A DNA stretch of 64,000 bases from positions 1-64,000 of the forward strand of contig OMXZ01000002.1 of assembly GCA_900315165.1 (NCBI GenBank), written 5' to 3'. The DNA comes from an uncultured Actinomycetes bacterium. GTDB lineage: Bacteria > Actinomycetota > Coriobacteriia > Coriobacteriales > Atopobiaceae. The notes under the pieces are model-generated. The model had not been told where the DNA came from, made no database searches, and was given only the letters and a program-made list of their open reading frames with translations. This document shows positions 1 through 64,000 of the stretch, piece by piece. How positions within the stretch are numbered: the first letter of the stretch is position 1; the number at the start of each line of letters is the position of its first letter. The position numbers and the translations under genes are program-made.

Positions 1-96
1 TGGGACGCGATGGTCCGCCGCGCGATGGGCCGCGACTTCAGCTGGAACGTCTCCGCCAAGAAGTACGAGGACCTCTATCGCCAGATGGTGGGGTAG
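1..96 (+). CDS. glgA: Glycogen synthase, C-terminal fragment
   Basis: The window opens inside a gene; frame 1 reads WDAMVRRAMGRDFSWNVSAK and continues to a TAG at 94-96. The AM-x-DFSW-x-x-SA-x-x-Y-x-x-LY pattern is the usual last helix of bacterial ADP-glucose glycogen synthase (GT5), which extends alpha-1,4-glucan chains in the cytoplasm. Only 31 residues are visible, so the call rests on this tail alone. The gene is convergent with the zinc-ribbon gene that ends at 427, and the gap between them is filled by a palindromic repeat array. Confidence 0.72.
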   Translation, partial: WDAMVRRAMGRDFSWNVSAKKYEDLYRQMVG

Positions 97-187
97 GGCA
101 CCGCACCCGCAACGTATCTTGTTCGCTTGGGTAGTGAGCCTCATGTTCACGGCACCCCATGCGCCGTGGGCTGCGGACGTCTCCGAT

Positions 188-410
188 TGACAGCGAATAC
201 GTAGCGACTGCAGCAAGTACGTTGTGCCTGACAACGAGTACGTTGCCATTGACAAAGAATCCGTCGGATTGCGACCTGGTGGCGGAAAAACCGCTTCCTA
301 GCTCACGATTCGACGGACTTGTTGTCTGGTGCTACGTACTGGTTGTGTGCGGCTACGTACCCGATGAGGACGCAACGGATTTGTTGCAGCCACAACGGAG
401 TCGTTGCAGG
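188..410. repeat. Large imperfect palindrome built of ~21-bp repeats
   Basis: Four forward units lie end to end at 188-208, 209-228, 229-249 and 250-269 (best copy TGACAACGAGTACGTTGCC). Five reverse-complement units follow at about 308-326, 328-347, 350-368, 369-389 and 390-410. Forward and reverse units mirror each other around position 288-289, where GCGG-AAAAA-CCGC (282-294) forms a small hairpin. A degraded fifth forward unit may lie near 169-187. The array fills the 330-bp gap between convergent genes; I see no gene or canonical terminator there. The period of about 21 bp equals two helical turns. Function unknown. Confidence 0.8.
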
Positions 411-426
411 CGGAAGGTCGTGCTCG

Positions 427-1497
427 CTAGTCGTTGCCCGTACCGGTGCCGGCCTCGAAGCTATTGGCGACGGCTGTGACGTACGGCATCATCTCGCTCT
501 TCTCGGACTCCTTGTAGTAGATCACGAGAAGCTGGACGGTGTCGTTATTGACGAGGCCGCGGATGTAGACGAGGTCGCCGTCGTCGTCCGCCTGGGTGCC
601 CTCGAGGGTGAAGGAGTCACGATCGGCCTGCACCACGTCGAGGCCGAAATCGGCGTAGTCGTCGTTGTTGTTGGCGAACCACTCGCCCCAGCCCTCGGCA
701 TCGTCGCCGTCGGTGTTGGTACCGCCAAAGGCGATTGCGATCATGTAGGGGTCGGAGCTGTCATAGTACAGGCGGCCGTCGGTGTCCTCCTCGGTCATGC
801 TGGGCAGGGGGCAGAAGGAATAGCCATAGCCGTTTGTCTCGTCGGTCACGCGGTCGGCGAGTTCGACACCCGACGTGTCGACGGCCGGGGTGTCGGAGCC
901 GCCGCCGCTCTTGCCGCTCAGCAGGACGAAGCCGCCCACGGCGACGAGGGCGATCACGATGGCGATGATGATGCCGCGGACCGGAGACTTCTTCTGGACG
1001 GGAGCGGGCTGGTAGCCGGCCTGGTAGGGTTGGCCGCCCTGCTGGAACTGGGGCTGACCCTGCGGGGTGCCGCCGTACTGATACTGCTGATACTGCTGCT
1101 GCGGCTGAGGTTGAGGTTGCGGCTGGGGCGCCCCATAGGCGTACTGCTGCGGCTGCGGCTCGGGCTGGGGCTGCGAGGTGTACTGGAACTGCTGGGGCTC
1201 GGGCGTCGGCGCAGCCTGGACCGGCTGGGGAGCGGGCTCGGGCGCCGAGGCAGGCTCAGGCTCCGGCTGAGCCGGCTCCGCTATCGGTTCGGGCTGGGGA
1301 GTGGGCTCTGGCTGAGGAGCAGGCTCGGGTTCGGGCTGGACCGGCTCGGGCACAGGCTCTGGCTGGATCGGTTCAGGCGTCGGCTCGGGGGCGGGCACAG
1401 ACTCGGGCTGAGTAGAAGCCGCTTGCAGTGGGGCGCCGCACGAGCTGCAGAAATGGGCGCCGTCAGGATTTTCCGAACCGCAGTTGGGACAGTACAT
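427..1497 (-). CDS. Zinc-ribbon membrane protein with Pro/Gln-rich linker (paralogue 1)
   Basis: A 356-residue protein. An N-terminal zinc ribbon has Cys3/Cys6 (CPNC) and Cys17/Cys20 (CSSC). It is followed by a long low-complexity Pro/Glu/Gln linker (about 25-165), one hydrophobic segment (about 170-195) and a C-terminal domain that should lie outside the membrane. That domain shares DRVTD-TNGYGYSFCPLPSM and DGRLYYDSSDPYMIAIAFGG with the next gene, so the two are tandem paralogues. An AAGGAG Shine-Dalgarno (complement of 1503-1508) precedes the ATG. Zinc-ribbon plus single-TM proteins are common in Gram-positives, but I cannot assign a function. The linker is much longer than in the paralogue. 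Confidence 0.85.
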   Translation of the reverse strand: MYCPNCGSENPDGAHFCSSCGAPLQAASTQPESVPAPEPTPEPIQPEPVPEPVQPEPEPAPQPEPTPQPEPIAEPAQPEPEPASAPEPAPQPVQAAPTPEPQQFQYTSQPQPEPQPQQYAYGAPQPQPQPQPQQQYQQYQYGGTPQGQPQFQQGGQPYQAGYQPAPVQKKSPVRGIIIAIVIALVAVGGFVLLSGKSGGGSDTPAVDTSGVELADRVTDETNGYGYSFCPLPSMTEEDTDGRLYYDSSDPYMIAIAFGGTNTDGDDAEGWGEWFANNNDDYADFGLDVVQADRDSFTLEGTQADDDGDLVYIRGLVNNDTVQLLVIYYKESEKSEMMPYVTAVANSFEAGTGTGND

Positions 1498-1540
1498 CTC
1501 GACTCCTTAGCTTCTTGCTTTGATGCAATGAACTGATACA

Positions 1541-1568
1541 AGTATACAGAACCATCGATGTCGCGAAA
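1541..1568 (-). promoter_or_regulatory. Candidate promoter of the first zinc-ribbon gene
   Basis: On the minus strand TTTCGC (complement of 1563-1568) and TATACT (complement of 1541-1546) are separated by 16 bp. The -10 element is strong and the -35 weak. It lies about 45 bp upstream of the ATG at 1497, and the preceding gene ends in its own terminator, so separate transcription is likely. Confidence 0.42.
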
Positions 1569-1605
1569 CTACTCGGATGAGTGGGGGGCACCCTTTTCCG
1601 TACAG

Positions 1606-1634
1606 AAAAACGCCCCGGACAGAGGTCCGGGGCG
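1606..1634 (-). terminator. Rho-independent terminator of the second zinc-ribbon gene
   Basis: Read on the minus strand, a perfect 10-bp stem (CGCCCCGGAC / GTCCGGGGCG) with a 4-nt loop at 1611-1634 is followed directly by TTTTT (1606-1610). It lies 37 bp beyond the stop of the gene ending at 1671, which makes it a textbook intrinsic terminator separating the two paralogues. Confidence 0.9.
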
Positions 1635-1670
1635 CCGAGGGGACCGCTTGATGCGGAAGGGGAGGACGGG

Positions 1671-2714
1671 CTACTCGTTGCCCGTGCCGGTGCCGGCCTG
1701 GAAGCTGTCTGCCACGGCCGCGACGGACGGGAGTATGTCCGCCTCCTGATCGGCCTTGTAATAGATGCACAGAAGCTGGACGGTGTCGCTGTTGACGAGT
1801 CCGCGGACGACTAGGCGGTCGCCGTCGCTATCGGCCTGGGTGCCCACAAGGGTGAAGGTCGTCTCGTCGGACTGTGCGACGAAGAGGCCGAAGTCCTGGT
1901 AGTCCTCGTTCTGGTAGGCGAACCAGTCGGCCCAGCCCTCGGCATCGTCGCCGTCGGAATTCTCGCCGCCGAAGGCGATCGCGACCATGTAGGGGTCGGC
2001 GCTGTCGTAGTACAGGCGGCCGTCGGTGGTCTCCTCGACCATGCTGGGAAGCGGGCAGAAGGAGAAGCCGTAGCCGTTGGTGGTGTCAGTCACGCGGTCG
2101 GCGAGGGTGACGCCGGAAAGGTCGGTGCCGACGACGCCCAGCGCGGTGGCGGCGGAGTTGTCGTCCGCGGATTCGGTCGGCGTGGACTCCTCCTCGCTGC
2201 TTTCGGTGTCGGTGTCCTCGCTCTCGGTATCGTTGCCGGAATCGTCAGCCGAGCCGTCAGTGGACTCCTCCATGATGGCGGGCTCGGAGGTCGGCGTGGG
2301 CTCCTCGTCCTTCTTGCCGCCCAGGACGACCACGAGGGCGACCACGACGACCACGGCCGCGACGATGCCGATGATGAGGCCCTTGGACGGGCCCTTCTTC
2401 TGCGGGGCGGCGGGCTGGTAGCCGGTCGGGTAGGGCTGGTTGGGCATGGGCTGCTGCGCGGGCTGCGGCGCGCCGTACGCGAACTGTTGGGCATCGGGCT
2501 GCGGGGCCGCGCTATAGGCATACGGCTGCTGCTCGGTCGGCTGGGCGGGCTGGGACTGCTGGGCCGTCTCGTCCACCTGAGCGTACAGGGGCTGCGTCAC
2601 GGCTGGCTGGACCGGTTGCGTCTCCGTGGGCTGCTGTGCTTGCAGGTCTGCGCCGCAGTTGCCGCAGAAGCGCACGCCGTCCTGGTTGTCCGTGCCGCAT
2701 TTAGGGCATTTCAT
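1671..2714 (-). CDS. Zinc-ribbon membrane protein (paralogue 2)
   Basis: A 347-residue protein starting MKCPKCGTDNQDGVRFCGNC, with a four-cysteine zinc ribbon like its downstream neighbour. A Gln/Pro-rich linker leads to a single TM segment at about 108-133 (GLIIGIVAAVVVVVALVVVL). A Glu/Asp/Ser/Thr-rich spacer and the shared C-terminal domain (TNGYGFSFCPLPSM, DGRLYYDSADPYMVAIAFGG) follow. Domain order matches paralogue 1, but the low-complexity region lies mainly outside the membrane here rather than before the TM segment. A GAGGAG Shine-Dalgarno precedes the ATG. The cytoplasmic ribbon and external domain suggest sensing or envelope anchoring, which is inference. Confidence 0.85.
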   Translation of the reverse strand: MKCPKCGTDNQDGVRFCGNCGADLQAQQPTETQPVQPAVTQPLYAQVDETAQQSQPAQPTEQQPYAYSAAPQPDAQQFAYGAPQPAQQPMPNQPYPTGYQPAAPQKKGPSKGLIIGIVAAVVVVVALVVVLGGKKDEEPTPTSEPAIMEESTDGSADDSGNDTESEDTDTESSEEESTPTESADDNSAATALGVVGTDLSGVTLADRVTDTTNGYGFSFCPLPSMVEETTDGRLYYDSADPYMVAIAFGGENSDGDDAEGWADWFAYQNEDYQDFGLFVAQSDETTFTLVGTQADSDGDRLVVRGLVNSDTVQLLCIYYKADQEADILPSVAAVADSFQAGTGTGNE

Positions 2715-2779
2715 GCTGTCTCCTCACCTTTGGTTCTCTAACTCGCAATGAATACGCCTTTATCAATATTACAGGTTGT

Positions 2780-2816
2780 TTGTAAGTGTCACCTACGGGG
2801 ATTGTAAGAAGTACCT
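2780..2816. promoter_or_regulatory. 22-bp-spaced direct repeat between divergent genes
   Basis: TTGTAAG-N4-ACCT occurs twice, at 2780-2794 and 2802-2816, exactly 22 bp apart and so on the same helical face. It sits in the 232-bp gap between the zinc-ribbon gene (minus) and htpG (plus). A TAATAT -10-like hexamer on the minus strand (complement of 2766-2771) lies beside it, so the repeat could be an operator for the zinc-ribbon gene. No CIRCE or HAIR element for htpG is visible in the gap. Confidence 0.4.
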
Positions 2817-2946
2817 CACGCGCCATTAACAGAATCTCAGCAGCCCGCGCTTAGATTTTCTCATCTCGGGAATGAAGGCCAGCCGAGTGGGTAGATATCC
2901 CTATGTTGTGTCTGAATCGGCTCATCGATAGGAAAGGCGAGCACGC

Positions 2947-5103
2947 ATGCGTACGTTCAAGACCGAGTCCAAAAAGCTCCTGGACCTGATGATCAACTCC
3001 ATCTACACCAACCGCGAGATCTTCCTGCGCGAGCTTATCTCCAACGCGTCGGACGCCGTGGACAAGCTGCATTTCAAGGACCTGGCCGACCCGTCGGTCG
3101 ACCTGGGGCAGACCGAGCTTTCCATCCGTGTGGGCTTCGACAAGGACGCGCGCACGATCACGATCTCCGACACGGGCATCGGCATGACAGCCGAGGAGCT
3201 TGACCGTAACCTGGGCACCATTGCCCACTCGGGCAGCCAGGAGTTCAAGGCAGCGCTCGCGGGCGACGACGAGGCGGACGGCGCCAAGTCCACAGCCGAG
3301 ATTATCGGCCAGTTCGGCGTGGGCTTCTATTCTGCTTTCATGGTCGCCAAGAAGGTTCGTGTGGTCAGCCGCGCCTTCGGCTCCGACGAGGCCAACGTCT
3401 GGGAGTCCGACGGCATGGCCGGCTACGCCGTCTCTGCCTGCGACGCCGACGTCCTGCTCTACGGCCGCACCTGGGGCACCGACGTGGTCCTCACCCTGCG
3501 CGACAACGCGGGCGAGGAGGACTACGACGAGTACCTGAGCGAATGGAAGCTCCGCGAGCTCATCAGCAAGTACTCCAACTACGTGCGCTATCCCATCCAG
3601 ATGGAGGTCACGCACAGCCGCGAGAAGCCGGCACCCGACCCCAAGCCCGACGACTACAAGCCCGAGTGGGAGGACTATACCGAGCTCGAGACCATCAACT
3701 CGATGACCCCCATCTGGCGCCGCAAGAAAGCCGACGTGTCCGACAAGGAGTACGCCGACTTCTATGAGCAGACCTTTCACGACTACAACGGCCCCGCCCG
3801 CACCTTCACGTTGCACGCCGAGGGCACGCTCGAGTACGACGCCCTGCTCTTCATCCCGTCCGAGGCGCCCTTCGACCTCTATAGCCGCGACTACGAGAAG
3901 GGCCTCGAGCTCTACAGCTCCAACGTCCTGATCCAGGAGAAGTGCGCCGATCTGCTGCCGGACTACTACAACTTCGTGCGCGGCGTGGTGGACTCTGCCG
4001 ATATCAGCCTCAACATCTCGCGCGAGACCCTGCAGCAGACCCGCCAGCTCAAGGCCATGGCCAAGCGCATCGAGAAGAAGATCACTTCCGAGCTCCAGGA
4101 CATGCGCGATAACGCCCGCGAGGATTATGAGAAGTTCTTCGACCACTTTGGTCGCGGCCTCAAGTATGGCATCTACGCCAGCTACGGCATGAAGAAGGAC
4201 GACCTCGCCGACCTGCTGCTCTTCTGGTCTGCCAAGCAGGGCAAGCAGGTCACGCTGGCTGAGTACGCCGCAGCCATGCCCGAGGGCCAGAAGGCCATCT
4301 ACTACGCCGCGGGCGACGATCGCGACCGCCTCGAGAAGATGCCCGTCGTGAAGTCCGTGCTCGAGCACGGCTACGACGTGCTGCTCATGACCCAGGACGT
4401 GGACGAGTTCTGCCTGATGTCCATGCAGAACTACGTCTGGATGCCCGCCGCGGACATTGCCGATGCTGATATTGCCGATGCCGACGCCCACGAGGCTCCC
4501 GAGCCCAAGACCATCGAGTTCAAGAACGTCGCGTCCGGCGACCTGGACCTCGCCTCTGACGAGGAGAAGAAGCAGGCGGAGGAGACCGCCGACGCCAACA
4601 AGGCCCTGCTCGACGCGATGAAGGCGGCGCTCGGCGATTCCGTGAACAAGGTTGCCGTCTCGCCGCTCGAGACCGAGGCGCCCGCGGTGATCTCGGCCGA
4701 GGGCCCCGTGTCGCTCGAGATGGAGCGTGTACTGTCCGAGGGCCCCGAGGGCACCCCGCAGGTTGGCGCCCAGCGCGTGCTCGAGCTCAACGCCTCGCAT
4801 CCCGTCTTCGAGAAGCTCAAGGCCGCCCAGGAGGCCGGCGATACCGACAAGCTCAACCTGATGAGCTCGCTTTTGCTCGACCAGGCGCTGCTGATGGCGG
4901 GCCTCGAGGTCAAGGATCCCGTCGCCTTCGCGCAGAACGTCTGCAAGCTGATGGCGCTCCCTTGCGGCTGGGCGAGGCTCCCTCCACGGCGCGCAGCCCG
5001 CATAACTCGCGGTTTCGTCGTCGGCAATCCCGGCTTCCCGGAGCGGCATCCCTCCGGGTCACGCCGGGCCAGCTCTCGTGCCGTACCGGGAAGCGGTCAT
5101 TGA
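2947..5103 (+). CDS. htpG: Molecular chaperone HtpG (Hsp90 family) with atypical C-terminal tail
   Basis: ATP-dependent cytoplasmic chaperone that acts as a dimer. The GHKL ATPase motifs are intact: RELISNASDA near 28-37 (Glu29, Asn33), DTGIGM at 75-80 and GQFGVGFYSA at 121-130. The middle and C-terminal dimerisation domains follow. An AGGAAAGG Shine-Dalgarno precedes the ATG. Normal family members end at about the CKLMA motif, here residues 666-670. This frame continues for 48 more Arg/Pro/Gly-rich residues (671-718) with no family resemblance, encoded by two strong hairpins. An Asp/Ala repeat (ADIADADIADADA) lies in the C-terminal third. Chaperone assignment is secure; the natural end of the protein is in doubt. 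Confidence 0.96.
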   Translation: MRTFKTESKKLLDLMINSIYTNREIFLRELISNASDAVDKLHFKDLADPSVDLGQTELSIRVGFDKDARTITISDTGIGMTAEELDRNLGTIAHSGSQEFKAALAGDDEADGAKSTAEIIGQFGVGFYSAFMVAKKVRVVSRAFGSDEANVWESDGMAGYAVSACDADVLLYGRTWGTDVVLTLRDNAGEEDYDEYLSEWKLRELISKYSNYVRYPIQMEVTHSREKPAPDPKPDDYKPEWEDYTELETINSMTPIWRRKKADVSDKEYADFYEQTFHDYNGPARTFTLHAEGTLEYDALLFIPSEAPFDLYSRDYEKGLELYSSNVLIQEKCADLLPDYYNFVRGVVDSADISLNISRETLQQTRQLKAMAKRIEKKITSELQDMRDNAREDYEKFFDHFGRGLKYGIYASYGMKKDDLADLLLFWSAKQGKQVTLAEYAAAMPEGQKAIYYAAGDDRDRLEKMPVVKSVLEHGYDVLLMTQDVDEFCLMSMQNYVWMPAADIADADIADADAHEAPEPKTIEFKNVASGDLDLASDEEKKQAEETADANKALLDAMKAALGDSVNKVAVSPLETEAPAVISAEGPVSLEMERVLSEGPEGTPQVGAQRVLELNASHPVFEKLKAAQEAGDTDKLNLMSSLLLDQALLMAGLEVKDPVAFAQNVCKLMALPCGWARLPPRRAARITRGFVVGNPGFPERHPSGSRRASSRAVPGSGH
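4963..5068. repeat. Two adjacent GC-rich hairpins overriding the end of htpG
   Basis: TGCGGCTG (4963-4970) pairs with CAGCCCGCA (4994-5002), one base bulged. CCCGGC-TT-CCCGGAG (5029-5043) pairs with CTCCGGG-TCAC-GCCGGG (5052-5068). Both lie within the reading frame of the atypical HtpG tail, directly before the next palindromic region. The pair resembles a REP/REPIN-type doublet or a decayed terminator, but there is no T-tract. Confidence 0.6.
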
Positions 5104-5473
5104 CGCAGATTTCTGTAAATCCCGTATGCGGGTGCGATACTTATTGATATGGGCGTGGCCTGTCGTACCCGCAAGTCCCTTTTGCAGAGATTTGCAGTGA
5201 TAGCCGCATGCGGGCTCGATTCACCCCGCGTCGGGATCGCACCGGTCGCAGGTGCCAGTCAATGGGCGAATCACAAACAATGCCACATTGCAGCGAATTC
5301 CCGATTTTCTGACTATGAGTGCGCAGTGTGGGTCGCCGACACTGGCCGGGATTGTTCATTCAGGGTCGGTTAACAGCAAATCGCTGCAAACGGAGCCTGT
5401 TTGCACGGTCGCCCGCGTTCGAAGCAGAGTGTGCCGCGCATTCGGGGTCGGGAAATCGGAAATTTCCTGCAAC
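5104..5473. repeat. Large degenerate palindromic repeat region between htpG and ligA
   Basis: This fills most of the 438-bp gap 5104-5541, where I see no gene. Forward units lie at about 5105-5140, 5181-5218 and 5287-5325, and reverse-complement units at about 5374-5390 and 5435-5473. The clearest pairs are 5181-5197 with 5374-5390 (15 of 17 complementary) and 5287-5325 with 5435-5473 (about 29 of 39). Near the midpoint CAGTGT (5324-5329) and ACACTG (5339-5344) form a perfect 6-bp hairpin. The units are longer and more decayed than in the 188-410 array, but the forward-left, reverse-right layout is the same. Confidence 0.6.
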
Positions 5474-5508
5474 CGGGGCACAAATGCACAGGACGACGCT
5501 TGCGGTAG

Positions 5509-7779
<2,271 letters not shown>

Positions 7780-7885
7780 GGCGAGGTATCCCAAGGCGGA
7801 CTGTGCGTCTGTGCGCCAGTCGCTACAATGCTGAGCATTGTGTTGTCATCAGACGTCGTGCCGCCACGGATAGGGGAATGGCCAC

Positions 7886-8470
7886 ATGTCGATTTACGAG
7901 ATATTGCTCCTAGGCCTCGCGCTGTCCGCCGACGCCTTCTCGGTCACCATATCCAACACCTTCGTCTACGCCAACGAGCGCCGTCGGAGCCTGCTGCTCA
8001 TGCCGGTCTTCTTCGGCGCCTTCCAGGCTCTCATGCCCCTGCTCGGCTACTTTCTGGGCAGCGTGGCCGCGAGCTTCATCGAGAAGTACGCGGGCATCGT
8101 CACCCTGCTTATCCTGGGCGTGATTGGCGGCAACATGCTGCGTGAGGGCGTGGGCGCCCTGCGGGCGGCCAGATGCGGGCAGGCCGATGAGGTGGCCGCC
8201 GCCCGTGCCGACCAGCGTCTCACGATCGGCACGCTCGTCTTTCAGGCTATCGCCACGGCCATCGACGCCTTTGCGGTCGGCGTGAGCCTGCGCGCGCAGA
8301 ACGTCAACCTGATCTTCTCGGTGTCTGTCATCGGTGTCACGACAGCCGTCTGCTGCCTTGTCGCCATCTTTCTCGGCAAGAAGCTGGGACGGCTTTTGGG
8401 CGACCGCGCCGAGGTGGTGGGCGGCCTCGTGCTGATCGGGATCGGCGTCAAGGCCTTCCTGGGACTCTAG
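7886..8470 (+). CDS. mntP: Putative manganese efflux pump MntP
   Basis: A 194-residue, six-helix membrane protein of the MntP family, which exports Mn2+ and protects against metal overload. The family's paired DAF motifs are present: SADAFSVTIS in helix 1 and AIDAFAVGVS in helix 4. Length is typical. A GGGGAA Shine-Dalgarno precedes the ATG, and TACAAT at 7824-7829 is a plausible -10. The 106-bp leader is too short and unstructured for a full yybP-ykoY Mn riboswitch, which often precedes mntP elsewhere. The gene is convergent with the diguanylate cyclase, with only 4 bp between their stops. Confidence 0.88.
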   Translation: MSIYEILLLGLALSADAFSVTISNTFVYANERRRSLLLMPVFFGAFQALMPLLGYFLGSVAASFIEKYAGIVTLLILGVIGGNMLREGVGALRAARCGQADEVAAARADQRLTIGTLVFQAIATAIDAFAVGVSLRAQNVNLIFSVSVIGVTTAVCCLVAIFLGKKLGRLLGDRAEVVGGLVLIGIGVKAFLGL

Positions 8471-8474
8471 CGCC

Positions 8475-9617
8475 TCATCGCTCGGCGCCCTTGGAGCGCT
8501 TCTCCTCGTACATGAGCTCGTCGACGCTGTGGAGGAATTCCTGTGCGCCGGGCTTTGCCGCCGTGTCGTAAACGGCCGACCCCACGGAGACCTCGATGGG
8601 GAAGTCGAGGCGGTGCTGACGGTTGAAGACCCTCACAGCGGCCTGGAAATCCGCGACGAGTGCATCGAGCTCGCCTTGCTCCGCGACGTCGAGCACACAG
8701 ACGAACTCGTCACCGCCGTAGCGCGCGACCGTTCCATAGGGGGCGAAGATGTCCGCGAGAATTTCTGCGGTATTGATGAGTGCGCGATCGCCCTGGGTAT
8801 GCCCGTAGGTGTCGTTGATTGCCTTGAAATGGTCGAGGTCGGCCATCACACAGGAGAAGGCGGGGGCCGCTTCGTCTCGGCCGACCTCGGTGACATGGTT
8901 GTCGAGCACGATGTCGAGCAAACGGCGGTTGCCGATACCCGTGAGGTGGTCGGTGTTCATGTCACGGTTCTGGACGAAGAGGTAGATGAAGAGGTAGGCG
9001 ATGCCCGCGCCCGCATGCTCGAGGTTTGGGGAGTTCGGGATGACCGCCTGCAAGCCGCCGCCGATGAGCGGCGCGACCGGGAAGAGCAGGATGGCGCGGA
9101 AGTTGTCGCGGCTGAACTTCTCGCGCTGGCTGACGATGAAGATCTCGATATAGATTATGGACAGGATCAGGAGCCCGGCGCGCAAGAGGAAGAAAGGCCC
9201 GCGCTCATAGGCACCGTCGGGATGGATGACATAGAGCCACCCGGTCCAGTGGTTGACGATCGTAACGAGAAAGTTGGCCATGGTGAACATGTCGATGGGG
9301 GCGAACCACTTGGTGCGGGTGTGCTTGTCGAGCCGCGCCCAGGAGGCCACATAGCGTATCCAGGTGAACTCGACCAAGCCATCCAAAAAGAAAAGGAGGA
9401 AGTTGCCCACCGGCTGTGTCCATGGGGCTCCGGGAATTTTGACGGCGGCGAGGGTTCCGGAGAACTCCAGGATGATGATCAGGATGCCGAGCGCCTGGAA
9501 ATAAAACTTGTTGCGGGGGTTGGCCGTGGGCCGACGGGCTCCAGCTATGAGCAGCAGCAACACGACGAGCTGCGTGTAGACGTCCATGGTGTTGCCGGAG
9601 TAGAGGAAGCTGGACAT
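8475..9617 (-). CDS. Membrane-bound diguanylate cyclase (GGDEF domain)
   Basis: A 380-residue protein. Several hydrophobic segments fill the first ~200 residues (for example TQLVVLLLLIAGA and FQALGILIIILEFSGTL), followed by a C-terminal GGDEF domain with RYGGDEF ending at 305. The intact signature predicts synthesis of c-di-GMP from two GTP. The inhibitory RxxD I-site normally found five residues before GGDEF is absent (sequence APYGTVARYGGDEF), so product inhibition by that route is unlikely. The N-terminus is probably a membrane sensor of unknown ligand. It starts 6 bp after the phospholipase-like gene, with an AAGGGAT Shine-Dalgarno across the junction, so the two form an operon. Confidence 0.9.
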   Translation of the reverse strand: MSSFLYSGNTMDVYTQLVVLLLLIAGARRPTANPRNKFYFQALGILIIILEFSGTLAAVKIPGAPWTQPVGNFLLFFLDGLVEFTWIRYVASWARLDKHTRTKWFAPIDMFTMANFLVTIVNHWTGWLYVIHPDGAYERGPFFLLRAGLLILSIIYIEIFIVSQREKFSRDNFRAILLFPVAPLIGGGLQAVIPNSPNLEHAGAGIAYLFIYLFVQNRDMNTDHLTGIGNRRLLDIVLDNHVTEVGRDEAAPAFSCVMADLDHFKAINDTYGHTQGDRALINTAEILADIFAPYGTVARYGGDEFVCVLDVAEQGELDALVADFQAAVRVFNRQHRLDFPIEVSVGSAVYDTAAKPGAQEFLHSVDELMYEEKRSKGAER

Positions 9618-9623
9618 GTCGGC

Positions 9624-10553
9624 CTATCCCTTGTCAGGCAGACCGTTGTAATTGATGCCGCGGGAAGCGAGCTCGAAGCCCGCGCGGTCGTCCGCGGTGA
9701 AGAGCCGGGCGAGCTTGCCCCAGAGCCCCAAGGCATCGTAATAGAGGTCGGGGAAGCTCTCGGTGCGCACCCTGTCGTCCGCCGGATCCGTCCAGGGATG
9801 GCGGTCGAGGTTGAGTGCGGGGCAGTCCTCGTCCACCTCGGTAGAGTGCGCGAGCGAGGCTGTGTAGGAGTGACGGCGGAAGAGCCGCTCCGTGCGGGAG
9901 GCGAAACGCTGGAGGGGGGAGCCGGCCGGGTCGATGGCGTGGTAGAGGAACTCGTAGTCCGCGACGGTCCCCGCATACTCGCCGACGCCGACCGGCAGGC
10001 CGTATACCTGCAGGGCCGCTTGGGCGAGCAGGGCCCCCGCCACGCGGGTCACGCGGTCGGTCCGGGCGAGGAAGGAGGTCGTGGGCACTTCGGCGACGGA
10101 AAGGCCGCGGAGCTGCCTCAGGGTCCAGACGTCGATGTCGCTCTCGATGACAGCATGTACCTCGCTGTCTGCGCCCGCAAGGCCGTCGCCAGCGGCAATC
10201 AACGCATATTGCTGGGCATAGACGAAGGGGTGGGCGGTGCTGTCGAGTGCATAATGGCCGATGAAACCCAGGCAGAAGGCGCGGCCGATACGGCTGTCGC
10301 TCGCGGGCAGGTGGCTCACGGCGTCGCGCATACCCCAGAGGGCGTCCATGCAGCCATGGTCGTGCATACGATCGGCGAGAGCATGGCAATTCGCTGCACG
10401 CTGCGGCAGGGTGGAGAAGGCGGAGAAGAAGGGATCGGGCCCTTGGTTGCCGAGTAGGAAGGCAAGTAGTTCCTCTTCGCCTTCGAGAATGTCGTTGGGC
10501 AGCTCGCGGGCTGCGTCCTCCCCGAAAAGATGGTGCGTGATAATCGCTGGCAT
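9624..10553 (-). CDS. Zinc-dependent phospholipase C-like protein (paralogue 1)
   Basis: A 309-residue protein starting MPAIITHHLFGEDAARELP. The metal-ligand pattern of the zinc-dependent phospholipase C / S1-P1 nuclease fold is visible: an N-terminal THH, GNQGPDPFF near 52-60, a mid-protein DRMHDHG and HYALDSTAHPFVY (HxxxDxxxHP). No signal peptide is seen, unlike secreted clostridial PLC, so an intracellular role is possible. The substrate cannot be read from sequence. It resembles the gene at 33362 throughout its first half. A GGGAGGG Shine-Dalgarno precedes the ATG, and TATACT (complement of 10608-10613) is a plausible -10. It is co-transcribed with the downstream diguanylate cyclase. Confidence 0.82.
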   Translation of the reverse strand: MPAIITHHLFGEDAARELPNDILEGEEELLAFLLGNQGPDPFFSAFSTLPQRAANCHALADRMHDHGCMDALWGMRDAVSHLPASDSRIGRAFCLGFIGHYALDSTAHPFVYAQQYALIAAGDGLAGADSEVHAVIESDIDVWTLRQLRGLSVAEVPTTSFLARTDRVTRVAGALLAQAALQVYGLPVGVGEYAGTVADYEFLYHAIDPAGSPLQRFASRTERLFRRHSYTASLAHSTEVDEDCPALNLDRHPWTDPADDRVRTESFPDLYYDALGLWGKLARLFTADDRAGFELASRGINYNGLPDKG

Positions 10554-10656
10554 GAACCCTCCCGGCTCGTCGTCCCCGCGGACGAAAGAGTCACCATGAA
10601 TAAGTCAAGTATAGTGTCCGAACGGCCGAAGCTTGCGTACGGATGGATGAACCCGC

Positions 10657-12807
10657 CTACTGCAGACGGCCCCACACGGTGCCGGAGTAGCCGGCGCCGG
10701 TCTGGTAGTTGACGCCGTTGGCAAAGAGCTGGTGGTACTGGAGGTACTGCAGGTCGTTGCGGAGGAGCTGGGCGCCGTTTTTGTCCTTGCTGTCGATGGG
10801 GTACCAGGTGCCGTGAGAGTCCTGATAGCCCAGAAGGTTGAGGAGCGGCAGGTTGGTGCTTTGCATCACAAGCTCGGCCTTCTGATAGTCGGTGAGGGGG
10901 GCACCCACCATGTTGAGCATGTCGGCTGCGAGGTAGTTGGTGCTCTTGTCGGACGTCTCGCCCGTGGTCGGGGTGCCCGCGACGTCGTAGTTGGCGTAGA
11001 TCAGGTAGTCGGTCGTGCGGGCGCGCTCCTCGTGGGTCAGCTCGTCGGGGTCATTGGTCATGAGCCAGTTGTTGTAGTAGGACGCAATCGAGGGCTGGTG
11101 GTCGCCGAAGAAGACAAGGACAACGGGTCGGTTGAGCTCCGAGAGCTCCTCTACGAACTCCTCGAGCGCCCGGTCGGAGATGTCGATCAGGGCGAGATAC
11201 TCGTCGAGCCTGGGATTGTCGTAATCGACCACGGTGCGCTGGGTCACGAGGTCGGGGGAGAGGACGCCCGTGTCGTAGCCGCCGTGGTTCTGCATGGTGA
11301 CGTCGAAGATGAACTGCGGCGCGTCGTCGCTCTTGAGCTGCTCGATGATCTTGTCGTAGGTGGCCTTGTCGCTCACCATGTTGCGGTAGCGCTCGGCACC
11401 GGTGAAGTCGGAGATGTCGAGGAACTGGTCGAAGCCCATCGTGGGGTAGACCACGTTGCGGTACCAGTTGGTCGCGAGGTTGGGGTGCATGGCGGTGGTG
11501 GTGTAGCCCATCTGCTTGAAGGTCGCGGCGAGGTTCTCGACGCCCTCCATGTTGTAGACCATGTAGGGGTAGACGCCCGAGCCCATAAAGCCCATTGAGG
11601 AGCCGGTCAAAAACTCCCACTCGGAATTGCAGGTGCCGCCGCCGTAAGGCGAGACATAGAGGGTGCCCTTGGCGAGCGCGCCGTCGAAGCTGTTGAACCA
11701 CTGCGGGCCCTCGTAGGTGCCGGCGAGGTCGTCGTAGATCGAGAGGTCCGAGAAGGACTCGTTCATCACGGCGACGACACAGGGCTGCTCCTCGTTCCAC
11801 TGGGTCACGGCGGCCTGGCGCGATTCCTGGGCACCGAGCGTCTCGTCGTACTGGCTGGCGTAATCGGCTAGTTTGGACTCGGCTTCCTCGTTGGAGTAGT
11901 CGTCTGGCTTGGTTGGGCGGAACGACTGGACCTGCGTGACGAAGGAGGACACAAAGCCCTCGCGGTAATAGCTCGTGAGTGGGATCCAGGCGTTGAAGAT
12001 GATATTGAAGTCGCGGGCGAAGTCGATGGTGTTATAGCCGACGGCACAGGCGGCAACCAGGGCGACGGAGACGCCGAGGTTGGCGGCGACTGCGCGGCCG
12101 CGCCGCTCGGACCTGCGGGGGGCCGGGGTGAGGGACACGATCACGACCACCGCGCCGATGAGGGCGACGGAAAGGATGGCATTGGAGCTGAGGGAGTAGG
12201 TATAGCCGCCCGCCACGGTCGCGGCGGTGCCCAGGGCGAGGATGTCGCTGGCCATGATCGGCGCGTCCTTGAAGGTCACGACGAAGTACTCGGCGAGGCC
12301 GGCGATTTCGAAAAGCACCGCTGCGATGGCTGCGCCGAGCCCCGAGCGCTGGAAGAGGAAGTGCAGGACGGTCATGACGATCAGGATGATGGCCACCTCG
12401 AAAACGAGGCCCTCCCACCAGAAGCCGGTCATATAGGGGTTGGAGGGCAGCTCGATGGCGACGAAGGCAAGGTAGGCGCCGACGAGCAGGATGACCGCCT
12501 CGACCAGGGCCGGCAGTGGACGGGCGAGGCCGGCGAAGCGGGCGCGGATGCGGTCGTTCCACAGCTCGACGACCGCGCAGGCGGCAAGGGCGAAGGCGCC
12601 GACGATCGAAGAGGGAACATCTGCCTCGACGAGGCCGGCCGCGCTATAGCACACGAAGAAGGCGAGGAGGACCGCAAAGAAGATGCTCCAGGCCCAGGAG
12701 CTGCGCTTGGGGCTTTCCGGAAGCCACCGGACCGAACCGGCTTTCCTTACCGTGACCGTATAGCACGCGACGACGGCGACGAGGGCAATCAGCGAAGTGA
12801 CGAGCAT
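10657..12807 (-). CDS. LTA synthase-family sulfatase (phosphoglycerol transferase-like)
   Basis: A 716-residue membrane protein. Multiple TM helices occupy the first ~300 residues, followed by a large extracellular sulfatase-fold domain. That domain has VVAVMNESFSDL, GGGTCNSEWEFLTG (the Thr position is the expected nucleophile), MQNHGGYDTG and VLVFFGDHQPS, the metal-binding and catalytic blocks of LtaS-like enzymes. Family members transfer phosphoglycerol from phosphatidylglycerol to build lipoteichoic acid or decorate envelope glycans. Which polymer applies here cannot be told. It follows gltD on the same strand but has its own good promoter, so it is probably transcribed separately. Confidence 0.88.
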   Translation of the reverse strand: MLVTSLIALVAVVACYTVTVRKAGSVRWLPESPKRSSWAWSIFFAVLLAFFVCYSAAGLVEADVPSSIVGAFALAACAVVELWNDRIRARFAGLARPLPALVEAVILLVGAYLAFVAIELPSNPYMTGFWWEGLVFEVAIILIVMTVLHFLFQRSGLGAAIAAVLFEIAGLAEYFVVTFKDAPIMASDILALGTAATVAGGYTYSLSSNAILSVALIGAVVVIVSLTPAPRRSERRGRAVAANLGVSVALVAACAVGYNTIDFARDFNIIFNAWIPLTSYYREGFVSSFVTQVQSFRPTKPDDYSNEEAESKLADYASQYDETLGAQESRQAAVTQWNEEQPCVVAVMNESFSDLSIYDDLAGTYEGPQWFNSFDGALAKGTLYVSPYGGGTCNSEWEFLTGSSMGFMGSGVYPYMVYNMEGVENLAATFKQMGYTTTAMHPNLATNWYRNVVYPTMGFDQFLDISDFTGAERYRNMVSDKATYDKIIEQLKSDDAPQFIFDVTMQNHGGYDTGVLSPDLVTQRTVVDYDNPRLDEYLALIDISDRALEEFVEELSELNRPVVLVFFGDHQPSIASYYNNWLMTNDPDELTHEERARTTDYLIYANYDVAGTPTTGETSDKSTNYLAADMLNMVGAPLTDYQKAELVMQSTNLPLLNLLGYQDSHGTWYPIDSKDKNGAQLLRNDLQYLQYHQLFANGVNYQTGAGYSGTVWGRLQ

Positions 12808-12832
12808 GGGTTACACTTTCGACGGATGACAA

Positions 12833-12861
12833 GGTATAGACAGCCGAGCACAACCCGTCAA
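12833..12861 (-). promoter_or_regulatory. Promoter of the LTA synthase-family gene
   Basis: On the minus strand TTGACG (complement of 12856-12861) and TATACC (complement of 12833-12838) are separated by exactly 17 bp, a near-consensus vegetative promoter. Transcription would start about 20 bp before the ATG at 12807. Confidence 0.78.
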
Positions 12862-12910
12862 TACTACCCCCGCAAGCTGGTTCGTCTCAGTAAACTCATA
12901 ATAGTGTTAG

Positions 12911-14326
12911 CTATGTGTAAGAAAACCCCTCCGCAGGCCAGCGGGCAGCCAGCCCGTTGAGGACCTCATGGGCGCAGGCAACGCCGCCCGAGATGGCATT
13001 GACCACAAGCGAGGAGCCGGTCTTGGCATCGCCGCAGGTCACATGGGGGATATCTTCCAACGCGGCCAGGGTGTCGGCCTCGGTGCCCGTGAATCCCATG
13101 GCGATCAGGACGAGCTGGGCGGGGACGACCTCCTCGGAGCCCTCGATGCGGCGAGGTGACCCGTCGCTCCAGTCGAGGCGTTGGACCAGGATGCTCGCGA
13201 CCCTGCCGTCCTTGCCGCGGACCTCGCGGGTATCCGCCGCCCAGGTGCGGGGGTCGGCGCCGTCGCGGGCCGTCGCCTCAAGCTGGCCGTAGTCGTCCTT
13301 GCGGACGATCGGGTACTCAGGCCAGGGGGAGCCCACGGCCTCGCGCGTGCGGCCGGGCTCGGGGAGGAACTCGAACTGGCGCACGCTCTTGGCCCCCTGA
13401 CGTAGGGCGGTCGCCACGCAGTCGGTGCCGGTGTCGCCGCCGCCGATCACGACGACGTCGAGGCCCTCGGCTGTGCGGGCGGGCGTGCCGTCGAGCAGGG
13501 CGCGGGTGGACTCGGTCAGATAGTCGACGGCGTACACGACGCCATCGAGGTCGGCGCCGGGCACCTTGAGGCGGCGAGGTTCGCGGGCCCCGACCGCCAC
13601 GACCACTTGGTCGTAGTCGGAAAGGAGGGCGCGCGTCTTCTCGTCGCGGACGTCGGCCTCAAGGACGAACTCGACGCCGCTTTGGCGCAGAAGGTCGATG
13701 CGACGGTCGATGACCTCCTTGGGGAGCTTCATCGCGGGGATGCCGTACATGAGCAGGCCGCCGGGGCGGTCGGCCTTGTCGAAGACGGTGACGCGCACAC
13801 CGCTGCGGGCGAGCTCGCTCGCGCAGGCCAGGCCCGAGGGGCCCGCGCCCACGACGGCGACCTTCGGGGCGTCTGCGCCGGCGGGCTCAAAGGGAGCAAC
13901 CCAGCCCTCGGCAAAGGCATGTTCGATGATGGCGCGCTCGTCGTCCTTGATGGTGGTCGGGTCGTCGTGGGTGCCAAGGTTGCAGGCGGTCTCGCAGAGG
14001 GCGGGGCAGACGCGGCCGGTGACCTCTGGGAAGGGGTTGGTGAGCGTGAGGCGCTCCCAGGCGGCCTTCCACTGGCCTCGGTAAAGCAGGTCGTTCCACT
14101 CGGGGATGAGGTTGTGGAGCGGACAGCCCGAGGTACGCGACCGCCCGAAGGAGACGCCCGCCTGGCAGAAGGCAACGCCGCACATCATACAGCGGCTCGC
14201 CTGAGCCTGTTGCTCGTCCTCCGCGAGGGGCAGGGCGAACTCGTCGTAGTCGACTATGGTCTCGGCCCAAGGGCGCTCGCTGTGCGAGCGGCGCCCGACC
14301 TCAAGAAATGCTCCCGGTTTTCCCAT
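12911..14326 (-). CDS. gltD: Glutamate synthase small subunit GltD
   Basis: FAD and iron-sulfur subunit (471 residues) that passes NAD(P)H electrons to GltB for glutamate formation from glutamine and 2-oxoglutarate. The N-terminal cysteine set is present (CMMCGVAFC at 46-54, then GCPLHNLIPEW and CPALCETACNLG). The FAD-binding VAVVGAGPSGLACA and the NAD(P)H-binding VVIGGGDTGTDCVA also match the family. It lies 43 bp downstream of gltB on the same strand, as in most gltBD operons. Length and motifs are normal. Confidence 0.96.
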   Translation of the reverse strand: MGKPGAFLEVGRRSHSERPWAETIVDYDEFALPLAEDEQQAQASRCMMCGVAFCQAGVSFGRSRTSGCPLHNLIPEWNDLLYRGQWKAAWERLTLTNPFPEVTGRVCPALCETACNLGTHDDPTTIKDDERAIIEHAFAEGWVAPFEPAGADAPKVAVVGAGPSGLACASELARSGVRVTVFDKADRPGGLLMYGIPAMKLPKEVIDRRIDLLRQSGVEFVLEADVRDEKTRALLSDYDQVVVAVGAREPRRLKVPGADLDGVVYAVDYLTESTRALLDGTPARTAEGLDVVVIGGGDTGTDCVATALRQGAKSVRQFEFLPEPGRTREAVGSPWPEYPIVRKDDYGQLEATARDGADPRTWAADTREVRGKDGRVASILVQRLDWSDGSPRRIEGSEEVVPAQLVLIAMGFTGTEADTLAALEDIPHVTCGDAKTGSSLVVNAISGGVACAHEVLNGLAARWPAEGFSYT

Positions 14327-14369
14327 GCGCGTTCCTTACTCTCGTTCGCGATGCGGATCGCTCGTGTGG

Positions 14370-17300
14370 CTACTGCTCTTGCTGGAGGCGCTGGCGCTCG
14401 ATGACCGCGCGGTACTCGGGCGAGATGACCTTCACGAAGTCGCGGCGGATGTCCTCGTACTGGTAGAGGAGCTTGATGCCGCGGGGGCTCTTGGTGCGCT
14501 CGACGTGCTCCTGGATGAGGGCGCGGACCTCCTCGAGCTCGGCGTCGGTGGGCTCCATGAGCTCGACCATGTCGTGGTTGACGCGAGAGTCGAGGGTCTT
14601 GAGCGGGTCATAGACGAAGGCCACGCCGCCGCTCATGCCCGCGGCGAAGTTCTGGCCCACCTCGCCCAGGATCACGACGGTGCCGCCCGTCATGTACTCG
14701 CAGCCGTTGTTGCCCACGCCCTCCACGACGAGGGTGGCGCCAGAGTTGCGCACGGCGAAGCGCTGGCCCGCGAGTCCGTTGATGAAGCCGCGGCCCGAGG
14801 TCGCGCCGTAGAAGGCCACGTTGCCGGCGCTGACGTTCTCGTCGAACTTGTAGGTGGCGTCGGGGGAGGGGGCCACGGTGATGATGCCGCCGGAAAGGCC
14901 CTTGCCCAGGTAGTCGTTGGCGTCGCCCGACACGTTGATCGTGACGCCGGCGGGCAGGAAAGCGCCCAGGCTCTGGCCGGCCGAGCCGCTGCAGTCGATC
15001 TGGATAGAGCCTTCGGGAAGGCCCGTCGGGTGCGCCTTGGTGATGGCGGCGCCCAGCATCGTGCCGAGGCAGCGGTTGACGTTGGAGATGTCCACGTTGA
15101 AGCGGATGGGCGTCAGGTGCTTGCGCGCATCCTCCGTGTAGGGGATGAGCAGCGTGCTGTCGAGCGTGCGGTCGAGCTCGGAATCCACGGCCATCTCGGG
15201 TAGGAAGTGCTTGCCCGCCGCCCCCGGCACATCGCGGCCGAACTCGTTGGTCGCGCTGAAGAGCAGGGGGGAAAGGTCGAGCGTGTCAGCCTTCCAGGAG
15301 CCGGGCACCGTGCGCTGGCGCAGGCACTCGGGATGACCGACCATCTCGTCCACGGTGCGGAAGCCGAGCTCGGCCATGATCTCGCGCAGCTCGTCGGCCA
15401 CGAAGTACATGAAATTGACCACATGCTCGGGCTTGCCGGAGAAGCGCTCGCGAAGGCGGGAGTTCTGCGTGCAGATGCCCACCGGGCAAGTATCCTGCTG
15501 GCAGTCGCGCTGCATGAGGCAGCCCAGGGCGATCAGGGGCGCCGTGGCGAAGCCGAACTCCTCGGCGCCCAGCAGGGCCGCTACCGCCACGTCACGGCCG
15601 TCCATGAGCTTGCCGTCCGCCTCGAGCACCACGCGGGAGCGCAGGCCGTTGGACAGAAGCGTCTGCTGGGTCTCGGCGAGTCCCAGCTCCAGGGGCAGGC
15701 CCGCGTGGTAGATGGAGTCGCGGGGGGCCGCGCCGGTGCCGCCGTTGGCGCCGGAGATGGTGATCTTCTCCGCCCCGCCCTTGGCCACGCCGGTCGCGAT
15801 GGTGCCCACGCCCGTCTCCGAGACGAGCTTGACCGAGATGCGGGCTTGGGGGTTGGCGTTCTTGAGGTCGAAGATCAGCTCTGCCAGGTCCTCGATGGAG
15901 TAGATGTCGTGGTGGGGCGGGGGCGAGATCAGGCCGACGCCTGGGGTGGAGTGGCGCACGCGCGCGACCCAGGGCCAGACCTTGCGGCCGGGCAGGTGGC
16001 CGCCCTCGCCAGGCTTGGCGCCCTGGGCCATCTTGATCTGGATCTCGATGGCCGAGGAGAGATAGCGGCTCGTGACGCCGAAGCGGCCCGAGGCGACCTG
16101 CTTGATGGCCGAGTTGGCGGAGTCGCCGTTGTCGCGGGTGGTCTCGCGCACGGGGTCCTCGCCGCCCTCGCCGGTGTTGGAGCGGCCGCCGATGCGGTTC
16201 ATGGCGATGGCGAGGGTCTCGTGGGCCTCCTCCGAGATGGCGCCATAGCTCATGGCGCCGGTGTTGAAGCGTTTGACGATGGATTCGCGCGGCTCGACCT
16301 CCTCCAGGGGCACGGGGCCCGTGGGCAGGGGAACGAGCTCGAGCAGGTCGCGCAGGACGATCGCGCGGCCGTCCTGGTGGATGTGGGCGCTGTACTCCTT
16401 GAAGGCGTCGTAGTCGTCCGTACGCACCGCTTTTTGGAGCAGATAGACGGTCTGGGGGTCGATGAGGTGCTCCTCGCCACCCAGCGGGCGCCACTTGGTG
16501 AGGCCTGAGCTCGGGAGCTGGTCGGGGGCGGGCGTCCGTGCGAGCCCCAGGGCCTCGTCGTAGCGCTCGCAGAGCTCGTGCTGGACGTCGCCGATACCCA
16601 GACCGCCCAGGCGGCTCGTCGTGTTAGTGAAGTAGCGGTCGACGAGCTCCTCGGAGAGGCCGACGGCCTCGAAGACCTGGGCGGCGTGGTAGCCCTGCAG
16701 GGTGGAGATGCCCATCTTGGAGGCGATGGCCACGACTCCTGCGACAACGGCCTTGTTGTAGCGGTCGATGCCCTCCTCGGCGGTGTAGCCGATGGCATCT
16801 TTGGCCGCGAGGTCGGCGATGCAGGCATGAGCCAGATAGGGATAGATGCCCGAGGCGGAGTAGCCGATCAGGGCCGCGAAGTCGTGGGGCGAGATCGCGT
16901 CGCCCGTCTCGACCACGATGTCTGCGCGCATGCGCAGGCCGCGCTCGAGCAGGCGGTTGTGGACGGCGCCCAGCGAAAGGAGGCTGGGGATGGGGACTTG
17001 GCCATCCGCGGCGCGGTCGGACAGAACCACGATGTCGATGCCCGAGTGCACGCTCTGCTCGACGTCGGCGCAGAGGGCCTCGAGCGCCTCCTCCAGGGAG
17101 CCGCCGTCGCGGTCGAAGGTGCAGTAGAAGGTCTTCGCGCGCAGGCCCACCTGGTCGAGGGCGCTCACGGCCGCAAATTCATCAGCCGTAAGGATCGGCG
17201 TGGCCAGGCGCAGCAGGCGGCAGTTGCCGCGGGAGTCCTCGAGGAGGTTGCCGCGCATGCCCAGCGTGAGCTGCGTGGAGGTCTGGAAGCTCTCGCGCAG

Positions 17301-18923
17301 GGCGTCAACCGGCGGGTTGGTGACCTGGGCGAAGCGCTGGTTGAAGTAGCCGTAGAAAGACTGGGGATGGGCGGAGAGCACCGGCAGGGGCTGGTCGGCG
17401 CCCATGGAGGCCAGCGGCGCCTTGGCGGTCTCGGCCATCTGGCGCACGACCTCATCCACGTCGTCGTAGTGGTAGCCGTGACGGGCCAGCCGCTGGGTGA
17501 GCGACAGGTCGCCATCGACGGTGCCCTCCGCGGGGGCGTCCGCCCGGTCCACGATGTCGGACAGATCAACCATCTCCTGGTCGAGCCAGTCGCGGTAGGG
17601 CTTCTCGGAGGCGTAGGCGTCACGAATCTCGTCGTTCCAGATGACGCGGCCCTGGTCGGGGTCCACCAGCAGCATCTCGCCGGGGCCGAGCGACCCGGAC
17701 ACCAGAAGCTGCGAGGGGGTGATGTCGAGGGCGCCCGTCTCGGAGGCGAGGATCAGGCGGTCGTCGCGCGTGAGGTAGTAGCGGGCCGGGCGCAGACCGT
17801 TGCGGTCGAGCGCGGCGCCCATGTGGCGGCCGTCGGTGTAGACGATCGCGGCCGGGCCGTCCCAGGGCTCGGTCAGAAGCGACTGGTACTCGTCGAAGGA
17901 GCGGCGTGCCGAGCTGAGCTGGTCGTTGTGGTCCCAGGGCTCGGGCAGAAGCATGCTGACGGCGCGGGAGAGCGGCCGGCCGTTCATGATCATGAACTCC
18001 AGCACGTTGTCGAGGATCGCGGAGTCGGAGCCCTCGCGGTTGATCACGGGCAGCGCCTCGGCCATGCGGTCTCCCAGCTCGGGGGAATAGAGGTCGTGCT
18101 CGCGGGCGCGGACCCAGTTGATGTTGCCGCGCAGGGTGTTGATCTCGCCGTTGTGGATGAGCAGGCGGTTGGGGTGGGCGCGCTCCCAGCTGGGGGTTGT
18201 GTTGGTGGAGTAGCGCGAGTGGACGAGGGCCAGCGACGACTCGACCGCGGCGTCCGCCAGATCCAGGTAGAAGCGGCGCATCTGGGTCGAGACGAGCATA
18301 CCCTTGTAGACGATCGTGCGGGAGCTCATCGAGCAGACGTAGAAGATCTTGCCCGCAAGCGCGGGCTCGGCCGCGGCGCGCTTCTCGATGGCGCGGCGGC
18401 ACAGGTAGAGGCTGCGCTCGAAGGCGTCGCCCGGGGCCACGTTTTCGGGGCGGCCGAGGAAGGCCTGCTTGATGGTGGGCATGCAGTCGCGCGCGGTCTG
18501 GCCGAGGTCGCGCGGATCGCAGGGGACGTCGCGCCAGAAGAGCAGCGGCACGCCGCGCTCGGCGCAGACGCGCTCAAAGACCTGCTGGGCCACACAGATG
18601 CCCTCGTTGTCCTGGGGCAGAAAGAGCATGGCCACGCCGTAGTTGCCCTCGCGCGGCAGCAGGGTGCCGAAGCGCTGGGCCTCCTTACGGAAGAAGCGGT
18701 GGGGGATCTGGAAGAGGATGCCCGCGCCATCGCCGGTGTTGCGCTCCAGGCCGCGGCCGCCGCGGTGCTCGAGGTTGACGAGGACGGACAGGGCATCGTC
18801 CACGATGGCGTGGCTGCGGATGCCCTTGAGGTGGGCGATGGCGCCGATGCCGCAGGCGTCGTGGTCGAACTCCTCGCGATACAAGCCCTCGTGAGCCGCG
18901 GCTCGGTCGTTCTGCAAAGTCAT
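14370..18923 (-). CDS. gltB: Glutamate synthase large subunit GltB
   Basis: A 1517-residue enzyme with an N-terminal class II glutamine amidotransferase domain, a central domain, an FMN/3Fe-4S synthase domain and a C-terminal GXGXG beta-helix. I chose the ATG at 18923 (MTLQNDRAAAHEG) because GAGAGAGG lies just upstream. An earlier in-frame ATG at 18962 has no such site and would add a charged leader. Processing should expose Cys24 (DHDACGIG) as the amidotransferase nucleophile. CxxxxxC motifs (CLMQRDCQQDTCPVGIC) ligate the iron-sulfur cluster. It is divergent from purF across 235 bp and forms an operon with gltD. Confidence 0.96.
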   Translation of the reverse strand: MTLQNDRAAAHEGLYREEFDHDACGIGAIAHLKGIRSHAIVDDALSVLVNLEHRGGRGLERNTGDGAGILFQIPHRFFRKEAQRFGTLLPREGNYGVAMLFLPQDNEGICVAQQVFERVCAERGVPLLFWRDVPCDPRDLGQTARDCMPTIKQAFLGRPENVAPGDAFERSLYLCRRAIEKRAAAEPALAGKIFYVCSMSSRTIVYKGMLVSTQMRRFYLDLADAAVESSLALVHSRYSTNTTPSWERAHPNRLLIHNGEINTLRGNINWVRAREHDLYSPELGDRMAEALPVINREGSDSAILDNVLEFMIMNGRPLSRAVSMLLPEPWDHNDQLSSARRSFDEYQSLLTEPWDGPAAIVYTDGRHMGAALDRNGLRPARYYLTRDDRLILASETGALDITPSQLLVSGSLGPGEMLLVDPDQGRVIWNDEIRDAYASEKPYRDWLDQEMVDLSDIVDRADAPAEGTVDGDLSLTQRLARHGYHYDDVDEVVRQMAETAKAPLASMGADQPLPVLSAHPQSFYGYFNQRFAQVTNPPVDALRESFQTSTQLTLGMRGNLLEDSRGNCRLLRLATPILTADEFAAVSALDQVGLRAKTFYCTFDRDGGSLEEALEALCADVEQSVHSGIDIVVLSDRAADGQVPIPSLLSLGAVHNRLLERGLRMRADIVVETGDAISPHDFAALIGYSASGIYPYLAHACIADLAAKDAIGYTAEEGIDRYNKAVVAGVVAIASKMGISTLQGYHAAQVFEAVGLSEELVDRYFTNTTSRLGGLGIGDVQHELCERYDEALGLARTPAPDQLPSSGLTKWRPLGGEEHLIDPQTVYLLQKAVRTDDYDAFKEYSAHIHQDGRAIVLRDLLELVPLPTGPVPLEEVEPRESIVKRFNTGAMSYGAISEEAHETLAIAMNRIGGRSNTGEGGEDPVRETTRDNGDSANSAIKQVASGRFGVTSRYLSSAIEIQIKMAQGAKPGEGGHLPGRKVWPWVARVRHSTPGVGLISPPPHHDIYSIEDLAELIFDLKNANPQARISVKLVSETGVGTIATGVAKGGAEKITISGANGGTGAAPRDSIYHAGLPLELGLAETQQTLLSNGLRSRVVLEADGKLMDGRDVAVAALLGAEEFGFATAPLIALGCLMQRDCQQDTCPVGICTQNSRLRERFSGKPEHVVNFMYFVADELREIMAELGFRTVDEMVGHPECLRQRTVPGSWKADTLDLSPLLFSATNEFGRDVPGAAGKHFLPEMAVDSELDRTLDSTLLIPYTEDARKHLTPIRFNVDISNVNRCLGTMLGAAITKAHPTGLPEGSIQIDCSGSAGQSLGAFLPAGVTINVSGDANDYLGKGLSGGIITVAPSPDATYKFDENVSAGNVAFYGATSGRGFINGLAGQRFAVRNSGATLVVEGVGNNGCEYMTGGTVVILGEVGQNFAAGMSGGVAFVYDPLKTLDSRVNHDMVELMEPTDAELEEVRALIQEHVERTKSPRGIKLLYQYEDIRRDFVKVISPEYRAVIERQRLQQEQ

Positions 18924-19158
18924 AGGTAACCTCTCTCGCGTTCGGCCGGGACGCAGACGCACATCTCGGTCAGCTTACCTGACTAAATTTTTGTATCCCG
19001 CAGCGGCTCGCCTGCCGTCGGAAGGGGAATTGAAAAACAACGGTGCCCCGCCGTTTTCACATTGGAAATGAAAGTCACGTGTACGTAACGTCGGTGCTTC
19101 ATACTGCTTGCTGCACCTAGAATGCTAGGGGTCACCCGCGTCGGTCGGAAAGGACGTC

Positions 19159-20598
19159 ATGGCGGAAGAAATCCAAGAGGAATGCGGCGTCTTCGGCATC
19201 TGGGCCCCGGGCCGCGACGTGGCCCGTCTCACCTATTATGCCCTGCGTGCCCTGCAGCACCGCGGCCAGGAATCCGCCGGCATCGCCGTCGGCGACGGCC
19301 AGGAGGTGCTCGCCCGCAAGGACCTGGGCCTCGTGAGCCAGGTCTTCTCCGACGCCGACCTGTCGGCTCTGCCGGGCCGCGTGGCCATCGGGCACGTGCG
19401 CTACGGTACCTCGGGCGCCAAGAGCTGGGAGGCCGCCCAGCCCCATCTCTCCGCGATCGACAGCACGGCCATAGCCCTTGCCCACAACGGCACCCTCGTC
19501 AACTCCGACCGCCTGCGCGAGCGTCTCGCTGAGGTGGGGGAGCCCTTCTACTCCAATACCGATTCCGAGGTCGCCGCCAAGCTGATCGGCTACTACACCA
19601 GGCAGTCGCGCCGCCTGCGCGACGGCATCGCCCGCGCCATGGAGGAGATCGAGGGCGGCTACGCGATGGCCCTTCTGCGCGAGAACGCCCTCTACGCCTT
19701 CCGCGACCCCAACGGCATCCGTCCCCTCATGCTGGGCAAGCTGGGCCCGGACGACGGTCCCGACTGGGTCGTCGCGAGCGAGACCTGCGCCTTCGACATC
19801 ATCGGCGCCCGCTTCGTGCGCGAGGTGGAGCCGGGCGAGATCATCCGCATCTCGGAAGACGGCATCAGCAGCATGCGCGGCCTGCAGCCCCGGATGTGCG
19901 CCAACTGCATCTTTGAGGACGTGTACTTCTCGCGCCCCGACTCCGTCAAGGACGGCAAGTCCTTCTATTCCGTGCGCTTCGCGTCCGGCCGGCGCCTGGC
20001 CCAGGAGGCCCCCTGCGACGTCGACCTCGTGATCGACGTGCCCGACTCGGGCCGTCCCGCCGCCGAGGGATTTGCCCAGGAGCTGGGCGTACCCTACGGC
20101 GAGGGCTTCGTCAAGAACCGCTATGTGGCGCGCACCTTCATCCAGCCCACCCAGGAGCTCCGCCAGATGGGCGTCCGCCTCAAGCTGAACCCTCTTCCCG
20201 ACCACATCGCGGGCAAGCGCGTCTGCATGGTGGACGACTCCATTGTGCGCGGCACGACGTCCAAGCAGATCGTCCAGATGCTGCGCGACGCCGGGGCCGT
20301 GGAGGTCCATGTGCGCTCGGCCTCGCCCAAGGTGGTCTGGCCCTGCTTCTACGGCATCGACACAGGCGTCCAGGACCAGCTCATCGCCGCGCACAAGGAC
20401 GTGGACGAGATCTGCGACTACATCGGCGCCGACTCGCTGGCGTATCTGTCCGTGGAGGGGCTCGTGGCGAGCGCGCCTGAGACCGGCTACTGCACGGCCT
20501 GCTTCACGGGCCGCTATCCGGTCAAGATCCCGGAGGATTTCGCGCGCGAGAAGTTCCTGCCCGGCTACAAGCCCATAGCAACGGACGTCACCGCGTAA
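19159..20598 (+). CDS. purF: Amidophosphoribosyltransferase PurF
   Basis: First committed step of purine synthesis: PRPP plus glutamine gives phosphoribosylamine. At 479 residues it has the Ntn-hydrolase glutaminase domain, with Cys9 (EECGVFGI) exposed after propeptide removal, and the phosphoribosyltransferase motif VDDSIVRGTTSKQIV near 358-372. The cysteines typical of the 4Fe-4S Bacillus-type enzyme also appear (PRMCANCIF, WPCFYGIDTG, YCTACF). No other pur gene adjoins it. The 235-bp divergent gap with gltB contains ACGTGTACGTAACGT (19077-19091), a possible operator, and TAGAAT (19118-19123) as a candidate -10. Confidence 0.97.
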   Translation: MAEEIQEECGVFGIWAPGRDVARLTYYALRALQHRGQESAGIAVGDGQEVLARKDLGLVSQVFSDADLSALPGRVAIGHVRYGTSGAKSWEAAQPHLSAIDSTAIALAHNGTLVNSDRLRERLAEVGEPFYSNTDSEVAAKLIGYYTRQSRRLRDGIARAMEEIEGGYAMALLRENALYAFRDPNGIRPLMLGKLGPDDGPDWVVASETCAFDIIGARFVREVEPGEIIRISEDGISSMRGLQPRMCANCIFEDVYFSRPDSVKDGKSFYSVRFASGRRLAQEAPCDVDLVIDVPDSGRPAAEGFAQELGVPYGEGFVKNRYVARTFIQPTQELRQMGVRLKLNPLPDHIAGKRVCMVDDSIVRGTTSKQIVQMLRDAGAVEVHVRSASPKVVWPCFYGIDTGVQDQLIAAHKDVDEICDYIGADSLAYLSVEGLVASAPETGYCTACFTGRYPVKIPEDFAREKFLPGYKPIATDVTA

Positions 20599-20670
20599 CA
20601 CAGTCTCCACCAGCGCTTCTATCCCGATTCGTCTGTCTTCGCTTCTCCAAACGTTGCACGACCCGAAGCA

Positions 20671-20701
20671 TTCGCGAAACAAACTCATCCAGTTTCGCGA
20701 A
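20671..20701. promoter_or_regulatory. Inverted-repeat operator candidate upstream of the aminotransferase
   Basis: TTCGCGAAAC (20671-20680) and GTTTCGCGAA (20692-20701) form a perfect 10-bp inverted repeat with an 11-bp spacer. Each arm also contains the palindrome TTCGCGAA. A TAGCAT -10-like hexamer lies at 20714-20719, so the right arm overlaps where the -35 would be. This is a good geometry for a repressor of the aminotransferase pair. Confidence 0.6.
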
Positions 20702-20741
20702 ACACAAGGCACCTAGCATCGTTGCCGACAACAAAACAGTG

Positions 20742-21926
20742 ATGTACGAGTTCGGCGCCGGCAAGTCGGCGATACGCGTGCTCTTCGAGAAAAGCATGGC
20801 GCTCCAGCAGCAGGGCGTGACCGATATCTGGGACTTCTCGATCGGTGACCCCTATGTGCCCGCGCCCGACGAGGTGCAGGAGGCCATCGAGGACACGATG
20901 GCGACCATGACGTCGCACGAGATCCACGGCTATACGGCCAACAACGGCCTGCCCAGCGTGCGCCGCGCGATCGCGCGCAACCTCAATAAGAGGTTCGGCC
21001 ACGAGAGCCGCCGCTACGACGAGGACGACCTGATTCTCACCGCCGGCGCGGCGGGCGCCCTCTCCGCGACCATCGCGACCATCACCAACGCGGGCGAGGA
21101 TGTGATCGTGCTCGCGCCGTATTTCCCCGAGTACCGCATGTACATCCAGGCCTGGCACTGCCACTGCGTCGCGGTAGATACCCAGCCCGTGACCTTCCAG
21201 CCCGACGTCGAGGCGATCGAGCGGGCCATCTGCCCCACGACCCGCGCGGTGATCATCGACACGCCCAACAACCCGACCGGCGCCGTCTACACGCCCGAGG
21301 TGCTCGAGGAGCTCGCCGACATGCTCCGCCAGAAGGAGAAGGAGCTCGACCGCACCATCTACCTGATCTCGGACGAGCCCTATCGCGAGATCGTCTACGA
21401 CGGCCACGAGAACCCCTGGGTGCCCGACTTCTACGAGGATACGATCGTCTGCTACAGCTACTCCAAGTCGCTGTCGCTGCCGGGCGAGCGCGCGGGCTAC
21501 ATCCTGGTGCCGCCCAGCGTCACCAACCACGACCGCCTTTACGACGGCCTGCTCGGCGCCCAGCGCGCCATCAACACGATCATGGGCAGCCTGGTCCAGC
21601 GCGTGATCGAGCGTTGCGCCGACATCCCGGCGCCGATCGAGGAGTACCGCCGCAAGCGCCACATCATCTACCACGGCCTGACCGACATCGGCTACGACGT
21701 CGTGCGGCCGGACGGCGCCTTTTACCTGTGGATACGCGCCCTCGAGCAGGACGAGCAGGCCTTCTCGGACCGGGCCTTCGAGCACGGCCTTCTGCTTGTG
21801 CCGTCCGATGACTTCGGGAGCGACTCCTACGTCCGCCTGTCCTACTGCTGCGAGGACGAGACGCTTTCTTCCTCGCTACCCGCCTTCCAGGCGCTCTGGG
21901 ACGACTACGGCGGATACCGCTGGTAA
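20742..21926 (+). CDS. PLP-dependent class I/II aminotransferase
   Basis: A 394-residue fold-type I aminotransferase. It has FSIGDPYVPAPDEV near the N-terminus, the NNPTGAVYTPE motif, ISDEPYREIVYD (Asp and Tyr contacts to PLP) and YSYSKSLSLPGERAGYI carrying the Schiff-base lysine. The C-terminal Arg lies in SYVRLSYC. Substrate is uncertain; aspartate- or aromatic-type is likely. The start may be ATG 20742 or the adjacent GTG 20739. Neither has a Shine-Dalgarno (upstream AACAAAACA), and the leader from the candidate promoter is only about 16 nt. The class III aminotransferase follows 34 bp downstream. Confidence 0.86.
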   Translation: MYEFGAGKSAIRVLFEKSMALQQQGVTDIWDFSIGDPYVPAPDEVQEAIEDTMATMTSHEIHGYTANNGLPSVRRAIARNLNKRFGHESRRYDEDDLILTAGAAGALSATIATITNAGEDVIVLAPYFPEYRMYIQAWHCHCVAVDTQPVTFQPDVEAIERAICPTTRAVIIDTPNNPTGAVYTPEVLEELADMLRQKEKELDRTIYLISDEPYREIVYDGHENPWVPDFYEDTIVCYSYSKSLSLPGERAGYILVPPSVTNHDRLYDGLLGAQRAINTIMGSLVQRVIERCADIPAPIEEYRRKRHIIYHGLTDIGYDVVRPDGAFYLWIRALEQDEQAFSDRAFEHGLLLVPSDDFGSDSYVRLSYCCEDETLSSSLPAFQALWDDYGGYRW

Positions 21927-21960
21927 GTGATCTGTTGTGCATGCGACAAAGGAGGATCGT

Positions 21961-23244
21961 ATGACAATGAAGTTCGAGGACTACAAGAAGTACCTGAGCC
22001 CCGCCTTGGCCAAGTCCACCGACCTGGTGATCGACCACGGCGAAGGCGCCTACATGTGGGACGTCAACGGCGACAAGTACCTCGACTTCGTCTCGGGCAT
22101 CGCGGTCAACGCCCTGGGCCATGGCAACAAAGCCGTCCAGGACGCCATCAAGGAGCAAGTGGACAAGCTGATTAACGGCTCCTTCAACATGGTCAACTTC
22201 CCGACCACCCTGCGTCTGGCCGAGCGCATCGCCGAAATCGCCCCGGGCGAGCTGGGCTGCACCCTTTTCGCCAACGGCGGCGCCGAGGCCACCGACGCCT
22301 CGCTCAAACTGGTGCGCGCCTACACCAAGCGTCCCTGCATCATCGCCTTCACGGGCTCCTTCCACGGCCGCACCATGGGCGCCATGAGCGTCACGGGCTC
22401 CAACTCCAAATACCGCCACACCTACCAGCCCGGCGTGCCCGGCATCTACTTCGCCCCCTATCCCCAGAAGGACCTGTGCCCGGCGGGATTCGACGAGGAG
22501 CAGCGCTCGGCCTACTGCCTGGGCGAAATCGACAAGCTCTTCTCCTATCTGGTCGCGCCCGACGAGGTGGCCGGTATCATCATGGAGCCCGTCCAGGGCG
22601 AGGGCGGCTACTTCGTGCCTCCCAAGTCCTTCGTCGAGGGCGTCCGCGAGCGCTGCGACAAGTACGGGATCCTCCTCATCTTCGACGAGATTCAGTCCGG
22701 CTGGGGCCGCACGGGCAAAATGTTCGCGAGCGAGAACTTCGGCGTCGTGCCCGACGTCATGAACTGCGGCAAGGCCATCGCTGGCGGCATGCCCATGAGC
22801 GCCACCATCTCCACCGAGGAGATCATGAGCAAGTGGCTGCCCGGCATGCACGGCGGCACCTTCGGCGGCAACCCGGTGTGCGCCGCCGCGGCCAACGCGG
22901 TGCTCGATGAGTTCGAGCGCCAGCACATCCTGGAAAACGTTAACGCCATGGGCGACTACCTGGGCGGCAAGCTCGTGGAGATGCAGGCCAAGCACCCCGT
23001 GGTGGGTGACGCCCGCGGCATCGGCCTCATGCGCGCCATCGAGTTCGACCACGAGGACGGCACGCCCGCCCCGGAGCTCTGGACTGCGGTCAAGGCCAAG
23101 GCCCTGGAGCACCACATGATCACCCTCAACTGCGGCGTCCATGGCAACGGCATGCGCTTTGCCACACCCTTGAACGTCACGGCGGACGTGATCGACGAGG
23201 GCATCGGCATCCTCGAGCAATCGATGGACGAGCTCGGACTCTGA
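21961..23244 (+). CDS. Class III aminotransferase (4-aminobutyrate/acetylornithine type)
   Basis: A 427-residue PLP enzyme of the omega-aminotransferase group. Visible motifs are GNKAVQDAI, FANGGAEATDASLKLVRAYT, FTGSFHGRTMGAMSVTGS, IIMEPVQGEGGYFVPP, IFDEIQSGWGRTG (the Asp contacting PLP nitrogen) and NCGKAIAGGMPMSA with the Schiff-base lysine. The sequence is closer to GABA/diamine aminotransferases (GabT/PuuE-like) than to ArgD, and no arginine gene is nearby. AAAGGAGG sits 5 nt before the ATG at 21961, making this start clear against the in-frame ATG at 21937. It is probably co-transcribed with the preceding aminotransferase. Confidence 0.88.
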   Translation: MTMKFEDYKKYLSPALAKSTDLVIDHGEGAYMWDVNGDKYLDFVSGIAVNALGHGNKAVQDAIKEQVDKLINGSFNMVNFPTTLRLAERIAEIAPGELGCTLFANGGAEATDASLKLVRAYTKRPCIIAFTGSFHGRTMGAMSVTGSNSKYRHTYQPGVPGIYFAPYPQKDLCPAGFDEEQRSAYCLGEIDKLFSYLVAPDEVAGIIMEPVQGEGGYFVPPKSFVEGVRERCDKYGILLIFDEIQSGWGRTGKMFASENFGVVPDVMNCGKAIAGGMPMSATISTEEIMSKWLPGMHGGTFGGNPVCAAAANAVLDEFERQHILENVNAMGDYLGGKLVEMQAKHPVVGDARGIGLMRAIEFDHEDGTPAPELWTAVKAKALEHHMITLNCGVHGNGMRFATPLNVTADVIDEGIGILEQSMDELGL

Positions 23245-23256
23245 CCCCTTCGACAT

Positions 23257-23297
23257 GGCGGCGCCCGGCCCACTCCCCATCGCTGCCGGGCGCCGCC
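23257..23297 (+). terminator. Strong hairpin after the aminotransferase pair
   Basis: GGCGGCGCCCGGC (23257-23269) and GCCGGGCGCCGCC (23285-23297) form a perfect 13-bp stem with a 15-nt loop, followed by the T-rich but not oligo-T TCCTTCCATTCT. It is a probable terminator or transcript-stabilising hairpin between the aminotransferase and the dehydrogenase gene. Confidence 0.65.
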
Positions 23298-23334
23298 TCC
23301 TTCCATTCTAGCCATCGCGTGAAAGAGGTTTCCC

Positions 23335-24312
23335 ATGCATAGAATCGGCTTCCTCTGCAGCGAACGCCCCCTCGACGGCGAGCGCGCCCTCCTTGCGGAG
23401 CGGGGCGTGACGGACGTCGAGCTTTTCGACGTCGAGCACGACGAGCATCGCGTGCCCCTGGCGGACTCGCTGGCGGGCGCCGAGGGGCTCGTGGTGGAGT
23501 GGGGCACGATACCGGCCTGGGTCTTCAAGGAGAACCCGCAGCTCAAATGCGTGTCCACCATGTCCATCGGCTACGACAACATCGACGTGGACGCCGCGAC
23601 CGAGTCCGGGGCCTTTGTGACCAACGTGCCCGGCTACTGCACCTACGACGTCGCCCTGCACACGCTCGCCCTGATCTGCGACCTCTACCGCAAGGTCACC
23701 TACCGCGACCGGCTCGTGCGCTCGGGCCGCTGGGACGATATGGCGGGCTACTCCGTCTGGCGTCCACGCGGCAAGACCGCGGGCCTCGTCTACTTCGGCT
23801 CGATCGCCCGCGCGCTCGTCCCCATGCTCCAGGGCATCGGCATGAACGTGATCGTCTATGCGCCCACCAAGGCCCGCGAGTTTATCGAGGGCTACGGGGC
23901 CAAGAAGGTCGAGTCGCTCGACGACCTCTTCGCGACTGCCGACGTGGTGAGCCTGCACTGCCCGCTGGTCGAGGAGACCACGGGCATCGTGAACGCCCGC
24001 ACCCTGGCCCTCATGAAGCCCACGGCCTTCCTCGTCAACACGGCGCGCGGCGGCTGCGTGGACGAGGAGGCACTGGCCCGGGCCCTCACAGACGGCACGA
24101 TCTCGGCGGCGGCCGTCGACGTGATCGCCGACGAGGCGCGCTGCCGCTCGCCCCTGATCGGCCTGGAGAACTGCGTGGTCACCCCGCACGCTGCCTACCT
24201 TTCCGAGGACTCGTATGCGGAGCTGCGCCAGAGGGCCTTCCTGAACTGCCTATCGGCCGTGCAGGGGGAGACCCCGATCGATCGGGTCAACGGCCCTCTG
24301 GAGTGGGTGTGA
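23335..24312 (+). CDS. D-isomer-specific 2-hydroxyacid dehydrogenase family protein
   Basis: A 325-residue NAD-dependent oxidoreductase with the family's two-domain layout. The N-terminal substrate part holds STMSIGYDNIDVDAA. The Rossmann domain holds the catalytic Arg (NTARGGCVDEEAL), Glu (VIADEARC) and His (TPHAAYLSE). The dinucleotide loop is unusual: TAGLVYFGSIARAL replaces the canonical GxGxxG, so the first two glycines are not obvious. Substrate is unknown; members reduce phosphoglycerate, lactate, glyoxylate or branched 2-oxo acids. It lies between the aminotransferase pair and glnN, consistent with 2-oxo-acid metabolism. Confidence 0.85.
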   Translation: MHRIGFLCSERPLDGERALLAERGVTDVELFDVEHDEHRVPLADSLAGAEGLVVEWGTIPAWVFKENPQLKCVSTMSIGYDNIDVDAATESGAFVTNVPGYCTYDVALHTLALICDLYRKVTYRDRLVRSGRWDDMAGYSVWRPRGKTAGLVYFGSIARALVPMLQGIGMNVIVYAPTKAREFIEGYGAKKVESLDDLFATADVVSLHCPLVEETTGIVNARTLALMKPTAFLVNTARGGCVDEEALARALTDGTISAAAVDVIADEARCRSPLIGLENCVVTPHAAYLSEDSYAELRQRAFLNCLSAVQGETPIDRVNGPLEWV

Positions 24313-24342
24313 GTTTCGGTTTTTTATGGGTGCAATGTTTCA

Positions 24343-24371
24343 TTCACCCAGCGGCAACACAAGGCTAGTAT
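24343..24371 (+). promoter_or_regulatory. Candidate promoter of glnN
   Basis: TTCACC (24343-24348) and TAGTAT (24366-24371) are separated by 17 bp in the 96-bp gap before glnN. The -10 is good and the -35 weak. The ATG lies about 32 bp beyond the expected start site. Confidence 0.42.
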
Positions 24372-24408
24372 CAATAACTTGGGTTCGGAAAAACAGAGAG
24401 GGGTACGC

Positions 24409-26499
24409 ATGAGCACCGACAAAGTGTCGCAGGAGTACGGCAGTCTGCTCTTTACCGACGCAGACATGCAGGAGCGCCTGCCCAAGCCGACCTACAAAGA
24501 ATTGATGAAGGTCATCAAGGACGGCGAGCCGCTCGACATCGACATTGCCAACGAGGTGGCCCACGCCATGAAGGACTGGGCGCTCGAGCACGGCGCCACC
24601 CACTTCACGCACTGGTTCCAGCCGCTCACGGGCATCACGTCCGAGAAGCACGACAGCTTCATCAACCCGCGCGAGGACGGCACCGTCCTCATGAATTTCT
24701 CCGGCAAGGAGCTGGTCCAGGGCGAGCCCGACGCGTCGAGCTTCCCCTCCGGCGGTCTGCGCGCCACCTTCGAGGCCCGCGGCTACACCGTCTGGGATCC
24801 CATGAGTCCCGCCTTCATCAAGGACGAGGTCCTCTGCATCCCCACCGCCTTCATCTCCTACACCGGCGAGGCGCTGGACAAGAAGACTCCGCTGCTGCGC
24901 TCCGAGGTCGCCCTCGAGCGCCAGGCCAAGCGCGTCCTTAAGCTCTTCGGCCACGAGCCGCACCGCGTGATCACCACCTGCGGCCCCGAGCAGGAGTACT
25001 TCCTCATCAAGGAGGAGGACTACGCCGCCCGTCCCGACCTGGTGCTGACCGGCCGCACCCTCTTCGGCGCCGCTCCCGCCAAGGGCCAGGAGCTTGAGGA
25101 GCACTACTTCGGCGCGATCCGCCCGACCGTCAACGCCTTCATGAAGGAGGTCGACGACGAGCTCTGGAAGCTGGGCATCCCCGCCAAGACCAAGCACAAC
25201 GAGGTTGCCCCCTCCCAGCATGAGCTCGCCCCGATCTTCGAGCAGGGCTCGCTTGCGGTCGACGATAACCTGCTCACGATGGAGAAGCTCAAGCTCCTCG
25301 CGACCCACCACGGCCTGGCCTGCCTGCAGCACGAGAAGCCCTTCGAGTATGTGAACGGCTCCGGCAAGCATGACAACTGGTCGCTGTCCGCCGACGACAA
25401 GAACCTGCTCGAGCCGGGCGACAAGCCCGAGGAGAACCTGCAGTTCCTCGTCTTCCTGTCTTTCCTGGTCGCCGCCGTCGACGAGCACGCCGATCTGCTG
25501 CGCGCTAGCGTGGCCTCCGCGGGCAACGATCACCGTCTCGGTGCCAACGAGGCGCCCCCCGCGGTTATCTCTGTCTTCTTGGGCGACGAGCTCTCGCCGG
25601 TCGTCGACGCCCTCATCAACGATCGCTCCGTGCACACCGCCGGCCGCGACGAGATGGACCTGGGCGTCCCCGCGCTGCCCAACATCTTCCGCGACAACAC
25701 GGACCGCAACCGCACTTCGCCCTTCGCCTTCACGGGCAACAAATTTGAGTTCCGCATGTGCGGCAGCCAGCAGAACCTGTCCGACCCCAACGTCATCCTC
25801 AACACCGCCGTCGCCGAGCAGTGCGACCGCTTCGCCAACGACCTCGAGCGCGTCCCGGAGGACAAGTTTGTCGAGCACGCCCTGGCCTGGGTCAAGAAGA
25901 CCTTCCGCGAGCACCAGCGCGTGATCTTCGAGGGCAACGGCTATGCCGACGACTGGATGGACGAGGCGGCCAAGCGCGGCCTACCCAACCTAACTTCGAC
26001 CGCCGATGCGCTGCCGAGCCTGGTCAAGCCGGAGAACATCTCCTTCTTCTCCCGCTACAGCGTCCTGTCTGAGCCCGAGGTCCGCGCCCGCTATGTCGCC
26101 TCGGCCGAGCAGTATGCCAAGCTCATCAACATCGAGGCCAACACGATGGTCACGATGGCCCGCAAGATGTACCTGCCCGCGCTGACGCAGTATTCCGGCG
26201 ACGTGGCCACCGCCGTGGCCGCCAAGGCCGAGCTGGGCATCACGAGCCCTGCCGAGAAGGAGATCATCCAGACGGTCACCGACGGCATCACCAAGATCGC
26301 CGAGGCCACCAAGAAGCTCGAGGCCAGCAATAAGACGGCCCAGGGCATCGAGGATCCCGGCGAGCAGGATCACTTCTACCACGACGAGGTCCTGACCGCT
26401 ATGGCCGAGCTCCGTGAGGAGGTCGACGCCATGGAGGAGGTCTGCTCCGAGGACTACTGGCCCGTTCCGAGCTACAACTCCATGCTCTTCTGGGTGTAG
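24409..26499 (+). CDS. glnN: Type III glutamine synthetase
   Basis: A 696-residue GSIII, the long form found in Bacteroidetes, cyanobacteria and some Gram-positives, which makes glutamine from glutamate, ammonia and ATP. Recognisable blocks are [30 protein letters not shown], the GSIII signature [30 protein letters not shown] and [19 protein letters not shown] chose the ATG at 24409 because AGAGAGGGG lies just upstream; an in-frame ATG at 24379 has none. A strong terminator follows. With gltBD on the other side of purF it completes a GS-GOGAT pair within about 12 kb. Confidence 0.95.
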
Positions 26500-26540
26500 G
26501 CGCAGGTCGTTTGCCGTATGGCGCCCCCATAGCCAGACGA

Positions 26541-26571
26541 AGGCCGTCCCCGTCCGGGGGCGGCCTTTTTT
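26541..26571 (+). terminator. Rho-independent terminator of glnN
   Basis: GGCCGTCCCC and GGGGGCGGCC form a 10-bp stem (one G-U pair) with a GTCC loop at 26542-26565, followed by six T residues. It lies about 45 bp after the glnN stop. Confidence 0.92.
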
Positions 26572-26671
26572 CGTGCCCTGACTACGTCCGCATTATCGAT
26601 GCATCACATATCGCAAGCTGTCCGCCCGTGCCGCTAAAATGGGGATGACAGGCAAACGGATTGGAGATTTG

Positions 26672-29368
26672 ATGTCGGAAGCAGCCATCTCGCAGGAGCG
26701 CCCGGAAGAGACAAAACCCCGTGTCATCGCCGTGATCGACGGCAACTCGCTGATGCATCGCGCCTTCCACGCGGTCCCGCCCACGATGACCGCCCCCGAC
26801 GGCACCCCGACCAACGCGATATTCGGCTTCCTCAGCATGTTCGTCAAAATGGTCGAGACCTTCCGGCCCGACGGCATCATGTGCGCCTTCGACAAGGGCA
26901 AGCCCAAGGTCCGCATGGAGATGCTTCCCCAGTACAAGGCTCAGCGGCCGCCCATGGACCCCACGCTGCACGCCCAGTTTCCGGTCGTGAAGGACATCCT
27001 GCGCACGATGGACGTGCCCGTCGTCGAGCTCGAGGGCTGGGAGGGCGACGACATCCTCGGCACCCTGGCCCGCCGCGGCGAGGCGGCCGGCTACAACATG
27101 TACCTCATCACGGGCGACCGCGACATGTACCAGCTCTCGACCGAGCACGTGCATATCGTCGCCACCCACAAGGGCATGTCGGACGTGCAGATCATGACCC
27201 CGGAGTCCGTCGAGGACCTCTACCACGGGATTACCCCCGAGCTCGTGCCGGATTTCTACGGCCTCAAGGGCGACACGTCCGACAACATCCCGGGCGTCCC
27301 GGGCATCGGCCCCAAGAAGGCCAGCGCCCTGATCGTGCAGTACGGCAGCCTCGACGAGGTCATCGCTCATGCCGACGAGGTCAAGGGCAAGATGGGCGAG
27401 AACCTGCGGGCACATATCGATGATGCCCTCCTCAGCCGCAAGGTGGCGACCATCCGCACGGACGCCCCGCTCGACGTCGACCTGACCGATGCCAAGTGGC
27501 CGACCTTCGATGCGGCCGAGGTGCAGAAGGCCCTCGCCGCGCTCGGCTTCACCGGCATGACCAAAAAGATCCTGGCGCTCGGGGATTCCGCACCCGCAGA
27601 GGTCCTCGAGATCGCGGCGCCGCTCACGGGCGAAAAAGCACGATTGGCGCTCGACGGCGCCATCGGGGCGGGGGAGTGGGTCGCGGCCGCGCTCGATACG
27701 GGTGCCGGCAAGGGAGGCCAGCTCGCACTCGACCTCGGCGGTGCCGAAACGGGCCTCGGCCTGTGGCTCTCTGTCGAGAAGGGGCTTCTCCTCTTCGAGG
27801 GGGCAGAGGCAGACGAGGCGCTGGCCAAGCTCGTCCGTGAGGGAAGGCTTGCCGCAGGCGACGTCAAGACCCTGCTCCACGAGGTGTGCCCCTATGACTC
27901 CGCCGAACCAGCGCTCGTGGACGCGGGCGAGGTCGACCCCTCCCGCATTGCCGACGTGGGCGTCGCGGCCTATCTGCTGCAATCCGACCGCGGGGATTAC
28001 GGCGCGCCCGCGCTCATGGCTGCCTACCTACCCGAGGTGACCCTGCCCGAGCCCACCGACCGGCTGCCCCAGGCCGCGCTCGATGCCGTGGGCGTCCGCC
28101 TGCTCCTGCCGCGCCTTGTCAAATTGATGGCCGCGGACGGATCGGACCGGCTCTTCGCCCAGCTCGAGATGCCGCTTCTGCCGGTGCTCCTGCAGATGGA
28201 GCGCACGGGTCTTTCGGCCGATGCGTCCGTCTTTGCCACACAGGCCTCGGAGCTCGGGGCCGAGATCTCCGCCATGGTCGACAGCATCCATGAGCAGGCG
28301 GGCGAGGACTTCAACATCGACTCGCCCATGCAGCTGTCCCACGTGCTCTTCGACGTGCTTGGCCTGCCCACCGCTGGGCTCAAGAAGACCCAGCGCGGCT
28401 ACTACTCGACCAACGCCAAGGTCTTGGCCGACCTCGCCCGCGACCACAAGATCGTGGCCGACGTGCTCGAGTACCGCGAGCGGGCCAAGATCAAGTCCAC
28501 CTATCTCGACGCCCTGCCGGGACTCATCCGCAGGGACGGCCGCATCCATACCACGCTCAACCAGACTGTGGCCGCGACGGGCCGCCTGTCCAGTTCGGAC
28601 CCCAATCTGCAGAACATCCCGACGCGATCGGAGCTGGGCCACCGCGTGCGCCAGGCCTTTACCGTGCCGGAGGACTGCGCCTTCCTCGCCTGCGACTATT
28701 CCCAGATTGAGCTGCGCCTGCTCGCCCACCTCTCCGGGGACGAGAACCTGATTCGCGCCTTCTGCGAGGGTGAGGACTTCCATGCGGAGACCGCCGCGCG
28801 CGTCTTCGGCGTGCCGGTGTCGGAGGTGACCCCGCAGATGCGCAGCCGCGCCAAGGCCGTCAACTTCGGCATCGTCTACGGTCAGCAGGCCTATGGCCTG
28901 TCCACCTCGCTCAAGATTCCGCGTGCCGAGGCACAGGAGATGATCGACCGCTATTACGAGGCCTATCCCGGGGTTCGCACCTTCCTCGACGGCCAGGTCG
29001 CCTTTGCGCACCAGAACGGCTGGGTCCAGACCATGTACGGTCGCAAGCGCCACATAGCCGAGATTCACGCCAGCAATCGCCAGCTCGTTGCCTTCGGCGA
29101 GCGCACCGCCATGAACCACCCCATGCAAGGCAGTGCCGCAGACATCATCAAGATAGCGATGTTCCAGGTCATGGCCCGGCTGCGCGAGGAGGGCCTGTCC
29201 TCCAAGCTTGTTTTGCAGATTCACGACGAACTCGACTTCGAGGTGCCCAAAGCTGAGCTCGAAGCCTTGTCCGCGCTGGTCAAAGACACGATGGAGCACG
29301 TCGTGGAGCTGCGTGTGCCGCTCGTGGCAGAGGTCAGCTACGGGGCCAACTGGGCGGAGGCAAAGTAG
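26672..29368 (+). CDS. polA: DNA polymerase I
   Basis: An 898-residue enzyme for Okazaki-fragment processing and repair. The N-terminal 5'-3' exonuclease has VIDGNSLMHRAFHA, WEGDDILGTLA, ITGDRDMYQL and SDNIPGVPGIGPKKA. The middle 3'-5' exonuclease-like domain lacks the DEDD metal ligands (AAALDTGAG, KTLLHEVCPYDS), so no proofreading is expected. The polymerase domain has motif A DYSQIELRLLAHLSG (Asp675), motif B RSRAKAVNFGIVYGQQAYG and motif C QIHDELDFEVP (Asp852). I placed the start at 26672, where TTGGAGA lies at good distance; an ATG at 26639 is in frame but has no ribosome site. TAAAAT at 26635-26640 may be the -10. Confidence 0.96.
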   Translation: MSEAAISQERPEETKPRVIAVIDGNSLMHRAFHAVPPTMTAPDGTPTNAIFGFLSMFVKMVETFRPDGIMCAFDKGKPKVRMEMLPQYKAQRPPMDPTLHAQFPVVKDILRTMDVPVVELEGWEGDDILGTLARRGEAAGYNMYLITGDRDMYQLSTEHVHIVATHKGMSDVQIMTPESVEDLYHGITPELVPDFYGLKGDTSDNIPGVPGIGPKKASALIVQYGSLDEVIAHADEVKGKMGENLRAHIDDALLSRKVATIRTDAPLDVDLTDAKWPTFDAAEVQKALAALGFTGMTKKILALGDSAPAEVLEIAAPLTGEKARLALDGAIGAGEWVAAALDTGAGKGGQLALDLGGAETGLGLWLSVEKGLLLFEGAEADEALAKLVREGRLAAGDVKTLLHEVCPYDSAEPALVDAGEVDPSRIADVGVAAYLLQSDRGDYGAPALMAAYLPEVTLPEPTDRLPQAALDAVGVRLLLPRLVKLMAADGSDRLFAQLEMPLLPVLLQMERTGLSADASVFATQASELGAEISAMVDSIHEQAGEDFNIDSPMQLSHVLFDVLGLPTAGLKKTQRGYYSTNAKVLADLARDHKIVADVLEYRERAKIKSTYLDALPGLIRRDGRIHTTLNQTVAATGRLSSSDPNLQNIPTRSELGHRVRQAFTVPEDCAFLACDYSQIELRLLAHLSGDENLIRAFCEGEDFHAETAARVFGVPVSEVTPQMRSRAKAVNFGIVYGQQAYGLSTSLKIPRAEAQEMIDRYYEAYPGVRTFLDGQVAFAHQNGWVQTMYGRKRHIAEIHASNRQLVAFGERTAMNHPMQGSAADIIKIAMFQVMARLREEGLSSKLVLQIHDELDFEVPKAELEALSALVKDTMEHVVELRVPLVAEVSYGANWAEAK

Positions 29369-29405
29369 GCCATATGGCGAAAGCCGCAAGGATAGGAGGC
29401 AAGTC

Positions 29406-29825
29406 ATGATCAAACAGGTGACGGTGCTGGTGCCAAACAGGCCGGGAAGTCTCGAGCGCATGGGCCGCACGCTGGGCGACTCGGGTCTGCAGATCCATGG
29501 CCTGTCCGTGCAGTCGACGGGCGAGGCCGGCTATGCCCGTCTCATCTGCTCGGATCCCGACAAGGCCGTCCAAGTGCTCGAGGGCGCAGGCTACCATACC
29601 ATCGTCTCGGACGTCCTGGCGCTCGAGGTCGAGAACGTTCCGGGCGGCCTGTCGCGCGCGCTCGGACGCCTCGAGAGCCTCGACCTCAATATCGACTACA
29701 TCTATTCCTGCCCGCTCGGCGGCCGCGTGGTCGATATCGTCGCCGTATCGGGCGAACCCGTCGCCGTGAAGCTGCGCGGCGCGGGTATAGTGGGCCTCGG
29801 ACCAGAGGCGTTCGAGACGGACTGA
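29406..29825 (+). CDS. Tandem ACT-domain protein
   Basis: A 139-residue protein with two ACT-like halves: IKQVTVLVPNRPGSLERMGR at the start and LALEVENVPGGLSRALGRL from about residue 75. ACT domains bind amino acids or other small ligands and regulate enzymes or transcription. A stand-alone pair like this is a small regulatory sensor of unknown target. AGGAGG lies just upstream of the ATG. It follows polA by 37 bp, and the SpoIIE-type phosphatase begins 1 bp after its stop, so these two are translationally coupled. Confidence 0.85.
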   Translation: MIKQVTVLVPNRPGSLERMGRTLGDSGLQIHGLSVQSTGEAGYARLICSDPDKAVQVLEGAGYHTIVSDVLALEVENVPGGLSRALGRLESLDLNIDYIYSCPLGGRVVDIVAVSGEPVAVKLRGAGIVGLGPEAFETD

Positions 29826-29826
29826 G

Positions 29827-32097
29827 ATGGCAGAGGGCTCCACTGAGATAGAGAAAAGCGAGGCAAGCGAGGGCATCGGGGAGCGCAGTGTCAGCGGCGC
29901 CCTCGCGGGGCTGCTCGCCCTGACGACCGACGCGGTCATGATCTTCGACGGCGCGGGACGTGTCCTTCTGGCCAACGACGAGGCCTCGGAGCTCTTCGGC
30001 CGGGGCAGGGCGACCATGGCCGGAGCCGACGTGCGCACGTTTTTCCCGCCAGCCCCAGGCATCGTTCCCGACGAGCCTTTCGATGCCAAGGCGCTGCCCT
30101 TTGCGCTCGACGGCCGTGCGACACATGTGATGTGCGCATCGGGCGACGGGCGTCTGTCCGAGGTCGTGGTGCGCGCGGACCGCGTGAGCGCCCCGGGCGA
30201 GACCTACCTTCTGGTCGTGTCGCCCGCCCGTGGGGCGGATGCGGCCGAGCGCGAGCACGACCGTCTGCTGGAAGAGCTGCAGCGCGCCAATCATCGCCTG
30301 TCCGGCACCCTCGATATCGTCCTCAGTACCATCGATTCCGAGGATGTCGGCACGCTTTTCGGCAATGTGATCGAGGAGATCACGAATACGATGGAGGCGA
30401 GCGGGACCCTGCTCTACCTGGCCGAGGGCGAGGGCCTGCGCCTGTATGGGACGGGGGCGGCGACCGCCGGGGCGAGGCTCCCGAAATTCATCAAGAGCCG
30501 CCGCGACGTGGAGCAGCTCGCCACGGAATCGGGCGGCGCCCTGCGCTATCGCGTGCTCGAGCCGGGTCGCGACGACCTGCGGCGGGGTCGGCTCGCAACC
30601 CGTGAGGTGATCGACGAGGACACACGGCAGGTGCGCCGCGTCCCTGCCCGCAGACTTCCTCCTTTCACCAGCTTCATCGTGGCTCCGGTGTGGTTCGGCG
30701 GCTATGTGATATCGGTCATCATCGTGGGATGGGAGCACGCCCGTCAGACACGCAGGGACGATGCCCGCCTGATCGATGCCGTGGGTCGCTATCTTTCCGT
30801 CCAGCTTGCGGGCGCGCTGTCCACCTTGCGCCACCAGCGCACTGCCGAGCTCGCCGACCTCGAGGCCGACCTGCGCGACCTCCTGCTCGACATCGCCGAA
30901 CGAGATGCGGGGCAGGCCGCCGGCGACGCCTCGGCGGATTCCCTGGACACGATTGCCGCGCGGCTCTCCCAGGCGCTCAGCTGCCATGTGGCACCCGTGT
31001 GGGAGAACCGCTTCCAGACCGAGACGGTCGTCGCCCGACTGCCCGTGGGGGGCGAGCGCGACCTGCCCATGGGTCTCGACCAAATCGAGGCGACCGGCAG
31101 GCGCACATCCGTCGCGGGGACAGAGACGACGGTCGTCGGCTTCGGGGAGGGGACGCCGCTCGGCGACTGGCTGGCCGAGCAGGGGGAGCCCTGCCGCGGT
31201 GCCTTGGCGGACCTCGGAGAGGTCGCGGGGGCCAGGTACGTCTTTCTTCTGCTCCGCGACGCGGATGCCGCCGGCTTCGACGATATCGAGCTCGACTTTC
31301 TTCGTCGGCTCGCGGACGACGCGCGCGACATCGCCCAGCGTGGCGAGGAGCGCGACCGCGACCGCCATATCGCCCAGGCCCTCCAGACCGGCATGCGCAA
31401 CGAGCTACAACAGGTCGCCGGCGTCACGGCGCACGGCATCTATTCCTCAGCCACCCAGTCTGCCTTCGTGGGCGGTGACTTCTACGACCTCATCCGGCTG
31501 CCCGGCCGTCGCGCCTGCGTGATCATGGGAGACGTCTCGGGCAAGGGCGTCGAGGCCGCCTCGGTGTCCGCGGCGGTCAAGACGGCGCTGGGCGCCTACT
31601 CCTGGGAGGGTCTGCGCCCTGCTCGCATGGTTCGCCTGCTCAACGATTTTCTGCTTGGCTTCTCGCGCCTCGAGACGTTCGCGACGCTCTTTGTGGGCAT
31701 CGTGGATCTCGGGGCAGGGCGGCTCACCTACTGCTCGGCGGGACATCCGTCGGCGATTCTCGTGCATGCGAAGAGCGACGAGCTCGTTACTCTCGACGTG
31801 CAGTCTGGCGTCGTGGGCGCCTTCCCCGACATGAACTATCGCAACGGTCAGATTGAAATCGGCGTGGGCGACATCCTTTTGCTCTATACCGACGGCACGA
31901 CGGAGGCCCGGGCCCCCGGCGGCGCCTTCTTTGGCGAGGCGGGCCTGCGCGATGCGGTCATGCAGGAGCTGCCGCGCGGTTATGACGGCCTGCTCGACCG
32001 GCTGCTCTCGCGGCTCGACGAGTTCACAGGGCGTCATCTGGACGACGACGTCGCCATGGTCTCACTACGCTTCGACCAAGTCGGACAAGAAGCCTAA
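29827..32097 (+). CDS. PAS-GAF-SpoIIE (PP2C-type) phosphatase, RsbU-like
   Basis: A 756-residue signalling protein. A PAS-like domain occupies about 20-130 (LLALTTDAVMIFDGAGRVLLA), a GAF-like region about 165-345, then a linker with coiled-coil character. A C-terminal PP2C/SpoIIE phosphatase from about 530 has VGGDFYDLI near 547-555, MGDVSGKGVEAAS, YCSAGHPSAIL, LLYTDGTTEAR and DDDVAMVSLRF. All metal-binding aspartates are present. Such proteins dephosphorylate STAS anti-anti-sigma factors and so release a stress sigma factor. A candidate anti-sigma/sigma pair lies 9 kb downstream, though no STAS protein is in the window. Its stop overlaps the convergent gene's stop. Confidence 0.9.
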   Translation: MAEGSTEIEKSEASEGIGERSVSGALAGLLALTTDAVMIFDGAGRVLLANDEASELFGRGRATMAGADVRTFFPPAPGIVPDEPFDAKALPFALDGRATHVMCASGDGRLSEVVVRADRVSAPGETYLLVVSPARGADAAEREHDRLLEELQRANHRLSGTLDIVLSTIDSEDVGTLFGNVIEEITNTMEASGTLLYLAEGEGLRLYGTGAATAGARLPKFIKSRRDVEQLATESGGALRYRVLEPGRDDLRRGRLATREVIDEDTRQVRRVPARRLPPFTSFIVAPVWFGGYVISVIIVGWEHARQTRRDDARLIDAVGRYLSVQLAGALSTLRHQRTAELADLEADLRDLLLDIAERDAGQAAGDASADSLDTIAARLSQALSCHVAPVWENRFQTETVVARLPVGGERDLPMGLDQIEATGRRTSVAGTETTVVGFGEGTPLGDWLAEQGEPCRGALADLGEVAGARYVFLLLRDADAAGFDDIELDFLRRLADDARDIAQRGEERDRDRHIAQALQTGMRNELQQVAGVTAHGIYSSATQSAFVGGDFYDLIRLPGRRACVIMGDVSGKGVEAASVSAAVKTALGAYSWEGLRPARMVRLLNDFLLGFSRLETFATLFVGIVDLGAGRLTYCSAGHPSAILVHAKSDELVTLDVQSGVVGAFPDMNYRNGQIEIGVGDILLLYTDGTTEARAPGGAFFGEAGLRDAVMQELPRGYDGLLDRLLSRLDEFTGRHLDDDVAMVSLRFDQVGQEA

Positions 32098-33149
32098 AGC
32101 AAGAGGTCGTCGAGGCCGCTGCCCGCGGGGCGCAACGAGCCGATACGTCCAATCAGCCATCCGGCCATGTCGGGGTGGCCGGCGGAGCTGGCAGCCTCAA
32201 GCGCCGCTCCGAGCGCGGGCGCGCCGACTTGAGGCAGGGCGGCCGCTTTTTCGACAAGAGACATTTCGCCAATCCCCGCGAGGACGGCCAACAGGGTCGC
32301 AAGATCCTCACTTGGCGCATCTGACAGATCTTGCCGCAACAGATGCCCGGCCGCCTCGGTCACGAAGCCCGTCTCGTCGCGTAGCCAGTCCAGACGCGTG
32401 AGCGCATGCAGGAAGACAGTCGGACGCTCGTCGCATATCCACAGGGCGATCTTGCGGTCGCCGCGGGGGACGATCATCTTCTCCATCAGGTCGAACAGGC
32501 GCCCGTCCCCATGGCGGCCGCTGCCGTCGGCGCGATGCAGGACGAGAAGCTCATGGCAGAGGGCCAGGCAGGTCTGTGCCCCCTGCTCGTCCTTATCGGC
32601 ATGGCGCAGGGCATGCCAGGCCGCCGTGAGCGAGGCACGGAAGAGGTCGTCGTAGACCGTCGCCTCGAAAAGCCCCTCGGCGGCGAGGCGGGAGATGAGG
32701 CCGCAGGTCGCCGCGAGGTCGCGCGTGGGGGCGTAGGGTTCGCCCGCGAGCTGCTCGTTTGCGTGCGGGTCGCGGAAGGCCTCGGTCGAGACCGTGGGGT
32801 CCATCGGGTTGAGGAAGAGGGTCTGGCTCGCGCGCGTGAGCCCGAAACGGGTGAAGGTATCGTCGGGCGGGACCATGGCGCGCAGGCCTTGCGGCCGATG
32901 GGGCTTGGCCAGAAGGTCGACCCCGCGGTCGAGCAGGTTGCGGGCCACATCCTCATGCGCGTAGCGGAGCGCAAGCGCCAACGCGTAACTCTCATAAAAG
33001 AAGGGATGGCCACCCGGGTAGCAGGACCCCAGCGCATCGTAGAGCGCGTCGACGACCTCCGCGCGGCCCCAGGCGGCGGCGCGTTCGAGCAGGTCGACGG
33101 CCTCCGTGGGGGAGAGGGCGGCGAGTCCTTCGGACCCGAGCCGTGCCAA
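32094..33149 (-). CDS. Helical-repeat (ankyrin-like) protein of unknown function
   Basis: A 351-residue, Ala/Leu-rich, helix-rich protein whose segments such as AVDLLERAAAWGRAEVVDAL and YAHEDVARNLLDRGVDLLAK resemble ankyrin-type repeats. No enzyme motif is seen. Its stop overlaps that of the SpoIIE-like gene by 3 nt. The start is uncertain: TTG 33149 is the only usual codon, but the frame stays open upstream to about 33297. The extra stretch (GIEGLRATIGQDGPAACTAL) looks like protein and has no ATG or GTG. Either the true start is unconventional (TTG/CTG) or the 5' end has been lost. Confidence 0.65.
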   Translation of the reverse strand: MARLGSEGLAALSPTEAVDLLERAAAWGRAEVVDALYDALGSCYPGGHPFFYESYALALALRYAHEDVARNLLDRGVDLLAKPHRPQGLRAMVPPDDTFTRFGLTRASQTLFLNPMDPTVSTEAFRDPHANEQLAGEPYAPTRDLAATCGLISRLAAEGLFEATVYDDLFRASLTAAWHALRHADKDEQGAQTCLALCHELLVLHRADGSGRHGDGRLFDLMEKMIVPRGDRKIALWICDERPTVFLHALTRLDWLRDETGFVTEAAGHLLRQDLSDAPSEDLATLLAVLAGIGEMSLVEKAAALPQVGAPALGAALEAASSAGHPDMAGWLIGRIGSLRPAGSGLDDLLL

Positions 33150-33361
33150 TGCCGTGCAGGCGGCGGGGCCGTCCTGCCCGATGGTTGCGCGCAGACCCTC
33201 GATGCCTGCTGTATCGGCTTGCCGCCCCGTTGCCCTCGCCTCGATTCCGACCGCGTGTCCCTCGACCGCCCAACGCCGTTGCGCTACCCTCGACTATAAC
33301 AATTGGCCGGGGCGGGCCGGACCCGCTCGCACGATCGACACGCCATATCGAAAGGGACACG

Positions 33362-34321
33362 ATGCCCGCAGTACTGACCCACGACTTCTTCGGCCGCGAC
33401 GCGCTCGGCGCGGCCTCGCAGGTGCTCTATTTCTCAAATTTCGACGAAAACGACGCCTTCCAGCTGGGCAACCAAGGTCCCGACCCGCTCTTCTACCTGG
33501 TCGCCGACCCGCTCTCGGACCCCGAGTCCCGCGACTTCGGCGACACGATGCATCACGACCGCCCGGCCCGCCTGATCGCCTCCCTGCACGACGCCCTTAC
33601 GATGCTCTCGGAGGAGGAGCGTCCCGTGGGCGAGGCCTACGCCGCCGGCTTCCTGTGCCACTACCTGCTCGACAGCACGATGCACCCGCTCGTCTTCGCC
33701 TGGGAGCATGGCCTATGCGATGCCGGCGTGCCGGGTCTCGACCGTTCCGACCACGGCAAGGTCCATGCCGAGATCGAGCGCGATTTCGACGAGATGGTCC
33801 TCTACACCAAGACGGGTGAGACGGTCGACGCATATGTGCCGTGGCGCCATGTGCTCCAGGGGTCCGACGACGTCCTCGCGACGATCGACCGGCTGTACTT
33901 CTATATGGGGCTGTGGACCTACAGCAAGACCCTGCCGCTCGACGTCTATTCCCGTGCGGTCAAGTCGTTCCGCCGCGTCCAGCACCTCTTCTGGTCGCCC
34001 GGCGGCGGCAAGGCCCGCGTCCTCGGCACCGTGGAGCGTACCGTCACCCATAGCCGTTACTCGCTCTATTGCGCGATGGCCCATCGTGTCCGCGCCGAGA
34101 AAACCTCGGACTTCGACAACCGCGAACACCGCACCTGGGACGACCCCTTCACGGGGGAGCGGCGCACGGAGGGTTTCTGGGAGCTCTACCAGCAAGCGCT
34201 CGACCGCGTGCCGGCGGCCGAGGAGTTCTTCTTCGACCACCGCTTCGACCTGCGCCGCGCCTGCGAGCTGACGGAGGGCCTCAACTTCTCCGGCGAACCC
34301 GCGGGGGACGGGGAGGCATGA
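33362..34321 (+). CDS. Zinc-dependent phospholipase C-like protein (paralogue 2)
   Basis: A 319-residue paralogue of the gene at 9624-10553: MPAVLTHDFFGRDALG, GNQGPDPLFYLV, DTMHHDRPARL and HYLLDSTMHPLVF match the same metal-binding blocks. The N-terminal Thr-His pair here reads THD rather than THH, so one ligand may differ. No signal peptide is visible. Upstream are CTATAAC-type -10 sequence (33293-33298) and a weak AAAGG Shine-Dalgarno. The 213-bp gap to the divergent repeat-protein gene holds nothing else I can name. Its TGA overlaps the vsr start codon (ATGA), implying co-translation. Confidence 0.82.
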   Translation: MPAVLTHDFFGRDALGAASQVLYFSNFDENDAFQLGNQGPDPLFYLVADPLSDPESRDFGDTMHHDRPARLIASLHDALTMLSEEERPVGEAYAAGFLCHYLLDSTMHPLVFAWEHGLCDAGVPGLDRSDHGKVHAEIERDFDEMVLYTKTGETVDAYVPWRHVLQGSDDVLATIDRLYFYMGLWTYSKTLPLDVYSRAVKSFRRVQHLFWSPGGGKARVLGTVERTVTHSRYSLYCAMAHRVRAEKTSDFDNREHRTWDDPFTGERRTEGFWELYQQALDRVPAAEEFFFDHRFDLRRACELTEGLNFSGEPAGDGEA

Positions 34322-34833
34322 CGACCCCTCCGGCCACGAGCGAGGCCACGCGCCACTCGATGCAGGCCAACAAGTCGAAGGACACCAAGCCCGAGCTCAA
34401 GGTGAGGGCCGCCCTGCGCGCGGCGGGCCTCACGGGCTACCGTCTGCACTGGAAGAAGGCCGCAGGCAAGCCCGATATCTGCTTCCCAGGGCGGCGGGTG
34501 GCTATCTTCGTGAACGGGTGCTACTGGCACCGCTGCCCGCACTGCGCGCTGCCGATGCCGCGGCACAACACCGACTTCTGGGAGGCGAAGTTCGCCCGCA
34601 ACCAGGAACGCGACGCCCGCGACCAGGCCCTGCTTGAGGCCGAGGACTGGACAGTCGTCGTGATCTGGGAGTGCGAGCTCAAGGGGGCGCGCTTCGACTC
34701 CACGATGCGGGCGGTCATACGGGTCGTCCGGCGTGCGGGTGAGCGCCATGGCGCCGAGGGGGCCGTCGTGCACCCCGCCGCCGCCAACGGCTGGCACCGC
34801 CGTGCGGCGTGGAAGCGCCTGCGAGCCCGCTAG
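34318..34833 (+). CDS. vsr: Very short patch repair endonuclease Vsr
   Basis: A 171-residue nuclease of the Vsr family, which nicks DNA 5' of T:G mismatches made when 5-methylcytosine deaminates. Family blocks are visible: RHSMQANKSKDTKPELKVRA, GKPDICFPGRRVAIFVNGCYWHRCPHC (catalytic Asp and His, zinc-binding Cys/His) and FWEAKFARNQERDARD. Vsr normally accompanies a cytosine-C5 methyltransferase, but none occurs in the window. The ATG overlaps the stop of the phospholipase-like gene. GGGGAGG sits directly upstream. Confidence 0.9.
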   Translation: MTTPPATSEATRHSMQANKSKDTKPELKVRAALRAAGLTGYRLHWKKAAGKPDICFPGRRVAIFVNGCYWHRCPHCALPMPRHNTDFWEAKFARNQERDARDQALLEAEDWTVVVIWECELKGARFDSTMRAVIRVVRRAGERHGAEGAVVHPAAANGWHRRAAWKRLRAR

Positions 34834-34914
34834 TCCCGTCGGGCGAAATGCGGTTTTTCACAAAAGTCCCGCTTGGTAGTATTCTTACGACGTATTGGGA
34901 CGCGGGAGGTATGC

Positions 34915-35739
34915 ATGGCGACATACGTGTTCTCCGACGTGCACGGGCACCTGGGCACGCTTGAGCGGATGTTCGACCGCGTGTCTCCCTCCGAGGGGGA
35001 CCGCATCTACATGCTGGGCGACATGATCGACCGCGGGCCGGATCCCGTGGGCGTCCTGAAGTTCTGCCGCAACCTGCAGCAACACCATGGCGCCACCGTG
35101 CTCATGGGCAACCACGAGGACCTCATGCTGGCCTTTTTCGCCGACCCGCACGGGCCGGACGCGTACGTCAACTGGGCCATCAACGGAGGGCTCAAGACCG
35201 CCGAGGGTCTCGAGAAGCTCGAGGAGGACGAGATTGACGACCTGCTCGAGTGGACCCGCGGGCTGCCGCTCAGCGCCTCGGCACGCGTGGGCGAGCGCCT
35301 GTATTTCCTTTCGCACGCCGGCCTCAACCGCAAGGGCGACTGGGCGGCGCCGGTGCTCGATGAGGGCGCCGACGACGAAGCCCGCATCGCGGCCCTGACA
35401 AAGGACCAGCAGATGGACGACCTCGTCTGGGTGCGCCATGAGTTCTGGGGGCGTCCGACGGGGCTCGTGGGCACGGACGGCCGCGGCATCATCGCCATCG
35501 CCGGCCACACGCCGACCCCGTACCTCGACGAGATCGCCGATCGGCCCGACCGCCCCGGCAGGGGAGAGGACGGGCTCGGCCAGATGGTGCGCGTGGGCGC
35601 CTGCGACCAGACGGGCGGCGTCGCCGACCGTTGGGACATCGACGCGGGATGCGCCGGAGGCTATGGCTTCGGCAAGCTCCTGCTCCTGCGCCTCGACGAC
35701 GGCGAGGAATTCTACGAGTCCGTGCGTGAAGGCGAGTAG
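34915..35739 (+). CDS. Calcineurin-like metallophosphoesterase (PrpA/ApaH-like)
   Basis: A 274-residue phosphoesterase with the full metal-binding series: FSDVHGH near 5-11, LGDMIDRGPDP, MGNHEDLML and SHAGLN. A later AGHTPTP gives the last histidine. The layout is that of bacterial Ser/Thr phosphatases and diadenosine-tetraphosphatases; the sequence does not say which. I chose the ATG at 34915 because GGGAGG lies upstream. TAGTAT (34877-34882) is a good -10, so a promoter separates it from vsr. The glycosylase gene follows after 1 bp. Confidence 0.88.
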   Translation: MATYVFSDVHGHLGTLERMFDRVSPSEGDRIYMLGDMIDRGPDPVGVLKFCRNLQQHHGATVLMGNHEDLMLAFFADPHGPDAYVNWAINGGLKTAEGLEKLEEDEIDDLLEWTRGLPLSASARVGERLYFLSHAGLNRKGDWAAPVLDEGADDEARIAALTKDQQMDDLVWVRHEFWGRPTGLVGTDGRGIIAIAGHTPTPYLDEIADRPDRPGRGEDGLGQMVRVGACDQTGGVADRWDIDAGCAGGYGFGKLLLLRLDDGEEFYESVREGE

Positions 35740-35740
35740 G

Positions 35741-36280
35741 ATGGCGTCTTCCCGATTCGCGCGCCCGTCCGGGACGGTCGTGCACCCCTTGCAGCCCGTC
35801 TATGACGGGGCCAGCCGCGTGCTTCTGCTCGGCACGATGCCGAGCCCGCTGTCGCGCAAGGCCGGCTACCACTACGGCAATTCCCGCAACCGTTTCTGGG
35901 CGGTGATCGCGGCGCTCTGGGACGAAGACGTCCCTGATTCCGTCGAGGCCCGCCGCGACCTGTGCCACCGGCGCCACATCGCGCTCGATGACGTGCTCCA
36001 GAGCTGCACCATCACCGGCGCTTCGGATGCCTCGATCTCCGACCCGGTGCCGAAGGACCTGACCCCGATCCTCGAGGCGGCCGATATCCGCCAGATCTTC
36101 TGCACGGGGACCACAGCCGCCCGCCTCTACCGGCGCCTGATCGAGCCCGGGCTCGACCGTCCCTGCGTCTGCCTTCCCTCTACAAGCCCCGCCAACGCCC
36201 GCATGCGCCTTGACGACCTCATCGCCGCTTACGCGCCCGTGCGTGAGGCGGCCGACGCGGCAGGGGAGGTGTCCGCATGA
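35741..36280 (+). CDS. DNA-deoxyinosine glycosylase (uracil-DNA glycosylase superfamily, HDG type)
   Basis: A 179-residue base-excision enzyme. VLLLGTMPSPLSRKAGYHYG followed by NSRNRFW is characteristic of family 6 (hypoxanthine-DNA glycosylase), and CLPSTSPANA supplies the second active-site loop. It should remove deoxyinosine arising from adenine deamination. It sits 1 bp after the phosphoesterase, and its stop overlaps the ATG of the SGNH-like gene. Together with vsr, dgt and rarA it places several DNA- or nucleotide-quality genes in one stretch. Confidence 0.85.
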   Translation: MASSRFARPSGTVVHPLQPVYDGASRVLLLGTMPSPLSRKAGYHYGNSRNRFWAVIAALWDEDVPDSVEARRDLCHRRHIALDDVLQSCTITGASDASISDPVPKDLTPILEAADIRQIFCTGTTAARLYRRLIEPGLDRPCVCLPSTSPANARMRLDDLIAAYAPVREAADAAGEVSA

Positions 36281-37446
36281 TTTCTCAAATGATCGCTAGC
36301 GCAGAGGGGCGGTCGCTGCTTGTTCGTGCGGATGCGGCTGATTTTCTCCATGGCGCCTTGGATGCTGAGGCGGAACCGGGCGGATGGGTGCGCCCGCTGC
36401 GTTTTTTACCCCCGCAGGTGCGCGCGCTCGGCAGCTGTCAGGCGTGGCATCCCGGCCTGTACCGCCAGATGGCCCGGACCGCCGCGGGCGTCTCAATTGA
36501 ATTCGAGACCAACGCGAGCCGGGTCGCGCTCGAGCTCGTCCCGGACGAGGAGCCTGTCGTCACGTGCCGCCTGCGCGAGCGCATCTTTGCCCCCGCCGAG
36601 TCGTTCGACGGCGTCGCTTGCGAGGTCGATGGACGGGGCGGCGAGCCGGGCTGGGGCGAGGTGCTCGCGGTCTCGATCGATGGGACGGGTGAGGATGCCG
36701 GTCCTCTGCCGCAGGGTGCCCGTCTCGTCTCATTCGTGCTCGACGGTGCCGGCGAGGCGCCCGGTGCCGTGCAGGTGCTGCCGGGTTTCGGGGCGACCCA
36801 TCACGTACGTATCTGGCTCCCCTGTCTGAGGGGCGTGCGGGTGCGCGGCCTCTGGGGCGATGGCACGGCATTTACCCCTGTGGATCCCCGACCGTCCCTG
36901 CTGGCCATCGGAGACGGCCCCACCCAAGGTATGGCCTGCGGGAATCCCGCGCTCGCCTGGCCCACCCGCCTGTCAGAACGCCTGGGGTTCGATCTCGTAA
37001 ACCAGGGCATCCACAGACAGGTTTTCCAATCGGGCATGCTCTCGGGCCTTGGCGCCGTGAACGGCATCGCCGGTGTCGTGGTGGCCCTCGGTGCGGCCTA
37101 TCGGCGCGAGCCCTGCCAGGCCCGGCTCGTCGCCCGCGACGTGCGTGCCTTTCTGGCCGAGCTTGCGCGGCTCTTTCCCGACGCGCCAATCTGGGTGGTC
37201 ACGCCGCTCTGGCACAACGCGGATCGCGTGCCCGAGCATGCGGGCAGCTGCATCTCCGAGCTCGGGGACCTGCTTGCCGAAGGCGTCGCCGCGCATGACC
37301 GCATGGAGCTGGTCGACGGGCTTTCCCTGCTCGACCACCGGGTCGCCCTCCTTGCCGATGCGGAGGAGATGCCCGGTGCCAAGGGGGCGCACCAGATCGC
37401 GCGGCGTCTCGAGACCCGCATCCGCGAGAGCTGCGACGGCCTCTGA
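36277..37446 (+). CDS. SGNH-hydrolase-like protein lacking catalytic residues
   Basis: A 389-residue protein. The N-terminal beta-rich half (SCQAWHPGLYRQMARTAAGV, SIEFETNASRVALELV) resembles the jelly-roll domain before some GDSL/SGNH esterases. The C-terminal half follows the SGNH fold order: SLLAIGDGPTQGM (block I), DLVNQGIHRQ (block II), VVVALGAAYRRE (block III) and a terminal helix GAKGAHQIARRLE. Key residues differ: Ser of GDS is Gly, Asn of GxN is absent, and the usual Asp-x-x-His triad is not seen. It is probably catalytically dead or uses other chemistry. The ATG overlaps the glycosylase stop. Confidence 0.7.
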   Translation: MISQMIASAEGRSLLVRADAADFLHGALDAEAEPGGWVRPLRFLPPQVRALGSCQAWHPGLYRQMARTAAGVSIEFETNASRVALELVPDEEPVVTCRLRERIFAPAESFDGVACEVDGRGGEPGWGEVLAVSIDGTGEDAGPLPQGARLVSFVLDGAGEAPGAVQVLPGFGATHHVRIWLPCLRGVRVRGLWGDGTAFTPVDPRPSLLAIGDGPTQGMACGNPALAWPTRLSERLGFDLVNQGIHRQVFQSGMLSGLGAVNGIAGVVVALGAAYRREPCQARLVARDVRAFLAELARLFPDAPIWVVTPLWHNADRVPEHAGSCISELGDLLAEGVAAHDRMELVDGLSLLDHRVALLADAEEMPGAKGAHQIARRLETRIRESCDGL

Positions 37447-37537
37447 TCCGTCTCGCCATGCCATGCCCCGAAAAGACGGTGTCCGCCCGACCGCCTATAC
37501 TTCATGGCGGAAGAAAAACGTACGAAGGAGACCAAGC

Positions 37538-38788
37538 ATGGCACGAGAGCACCGGGACAACCCGCTTGCGGCAGAGCTGACAGGACGCCTGTCCGACGAG
37601 ACTATGGCCCAGGTGGCCGAACGCCGCTCCAGCATCAAACTCAGCCGTTTCGCCACGCGCGACACCTCGGCCATCCGCCGCGACCTGACCGACCGCGACC
37701 GCGACACCCCGCTGCGCCCGTCCTTTTTGCGCGACGTCGAGAAGATCATGCATATGGGCGCTTACAACCGCCTCTCGGGCAAGACACAGGTCTTCTCCTT
37801 CCGCGCGGACGACGACCTGTGCCGCCGCGGCCTGCACGTCCAGCTCGTGGGCAGGGTCGCCCGCGACATCGGCCGCGGCCTTGGGCTCAACGAGGACCTG
37901 ATCGAGGCCATCGCGCTCGGCCACGACATCGGACACACCCCCTTCGGTCACGTGGGGGAGCGCTACCTCAACGCGGTCTACCACCGCGAGACCGGCCGCT
38001 ATTTCAACCACAACGTGCAGTCCGTGCGCGTGCTCGATGTGCTCGGCGGCCGCAACCTCACGCTGCAGACGCTCGACGGTGTGCTCTGCCACAACGGCGA
38101 GTTCGTCCAGCAATCCTTCGAGACGAGCGGACTGGCCAGCTTCGACACCTTCGACCGCGGGGTCGAGAGCTGCTGGAACGACGGCTATGCCAAGATCAAG
38201 ACCCTGCGCCCCATGACCCTCGAGGGCTGCGTGGTGCGTGTGTCCGACATCATCGCCTACGTGGGCAAGGACCGTCAGGACGCCATTCGCGCCGGCCTCG
38301 CCGACGAGTCGACCTTCGATGACGGGCTGGGCGGCGAGTACAATACCTGGGCTCTCACAGCCTTCATCGGCGACGTGATCGAGAACAGCATCGGCAAGGA
38401 CCACATCGAGATGAGCGACGCGGGCTTTGCGGAGCTCAATCGCGCAAAACGAGAGAATTCCGAAAAGATCTATCAGTCCGCCGAGGTCAACGAGGACTTC
38501 GCCGGGCCCATTGGCGAGTTCTTCGACCGGCTCTACCATCACGAGCTCGATGCCCTCAGGGAGGGTGACGAGCAATCGGCCATCTTTGTGCAGCACATCC
38601 TGCCGACCATGCGCCACCTCGAGCCCTACGGCCGCACGTACGAATGGGAAGAGGAGCCCGACCGCACCGTGGTCGACTTCATCGCGTCGATGTCGGACGA
38701 GTACTTCATGGCGACCTGTGAGGCGCTCTTCCCCGATGCCGCCGAGTATTTCCCCCGTCGCACCTACTTCGAGGGCGTGAAGCCCTAA
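37538..38788 (+). CDS. dgt: dGTP triphosphohydrolase-like HD protein
   Basis: A 416-residue HD-superfamily dNTPase that cuts dGTP (or other dNTPs) to the nucleoside and triphosphate. The metal motif ALGHDIGHTPFGH gives His129/Asp130, with an upstream His in RGLHVQLVGRVARDIG and downstream RVSDIIAYVGKD. RLSGKTQVF matches the nucleotide-binding start of the family. GAAGGAGA precedes the ATG. TATACT at 37496-37501 may be the -10, so transcription could begin separately from the SGNH-like gene. rarA follows 18 bp later. Confidence 0.9.
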   Translation: MAREHRDNPLAAELTGRLSDETMAQVAERRSSIKLSRFATRDTSAIRRDLTDRDRDTPLRPSFLRDVEKIMHMGAYNRLSGKTQVFSFRADDDLCRRGLHVQLVGRVARDIGRGLGLNEDLIEAIALGHDIGHTPFGHVGERYLNAVYHRETGRYFNHNVQSVRVLDVLGGRNLTLQTLDGVLCHNGEFVQQSFETSGLASFDTFDRGVESCWNDGYAKIKTLRPMTLEGCVVRVSDIIAYVGKDRQDAIRAGLADESTFDDGLGGEYNTWALTAFIGDVIENSIGKDHIEMSDAGFAELNRAKRENSEKIYQSAEVNEDFAGPIGEFFDRLYHHELDALREGDEQSAIFVQHILPTMRHLEPYGRTYEWEEEPDRTVVDFIASMSDEYFMATCEALFPDAAEYFPRRTYFEGVKP

Positions 38789-38806
38789 AGGAGCAGCTCA
38801 GACAGC

Positions 38807-40129
38807 ATGGACAACCTCTTCTCAGAAGTCGAGCGCTACAAGCGCAACCTCAACGCCCCGCTCGCCGTGCGCATGCGGCCGCAGACGCTGGCAGACTATG
38901 TCGGTCAGGCCGAGGCGGTGGGCGAGGGGTCGTGGCTGCGCCGCGCGATCGAGCACGACGCGCTCTCGTCCGTCCTGCTCTACGGACCGGCGGGCACGGG
39001 CAAGACCACCCTGGCCCGCATCATTGCCAATACCTCCCATGCGGAGTTCGTCGAGGTCTCGGCCATCACGGGCACGGTCAAGGACCTGCGCCGCGAGATC
39101 GACGGGGCAAGCAGCCGCCTGCTCGCGAGCGGCAGGCGGACGATCCTTTTCGTGGACGAGATCCACCGCTTCAACCGCACCCAGCAGGACGCCCTGCTCC
39201 ATGCCGTGGAGGACCGCACGGTTGTCCTGATCGGCGCCACGACGGAGAACCCCTATTTCGAGGTCAACTCCGCCCTCATCAGCCGTTCACGTGTGGTTGA
39301 GCTGCACCCGCTCACGGATGCCGACATCGAGACGATCGTGACACGTGCCGTCACCAGCGAGTACGGCCTCAAGGGCTGCTTTGCCCTTTCCGACGGTGCC
39401 CTGCGCGAAATCGTGACCCTCTCGGGCGGGGATGCCCGCGCGGCGCTCACGAGCCTGGAGCTCGCGAGCCAGATGGTCGACGCGGGCACGCCCGCGGCTC
39501 CCGCCCTGATCACGGCGGAGCACGTCCTCGACGCCAACCCCCGCCATGGTCTCACCTACGACAAGGCCGGCGATATGCACTACGACATTATTTCGGCCTT
39601 CATCAAGTCGATGCGCGGCAGCGACCCCGACGCCGTGCTCTATTGGCTTGCCCGCATGATCGACGCGGGGGAGGACCCCAAGTTCATCGCCCGCCGCATC
39701 ATGATCCAGGCCTCCGAGGACGTGGGCAACGCCGACCCACAAGCCCTGCTCGTCGCCGAGGCCGCCTTCAAATCCGCCGAGGTCATCGGCTATCCCGAGT
39801 GCCGCATCAACCTCGCCCAGGCGGCGCTCTACGTGGCGCTCGCCCCCAAGTCCAATTCTGCGGAGGCGGGCATCGACGCGGCACTCGCCGAGGTGCGCGA
39901 GGGTCCCCGCCGCGAAGTCCCCAACCACCTGCGTGATCGCCACCGCCCCGGGTCGGACTCCTATGGGCCCTACCTCTACCCACACGATTATCCCGCGGGC
40001 TGGGTCGAGCAGCAGTATCTGCCCGACGGCCTTGAGCGGGGCTCCTTCTACAAACCTGGCGTGCGCGGCTGGGAGGCATGGCGCCTCGAGGTCACGTCGC
40101 GCGACCGCGCGGGCGGCGGCGCCAGCTAG
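38807..40129 (+). CDS. rarA: Replication-associated recombination protein RarA (MgsA) AAA+ ATPase
   Basis: A 440-residue clamp-loader-like AAA+ ATPase that acts at stalled replication forks. Walker A is GPAGTGKT at 60-67, Walker B is ILFVDEIHRFN, sensor 1 is IGATTENPYFEVN, and the C-terminal MgsA oligomerisation domain has KAGDMHYDIISAFIKSMRGS. These are near-diagnostic for RarA. AAAGGAG lies before the ATG, and the gene is coupled to dgt by an 18-bp gap. Confidence 0.95.
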   Translation: MDNLFSEVERYKRNLNAPLAVRMRPQTLADYVGQAEAVGEGSWLRRAIEHDALSSVLLYGPAGTGKTTLARIIANTSHAEFVEVSAITGTVKDLRREIDGASSRLLASGRRTILFVDEIHRFNRTQQDALLHAVEDRTVVLIGATTENPYFEVNSALISRSRVVELHPLTDADIETIVTRAVTSEYGLKGCFALSDGALREIVTLSGGDARAALTSLELASQMVDAGTPAAPALITAEHVLDANPRHGLTYDKAGDMHYDIISAFIKSMRGSDPDAVLYWLARMIDAGEDPKFIARRIMIQASEDVGNADPQALLVAEAAFKSAEVIGYPECRINLAQAALYVALAPKSNSAEAGIDAALAEVREGPRREVPNHLRDRHRPGSDSYGPYLYPHDYPAGWVEQQYLPDGLERGSFYKPGVRGWEAWRLEVTSRDRAGGGAS

Positions 40130-40205
40130 GCGAAGACGGGCGCATGCCCCCGGAAGTTGGGTAGAATGACGTTCGTGTATGCGAAAAATACGAGCGGAGG
40201 TAGCA

Positions 40206-40793
40206 ATGGCCACGATGGATCCCCTTCATATCGCACTACTCGTGCTCATCGTCGCGGCGGTCTGGGCGGTGGTCGAGCTTGCGCTGACGATCAAGAAGGC
40301 GCGCACCTCGATCGACGAGGTCACGCGCTCCGCCAACGACACGATCGAGCAGCTTCAGCCGATCATCTCCAAAGCGGACGGCATGGTCGACGACCTGCAG
40401 CCCTCCATGAAGAAAGTCACCCCGCTGCTCGAAAGCGCCATCAAGACGGTCGACACCGCCACGGTCAGCCTCGACAAGGTCAATGACATCCTGGGCGACG
40501 TATCCGATGTGTCCGGTGCGGCGAGCGCCGCTACCTCCGTCGCCTCCGGCGTCGTCGATTCCGCGGCAAACGCCGCCGTGGGTCTCGTGAGCAAGATCAC
40601 GGGCAAGCCCGCCGCCCCGCACGCGGAGATCGGCGGGGCCGACCGCGCCAAACTGACGGACGGTGAGCAGGAGCCCGCCCCGGAGCCCGCCCCCGTACCC
40701 GGCGCGAGCGGTTATGTCACCTACGGTGAGCAGGGGGACGACGAGCCCGCCCCGGTCGCCGGTCGCCACGCTGCGCCCGTCCAGGAAGCGTAG
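40206..40793 (+). CDS. DUF948-type membrane-anchored coiled-coil protein
   Basis: A 195-residue protein. An N-terminal TM helix at about 8-27 (IALLVLIVAAVWAVVELAL) is followed by an extended amphipathic helix (VDDLQPSMKKVTPLLESAIK) as in DUF948/YtxG-like stress proteins. The tail is Ala/Pro/Glu-rich. GGAGG sits 5 nt before the ATG at 40206, which I prefer to the in-frame ATG at 40179. TAGAAT near 40162 may be a -10. As first gene of the sigma-factor operon it may be an envelope-stress component, which is inference from position. Confidence 0.8.
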   Translation: MATMDPLHIALLVLIVAAVWAVVELALTIKKARTSIDEVTRSANDTIEQLQPIISKADGMVDDLQPSMKKVTPLLESAIKTVDTATVSLDKVNDILGDVSDVSGAASAATSVASGVVDSAANAAVGLVSKITGKPAAPHAEIGGADRAKLTDGEQEPAPEPAPVPGASGYVTYGEQGDDEPAPVAGRHAAPVQEA

Positions 40794-40802
40794 GGGGCAT
40801 CG

Positions 40803-41201
40803 ATGGACCAAGACAGCGTCATCCTGAGCGTACCGGCGACCGCCGCCTACGCTCGCTCCGTTCGAATGCTCGCGGCGAGCCTCGCCGTGTCCGACGAGTT
40901 CTCCGTGGACGACGTCGAGGACGTCCGCATGGCGGCCGAGGAGGGCTTCGTCTATGCCTGCGGCACCAAGCCCGCGTCCGGGTCCTGTGAGATTTCCTTC
41001 GGCATTGCGCCCGGCGAGGTGACGATGGACTTCGTCCTCGGCGAGGGCGTGGACGGCCCCGCGGAGGGGGAGGACACCTTCGACCTCGTCGAGCTTCTGC
41101 TCTCCGCCATCTGCGACGAGTACTCCCTGATCGACTACGAGGACGAGGACGGCCTTTTCACGACCCTCCACCTTGTCAAACGAGCTGGTGCCCGTGAGTA
41201 G
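40803..41201 (+). CDS. RsbW-like anti-sigma factor with degenerate ATP-binding site
   Basis: A 132-residue protein with the position and length of RsbW/SpoIIAB, just before a SigB/F-type sigma gene and overlapping it. Secondary-structure order follows the HATPase fold: RMLAASLAVSDEF, DDVEDVRMAAEEGFVYAC, then strands ISFGIAPGEVTMDFVL. The N-box keeps Glu but the Asn becomes Tyr (EEGFVYA against the expected ExxxN). The Asp and glycines of the G1 and G2 boxes are not recognisable. It may bind sigma without kinase activity. GGGGGC lies before the ATG. Confidence 0.68.
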   Translation: MDQDSVILSVPATAAYARSVRMLAASLAVSDEFSVDDVEDVRMAAEEGFVYACGTKPASGSCEISFGIAPGEVTMDFVLGEGVDGPAEGEDTFDLVELLLSAICDEYSLIDYEDEDGLFTTLHLVKRAGARE

Positions 41202-42033
41202 CGAAGACACGCAGGAAGAGGACAAGACGGGCGAGGAGGCCCGCGCCGAGCGGCGGCGCGCCCGCGTACGTGCCCGTGTGTCCGGACGCCCCGCCTGGGA
41301 CAAGGACCGCACCCGCGAGCTTTTCCGGCGCTACCGCGAGGGCGACGAGGATGCCCGCCAGCAGCTGATCGTGAATCATCTCAATCTGGTGCGTTTCCTT
41401 GCCTCCAAGTTCAAGAACCGCGGCGAGCCTCTCGAGGACCTGGTCCAGGTCGGCACGATCGGCCTCATCAAGGCAATCGACCGGTTCGACCCCGACCGCG
41501 GCCTGGAGTTCACCACCTATGCCACGCCAACCATCATGGGCGAGATCAAGCGCCACTTCCGTGACAAGGGCTGGTCGGTCCGCGTACCGCGACGTTTGCA
41601 GGAACTGTCCCAGAAGGCCGGCCAGGCAACCGAGGATCTCACACGCGAGCTCCAACGGTCGCCTTCGGTCGAGGAGATAGCGGACCGCATCGGCGTGTCG
41701 GTCGACGAGCTGCTCGAGGCCATGGAATCCTCGAGCGCCTACAGCGCGGTGCCGCTCGAGGGCGGCGGAAGCGACGACGAGGAGGCCCCGGCCGTCATCG
41801 ACCACTACGCCTCGGTCGACCGTGACCTGGAGGCCTCCGATGATCGCATCGTCCTCGAGGAGGCCATCGCCGATTTTGCGCCGCGCGAAAAGGACATCAT
41901 CCGCATGCGTTTCATCGACGGCCTGACCCAGGTCGAGATCGCCGAGCGCCTCGGTATCTCCCAGGTGCAGGTGTCGCGCCTGCTGCGGCGCACGCTTAAG
42001 CGCATCCAGGAAAAGATAGAGCCGGCGCAATAA
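41173..42033 (+). CDS. SigB/SigF/SigG-type RNA polymerase sigma factor
   Basis: A 286-residue (from TTG 41173) sigma-70 group 3 factor. Region 2 reads LIVNHLNLVRFLASKF and LVQVGTIGLIKAIDRFDP, with TTYATPTIMGEIKRHFRDKG. Region 3 is LQELSQKAGQATEDLTREL, and region 4 is FAPREKDIIRMRFIDGLTQ with the helix-turn-helix VEIAERLGISQVQVSRLLRR. These match stress/sporulation sigma factors. The start may instead be GTG 41188 or 41194, inside the anti-sigma stop overlap; the first 45 residues are charged and non-conserved. The stop overlaps the transporter ATG (TAATG). Confidence 0.9.
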   Translation: MSNELVPVSSEDTQEEDKTGEEARAERRRARVRARVSGRPAWDKDRTRELFRRYREGDEDARQQLIVNHLNLVRFLASKFKNRGEPLEDLVQVGTIGLIKAIDRFDPDRGLEFTTYATPTIMGEIKRHFRDKGWSVRVPRRLQELSQKAGQATEDLTRELQRSPSVEEIADRIGVSVDELLEAMESSSAYSAVPLEGGGSDDEEAPAVIDHYASVDRDLEASDDRIVLEEAIADFAPREKDIIRMRFIDGLTQVEIAERLGISQVQVSRLLRRTLKRIQEKIEPAQ

Positions 42034-43271
42034 TGGGGGAGACCGAGGGCCGTCAATACGACCGCGTGCGCGCCGTCGCGGTCACCGCCTGGGCCATCGT
42101 GGGCTGCTGCGTGGTGTTCATCATGGCGGTCGCAGCCCTGGCGCGTATCTGGCCCGCCGTCGCCCTGCTGCTGACTGGCGTCATCCTCGGTTTCATCTGC
42201 AGCCCGGTCACCAACTTGCTCGAGAGGCATGGGGTGCCGCGGTCGCTTTCGGCCTTCATCGCCCTGCTCGTGGTAATCGCCGTGATCATCGCGGTGCTCG
42301 TGGTCCTGGGGCGGCCCTTCCTCACCCAACTCATCACGCTGCTCCAGCATGCCCCCGCCTATCTGGCCCAGGTGCAGGACTCCTTCAACCAGTTCTGGGC
42401 CGAGCACGGAAAGGCTACCAACCAGGACGTCGAGGTTATGAGCTCCGGTATCCTGGACGCCGTCACCCAGGCGGTCAACCGCTATGCCGCCGACAAGACT
42501 ACCGAGCTCAGCTCGGGCCTTATCAAGAACGTCACCTCGCTCGGCAACGACTTCGTCACCTTCTTTCTCGGGCTCGTCCTGGCCTTCTGGTTTGCCAAGG
42601 ACTACCCCCGCATCGCCCGGGAGCTTGCCATGATTTCCGGACCTGCGCACGAGACCGACACCCTGATGATGCTCGCCGTGCTGTCCCGGTCGATGGGCGG
42701 CTACATGCGCGGCATCGTGACCACCTCCACGGTGGGCGGCCTTCTGTCCTTCTTCGGCTTCACGTTGATCGGGCACCCCTACGCCGGCCTTATGGGCATC
42801 ACCGTGGGCATCTTCCACTTCGTCCCGGTCATCGGCCCCTGGGTGGCTGCGGCGATGACCGCGGGCCTCGCCCTTTTCGTGAGCCCCACGCTCGCGGTCG
42901 AGTCGATCGTCGTGTCGGTCATCGCGCAGAACGTGACTGACAACCTCGTCTCGCCTCTCGTGATGCAGTCCGCGGTCAAGGTGCACCCGGTGCTCTCGCT
43001 CGTTGGCCTCATCATCGGCAACTCGCTCGGCGGCGTGCTCGGCATGGCCCTCGCCATCCCGCTGACGGCAGCGATCAGGTCGGTCTTCATCTATTATTTC
43101 GAGCTTCGCAGCGGCCGCCAGATCGTGAGCCGCGACGGCGCGCTTTTCCGCTCGACGCCCTATCACGACAGCGAGGGCAGGCCGATTCCCTCGGCCGACG
43201 CCCTCGACGACGACCGGTTCTTCGAATCGACGCTGCTCGTGGGCCCGGGGGACGACCGTCCAAGCGAATAA
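42033..43271 (+). CDS. AI-2E family transporter
   Basis: A 412-residue polytopic membrane protein (about eight helices) of the AI-2E/PerM family. Characteristic parts are IWPAVALLLTGVILGFICSPV with LLERHGVPRSLSA at the start, and the C-terminal GIFHFVPVIGPWVAA, AQNVTDNLVSPLVMQSAV and HPVLSLVGLIIGNSLGGVLG. Substrates in this family are diverse (quorum signals, ions), so specificity is open. Its ATG overlaps the sigma-factor stop, tying it to the stress operon. Confidence 0.9.
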   Translation: MGETEGRQYDRVRAVAVTAWAIVGCCVVFIMAVAALARIWPAVALLLTGVILGFICSPVTNLLERHGVPRSLSAFIALLVVIAVIIAVLVVLGRPFLTQLITLLQHAPAYLAQVQDSFNQFWAEHGKATNQDVEVMSSGILDAVTQAVNRYAADKTTELSSGLIKNVTSLGNDFVTFFLGLVLAFWFAKDYPRIARELAMISGPAHETDTLMMLAVLSRSMGGYMRGIVTTSTVGGLLSFFGFTLIGHPYAGLMGITVGIFHFVPVIGPWVAAAMTAGLALFVSPTLAVESIVVSVIAQNVTDNLVSPLVMQSAVKVHPVLSLVGLIIGNSLGGVLGMALAIPLTAAIRSVFIYYFELRSGRQIVSRDGALFRSTPYHDSEGRPIPSADALDDDRFFESTLLVGPGDDRPSE

Positions 43272-43292
43272 TCTGTGGGAGAGCCGCCCCAT

Positions 43293-43322
43293 TTGGAATC
43301 TCCGCTGGTCTGGCCTTATACT
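43293..43322 (+). promoter_or_regulatory. Candidate promoter of alaS
   Basis: TTGGAA (43293-43298) and TATACT (43317-43322) are separated by 18 bp in the 94-bp gap before alaS. No T-box-like leader fits in this space. Confidence 0.6.
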
Positions 43323-43365
43323 GTGAGGGTTGCGAATCCCGTCAACAGCGAAGGAAAGACAAGCG

Positions 43366-46002
<2,637 letters not shown>

Positions 46003-46016
46003 ACGAAAGGGAACGT

Positions 46017-46454
46017 GTGAGGGCGTTGGCGCTCGACATAGGGGAGGTGCGCGTGGGCGTCGCGGCGAGCGACGCGACCGGGCGTATCGCCTTCCCCGTC
46101 AAGGTCCTGCCGGCAGCCGAGGTACTCGGCTGCGCCAAGACGTTCCGCCGCATACTGGAGGATTACGAGCCCGAGGTCCTCGTATGTGGACGCCCCCTCA
46201 CGATGGCTGGGGAGGCAGGCCCGCAGGCGACCCGCCTGACCGAGCAGGCCGAGCGCATAAGCGCGGCTTGCGGTCTGCCCGTCGAGTTCGAGGACGAGCG
46301 CCTCTCTTCGCAGGAGGCCAAGCGCATCCTGCGCGAGGAGGGCAAAAGCGAGAGGGAGATGCGCGGCAAGGTCGACATGGTCGCCGCGTCCGTCTTTCTG
46401 CAGGCATGGCTCGATGCCCGCGCGAACGAAGGGAAGACCGATGGCGAAGCATAG
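46017..46454 (+). CDS. ruvX: Holliday junction resolvase-like protein RuvX (YqgF)
   Basis: A 145-residue RNase H-fold protein of the YqgF family, linked to pre-16S rRNA 5'-end processing and possibly to recombination. The first acidic motif is LALDIGEVRVGVAASD, followed by VLVCGRPLTMAGEAGPQA, EFEDERLSSQEAKRIL and VDMVAASVFLQAWLD. The start is GTG 46017 with AAAGGG upstream. It overlaps mltG by 14 nt. The alaS-ruvX-mltG order is widely conserved in Gram-positives. Confidence 0.93.
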   Translation: MRALALDIGEVRVGVAASDATGRIAFPVKVLPAAEVLGCAKTFRRILEDYEPEVLVCGRPLTMAGEAGPQATRLTEQAERISAACGLPVEFEDERLSSQEAKRILREEGKSEREMRGKVDMVAASVFLQAWLDARANEGKTDGEA

Positions 46455-47706
46455 TGCCCCCCGGCACGGCGTACCGACCGCCCCTGACGCACAGAGCGAC
46501 CTGTCCCGCGGTGCCGTTCGGATGACGCAGTCGACGGTGTCATCGCGTTCCGCAGCGGCTACCCGACGTGCGAAGGCGTCACGGGGACATGGGCATGGGT
46601 CCCATGTGGGTGCGGCACAGGTGGACCTCGGCGGCCTTCGCGAGCGTCGGCGCCCTCCCCGCTGGCCTTGGGTTGCCGTCATCGTCGTCCTTCTCGTGCT
46701 CATCGGTTTCGGGGGAAGGTACGCCTACCAGCACCTCTTCACGACGGAAGAAAAGACGGTCGACGTCGAGCCGGGGCAGGAAGTCAGCATAAAGGTGGCC
46801 GAGGGCTCGTCCGCGTCGGCTATCGCGCAGCAGCTCTACGAGGCCGGTGTCATCGGCGATACGTCCGCTTTCATGAAGGCGGCGCGCAAGCAGAACGTTG
46901 ACGAGAAGCTGAAGCCCGGCACCTATATCTTTGTGACCGGCTCGGATGTCCAGAACGTCATCGACCTGCTCGTCGCCGGCCCCAACTCGGGGGAGGGCAT
47001 CCTCACCATCGCCGAAGGGCTCACCGTGCGGCAGACGGCGGCGATCGTCGAGGACCGCCTCGGCATCTCCGCCGACGACTTCATCGCCCAGGCCAAGGCG
47101 TCCAGCTATGTGGACGACTACCCCTTCCTCGCCGATGCGGCGGCCTCCGGCTATGATTCGCTCGAGGGCTACCTCTTCCCCAAGACCTACGATTTCTCCT
47201 CGGGCGCGCCTACGGCCGACTCGGTCATCCGTACCCTGCTCGACCAATATGCCCTGGAAACCCAGGGACTCGATTTCGCCTCTGCCGAGGCGCAGATCGC
47301 CGATGCATATGGCGTCACGATGTCGGACTACGACATCCTCAAGCTGGCCTCGGTGATCGAGCGCGAGGCCGTGGCCGACGACCAGCGCGGCAACGTCGCC
47401 TCGGTCTTCTACAACCGTCTTGCCGGAAAGCTCGGCCAGGGGGCCTTCCTGCAGTCCGACGCCGTCATGGGCTATGTGACGGGCGGCGAGGTCACCGCCG
47501 ACGACCTTCAGCAGGACAGTCCCTACAACACCTACAAGAACGAGGGTCTGCCCCCGACGCCCATCTGCGCGCCGAGTATGGCCTCACTCGAGGCGGCGCT
47601 CGCCCCGGAATCGACGGACTACCTGTATTTCTGGATCACGGACAGCGAGGCGGTCTTTTCGAAGACCTATGAGGAGCATCAGGCCGCCATCGCGAACGCG
47701 TCGTAG
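46441..47706 (+). CDS. mltG: Endolytic murein transglycosylase MltG
   Basis: A 421-residue membrane-anchored enzyme that cuts nascent peptidoglycan strands and sets their length. A basic cytoplasmic N-terminus (about 80 residues) leads to one TM helix (PWVAVIVVLLVLIGFGG), a LysM-like region (VAEGSSASAIAQQLYEAGVI) and the YceG catalytic domain. That domain has GYLFPKTYDFSSG, the catalytic Glu307 (SVIEREA), VFYNRL, LQSDAVMGY and SPYNTYKNEGLPPTPI. GAAGGGAAG precedes the ATG at 46441. Confidence 0.95.
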   Translation: MAKHSAPRHGVPTAPDAQSDLSRGAVRMTQSTVSSRSAAATRRAKASRGHGHGSHVGAAQVDLGGLRERRRPPRWPWVAVIVVLLVLIGFGGRYAYQHLFTTEEKTVDVEPGQEVSIKVAEGSSASAIAQQLYEAGVIGDTSAFMKAARKQNVDEKLKPGTYIFVTGSDVQNVIDLLVAGPNSGEGILTIAEGLTVRQTAAIVEDRLGISADDFIAQAKASSYVDDYPFLADAAASGYDSLEGYLFPKTYDFSSGAPTADSVIRTLLDQYALETQGLDFASAEAQIADAYGVTMSDYDILKLASVIEREAVADDQRGNVASVFYNRLAGKLGQGAFLQSDAVMGYVTGGEVTADDLQQDSPYNTYKNEGLPPTPICAPSMASLEAALAPESTDYLYFWITDSEAVFSKTYEEHQAAIANAS

Positions 47707-47715
47707 GGGGGCGCG

Positions 47716-48225
47716 ATGACCGTGCTTCGTCCCACACGCTACGTGGCCTCGCTCGACCGGGTACCCGTGGGCGACCTGGTCGCACAGGGTGTGCGCTGCG
47801 TCCTTCTGGACCGCGACAACACCTGCGTGCCGCGCGACACCAAGGCGCCGCCGCCCGAGGTCATCGCCTGGCTCGGGGCCGTGCGCTCGGCTGGTATCAA
47901 AACCTGCATGGTCTCGAACAACTTCTACTCGGGCGAGGTCGAGCGGTCGGCCGCCGAGCTCGACTGCGACGTGGTACACCACGCCATGAAACCCGCTCCG
48001 TTTGCGATCTGGTCCGCCCTGGCCAAGGAGGGCGTCCCCGCCGAACAGGCCGTCCTGATCGGTGACCAGATGCTCACCGACGTCGCCGCCGGCAACCTCG
48101 CCGGCGTCCCCACGATCCTCGTTCGCCCGCAGTCGCGGAAAGACATGTGGTACACCTATGCCTTTCGGGCGGTCGAGCATTTCCTGCTCAAGGGCCAAAC
48201 CTTCGAGGGGGAAGACGGGCGATGA
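47716..48225 (+). CDS. YqeG family HAD IIIA-type phosphatase
   Basis: A 169-residue HAD-superfamily protein of the YqeG type. Motif I is LLDRDNTCVPR (nucleophile Asp and general acid Asp), motif II is MVSNN, motif III contributes HHAMKPAP (Lys) and motif IV is IGDQMLTDV. Family members are putative phosphatidylglycerophosphate phosphatases or small-molecule phosphatases. Its stop overlaps the aroK ATG (ATGA). Confidence 0.9.
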   Translation: MTVLRPTRYVASLDRVPVGDLVAQGVRCVLLDRDNTCVPRDTKAPPPEVIAWLGAVRSAGIKTCMVSNNFYSGEVERSAAELDCDVVHHAMKPAPFAIWSALAKEGVPAEQAVLIGDQMLTDVAAGNLAGVPTILVRPQSRKDMWYTYAFRAVEHFLLKGQTFEGEDGR

Positions 48226-48779
48226 CCGGGGCGACGTGCGGACAGCGCGGCTACGTCGTGCACGAGGGCTGCGACCACATCTTCTTCGTGGGCTTCCTCG
48301 GCGCGGGCAAGTCGACCCTGGCACGCAACCTCGGCCGCCTCTTCCGCCGCGATTACGTCGACACCGACCGGCTGGTTGAGCGCCTTCAGCGCATGACGGT
48401 GCCCGAGATCTTTGAGCGCAAGGGTGAGGAGGCCTTTCGGCGTGACGAGACCGCGGCGCTCGAGACGCTCCGCGAGCGCAAGTCCTTGCTCGTGAGCTGC
48501 GGCGGCGGTATCGTCGAGTGCGCCGAGAGCTGCCGGGCGATGCACGAGATGGGTGCGGTCGTCTTCCTGGACGGGGATCTGGACGACTCCCTGCGCCAGA
48601 TTCAGCATCCCGAGAAACGCCCCGACCTCGGGTCGTTCGAGCACGCGCGCGAGCTCTACTGGCACCGGCGCCCCCTGTACCAGCAGACGGCGGACTATGT
48701 GGTGGACATACGCAACAAGGATTTCGACGAGGTCGCCGGCGATGCAGCGCGGCTTCTGTGGGAGGAAGGGCTTTTATGA
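48222..48779 (+). CDS. aroK: Shikimate kinase AroK
   Basis: A 185-residue P-loop kinase that phosphorylates shikimate at O3 in aromatic amino-acid synthesis. Walker A GFLGAGKST lies at 24-32, followed by the shikimate-binding DYVDTDRLVE and FRRDETAALETL, and CGGGIVE (the GGG loop). A lid arginine lies around QIQHPEKRPDL. A cysteine-containing N-terminal extension of about 20 residues precedes the core. ATGA overlaps couple it to yqeG upstream and the aroB-like gene downstream. Confidence 0.93.
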   Translation: MTGATCGQRGYVVHEGCDHIFFVGFLGAGKSTLARNLGRLFRRDYVDTDRLVERLQRMTVPEIFERKGEEAFRRDETAALETLRERKSLLVSCGGGIVECAESCRAMHEMGAVVFLDGDLDDSLRQIQHPEKRPDLGSFEHARELYWHRRPLYQQTADYVVDIRNKDFDEVAGDAARLLWEEGLL

Positions 48780-49936
48780 GCGAAGACACACGCAGGGACG
48801 CATTCGCCGTAGACAGCGACGCAGACAGCGACGAGGACCTGCCTGCCGGCATCCCCATCATTCGTCAGTGGGTATCGCTGCCCAAGGCCTCGACCGATGT
48901 GCGGGTGGGGTCCGGCGCTATCGACGCCATGGGGGAGGTCCTGCGCCGTCCCGCCGTGCAGTCGCGCCCCGCGGCACTCGTCGTCGAGGAAGGGGCGGAG
49001 GAGGCGCTTGCCGAAGACGTGCGCCGCCAGCTGACCGATGCCGGCTGCCTCGTGACCTGTATCGACATCCCCGCGCAGCGCACGCTCGCGGCGGCTTCGG
49101 CTTTGGCCGCGAAGCTCGCGGGTGCTAGAGTCACCTCCGACGACATCGTCTGCGCGGTCGGCTCGGTCGACGTGCTGTCACTTGCCGCCGCTGTGGCGCA
49201 CGAGTGGTGCGGCGGCACGACCCTCGTCGCCGTCCCGACCGATGCCGCCGCGGCCGCTTGGGCGACCATTACCCCGCGCGGGCTCGATGTCGACGGCGTC
49301 CCCGAGCTGATCTGGACCCCCGGCTATGCCCGCAACTGCTTCGTCGACCTCGATCGCATCGAGTGCGATCCCGCGACGGAGCCGGTCCGTTTCGCCCGTG
49401 CCCTCATGGCAATCACCGCCGTCGCGGACAACGAGCGCTCCTTTACGGCCCTTTTCGACCGCGCAAACGCCCTTGCGGTGGGCGACCTCGCCGAGTTCGC
49501 CCAGCAGATGGTGGACATGCTCAAGTCGCGCGGACGCCTTTCAGCCTCGACGTCGATTGCCGTACGCCAGTCGCTCACCTATGGCGAGACCTTCCTGCGC
49601 GCCATGCGGCCGCTCGTTCCCGCCGATGTGCCCGACTCTGCGGTCCTGGCCGACGCCATGCGCTTCACCTCGCGCATCTCTTGCGGCCAGGAAAACCTCT
49701 CGGTCGACGATGTGCTCGCCATCGACGAGCTCCTCACCAGGCTCGACCTGGGGCAGATCGCAGGCCACATCGAACCCGAGCAGATGATCGCGGCGCTCAA
49801 GGCCGACCGTTTCCGGTACAGCAGCCGCTTCCTGCTCGGGCTGCCCCGCGCGCTCGGCCGCGTCCGCCTGGCAAATGTCGAGGACGACCTCCTTGCCGAG
49901 CACACCAAGATGTTCTGCGCCACGCGCGAGGCGTAG
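48776..49936 (+). CDS. 3-dehydroquinate synthase-like protein with degenerate active site
   Basis: A 386-residue protein in the usual aroB position, directly after aroK with an ATGA overlap. The fold order resembles DHQ synthase: SLPKASTDVRVGSGAID at the start, DDIVCAVGSVDVLSLAAAVA where AroB has ALGGG-x-x-GD, and VAVPTDAAAAAWATITPR where AroB has PTTLLAQVDSSVGGK. By my alignment the metal ligands are gone: Glu of AEVIK becomes Arg (FARALMA), GHTFGHA becomes GETFLRA, and HGEAV becomes DSAVL. It could be a pseudo-enzyme, a re-purposed member, or a very divergent synthase. No other aroB is in the window. Confidence 0.6.
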   Translation: MSEDTRRDAFAVDSDADSDEDLPAGIPIIRQWVSLPKASTDVRVGSGAIDAMGEVLRRPAVQSRPAALVVEEGAEEALAEDVRRQLTDAGCLVTCIDIPAQRTLAAASALAAKLAGARVTSDDIVCAVGSVDVLSLAAAVAHEWCGGTTLVAVPTDAAAAAWATITPRGLDVDGVPELIWTPGYARNCFVDLDRIECDPATEPVRFARALMAITAVADNERSFTALFDRANALAVGDLAEFAQQMVDMLKSRGRLSASTSIAVRQSLTYGETFLRAMRPLVPADVPDSAVLADAMRFTSRISCGQENLSVDDVLAIDELLTRLDLGQIAGHIEPEQMIAALKADRFRYSSRFLLGLPRALGRVRLANVEDDLLAEHTKMFCATREA

Positions 49937-49964
49937 GCACGATACGAAGAAAAGAGGAACGACC

Positions 49965-51080
49965 ATGGCAGATACCGGCAATCGCGTGGCACGTCTGCGC
50001 GACCTGATGACGGAGCGCGGTTACGACGCAGTTATCCTGCGCAACAACCCCGACCTGCGCTGGCTCACAGGCGCCGAGCGCGTCTTCGACGACGAGGTCG
50101 CGCATACCGCCTTCATCACGCCCGATGGCCTCTGGCTGCATACCGACTCGCGTTACTTCGGCATGTTCGAGGCCAAGCTCGGGCCGGACACGCCCTGGAA
50201 GCTCGATATGGAGATCGTCGACGCGCCCCTGTGGGCCGCCCGTCGCATCGCTGAGTCCCGGTCGCGGGTAGTGGCCATCGAGGACACCGTCGACCTGGCC
50301 TTCTACGACGGGTTGCAGGCGGAGCTCGGCCGTGCCTCTGTCGCGGCGCTGCTCCCGCGCCTGCATGGCGACATCGCAGCACGGCTGCGCGCCGTTAAGG
50401 ACGCCGAGGAGCTGGCCCTGCTCCGCCGCGCGCAGGAGATCACCGACGACGCCTTCGAGCACATCGTCGGTTTCATCAAGGCGGGCATGGCCGAGCTCGA
50501 CGTCCGCGTGGAGCTGGACAACTACATGCTCTCTCATGGCGCCGAGAACGTGAGTTTCGAGACGATCATCGCTGCCGGCCCCAATGGCGCCAACCCCCAT
50601 GCCCGCCCCAGCGAGTATGTGATCCAACAGGGCGACTTCATCGTGATGGACTACGGCGCCTGCTACCACGACTACCACGCGGACATGACCCGTACCGTTT
50701 GCGTCGGCGAGCCGACCGAGGAGCAGCAACACGTCTACGACGTCGTCCGCCACACCAACGAGGCAGTCCAGGCGGCCGTCCGCCCCGGCGTTATCGGCAA
50801 GGACATCCACAACCTCGCGGTCGACGAGATTACCCGCGCCGGCTACGGCGACTATTTCAAGCACGGCCTGGGCCATGGCGTGGGCGTCGAGATTCACGAG
50901 TGCCCCAACTTCGGCCGTCGCGCTACAGAGGTGATTCCCGCCGGCGCCGTGATCACCGACGAGCCGGGCATCTATCTGCCGGGCAGGTTCGGCGTCCGCA
51001 TCGAGGACTGCGGCCTCATCGACGAGGAGGGCTATCATCCCTTCAGCCGCATCACGCACGACCTGGTGCGCGTGGGCTAG
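49965..51080 (+). CDS. M24 family aminopeptidase (Xaa-Pro dipeptidase type)
   Basis: A 371-residue pita-bread-fold metallopeptidase. The creatinase-like N-terminal half (DAVILRNNPDLRWLTGAERV) is followed by the metal-binding set: Asp in VMDYGACYHDYHADMTR, His in HGLGHGVGVEIHE, Glu in ITDEPGIYLPG and IEDCGLIDEEG. These match Xaa-Pro peptidases (PepQ/PepP). I chose ATG 49965 with AGAGGA upstream; an earlier ATG in frame lies inside the aroB-like gene. It usually precedes efp, as here. Confidence 0.92.
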   Translation: MADTGNRVARLRDLMTERGYDAVILRNNPDLRWLTGAERVFDDEVAHTAFITPDGLWLHTDSRYFGMFEAKLGPDTPWKLDMEIVDAPLWAARRIAESRSRVVAIEDTVDLAFYDGLQAELGRASVAALLPRLHGDIAARLRAVKDAEELALLRRAQEITDDAFEHIVGFIKAGMAELDVRVELDNYMLSHGAENVSFETIIAAGPNGANPHARPSEYVIQQGDFIVMDYGACYHDYHADMTRTVCVGEPTEEQQHVYDVVRHTNEAVQAAVRPGVIGKDIHNLAVDEITRAGYGDYFKHGLGHGVGVEIHECPNFGRRATEVIPAGAVITDEPGIYLPGRFGVRIEDCGLIDEEGYHPFSRITHDLVRVG

Positions 51081-51221
51081 GGGAGGACCCCCGAACGGAC
51101 TCTGCAGCTTTCGCGCAGGTGCTACCCCACGCCCTGCGCGTCCGTCATTCTTGGCGTATAGTAACGAACGTATGCGAATCGCCCGCGCGGCGCGCGGACT
51201 TGAGGAAAGAAAGGCACTCCA

Positions 51222-51794
51222 TTGGCTACCACCACCATCAGCACCGCCGACTTCCGCAACGGCATGGGCCTCTTCATCAACGGCCACTACTACACCATCG
51301 TCGAGTTCCAGCACGTCAAGCCCGGCAAGGGTGGCGCCTTCGTCCGCTACACGATCAAGGACCTGCAGTCCGGCAAGACGATCAACAACCAGACCTGCAA
51401 TGCCGGCACCAAGTTCGAGAGCGTCCAGCTCATCACGCATGAGATGCAGTACCTCTACAACGACGGCCAGAACTACGTCTTCATGGACAACGAGACCTAC
51501 GAGCAGGTCTCTGTCGACCCCAGCTACATCGGCGACAACGCCCAGTGGCTCAAGGAGAACGACGTCTGCCAGCTGCTCTACGCCGACACCGAGCTTCTCG
51601 GCGTCCAGCCTCCGATGTTCATCGAGGCCGAGATCACGCAGACCGACCCCGGCTTTAAGGGCGATACCGTCCAGGGCGGCACCAAGCCCGCTACGATCGA
51701 GACCGGCGCCACGGTTCAGGTCCCGATGTACATCAACCAGGGCGAGCGCATCAAGATCGACACCCGTACGGGCAAGTTCGTTCAGCGCGTCTAA
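51222..51794 (+). CDS. efp: Translation elongation factor P
   Basis: A 190-residue EF-P that relieves ribosome stalling at polyproline stretches. The N-terminal KOW-like domain carries the tip loop HVKPGKGGAF with Lys36 at the position modified in many bacteria; no EpmA/YmfI partner is in the window. The C-terminal OB domains end GERIKIDTRTGKFVQRV. The start codon is TTG (51222), with AAGAAAGG upstream. TATAGT at 51157-51162 may be a -10, so a promoter lies in the 141-bp gap. Confidence 0.96.
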   Translation: MATTTISTADFRNGMGLFINGHYYTIVEFQHVKPGKGGAFVRYTIKDLQSGKTINNQTCNAGTKFESVQLITHEMQYLYNDGQNYVFMDNETYEQVSVDPSYIGDNAQWLKENDVCQLLYADTELLGVQPPMFIEAEITQTDPGFKGDTVQGGTKPATIETGATVQVPMYINQGERIKIDTRTGKFVQRV

Positions 51795-51830
51795 TCACTG
51801 GCCGGGCACACGTATCAGGAAGGAACGTTC

Positions 51831-52199
51831 ATGGCTGAATCCGAACTCACTATCTCGGGCATCGGTGTCTCCCGCCAGGTCGTCTCCGCCATCGTCTCGG
51901 CGGCGGCCGAGAAGGTCGAGGGCGTGGCTTCCGTCGGCCAGCGCGCCACGGCGTCCAACCTCGTCTCCGTCTTCTTCGCGACGGGTCAGGTCGCCACGGA
52001 CGCCGAGACGGTCGAGGCCGACGTCGTCGACGGCGGCCTGCGGGTGACGGTGCACCTGACCGTTCTGTATGGATACCCCTTCACGCAACTCGCCGCGGCA
52101 GTCCGCGAGGCGGTCGCACAGGCGGTCCGCGAGCAGATGGGTGTCGAGGTCGCCGCGGTCGACGTGTGCATCGACAGCATCGTTTTCCCCAAGGAGTAA
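51831..52199 (+). CDS. Asp23/Gls24 family protein
   Basis: A 122-residue alkaline-shock/Gls24-like protein: LTISGIGVSRQVVSAIVSAA, VEGVASVGQ, GLRVTVHLTVLYGYPFTQLA and VREQMGVEVAAVDVCI. Family members are linked to envelope homeostasis and often sit between efp/accB and nusB, as here. GGAAGGAAC precedes the ATG. nusB begins 6 bp later. Confidence 0.92.
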   Translation: MAESELTISGIGVSRQVVSAIVSAAAEKVEGVASVGQRATASNLVSVFFATGQVATDAETVEADVVDGGLRVTVHLTVLYGYPFTQLAAAVREAVAQAVREQMGVEVAAVDVCIDSIVFPKE

Positions 52200-52205
52200 C
52201 CCCAG

Positions 52206-52718
52206 GTGTCCAACAAGCCGCACTTTGGCGGGCGTACCCTCGCCCGCAGCCAGGCGCTGCAGCTGCTGTTCCAGGCGGAGGCGGGCGACCGCAGCGTCGA
52301 GGACGTCCTCGATGACGGGCCCTGCCTCGAGTCGGGTCCCCTCGACCCCTACGGGCGCGAGCTTGCGCTCGGGGTGGAGGATATGCTCGCCGAGCTTGAC
52401 AGCGTCATTGCCGCCCGCTCGGTCGGCTGGTCCGTCGACCGCATGCCGGCCGTCGACCGCAACCTTCTGCGCATCGCCCTCTATGAGATGCTGCGGGTGG
52501 ACGAGGTCGATATCGCCGTCGCCATCGACGAGTGCGTCGAGCTCGAGAAGGCCTACGGCACCGATGAGTCTCCGCGCTTTGCCAATGGTCTGCTCGGCGT
52601 CGTCGCCGATCAGATCGAAGAGGGCAAGGATCCCGTCGCGACCGCCCGCGAGCAACTTCGTGCCGCCGGCAAGCATGTCCCTGGCGAGTGTGCCGATGCA
52701 GGGGACGCCGATGAGTAA
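52206..52718 (+). CDS. nusB: Transcription antitermination factor NusB
   Basis: A 170-residue all-helical protein that binds boxA RNA with NusE for rRNA antitermination. Family blocks RTLARSQALQLLFQAEAG, MPAVDRNLLRIALYEML, VAIDECVELEKAYG and FANGLLGVVAD are all present. The start is GTG 52206. An acidic tail extends beyond the usual end and overlaps xseB by 8 nt. Confidence 0.93.
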   Translation: MSNKPHFGGRTLARSQALQLLFQAEAGDRSVEDVLDDGPCLESGPLDPYGRELALGVEDMLAELDSVIAARSVGWSVDRMPAVDRNLLRIALYEMLRVDEVDIAVAIDECVELEKAYGTDESPRFANGLLGVVADQIEEGKDPVATAREQLRAAGKHVPGECADAGDADE

Positions 52719-52998
52719 GCCCGACATCTCCCAGTACCGGTCCTTCGACCAGATCTGCGAGCGTCTGGACGGCATCATCGGCCAGGTCCGCGACAAGGAC
52801 ACCTCGCTTGAGCGTTCCCTCGACCTCTTCGATGAGGCCATCGCGCTGGGTTCGGCCGCCGTCGACATGGTCGACGTGACTGAGCTGACGCCCGCGGAAG
52901 AGGAGAAGCTCGCGGAGGCCGAAGCTGCAGCCGATGGCGATGTGGTGGGCGCCCCTGACGCCGATGGGGATGCCGCCGGCGAATCAGTCCAGGAGTAG
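52711..52998 (+). CDS. xseB: Exodeoxyribonuclease VII small subunit
   Basis: A 95-residue protein whose first 55 residues (SFDQICERLDGIIGQVRDKD and SLERSLDLFDEAIALG) match XseB, the small subunit that joins XseA in degrading single-stranded DNA. A long Glu/Ala/Asp tail follows. I chose ATG 52711, behind AGGGGA; an in-frame ATG at 52696 is possible. xseA, which normally lies directly upstream, is absent here. Confidence 0.82.
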   Translation: MSKPDISQYRSFDQICERLDGIIGQVRDKDTSLERSLDLFDEAIALGSAAVDMVDVTELTPAEEEKLAEAEAAADGDVVGAPDADGDAAGESVQE

Positions 52999-53003
52999 AT
53001 CTC

Positions 53004-53735
53004 ATGGCCCGTCGTCGACTCGACGCCGAGCTCGTGGCGCAGGGCCTTTTTCCCGATACCGACACGGCCGCTCGCGCGGTGATGGCGGGCGACGTGAGTA
53101 CGACCGACCGTCGGCTCGAGCATCCCGGCGACCAGGTCAAGCCTGGGATCCCCCTGCATGTGCGAGCAGAATCGCCCTATGTGTCCCGCGGCGGCATCAA
53201 GCTCGAACGCGGCCTTGCCGCCTTCGGCGTGGATCCCACGGGCCTCTCCTGCCTCGATGTTGGCTGCTCCACGGGCGGTTTCACGGATTGCCTTCTTTCC
53301 CACGGGGCGGCCTATGTCCTTGCAGTGGACGTGGGACGAGCCGACTTCAGTTGGGGGCTGCGCCAGGATCCCCGTGTCGAGCTGCTCGAACGCACAAATA
53401 TCTGCGATGTGCCCGGTCCCGGTCGCACGGGGACGATCGACCTCGCGGTGTGTGACGTGTCTTTCACCTCGGTCACCGTGGTGCTGCCCGCGGTCATGGA
53501 TCTGCTCCGGCTGACGGGTGCCTTCCTCACCCTGGTCAAGCCCCAGTTCGAGGCGGCGCGCGAAGATGTCGGGGAGGGTGGCATCGTCCGGGACGAGGAC
53601 GTCCGTCTCGCCGCGGTCGACAAGGTGGCCGATGCCTTCCGTGCAACGGGACTCACCGTCGTCGGAAGCGTCGAGAGTCCCATCAAGGGTCACAAGGGAA
53701 ACGTGGAGTATTTGCTATACGGTACCCGTGTCTGA
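53004..53735 (+). CDS. tlyA: TlyA family rRNA 2'-O-methyltransferase
   Basis: A 243-residue protein with an N-terminal S4 RNA-binding domain (RRRLDAELVAQGLFPDTD, GIPLHVRAESPYVSRGGIKL) and an FtsJ-like methyltransferase domain. That domain has the SAM motif CLDVGCSTGGFTDCLL, the catalytic-type CDVSFTSVTV and the Lys in TLVKPQFEA. TlyA modifies 16S and/or 23S rRNA and affects capreomycin sensitivity in mycobacteria. It starts 5 bp after xseB. Confidence 0.93.
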   Translation: MARRRLDAELVAQGLFPDTDTAARAVMAGDVSTTDRRLEHPGDQVKPGIPLHVRAESPYVSRGGIKLERGLAAFGVDPTGLSCLDVGCSTGGFTDCLLSHGAAYVLAVDVGRADFSWGLRQDPRVELLERTNICDVPGPGRTGTIDLAVCDVSFTSVTVVLPAVMDLLRLTGAFLTLVKPQFEAAREDVGEGGIVRDEDVRLAAVDKVADAFRATGLTVVGSVESPIKGHKGNVEYLLYGTRV

Positions 53736-53842
53736 CGTCGCCAACGATCACGTGACAAGTCCGCGTCCAAGCGCCTGTCCGTGTCGCCCTGTCCGAGCCC
53801 GGTGCTAAACTCTCAGGGGACGTACGAGAGGGAGGAGTCGTC

Positions 53843-54694
53843 GTGAAGGTACTCCTGGTGCCGAACTACTCGCGCGAGCCGGCTATGGCTGGCGCGCATC
53901 AGATAGAGGAATGGCTCGACAATCGAGGCATCGAGGTCGTCTGGGCTCCCGACAAAAAGCTCTTCCCGCACAAGAGGGTCGACCTTGATGGCATCGACCT
54001 GGCGGTCTCGCTCGGCGGCGATGGCACGCTTCTGCGCGCGGCTCGGATCATCGGCTATTCCGAGATTCCGCTCATGGGCATTTCTTACGGTCACCTTGGC
54101 TTTCTGACCTGCGGCGGCCCCGATGAGCTCATACCCAATGTCGAGGCGGCCCTCGCGGGCGAGATGCACGCGTCGCACCGGGCGACGCTCGACATCCAGG
54201 TCGAGTTCGAGCACGAGGACGGCACGAGCGAGGTCAAGCAGCGTTTCGCCCTCAACGACCTCTCGCTCACCCATGGCATGAAAGGCGACATGATCGTCTT
54301 CGACGTGTCGGTGTCGGGCCATCCCATCGACCGTCTGCGCGGCGACGGCTTCGTGGTCTCCACCGCCACGGGCTCGACGGGATACGCGCTCGCGGCGGGC
54401 GGCCCCATCGTGGAGCCGGAGTTCCCGGGCATGGTTTGCGTGCCCGTCGCTCCGCACACGCTCATGGCGCGCGCTTTCCTGACCTCGCCCTCCGACGTTG
54501 TGGAGATCTCCATCAACCCGGAGCGGCATGTGGAGCGCATGTTCTTTGCCGACGGCCAGCCCATCGGCGACAACGTCTCGGGCGTGCGCGCCACGGTGCG
54601 CCGCGGTCCCGGCGACGTAATTCTGCTCGACCACAGCACTGAGAGCTTCTACCAGTCCGTCTCCCGTGTCTTCTACGGCAAGGCGGGCCTATGA
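53843..54694 (+). CDS. nadK: NAD kinase
   Basis: A 283-residue kinase that makes NADP from NAD. Signature motifs are AVSLGGDGTLLRAARI, GHLGFLT, ALNDLSLTHG and VSTATGSTGYALAAGG. The start is GTG 53843 behind GGGAGGAG. TAAACT at 53806-53811 may be the -10, so nadK-recN may have its own promoter after tlyA. Its stop overlaps the recN ATG. Confidence 0.95.
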   Translation: MKVLLVPNYSREPAMAGAHQIEEWLDNRGIEVVWAPDKKLFPHKRVDLDGIDLAVSLGGDGTLLRAARIIGYSEIPLMGISYGHLGFLTCGGPDELIPNVEAALAGEMHASHRATLDIQVEFEHEDGTSEVKQRFALNDLSLTHGMKGDMIVFDVSVSGHPIDRLRGDGFVVSTATGSTGYALAAGGPIVEPEFPGMVCVPVAPHTLMARAFLTSPSDVVEISINPERHVERMFFADGQPIGDNVSGVRATVRRGPGDVILLDHSTESFYQSVSRVFYGKAGL

Positions 54695-56313
54695 TCGACG
54701 AGCTTCGCGTCCAGAATGTCGCCCTCATCCGCGAGGCGTCCATCGCGCCTGCCGCCCCCGGTCTCACGGTGCTCACCGGCGAGACCGGCACGGGCAAGTC
54801 CGCTCTGCTCTCTTCCGTCAAGCTCCTGATGGGCGAGCGCGCGGATGCGGGCGCGGTGCGCGAGGGTGCCGATTCGCTCGCGGTGGAGGGTCGCTTCTAC
54901 CTCAGGGACGGCGATCCCGACGGGTGTGTCGTGCGTCGTCGCGTGGAGGTGGCCGGGCGCAGCCGCGTGGAGATTGACGGTGCCATGGCCTCGGTCCGCG
55001 AACTCGCGGCGGGCGTCGGCTCGACGATCGACCTGTGCGGCCAGCATGAGCACCAGCGCCTGCTCACCCAGGCAAACCACGCCGCCTTGATCGACGCGTG
55101 GGCGGGTGAGCGGGTAAGCTGGCCGCTCGCGGCCTATGTCGAAGCGCTCGACGCTGCCAAGGCCGCCGCCGACGAGCTCGACCGCGTGCGGGAGGACGCC
55201 CGCACCGCCACCGAGCGGCTCGACGAGGCGGAGTTCACCCTGCAGCGCATCGAGGAGGTTGACCCGCGCGAGGGGGAGTACGAGGAGCTTGAGGAGCAGC
55301 TTCCCCGCATCGAGCATGCCGAGACGCTGATGGGCGCTGCGGGTGGCGCGCACGACGCGCTGGCCGGGGACGAGGGGGCGATGGACGCCGTCTCCTCCGC
55401 CGTGGACGCCCTGCGCGACGCATCGCGTTACGATACCGGGCTCGGTAAACTCGCCGACTCCCTCGAGAGCGCCTTGATCGATATCGAAGACGTGGCCTCC
55501 GAGCTGCGGGATTATCGCGACAGCGTGGAATACGACCCCTCCGAGCTCGACCGCATGCAGTCACGCATGGCGACCTTGCGTGGGCTTATGCGCAGCTACG
55601 GGCCCGGTATGGCCGATGTGCTCGCGCGGCGCGAGCGTGCCCGGCGCGTGGTCGAGGCCGCCCATGACGGCGGCTCCTCCGTGCGAAAGGCACAGGCCGC
55701 GGTCGAGAAGGCCGAGGCCGAGCTCGCCCGTCGGGCCGATGCGCTCGACGAGGCCCGCGCCGCAGCGGCCCCGCGGTTCGCGGAAGAGGTCAACGCGCAG
55801 ATGGCGACGCTCCAGATGGGCAGCGCCACCCTTGAGGTGCAGCTCGGGCGTCTGCCACGTTCCCAGTGGACGCGCGAGGGCGCGAGCCGCGTCGAGCTGC
55901 TGTATCGTCCCGCGGCCGGGCTCACTCCGCGTCCGCTGCGCCGCATCGCCTCGGGCGGCGAGGTTAGCCGCGTGATGCTGTCGATCAAGGTCGTGCTCGG
56001 CGAGGCCGATGGGACCGATACGCTCGTCTTCGACGAGGTGGATGCCGGCGTCGGCGGGGCCACCGCCGTGGCACTCGGCGAGCTGCTCGCGCGCCTTGCC
56101 GAGACGCACCAAGTGATTGTCGTAACGCATCTGGCGCAGGTCGCGGTGCATGCGGATCGCCACTATCTCGTATCCAAGACCGACGACGACGTGCCCGAGA
56201 CGACCATCGTGCCGATTGAGGGCGAGGACCGTGTGCGTGAGATTGCCCGTATGCTGTCGGGCGACGCGACCGAGGCCTCCCTTGCCCATGCCCGCGAGAT
56301 GCTCTCGCGCTAA
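54691..56313 (+). CDS. recN: DNA repair protein RecN
   Basis: A 540-residue SMC-like ATPase for double-strand-break repair. Walker A is GETGTGKS at 30-37, long helical arms span about 145-370, the ABC signature is RIASGGEVSRVMLS, and Walker B is TLVFDEVDAGVGG. VVTHLAQVAVHAD forms the H-loop. The ATG overlaps the nadK stop. The gene ends directly before the palindromic arrays and is convergent with tatD. Confidence 0.95.
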   Translation: MIDELRVQNVALIREASIAPAAPGLTVLTGETGTGKSALLSSVKLLMGERADAGAVREGADSLAVEGRFYLRDGDPDGCVVRRRVEVAGRSRVEIDGAMASVRELAAGVGSTIDLCGQHEHQRLLTQANHAALIDAWAGERVSWPLAAYVEALDAAKAAADELDRVREDARTATERLDEAEFTLQRIEEVDPREGEYEELEEQLPRIEHAETLMGAAGGAHDALAGDEGAMDAVSSAVDALRDASRYDTGLGKLADSLESALIDIEDVASELRDYRDSVEYDPSELDRMQSRMATLRGLMRSYGPGMADVLARRERARRVVEAAHDGGSSVRKAQAAVEKAEAELARRADALDEARAAAAPRFAEEVNAQMATLQMGSATLEVQLGRLPRSQWTREGASRVELLYRPAAGLTPRPLRRIASGGEVSRVMLSIKVVLGEADGTDTLVFDEVDAGVGGATAVALGELLARLAETHQVIVVTHLAQVAVHADRHYLVSKTDDDVPETTIVPIEGEDRVREIARMLSGDATEASLAHAREMLSR

Positions 56314-56378
56314 ATTGGCTGCTTAGTTCCTCCTTATCAGCGCACAAGGTGTCTGCGCGCCTCTCCGGCCCGCTGCGT

Positions 56379-56603
56379 ACAACCGGAAGGCACACCCTGA
56401 TTCTCCAACGCAACCGGAAAGGGCATCATCGGGGTGGGTAAACACAACCGGAACGGCCTATTTGGACCGGTTTCCTGCGTCTTTACCCTGAAATGGTCAC
56501 TCCTGTTGCGTTCGTTTTCGTGCGGATAAGCCCTTCCGGTTGTGTTGACGCGGAAAATACCTTCTCAGGTTGTGTTCGAAGTTCGAGATGCCCTTTCCGG
56601 TTG
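56379..56603. repeat. Palindromic repeat array A (CAACCGGAA units)
   Basis: Forward units lie at 56379-56390, 56410-56423 and 56443-56457 (core CAACCGGAA), and reverse units at 56531-56544, 56560-56576 and 56587-56603 (core TTCCGGTTG, the middle one diverged). Spacing is about 30 bp on both sides, and pairs mirror around position 56492. CAACCGGAAAGGGCATC (56411-56427) is exactly complementary to 56587-56603 over 17 nt. The array lies in the 529-bp gap between convergent recN and tatD, which contains no gene I can support. Confidence 0.82.
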
Positions 56604-56639
56604 TGCTCGCCGAGGCAATGACTTGTCTCGGTGACAATC

Positions 56640-56820
56640 CACAGACGGAAGACCAGCAATTTCGCAAGCCATATGTCAACTCACAGACGGAAAGCGCGCG
56701 TTTCGGGAAAGCTGCAGGTCGTAAAATTTCCGAGGGCTTCTGTCTGTGGCTCGTTGGACGGAATGCGGCAATTGGGCGGCTTCCGTCTGTGGATTTAAAG
56801 TCCAAAGCCTTCCGTCTGTG
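56640..56820. repeat. Palindromic repeat array B (CACAGACGGAAG units)
   Basis: Forward CACAGACGGAA occurs at 56640-56651 and 56682-56693. Reverse copies lie at 56737-56748 (one mismatch), 56780-56791 and 56809-56820 (CTTCCGTCTGTG). Pairs mirror around position 56715, inside a GGGAAA...TTTCC hairpin (56705-56731). The units share the CACA-N2-CGGAA framework with array A but differ at the two middle bases, consistently within each array. It sits directly before the tatD stop. Confidence 0.8.
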
Positions 56821-56842
56821 TACCGGCAGGCTGGCATGACGG

Positions 56843-57688
56843 TCAGGCGTCTTCCATCTTGGAATGGCAGCCGGATCTACCGCTCGAAGCGAGGAGACGC
56901 TCGCTGGTCGCGGAGGTTTGGACCGCGAGTGCTATGGGATTGACGCCACGTAGGTCGGCGATGCGATAAAGGCCGTCGCGCAGGGCGGATGCCATCGTAT
57001 CCGCGGTCGCTGCGGGGTCGGCGGCGCCATCCTCGGCGGGGTAATCTGTCTCGAGCAGGAGGCGGTCCGCCGGCTGTTGACGCGCATACTCGCGCCCGCG
57101 GCGTGATCGCAACATGAGCGGGCCGACCGAGAAGTAACAGCCGGCGGCCAGCGCACGGGAAAGTGCCTCGTTGCTGTCGGAATACCAATGGAAAATACAT
57201 GTGCACCTTCGGAGCGCCCCCGCATCCTCCAGCAGGTCAAGCACCGTATCGGCGGACCGCACCGCATGGATTGAGAGAAGCGCACCGGCCGGAGCCGCCG
57301 CGGCGATGTGCGAGAAATTCTCCACCTGCCGGTCTCGAGTCGCGGCGTGGGCTTTGCCGAAATCCAGGCCAACCTCGCCAATATAGGGCGCTTGTGCCGC
57401 AATGCGGGCGGCTTCATCGCCATCGACGTCCGTCGCCCACCAGGGATGTGCACCAACGCCGATGCGCCAGCGGGGCCTTGTATCGGGATGGGGGTCTTGG
57501 TCGGATGGCAAGTCGTTACTGTGGCCTGGGTCAAGGTCGGGAGAGGAGATGTGCTGATATTCCTCCGGCGTGACAGTACAGCAGAAGCCGCCGACGCCGC
57601 GGGCGGAGAGCTCATGGGCAAGTCCTGCGGCATCGCGGCAGAAGCCCAGATGGCAATGCATGTCGTAAAGGAAGGGCAAGCCGTCCAT
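56843..57688 (-). CDS. TatD family metal-dependent hydrolase
   Basis: A 281-residue TIM-barrel hydrolase. It has the N-terminal DMHCHLG metal motif, IGVGAHPWW, IGEVGLDFGKAH (Glu ligand), a His in IFHWYSDSNEALSRAL and LLETDYPAEDG (Asp). TatD proteins are 3'-5' DNA/RNA exonucleases or related hydrolases. The IHAV segment also supports the family. Its ATG abuts the tcdA stop, so the two are co-transcribed. Confidence 0.85.
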   Translation of the reverse strand: MDGLPFLYDMHCHLGFCRDAAGLAHELSARGVGGFCCTVTPEEYQHISSPDLDPGHSNDLPSDQDPHPDTRPRWRIGVGAHPWWATDVDGDEAARIAAQAPYIGEVGLDFGKAHAATRDRQVENFSHIAAAAPAGALLSIHAVRSADTVLDLLEDAGALRRCTCIFHWYSDSNEALSRALAAGCYFSVGPLMLRSRRGREYARQQPADRLLLETDYPAEDGAADPAATADTMASALRDGLYRIADLRGVNPIALAVQTSATSERLLASSGRSGCHSKMEDA

Positions 57689-58459
57689 CTAGCGTCTCTT
57701 CGCGCGCGGGGCGCCGTCGCGGCCACCCTCGACCCCGGCGATGCGGCAGATCACGTGACCGGCGATCATCTGGCCCATGATAGGCGGCATGAAGGATGCG
57801 GTGCCGAGCGGGCTCCGGGCGCCCGAGGCATCGCCCGCCACGCGCCGCACGGGCACCTCGGTCGAGAAGAGCACCTCCAGGTGGCGCACCCCGCGCTTGC
57901 GGCAGAGCTTGCGCATGTCTTTGCAGAGGGGGCAGGTGTGGGTCTCGGTGATGTCCGCGAAGCGAAGGAGCTCGGGCCGGAGTTTGTTGCCGCCGCCCAT
58001 AGCCGAGACCAGGGGAAAGCCGAGGCCGTCTTCACCCAGGTCCTGGGCGAGACGGGCGAGGGCGACCTTCTGGTTCATCGTGTCGATGGCGTCGACGGCG
58101 TAGTCGAGGTGTCCGATATAGGGGGCGAGCAGCTCAGGCAGGTTGTCGCGGGTGACGAAGGAACGGACGGTGTCGACGCGGCAGACGGGGTTGATGTCGC
58201 GGACGATGCACTTCATCACCTCCGTCTTGTCCTGGCCGAGCGTCGAGGTGTAGGCAACGGCCTGCCGGTTGATGTTGGAGGGTTCCACGACGTCGCGGTC
58301 GACCAGCACGAGGCGGCCGATGCCGCCGCGAGCAAGAGCCTCAACGCAGTTGGACCCGACGCCGCCGAGGCCAATCACCAGCACCGTCGCCCGCTCGAGG
58401 GCCGAGACGCCCTCTTCGCCGAACAGGGCCACGAGCCTCTGTGCCGAATCCCGGTCCAT
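57689..58459 (-). CDS. tcdA: tRNA threonylcarbamoyladenosine dehydratase TcdA
   Basis: A 256-residue E1-like (ThiF/HesA) enzyme that cyclises t6A37 of ANN-reading tRNAs to ct6A using ATP. The nucleotide site is VLVIGLGGVGSNCVEALAR, followed by LVLVDRDVVEPSNINRQAVA and DAIDTMNQKVAL; CPLCKDMRKLCRKRG fits TcdA. I prefer the ATG at 58459 (AAGGG upstream) to an in-frame GTG at 58492. It is divergent from pyrG across about 120 bp. Confidence 0.9.
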   Translation of the reverse strand: MDRDSAQRLVALFGEEGVSALERATVLVIGLGGVGSNCVEALARGGIGRLVLVDRDVVEPSNINRQAVAYTSTLGQDKTEVMKCIVRDINPVCRVDTVRSFVTRDNLPELLAPYIGHLDYAVDAIDTMNQKVALARLAQDLGEDGLGFPLVSAMGGGNKLRPELLRFADITETHTCPLCKDMRKLCRKRGVRHLEVLFSTEVPVRRVAGDASGARSPLGTASFMPPIMGQMIAGHVICRIAGVEGGRDGAPRAKRR

Positions 58460-58509
58460 CACAGTCCCTTCACGACCGTCGTAAATTTTCACCTCATTGT
58501 ATTTCTTGA

Positions 58510-61226
<2,717 letters not shown>

Positions 61227-61450
61227 AGGGCCGCCGGACGGCTTTCGGAAATCGTCGGGAGACCTGTTTCTCCGGCGCGGAAATCTGCACACAAAAACTT
61301 CATAACGTGTTCTAAAGGCCTGTTCGTGGCTGGCGTCCTATGCGCTTGTGTGCGTACATCCTTGCGGTCACAAGATGTTGGGGTGCCCCGTGCCTCCCTC
61401 TCGGCGAAAAACCCATCCGCCCGAAAAAATGTCGTTTTCAAACGGCAAAA

Positions 61451-61492
61451 TGTCAATTTGTGTCAATTGGTGTCAACTTTTCCCGCTATAGT
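61451..61492 (+). promoter_or_regulatory. Tandem 10-bp repeat operator and promoter upstream of mraZ
   Basis: TGTCAATTTG, TGTCAATTGG and TGTCAACTTT follow head to tail at 61451-61480, an exact 10-bp period. TATAGT at 61487-61492 is a good -10. A weaker related copy (TGTCGTTTTC) lies at 61430-61439. MraZ is known to bind short direct repeats at one-helical-turn spacing before its own gene. The rest of the 335-bp gap 61227-61561 shows only GGCGG...CCGCC (61214-61235) across the xerD stop. Confidence 0.7.
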
Positions 61493-61561
61493 AAGGGCTG
61501 TACCCAAACCCAGGGGACAGGTGTCACCAGACCCCGCGAGTTCGACGAGAGGAGGATCGAG

Positions 61562-62002
61562 ATGGCCGAAATGACACTAACGAACTTCAAACGCACCACA
61601 CTGGACTCCAAAGGCCGTCTCGTCCTCCAGTCGGACATCCGCAAGGAGTGGGATGGCAAGACGGTGAAGCTTGTGCCCGTGCTGGGTGCGCTCTTTGGGT
61701 TCACCCCCGATGGCTATGTCGCCTGGCTGGAGCAGAACTGCCCCAACCGCGACGACATCACCAGCAAGGACTTCAAGAAGGCCCGCTTCTTCAATGCCCA
61801 TACGGTCGAGGTCGAGATCGACTCCGCCGGCCGCATCGGTGTCAAGCGCGCCCATGAAGAGGACCTCAAAAAGCTCGGCATCGACAAGGACGTCACCGTC
61901 GTCGGCAACGGGTCCCACTTCGAGATCTGGGACGCGGCCAAGTGGGATGCCGAGCAGGAGGCCGAGGAGTCCCAGGAGTTCGAGGCCTACCTCTTCGGGT
62001 AG
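61562..62002 (+). CDS. mraZ: Transcriptional regulator MraZ
   Basis: A 146-residue protein with two SpoVT-AbrB-type halves carrying the MraZ marks DSKGRLVLQSDIRKEW and IDSAGRIGVKRAHEEDL. It is followed by rsmH, an ftsL-like gene and a class B PBP, the normal start of the division and cell-wall cluster, which MraZ regulates. GGAGGATC precedes the ATG. The sequence is divergent from typical MraZ, but length and context fit. Confidence 0.9.
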   Translation: MAEMTLTNFKRTTLDSKGRLVLQSDIRKEWDGKTVKLVPVLGALFGFTPDGYVAWLEQNCPNRDDITSKDFKKARFFNAHTVEVEIDSAGRIGVKRAHEEDLKKLGIDKDVTVVGNGSHFEIWDAAKWDAEQEAEESQEFEAYLFG

Positions 62003-62031
62003 GGCGAAGGCTCCGCACGGGGGTGAGTAGA

Positions 62032-62973
62032 TTGACAGACGAATATCGGCATGTACCCGTGATGTTGGAAGAGGTGCTGGCCACGCTCGACCCCCGGGAG
62101 GGGGAGGTGGTCTGCGACTGCACCCTCGGCGGGGCGGGGCACACCGTCCGCATGGCTGAACGCATAGCCCCCGGAGGGCTCTCGATCGGCATCGACCAGG
62201 ACGACGCGGCCCTCGCCGCGGCAACCGAACGCTTCGAGCGCGAGGTGCCGGGCGTCGAGCATATCTTCCTCAAAGGCAATTTCGACGAGATGGACGACCT
62301 GCTCGTCCAGGCCGAGGTCCCCGGGGTCGACTGCTTCCTCTTCGACCTGGGAGTCTCCTCGCCGCAGCTCGATGTCCCCGAACGCGGCTTCAGTTACAAC
62401 GAAGACGCACCGCTCGACATGCGCATGGATCCGGGCAAAGACACCCCAACCGCAGCAGAGGTCATCAATACCGCAACCGTAGCCGACCTCACCCGGATCC
62501 TCCGTGTGTACGGGGACGAGAAGTTCGCGCCCCGCATCGCCGCCGAGATCGTGCGCCGTCGTGCGGAAAAGCCGATCGAGACGACATTCGAGCTCGTCGA
62601 CGTCGTCAAGGCGGCGATACCCGCGGCAAGGCGGCGCCACGGCGGCCACCCCGCGCGCAAGACCTTCCAAGCCCTGCGCATCGAGGTCAACCACGAGCTC
62701 GACGCCCTGGAGACGGGGCTGCGCGCAGCCGTCCGCTGGACCAACCCCGGCGGCCGCATCTGCGTGATCTCGTACCACTCGCTGGAGGACCGCATCGCGA
62801 AGCACGTCTTCGCGGAGTATTCGCGGGACGACACACCGCCGGATATCCCGGTCTCAACGTATGTGCCGATACTCGAGCTGATCAATCGCAAGCCCCTCGT
62901 CGCGGACGAGGGGGAGGTCGCCCGGAACCCCCGGGCACGTAGCGCCCTTCTGCGTGCGGCGCGCAAGCTCTAG
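62032..62973 (+). CDS. rsmH: 16S rRNA (cytosine1402-N4)-methyltransferase RsmH
   Basis: A 313-residue SAM-dependent methyltransferase acting on C1402 of 16S rRNA. Family blocks are TDEYRHVPVMLEEVL, VVCDCTLGGAGHTVRMAE, FLFDLGVSSPQLDVPERGFS, MRMDPGKDTPTAAEVIN, HPARKTFQALRIEVNHEL and ISYHSLEDRIAKHVF. I take TTG 62032 as the start, because the family usually begins just before the HVPVML block and GGTGAG lies upstream; GTG 62023 is an alternative. A 155-bp gap to the next gene holds no recognisable feature. Confidence 0.95.
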   Translation: MTDEYRHVPVMLEEVLATLDPREGEVVCDCTLGGAGHTVRMAERIAPGGLSIGIDQDDAALAAATERFEREVPGVEHIFLKGNFDEMDDLLVQAEVPGVDCFLFDLGVSSPQLDVPERGFSYNEDAPLDMRMDPGKDTPTAAEVINTATVADLTRILRVYGDEKFAPRIAAEIVRRRAEKPIETTFELVDVVKAAIPAARRRHGGHPARKTFQALRIEVNHELDALETGLRAAVRWTNPGGRICVISYHSLEDRIAKHVFAEYSRDDTPPDIPVSTYVPILELINRKPLVADEGEVARNPRARSALLRAARKL

Positions 62974-63128
62974 CACGCGTAGGGCAGACGATAGGCTTTC
63001 CCGGCCGCACGGCCGTGATTGCAGACACAAACGAAGCAGAACGTAGCAAAACGCAGCTTAAACGCACTACCAATGCACCACCACCGCACCGTCGCCTTTG
63101 AGGCGCGATGCCCGAAGGAAGACGGGTC

Positions 63129-63731
63129 ATGAGCAACGAGGGATCCGAGGCAGTCCGCCTCGACTACATGCAGACGGCGCAAACGCGCGAGCAGCGCGTC
63201 GCGGCCCCCTCGTGGGAGGTCATCACGGGCGGCGGCCTCGATGCCCGGGCTCGTCGCGGCGTGAGCCCGGAGTTCGTCCGCGCGCTCCGCACGGTGATCG
63301 CCCTCGTGGTAGCCCTCGTCCTGGTCGGCGGTGCCCGTGTGGCGCTGAGCGCGGCCACGGTCTCGGCGCTCGAGACGACCCAAACGCTCCAATCCAAGGT
63401 CAGCGAGGCTCAGGACACAAATGACGCGCTCCAGATCGAGCGCTCGGTCGACGCCTCCTCGCAGCGCATCGTGCGCATCGCGACCGAGAACTACGGCATG
63501 GTCCGGGCTTCCAGCGTCGACGACATCGCGCTCGTCCCGATGCCGACCGCCGCCGAAGCGGCCGAAAACGAGCTCAAGGTGAGCGACACCGACCGCGTGG
63601 CCGGCGTGAGCGCGAGCGGTGTTGCGGCCGTCGACAAGTTCGTGTCGCGCGAGCAGGTCGCCGACGCCGAATCCGACGCCCTCGAGCCGGACAACGCCGG
63701 CGCCAACGCGGTCACGGCCGAATCCCTCTGA
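63129..63731 (+). CDS. FtsL-like cell-division membrane protein
   Basis: A 200-residue bitopic protein with a cytoplasmic N-terminus of about 60 residues and one TM helix (VIALVVALVLVGGARVALS). A leucine-zipper-like helix (LETTQTLQSKVSEAQDTNDALQIERSVD) and RIVRIATENYGMVRA follow, the typical FtsL/DivIC arrangement. Position between rsmH and a class B PBP is the ftsL slot. An acidic C-terminal tail of about 60 residues exceeds normal FtsL length. ATG 63129 is preceded by GGAAG. Confidence 0.8.
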   Translation: MSNEGSEAVRLDYMQTAQTREQRVAAPSWEVITGGGLDARARRGVSPEFVRALRTVIALVVALVLVGGARVALSAATVSALETTQTLQSKVSEAQDTNDALQIERSVDASSQRIVRIATENYGMVRASSVDDIALVPMPTAAEAAENELKVSDTDRVAGVSASGVAAVDKFVSREQVADAESDALEPDNAGANAVTAESL

Positions 63732-63733
63732 TC

Positions 63734-64000
63734 ATGGGCCGCCAGAACGGGTTCCGCAGAGGGGATGTGCCCGGCGCATCCTATGACGAGGCGCGGCGCG
63801 AGCGCGAGCGCGGCCGTAGCCGCGGCGGCGAAGACCTCGGCGGCGGCCCTGGGCGCACGGACGCCGGCCTCATGCGGCTTACCGTCTTCGTCGTCGTCAT
63901 CGTGGCTGTCGTCGTCGCGCGCCTCCTGTGGCTTCAGGTCTTCACGGCGGGGTCGCTCGCCCGGGAAGCGGAAGCCCAGCGCACCAACGCCGTCACCCTC
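63734..64000 (+). CDS. Class B penicillin-binding protein (FtsI/PBP2-like), N-terminal fragment
   Basis: The first 89 residues of a gene that continues past the window. A Gly/Arg-rich cytoplasmic leader precedes a TM helix (LTVFVVVIVAVVVARLLWLQ) and the juxtamembrane LQVFTAGSLAREAEAQRT. The last stretch is the standard start of class B PBPs, the transpeptidases that cross-link septal peptidoglycan with FtsW. It begins 2 bp after the ftsL-like stop. The catalytic domain is not visible. Confidence 0.85.
   Translation, partial: MGRQNGFRRGDVPGASYDEARRERERGRSRGGEDLGGGPGRTDAGLMRLTVFVVVIVAVVVARLLWLQVFTAGSLAREAEAQRTNAVTL

What the first reader, a model, noticed from the sequence alone, without database searches (positions are those of the whole stretch)
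171..410. Giant mirrored palindrome made of ~21-bp repeats in a convergent gap
Seen directly: four tandem forward units and five reverse-complement units mirror each other around 288-289 to within about 1 bp, with a GCGG-A5-CCGC hairpin at the centre. The period equals two helical turns. It occupies the whole gap between glgA and the zinc-ribbon gene. Neither a simple terminator nor a CRISPR array has this layout. It could be a bidirectional terminator, a folded RNA, a protein-binding array or a mobile-element relic; all of these are inference.
Basis: partly seen in the sequence, partly recalled or inferred. Interest (0 to 1): 0.8.

Follow-up and report, generated by a model that had tools for sequence, protein, structure and literature searches.

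The report
Mirrored repeat arrays at gene ends
The mirrored repeat is one of about 25 related mirror-image elements scattered in this bacterium's genome, always lying just after genes; they probably stop transcription from both sides, and their evenly spaced repeats look like binding sites for an unknown factor.

Summary
The element (window 189-408) has four units and a half-core on the left, exactly mirrored by a half-core and five units on the right, about 288.5. It is not unique. The genome holds about 23 full copies, sister species G002 at least 18, and the more distant G035 about 11. Three congeners have none, and none was found outside the family among 397 genomes of the order. All copies share an 18-bp inverted core around an 8- or about 18-nt centre, plus 20-21-bp units pointing at it. 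The core covaries (69 double-change cells versus 32±4.5 shuffled). In the main class of this genome the mirrored arms do not, although their motif is conserved between loci whose spacers have diverged to background. So the core is kept as a hairpin, and the arms look like sequence-specific binding sites, not a long stem. All 47 orientable copies lie downstream of genes (23 convergent, 24 tandem, 0 divergent), with T-enriched DNA after the core on both strands. G002 has a terminator-like stem-loop, and no array, in the same glgA gap. Best reading: a lineage-specific family of dispersed bidirectional terminator-like elements with a factor-binding array. REP-like in placement, not a tagged REP. 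Function is inferred; there are no RNA data.

The parts
189..408 (.). whole mirrored element (four units + half-core / half-core + five units)
   Evidence: R1 match 222-355 in both orientations
189..204 (+). left unit GACAGCGAATACGTAG
   Evidence: sequence
209..224 (+). left unit TGCAGCAAGTACGTTG
   Evidence: sequence
230..245 (+). left unit GACAACGAGTACGTTG
   Evidence: sequence; exact match to the unit consensus
251..266 (+). core-proximal left unit GACAAAGAATCCGTCG
   Evidence: sequence; same register in all copies
262..279 (+). left half-core CGTCGGATTGCGACCTGG
   Evidence: 3 mismatches to the family core; covarying stem
280..297 (.). 18-nt centre holding the small hairpin GCGG-AAAAA-CCGC (282-294)
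   Evidence: 18-nt class of the family
298..315 (-). right half-core (CGTCGAATCGTGAGCTAG on the - strand)
   Evidence: 0 mismatches
311..326 (-). core-proximal right unit
   Evidence: sequence
332..347 (-). right unit
353..368 (-). right unit (degenerate)
   Evidence: sequence
373..388 (-). right unit
393..408 (-). fifth right unit, without a left partner
1..96 (+). 3' end of glgA (glycogen synthase), cut by the contig start
   Evidence: same C-terminus as the full glgA of G002
427..1497 (-). zinc-ribbon protein gene, convergent neighbour
   Evidence: PF13240; orthologue in G002, 64% identical

Best explanation
The element is one copy of a dispersed, dyad-symmetric repeat family of this Coriobacteriia family (probably Atopobiaceae). 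It most likely works as a bidirectional transcript 3'-end/termination element. RNA polymerase arriving from either gene transcribes the same kind of RNA: inward-pointing units, then the core hairpin, then T-enriched, reverse-complement units. The core folds into an 18-bp or longer hairpin that stalls polymerase over the U-rich first unit; the further 20-21-nt units repeat the chance to stop. Shown: the family, its symmetry, the covarying core, the placement at gene 3' ends, T-enrichment on both sides. Inferred: that transcription ends here, and that the arms, whose motif is conserved without arm-to-arm covariation in the main classes, bind a sequence-specific factor (DNA roadblock or RNA-binding protein) that assists.
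For: Family and distribution. Placement: 47 orientable copies in three genomes are 23 convergent, 24 tandem, 0 divergent, against 3 convergent, 43 tandem, 4 divergent neighbour pairs in the window; in tandem gaps the core is nearer the upstream stop in 20 of 24, sign test p 8e-4. Core covariation: 21 double-change cells vs 12.4 (sd 3.0), 0/500 shuffles (loop-8 class), and 69 vs 32.2 (sd 4.5), 0/500 (all classes). T-tract score after the core stem on both strands: class means 1.60, 1.68, 3.00 and 1.67 vs background 0.42 (95th percentile 1.41); class c passes it in 18 of 18. G002 has no array in the orthologous glgA gap, but a stem-loop followed by TTGTTTTTGTTTGG in the glgA direction. The window gap has no other canonical terminator on either strand. 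Arm motif: 40 arms, between-locus identity mostly 0.5-1.0 at motif positions vs 0.25-0.37 at spacers; mirrored arms do not covary in class a8 (z -0.7, -0.8, +0.6) while the core does (z 3.8).
Against: No transcript 3'-end data exist here. The T-tracts of the window copy are weak (scores 0.63 and 1.12), and only about half of the a8, a18 and d sites pass the background 95th percentile. REP-type repeats show the same 3'-end bias without being shown to be terminators. The G.U versus A.C mismatch ratio on the sense strand is barely skewed (24 vs 18 in tandem gaps), so RNA-level rather than DNA-level pairing is not proven. The outer a18 unit shows some arm-to-arm excess, and class d arms are anti-correlated and class d core shows no excess (8 copies). 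Gene context rests on a home-made gene caller. No trans-acting factor was identified.
Confidence: 0.5

Rival explanations
1. Non-autonomous mobile or selfish palindromic repeat (REP/MITE-like) that survives at gene 3' ends because insertion there is harmless.
For: Dispersed copies with genome-specific classes; patchy distribution (present in G000, G002 and G035, absent in G001, G003 and G004); presence/absence difference at the glgA gap.
Against: No fixed outer ends (unit number per arm varies); target-site duplications were not seen but not searched systematically; no Y1 transposase in G000 or G002; no phage or plasmid match; spacers between copies are at background identity while the motif is conserved, so copies are not simply recent duplicates; the eno and buk positions are occupied in both species.
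Confidence: 0.25
2. Chromosome-organising or insulating DNA element: a phased (20-21 bp, two turns) array of binding sites for a DNA protein, unrelated to RNA structure.
For: Exact mirroring; 21-bp period; centre length changes by about one helical turn (8 vs 18 nt); motif conserved without arm pairing.
Against: The core covaries, which plain protein-site conservation does not predict; some centres are 19-23 nt and some a18 units 19 bp apart, breaking phase; the 3'-end placement needs another reason.
Confidence: 0.15
3. Recombination or cassette site (attC- or att-like) where accessory genes insert between two arrays.
For: Accessory genes flanked by direct-repeat arrays: Fic and AAA-ATPase/PD-(D/E)XK genes in G035 with closely similar arrays, an AbiEi-like gene in G002 where G000 has one array.
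Against: Most copies sit alone beside housekeeping genes; the AbiEi-like family is absent from array-rich G000 and present in array-free G001; homologous recombination between repeats or independent insertion explains the cases; no integrase was sought.
Confidence: 0.07

Closest known systems
Repetitive extragenic palindromes / BIMEs (GTAG- and CGTC-tagged REPs, PMC3733652)
   Same: Dispersed palindromic repeats, predominantly between convergent and unidirectional genes and close to 3' ends, often in opposite-orientation pairs; terminator or mRNA-stability roles proposed.
   Different: Not a 20-40-bp stem-loop with an unpaired GTAG/CGTC tag: a 44-54-bp core plus mirrored 20-21-bp unit arrays, about 25 copies, no Y1/RAYT transposase in G000 or G002.
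Bidirectional intrinsic terminators of convergent genes (PMC5381666, PMC1852404)
   Same: Shared hairpin between convergent genes, compensatory changes in the stem, T-rich DNA on both strands (class c strongly so).
   Different: Extra arrays of sequence-conserved units; weak T-tracts in the window's own class; a repeat family rather than unrelated hairpins.
Paired DNA-uptake-sequence terminators (Neisseria, Pasteurellaceae; PMC1852404)
   Same: Inverted copies of a genome-specific motif sit at gene ends and may terminate.
   Different: The unit is not scattered genome-wide: all 8 matches with at most one mismatch lie in four of the mirrored arrays.
Clustered-hairpin terminators (PMC8355165)
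   Same: Several structure units acting together downstream of a stop codon, poly-U trail not needed.
   Different: Here one central hairpin with symmetric repeat arms rather than side-by-side hairpins.

Membership tests
Tagged REP (GTAG/CGTC) | 20-40-bp stem-loop with an unpaired GTAG or CGTC tag at one end | tested here: not met
   The CGTC-like start of the half-core is base-paired with its mirror (columns 16-19 with 71-74); the half-core is not itself a stem-loop. Definition.
Tagged REP (GTAG/CGTC) | intergenic, between convergent or unidirectional genes, near 3' ends | tested here: met
   23 convergent, 24 tandem, 0 divergent
GTAG REP / REPIN | cognate RAYT (Y1_Tnp, PF01797) in the genome | tested here: not met
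   no Y1_Tnp match in G000 or G002 (G000 is 88.7% complete)
Bidirectional intrinsic terminator | stable, evolutionarily maintained hairpin | tested here: met
   core covariation, 0/500 shuffles
Bidirectional intrinsic terminator | T-rich tract directly after the stem on both strands | tested here: inconclusive
   enriched in all classes, strong only in class c, weak in the window copy; no canonical terminator called in the window gap
Bidirectional intrinsic terminator | transcripts of both genes end there | not testable with these tools
   no RNA data
CRISPR array | near-identical direct repeats in one orientation with unique spacers of similar length | tested here: not met
   units 66-80% alike with 4-6-nt gaps, inverted about a centre
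Known Rfam RNA family | match to a covariance model | tested here: not met
   no match for window 1-700 at E<=0.5 or for array loci at gathering scores, tRNAs aside
attC / integron cassette site | associated integron integrase and cassette array | not tested
   no integrase search was made; only some arrays flank accessory genes

The most novel reading that the evidence does not exclude
The arms are cognate sites for an unknown sequence-specific factor that loads symmetrically on either transcript (or on the DNA) and makes the core a factor-assisted, bidirectional terminator/insulator; element classes co-evolve with factor specificity, so orthologous gene ends carry different classes in sister species (bipA end: class a8 in G000, class c in G002).
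Probability: 0.3. Interest if true: 0.75.

Novelty: new variant of a known kind. Interest (0 to 1): 0.5.

Why it matters
Dispersed palindromes at gene ends are common in bacteria, but their function is mostly guesswork. This family separates two signals inside one element: a core kept by base pairing, and arms kept by sequence alone. It also shows element classes switching at orthologous gene ends between sister species. If the arms bind a factor, this would be a factor-assisted, direction-independent way of ending transcripts between convergent genes, testable by reporter and pull-down. If they do not, it is a case of a dispersed repeat possibly taken on as a terminator.

Tried and rejected
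Coding repeat: the 21-bp period is 7 codons and several loop-8 copies stay open, but third codon positions (the C and A of CTC-GTA) are among the most conserved and both strands carry the same motif, so rejected. Long arm-to-arm RNA stem as the selected feature: mirrored arms show no excess pairing in classes a8 and c. RAYT mobilisation: no Y1_Tnp. AbiEi-like protein as cognate factor: absent from G000, present in array-free G001. DNA-uptake motif: not scattered outside arrays. Phage or plasmid origin: no match. Rfam: nothing relevant. A viral-contig pattern scan failed on syntax and was not repeated. A first covariation count was out of register by one column and was redone; classes c and d were out of register and were redone. 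Literature on Coriobacteriia/Olsenella repeats: no paper found in the held library.

Full report
OBSERVATION. Four left units (189-266) face five right units (311-408) about 288.5; unit centres are 30, 51, 72 and 92 bp from the centre on both sides, and a fifth right unit stands at 112. Between them are two inverted 18-bp half-cores (262-279, 298-315) and an 18-nt centre with GCGG-A5-CCGC. The unit gives 6 matches in 64 kb against 0.34 expected. Folding of 97-426 is far beyond shuffles on both strands (z -7.1 and -5.0). The upstream gene is glgA: its C-terminus matches that of the complete glgA of sister genome G002. The downstream convergent gene is a zinc-ribbon protein.

IT IS A FAMILY. Searching the own genome with the unit found three further mirrored arrays: after enolase, after an M20-type peptidase gene and after a butyrate-kinase-type gene (gene names from the translations read by eye). 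The core (CGTCGAWTYGYGARCTAG, up to 3 mismatches) is commoner: 41 hits in G000 against 9 with the reversed control pattern, and background counts in congeners G001, G003 and G004. A covariance model of 18 copies with an 8-nt centre (R1) finds about 23 full copies and 2 partial ones in G000, many in G002, none in G001, G003 or G004. A core model over all classes (R2) raises G002 to at least 18 loci and finds about 11 in G035 and a few in other genera of the family. Among 397 genomes of the order, no genome outside the family matched at E<=1e-4. The contig length of G035:C21 (140,986) equals that of OMVJ01000005.1, titled uncultured Olsenella sp. RUG004, so the family is probably Atopobiaceae; this is an inference.

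ANATOMY. Four sequence classes share one plan. Class a8 (most G000 copies): core around 8 nt, units [G]AC[A/G]ACGAnC[T/A]CGTAGnnnYn at 21-bp spacing. Class a18 (the window copy; eno and buk ends in both species): 18-nt centre, units CAACRARTACGTnG at 19-21 bp. Class c (G002): core CGCAGAAGTGCGCGTTTGGAG, A-rich units, T-rich flanks. Class d (G035): units of ATCAnTnCG type, with two different arm types that face each other. Genus g4 has core-like hairpins, in one place three in tandem at 72-bp spacing.

CORE VERSUS ARMS. The core covaries: 21 double-change cells against 12.4 (sd 3.0) shuffled in class a8, and 69 against 32.2 (sd 4.5) across classes, with sliding controls far below. The mirrored arms of class a8 do not (z -0.7, -0.8, +0.6 for units 1-3, core z 3.8), nor those of class c (core z 3.5, arms -1.7 to -0.2). 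In class a18 the outer unit shows some excess (z 1.6 or 3.3 by the two shuffles, 9 copies). Class d arms are anti-correlated and its core shows no excess (8 copies). Across 40 a8 arms the motif is conserved between loci (identity mostly 0.5-1.0) while spacer positions are at 0.25-0.37. Recent duplication would keep spacers; selection for pairing would make arms covary. Neither is seen in a8, so the arms look like sites recognised by sequence. That step is inference.

CONTEXT. All 47 orientable copies in G000, G002 and G035 are intergenic and downstream of at least one gene: 23 convergent, 24 tandem, 0 divergent; 23 to 0 has p about 1e-7 if convergent and divergent gaps were equally likely. In tandem gaps the core is nearer the upstream stop in 20 of 24. 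The window itself has 3 convergent, 43 tandem and 4 divergent neighbour pairs. T-tract scores after the core stem are 4-7 times background on average, strongest in class c. With a lax rule, 35 of 51 gene ends have a terminator-like site inside the array span and 18 outside it; the window gap has none.

SISTER SPECIES. Arrays sit at the eno and buk ends in both G000 and G002 (flanks 86-95% identical). The bipA end carries class a8 in G000 and class c in G002; the hisI end carries a8 and a18. The glgA gap of G002 has no array, but a stem-loop followed by TTGTTTTTGTTTGG in the glgA direction and another long palindrome. So positions can be kept while the class, or the kind of element, changes. 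This fits a replaceable 3'-end function.

MECHANISM. I commit to bidirectional 3'-end formation by the core hairpin, helped by the arms (0.5). From either side polymerase makes the same kind of RNA: motif units, hairpin, U-rich reverse units. What is shown is placement, symmetry, covariation and T-enrichment. What is inferred is termination itself and the factor. The G.U to A.C mismatch ratio (24 to 18 on the sense strand of tandem copies) does not decide between RNA and DNA hairpins.

RIVALS. A mobile REP-like repeat shares the 3'-end bias (PMC3733652), but no Y1 transposase is present in G000 or G002, outer ends are not fixed, and phages and plasmids have no match. A recombination-site reading rests on accessory genes between direct-repeat arrays in G035 and G002; ordinary homologous recombination explains these. 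A purely DNA-level insulator remains possible.

LIMITS. G000 and several comparators are draft genomes; gene context used a simple codon-usage gene caller; copies within one genome are not independent; shuffles do not correct for relatedness; the classes were defined after looking at the data.

Noticed in passing
L110:1770-1944, L126:1662-1836, L116:1677-1838: A second, about 170-bp structured intergenic repeat (GGCCGCGTGCGGG...CCCGCACGCGGCC, 79-83% identical) lies directly beside three arrays; no Rfam match.
   Followed up: partly
L074:1241-1512 (G002 glgA gap): A different long palindrome (GGGTTTTCCGCAGATTTGCGGAAAACCC within ATTACCC/GGGTAAT) takes the array's place in the sister species.
   Followed up: partly
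window 5104-5541: The htpG-ligA gap carries CGTACCCGCAAG and TTTGCAG motifs that seem to recur in G002 (L138:241-480, 2641-2900), possibly another dispersed repeat family.
   Followed up: no
L191, L192, L195-L198, L163 (G035): Class d elements pair two different arm types (GCCGTTTGGATCATTCCG versus GAAGTGCGAACTTCGTTACG); left and right arms are anti-correlated, so these elements seem to have a direction.
   Followed up: partly
L191:2600-7000; L192:2200-4500; L165:2400-4300: Accessory genes (Fic, AAA-ATPase/PD-(D/E)XK, AbiEi-like) flanked by direct-repeat arrays, closely similar in G035.
   Followed up: partly
window 427-1497 and 1671-2714: Two tandem zinc-ribbon paralogues with about 70% identical C-terminal domains.
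   Followed up: no
L194:1840-2060 (genus g4): Three core-like hairpins in tandem at exactly 72-bp spacing downstream of a gene.
   Followed up: no
L161 (G081:C114) versus L120: A flank 93% identical over 960 bp between genera while the array beside it has diverged much more; recent transfer, or a misbinned contig.
   Followed up: partly
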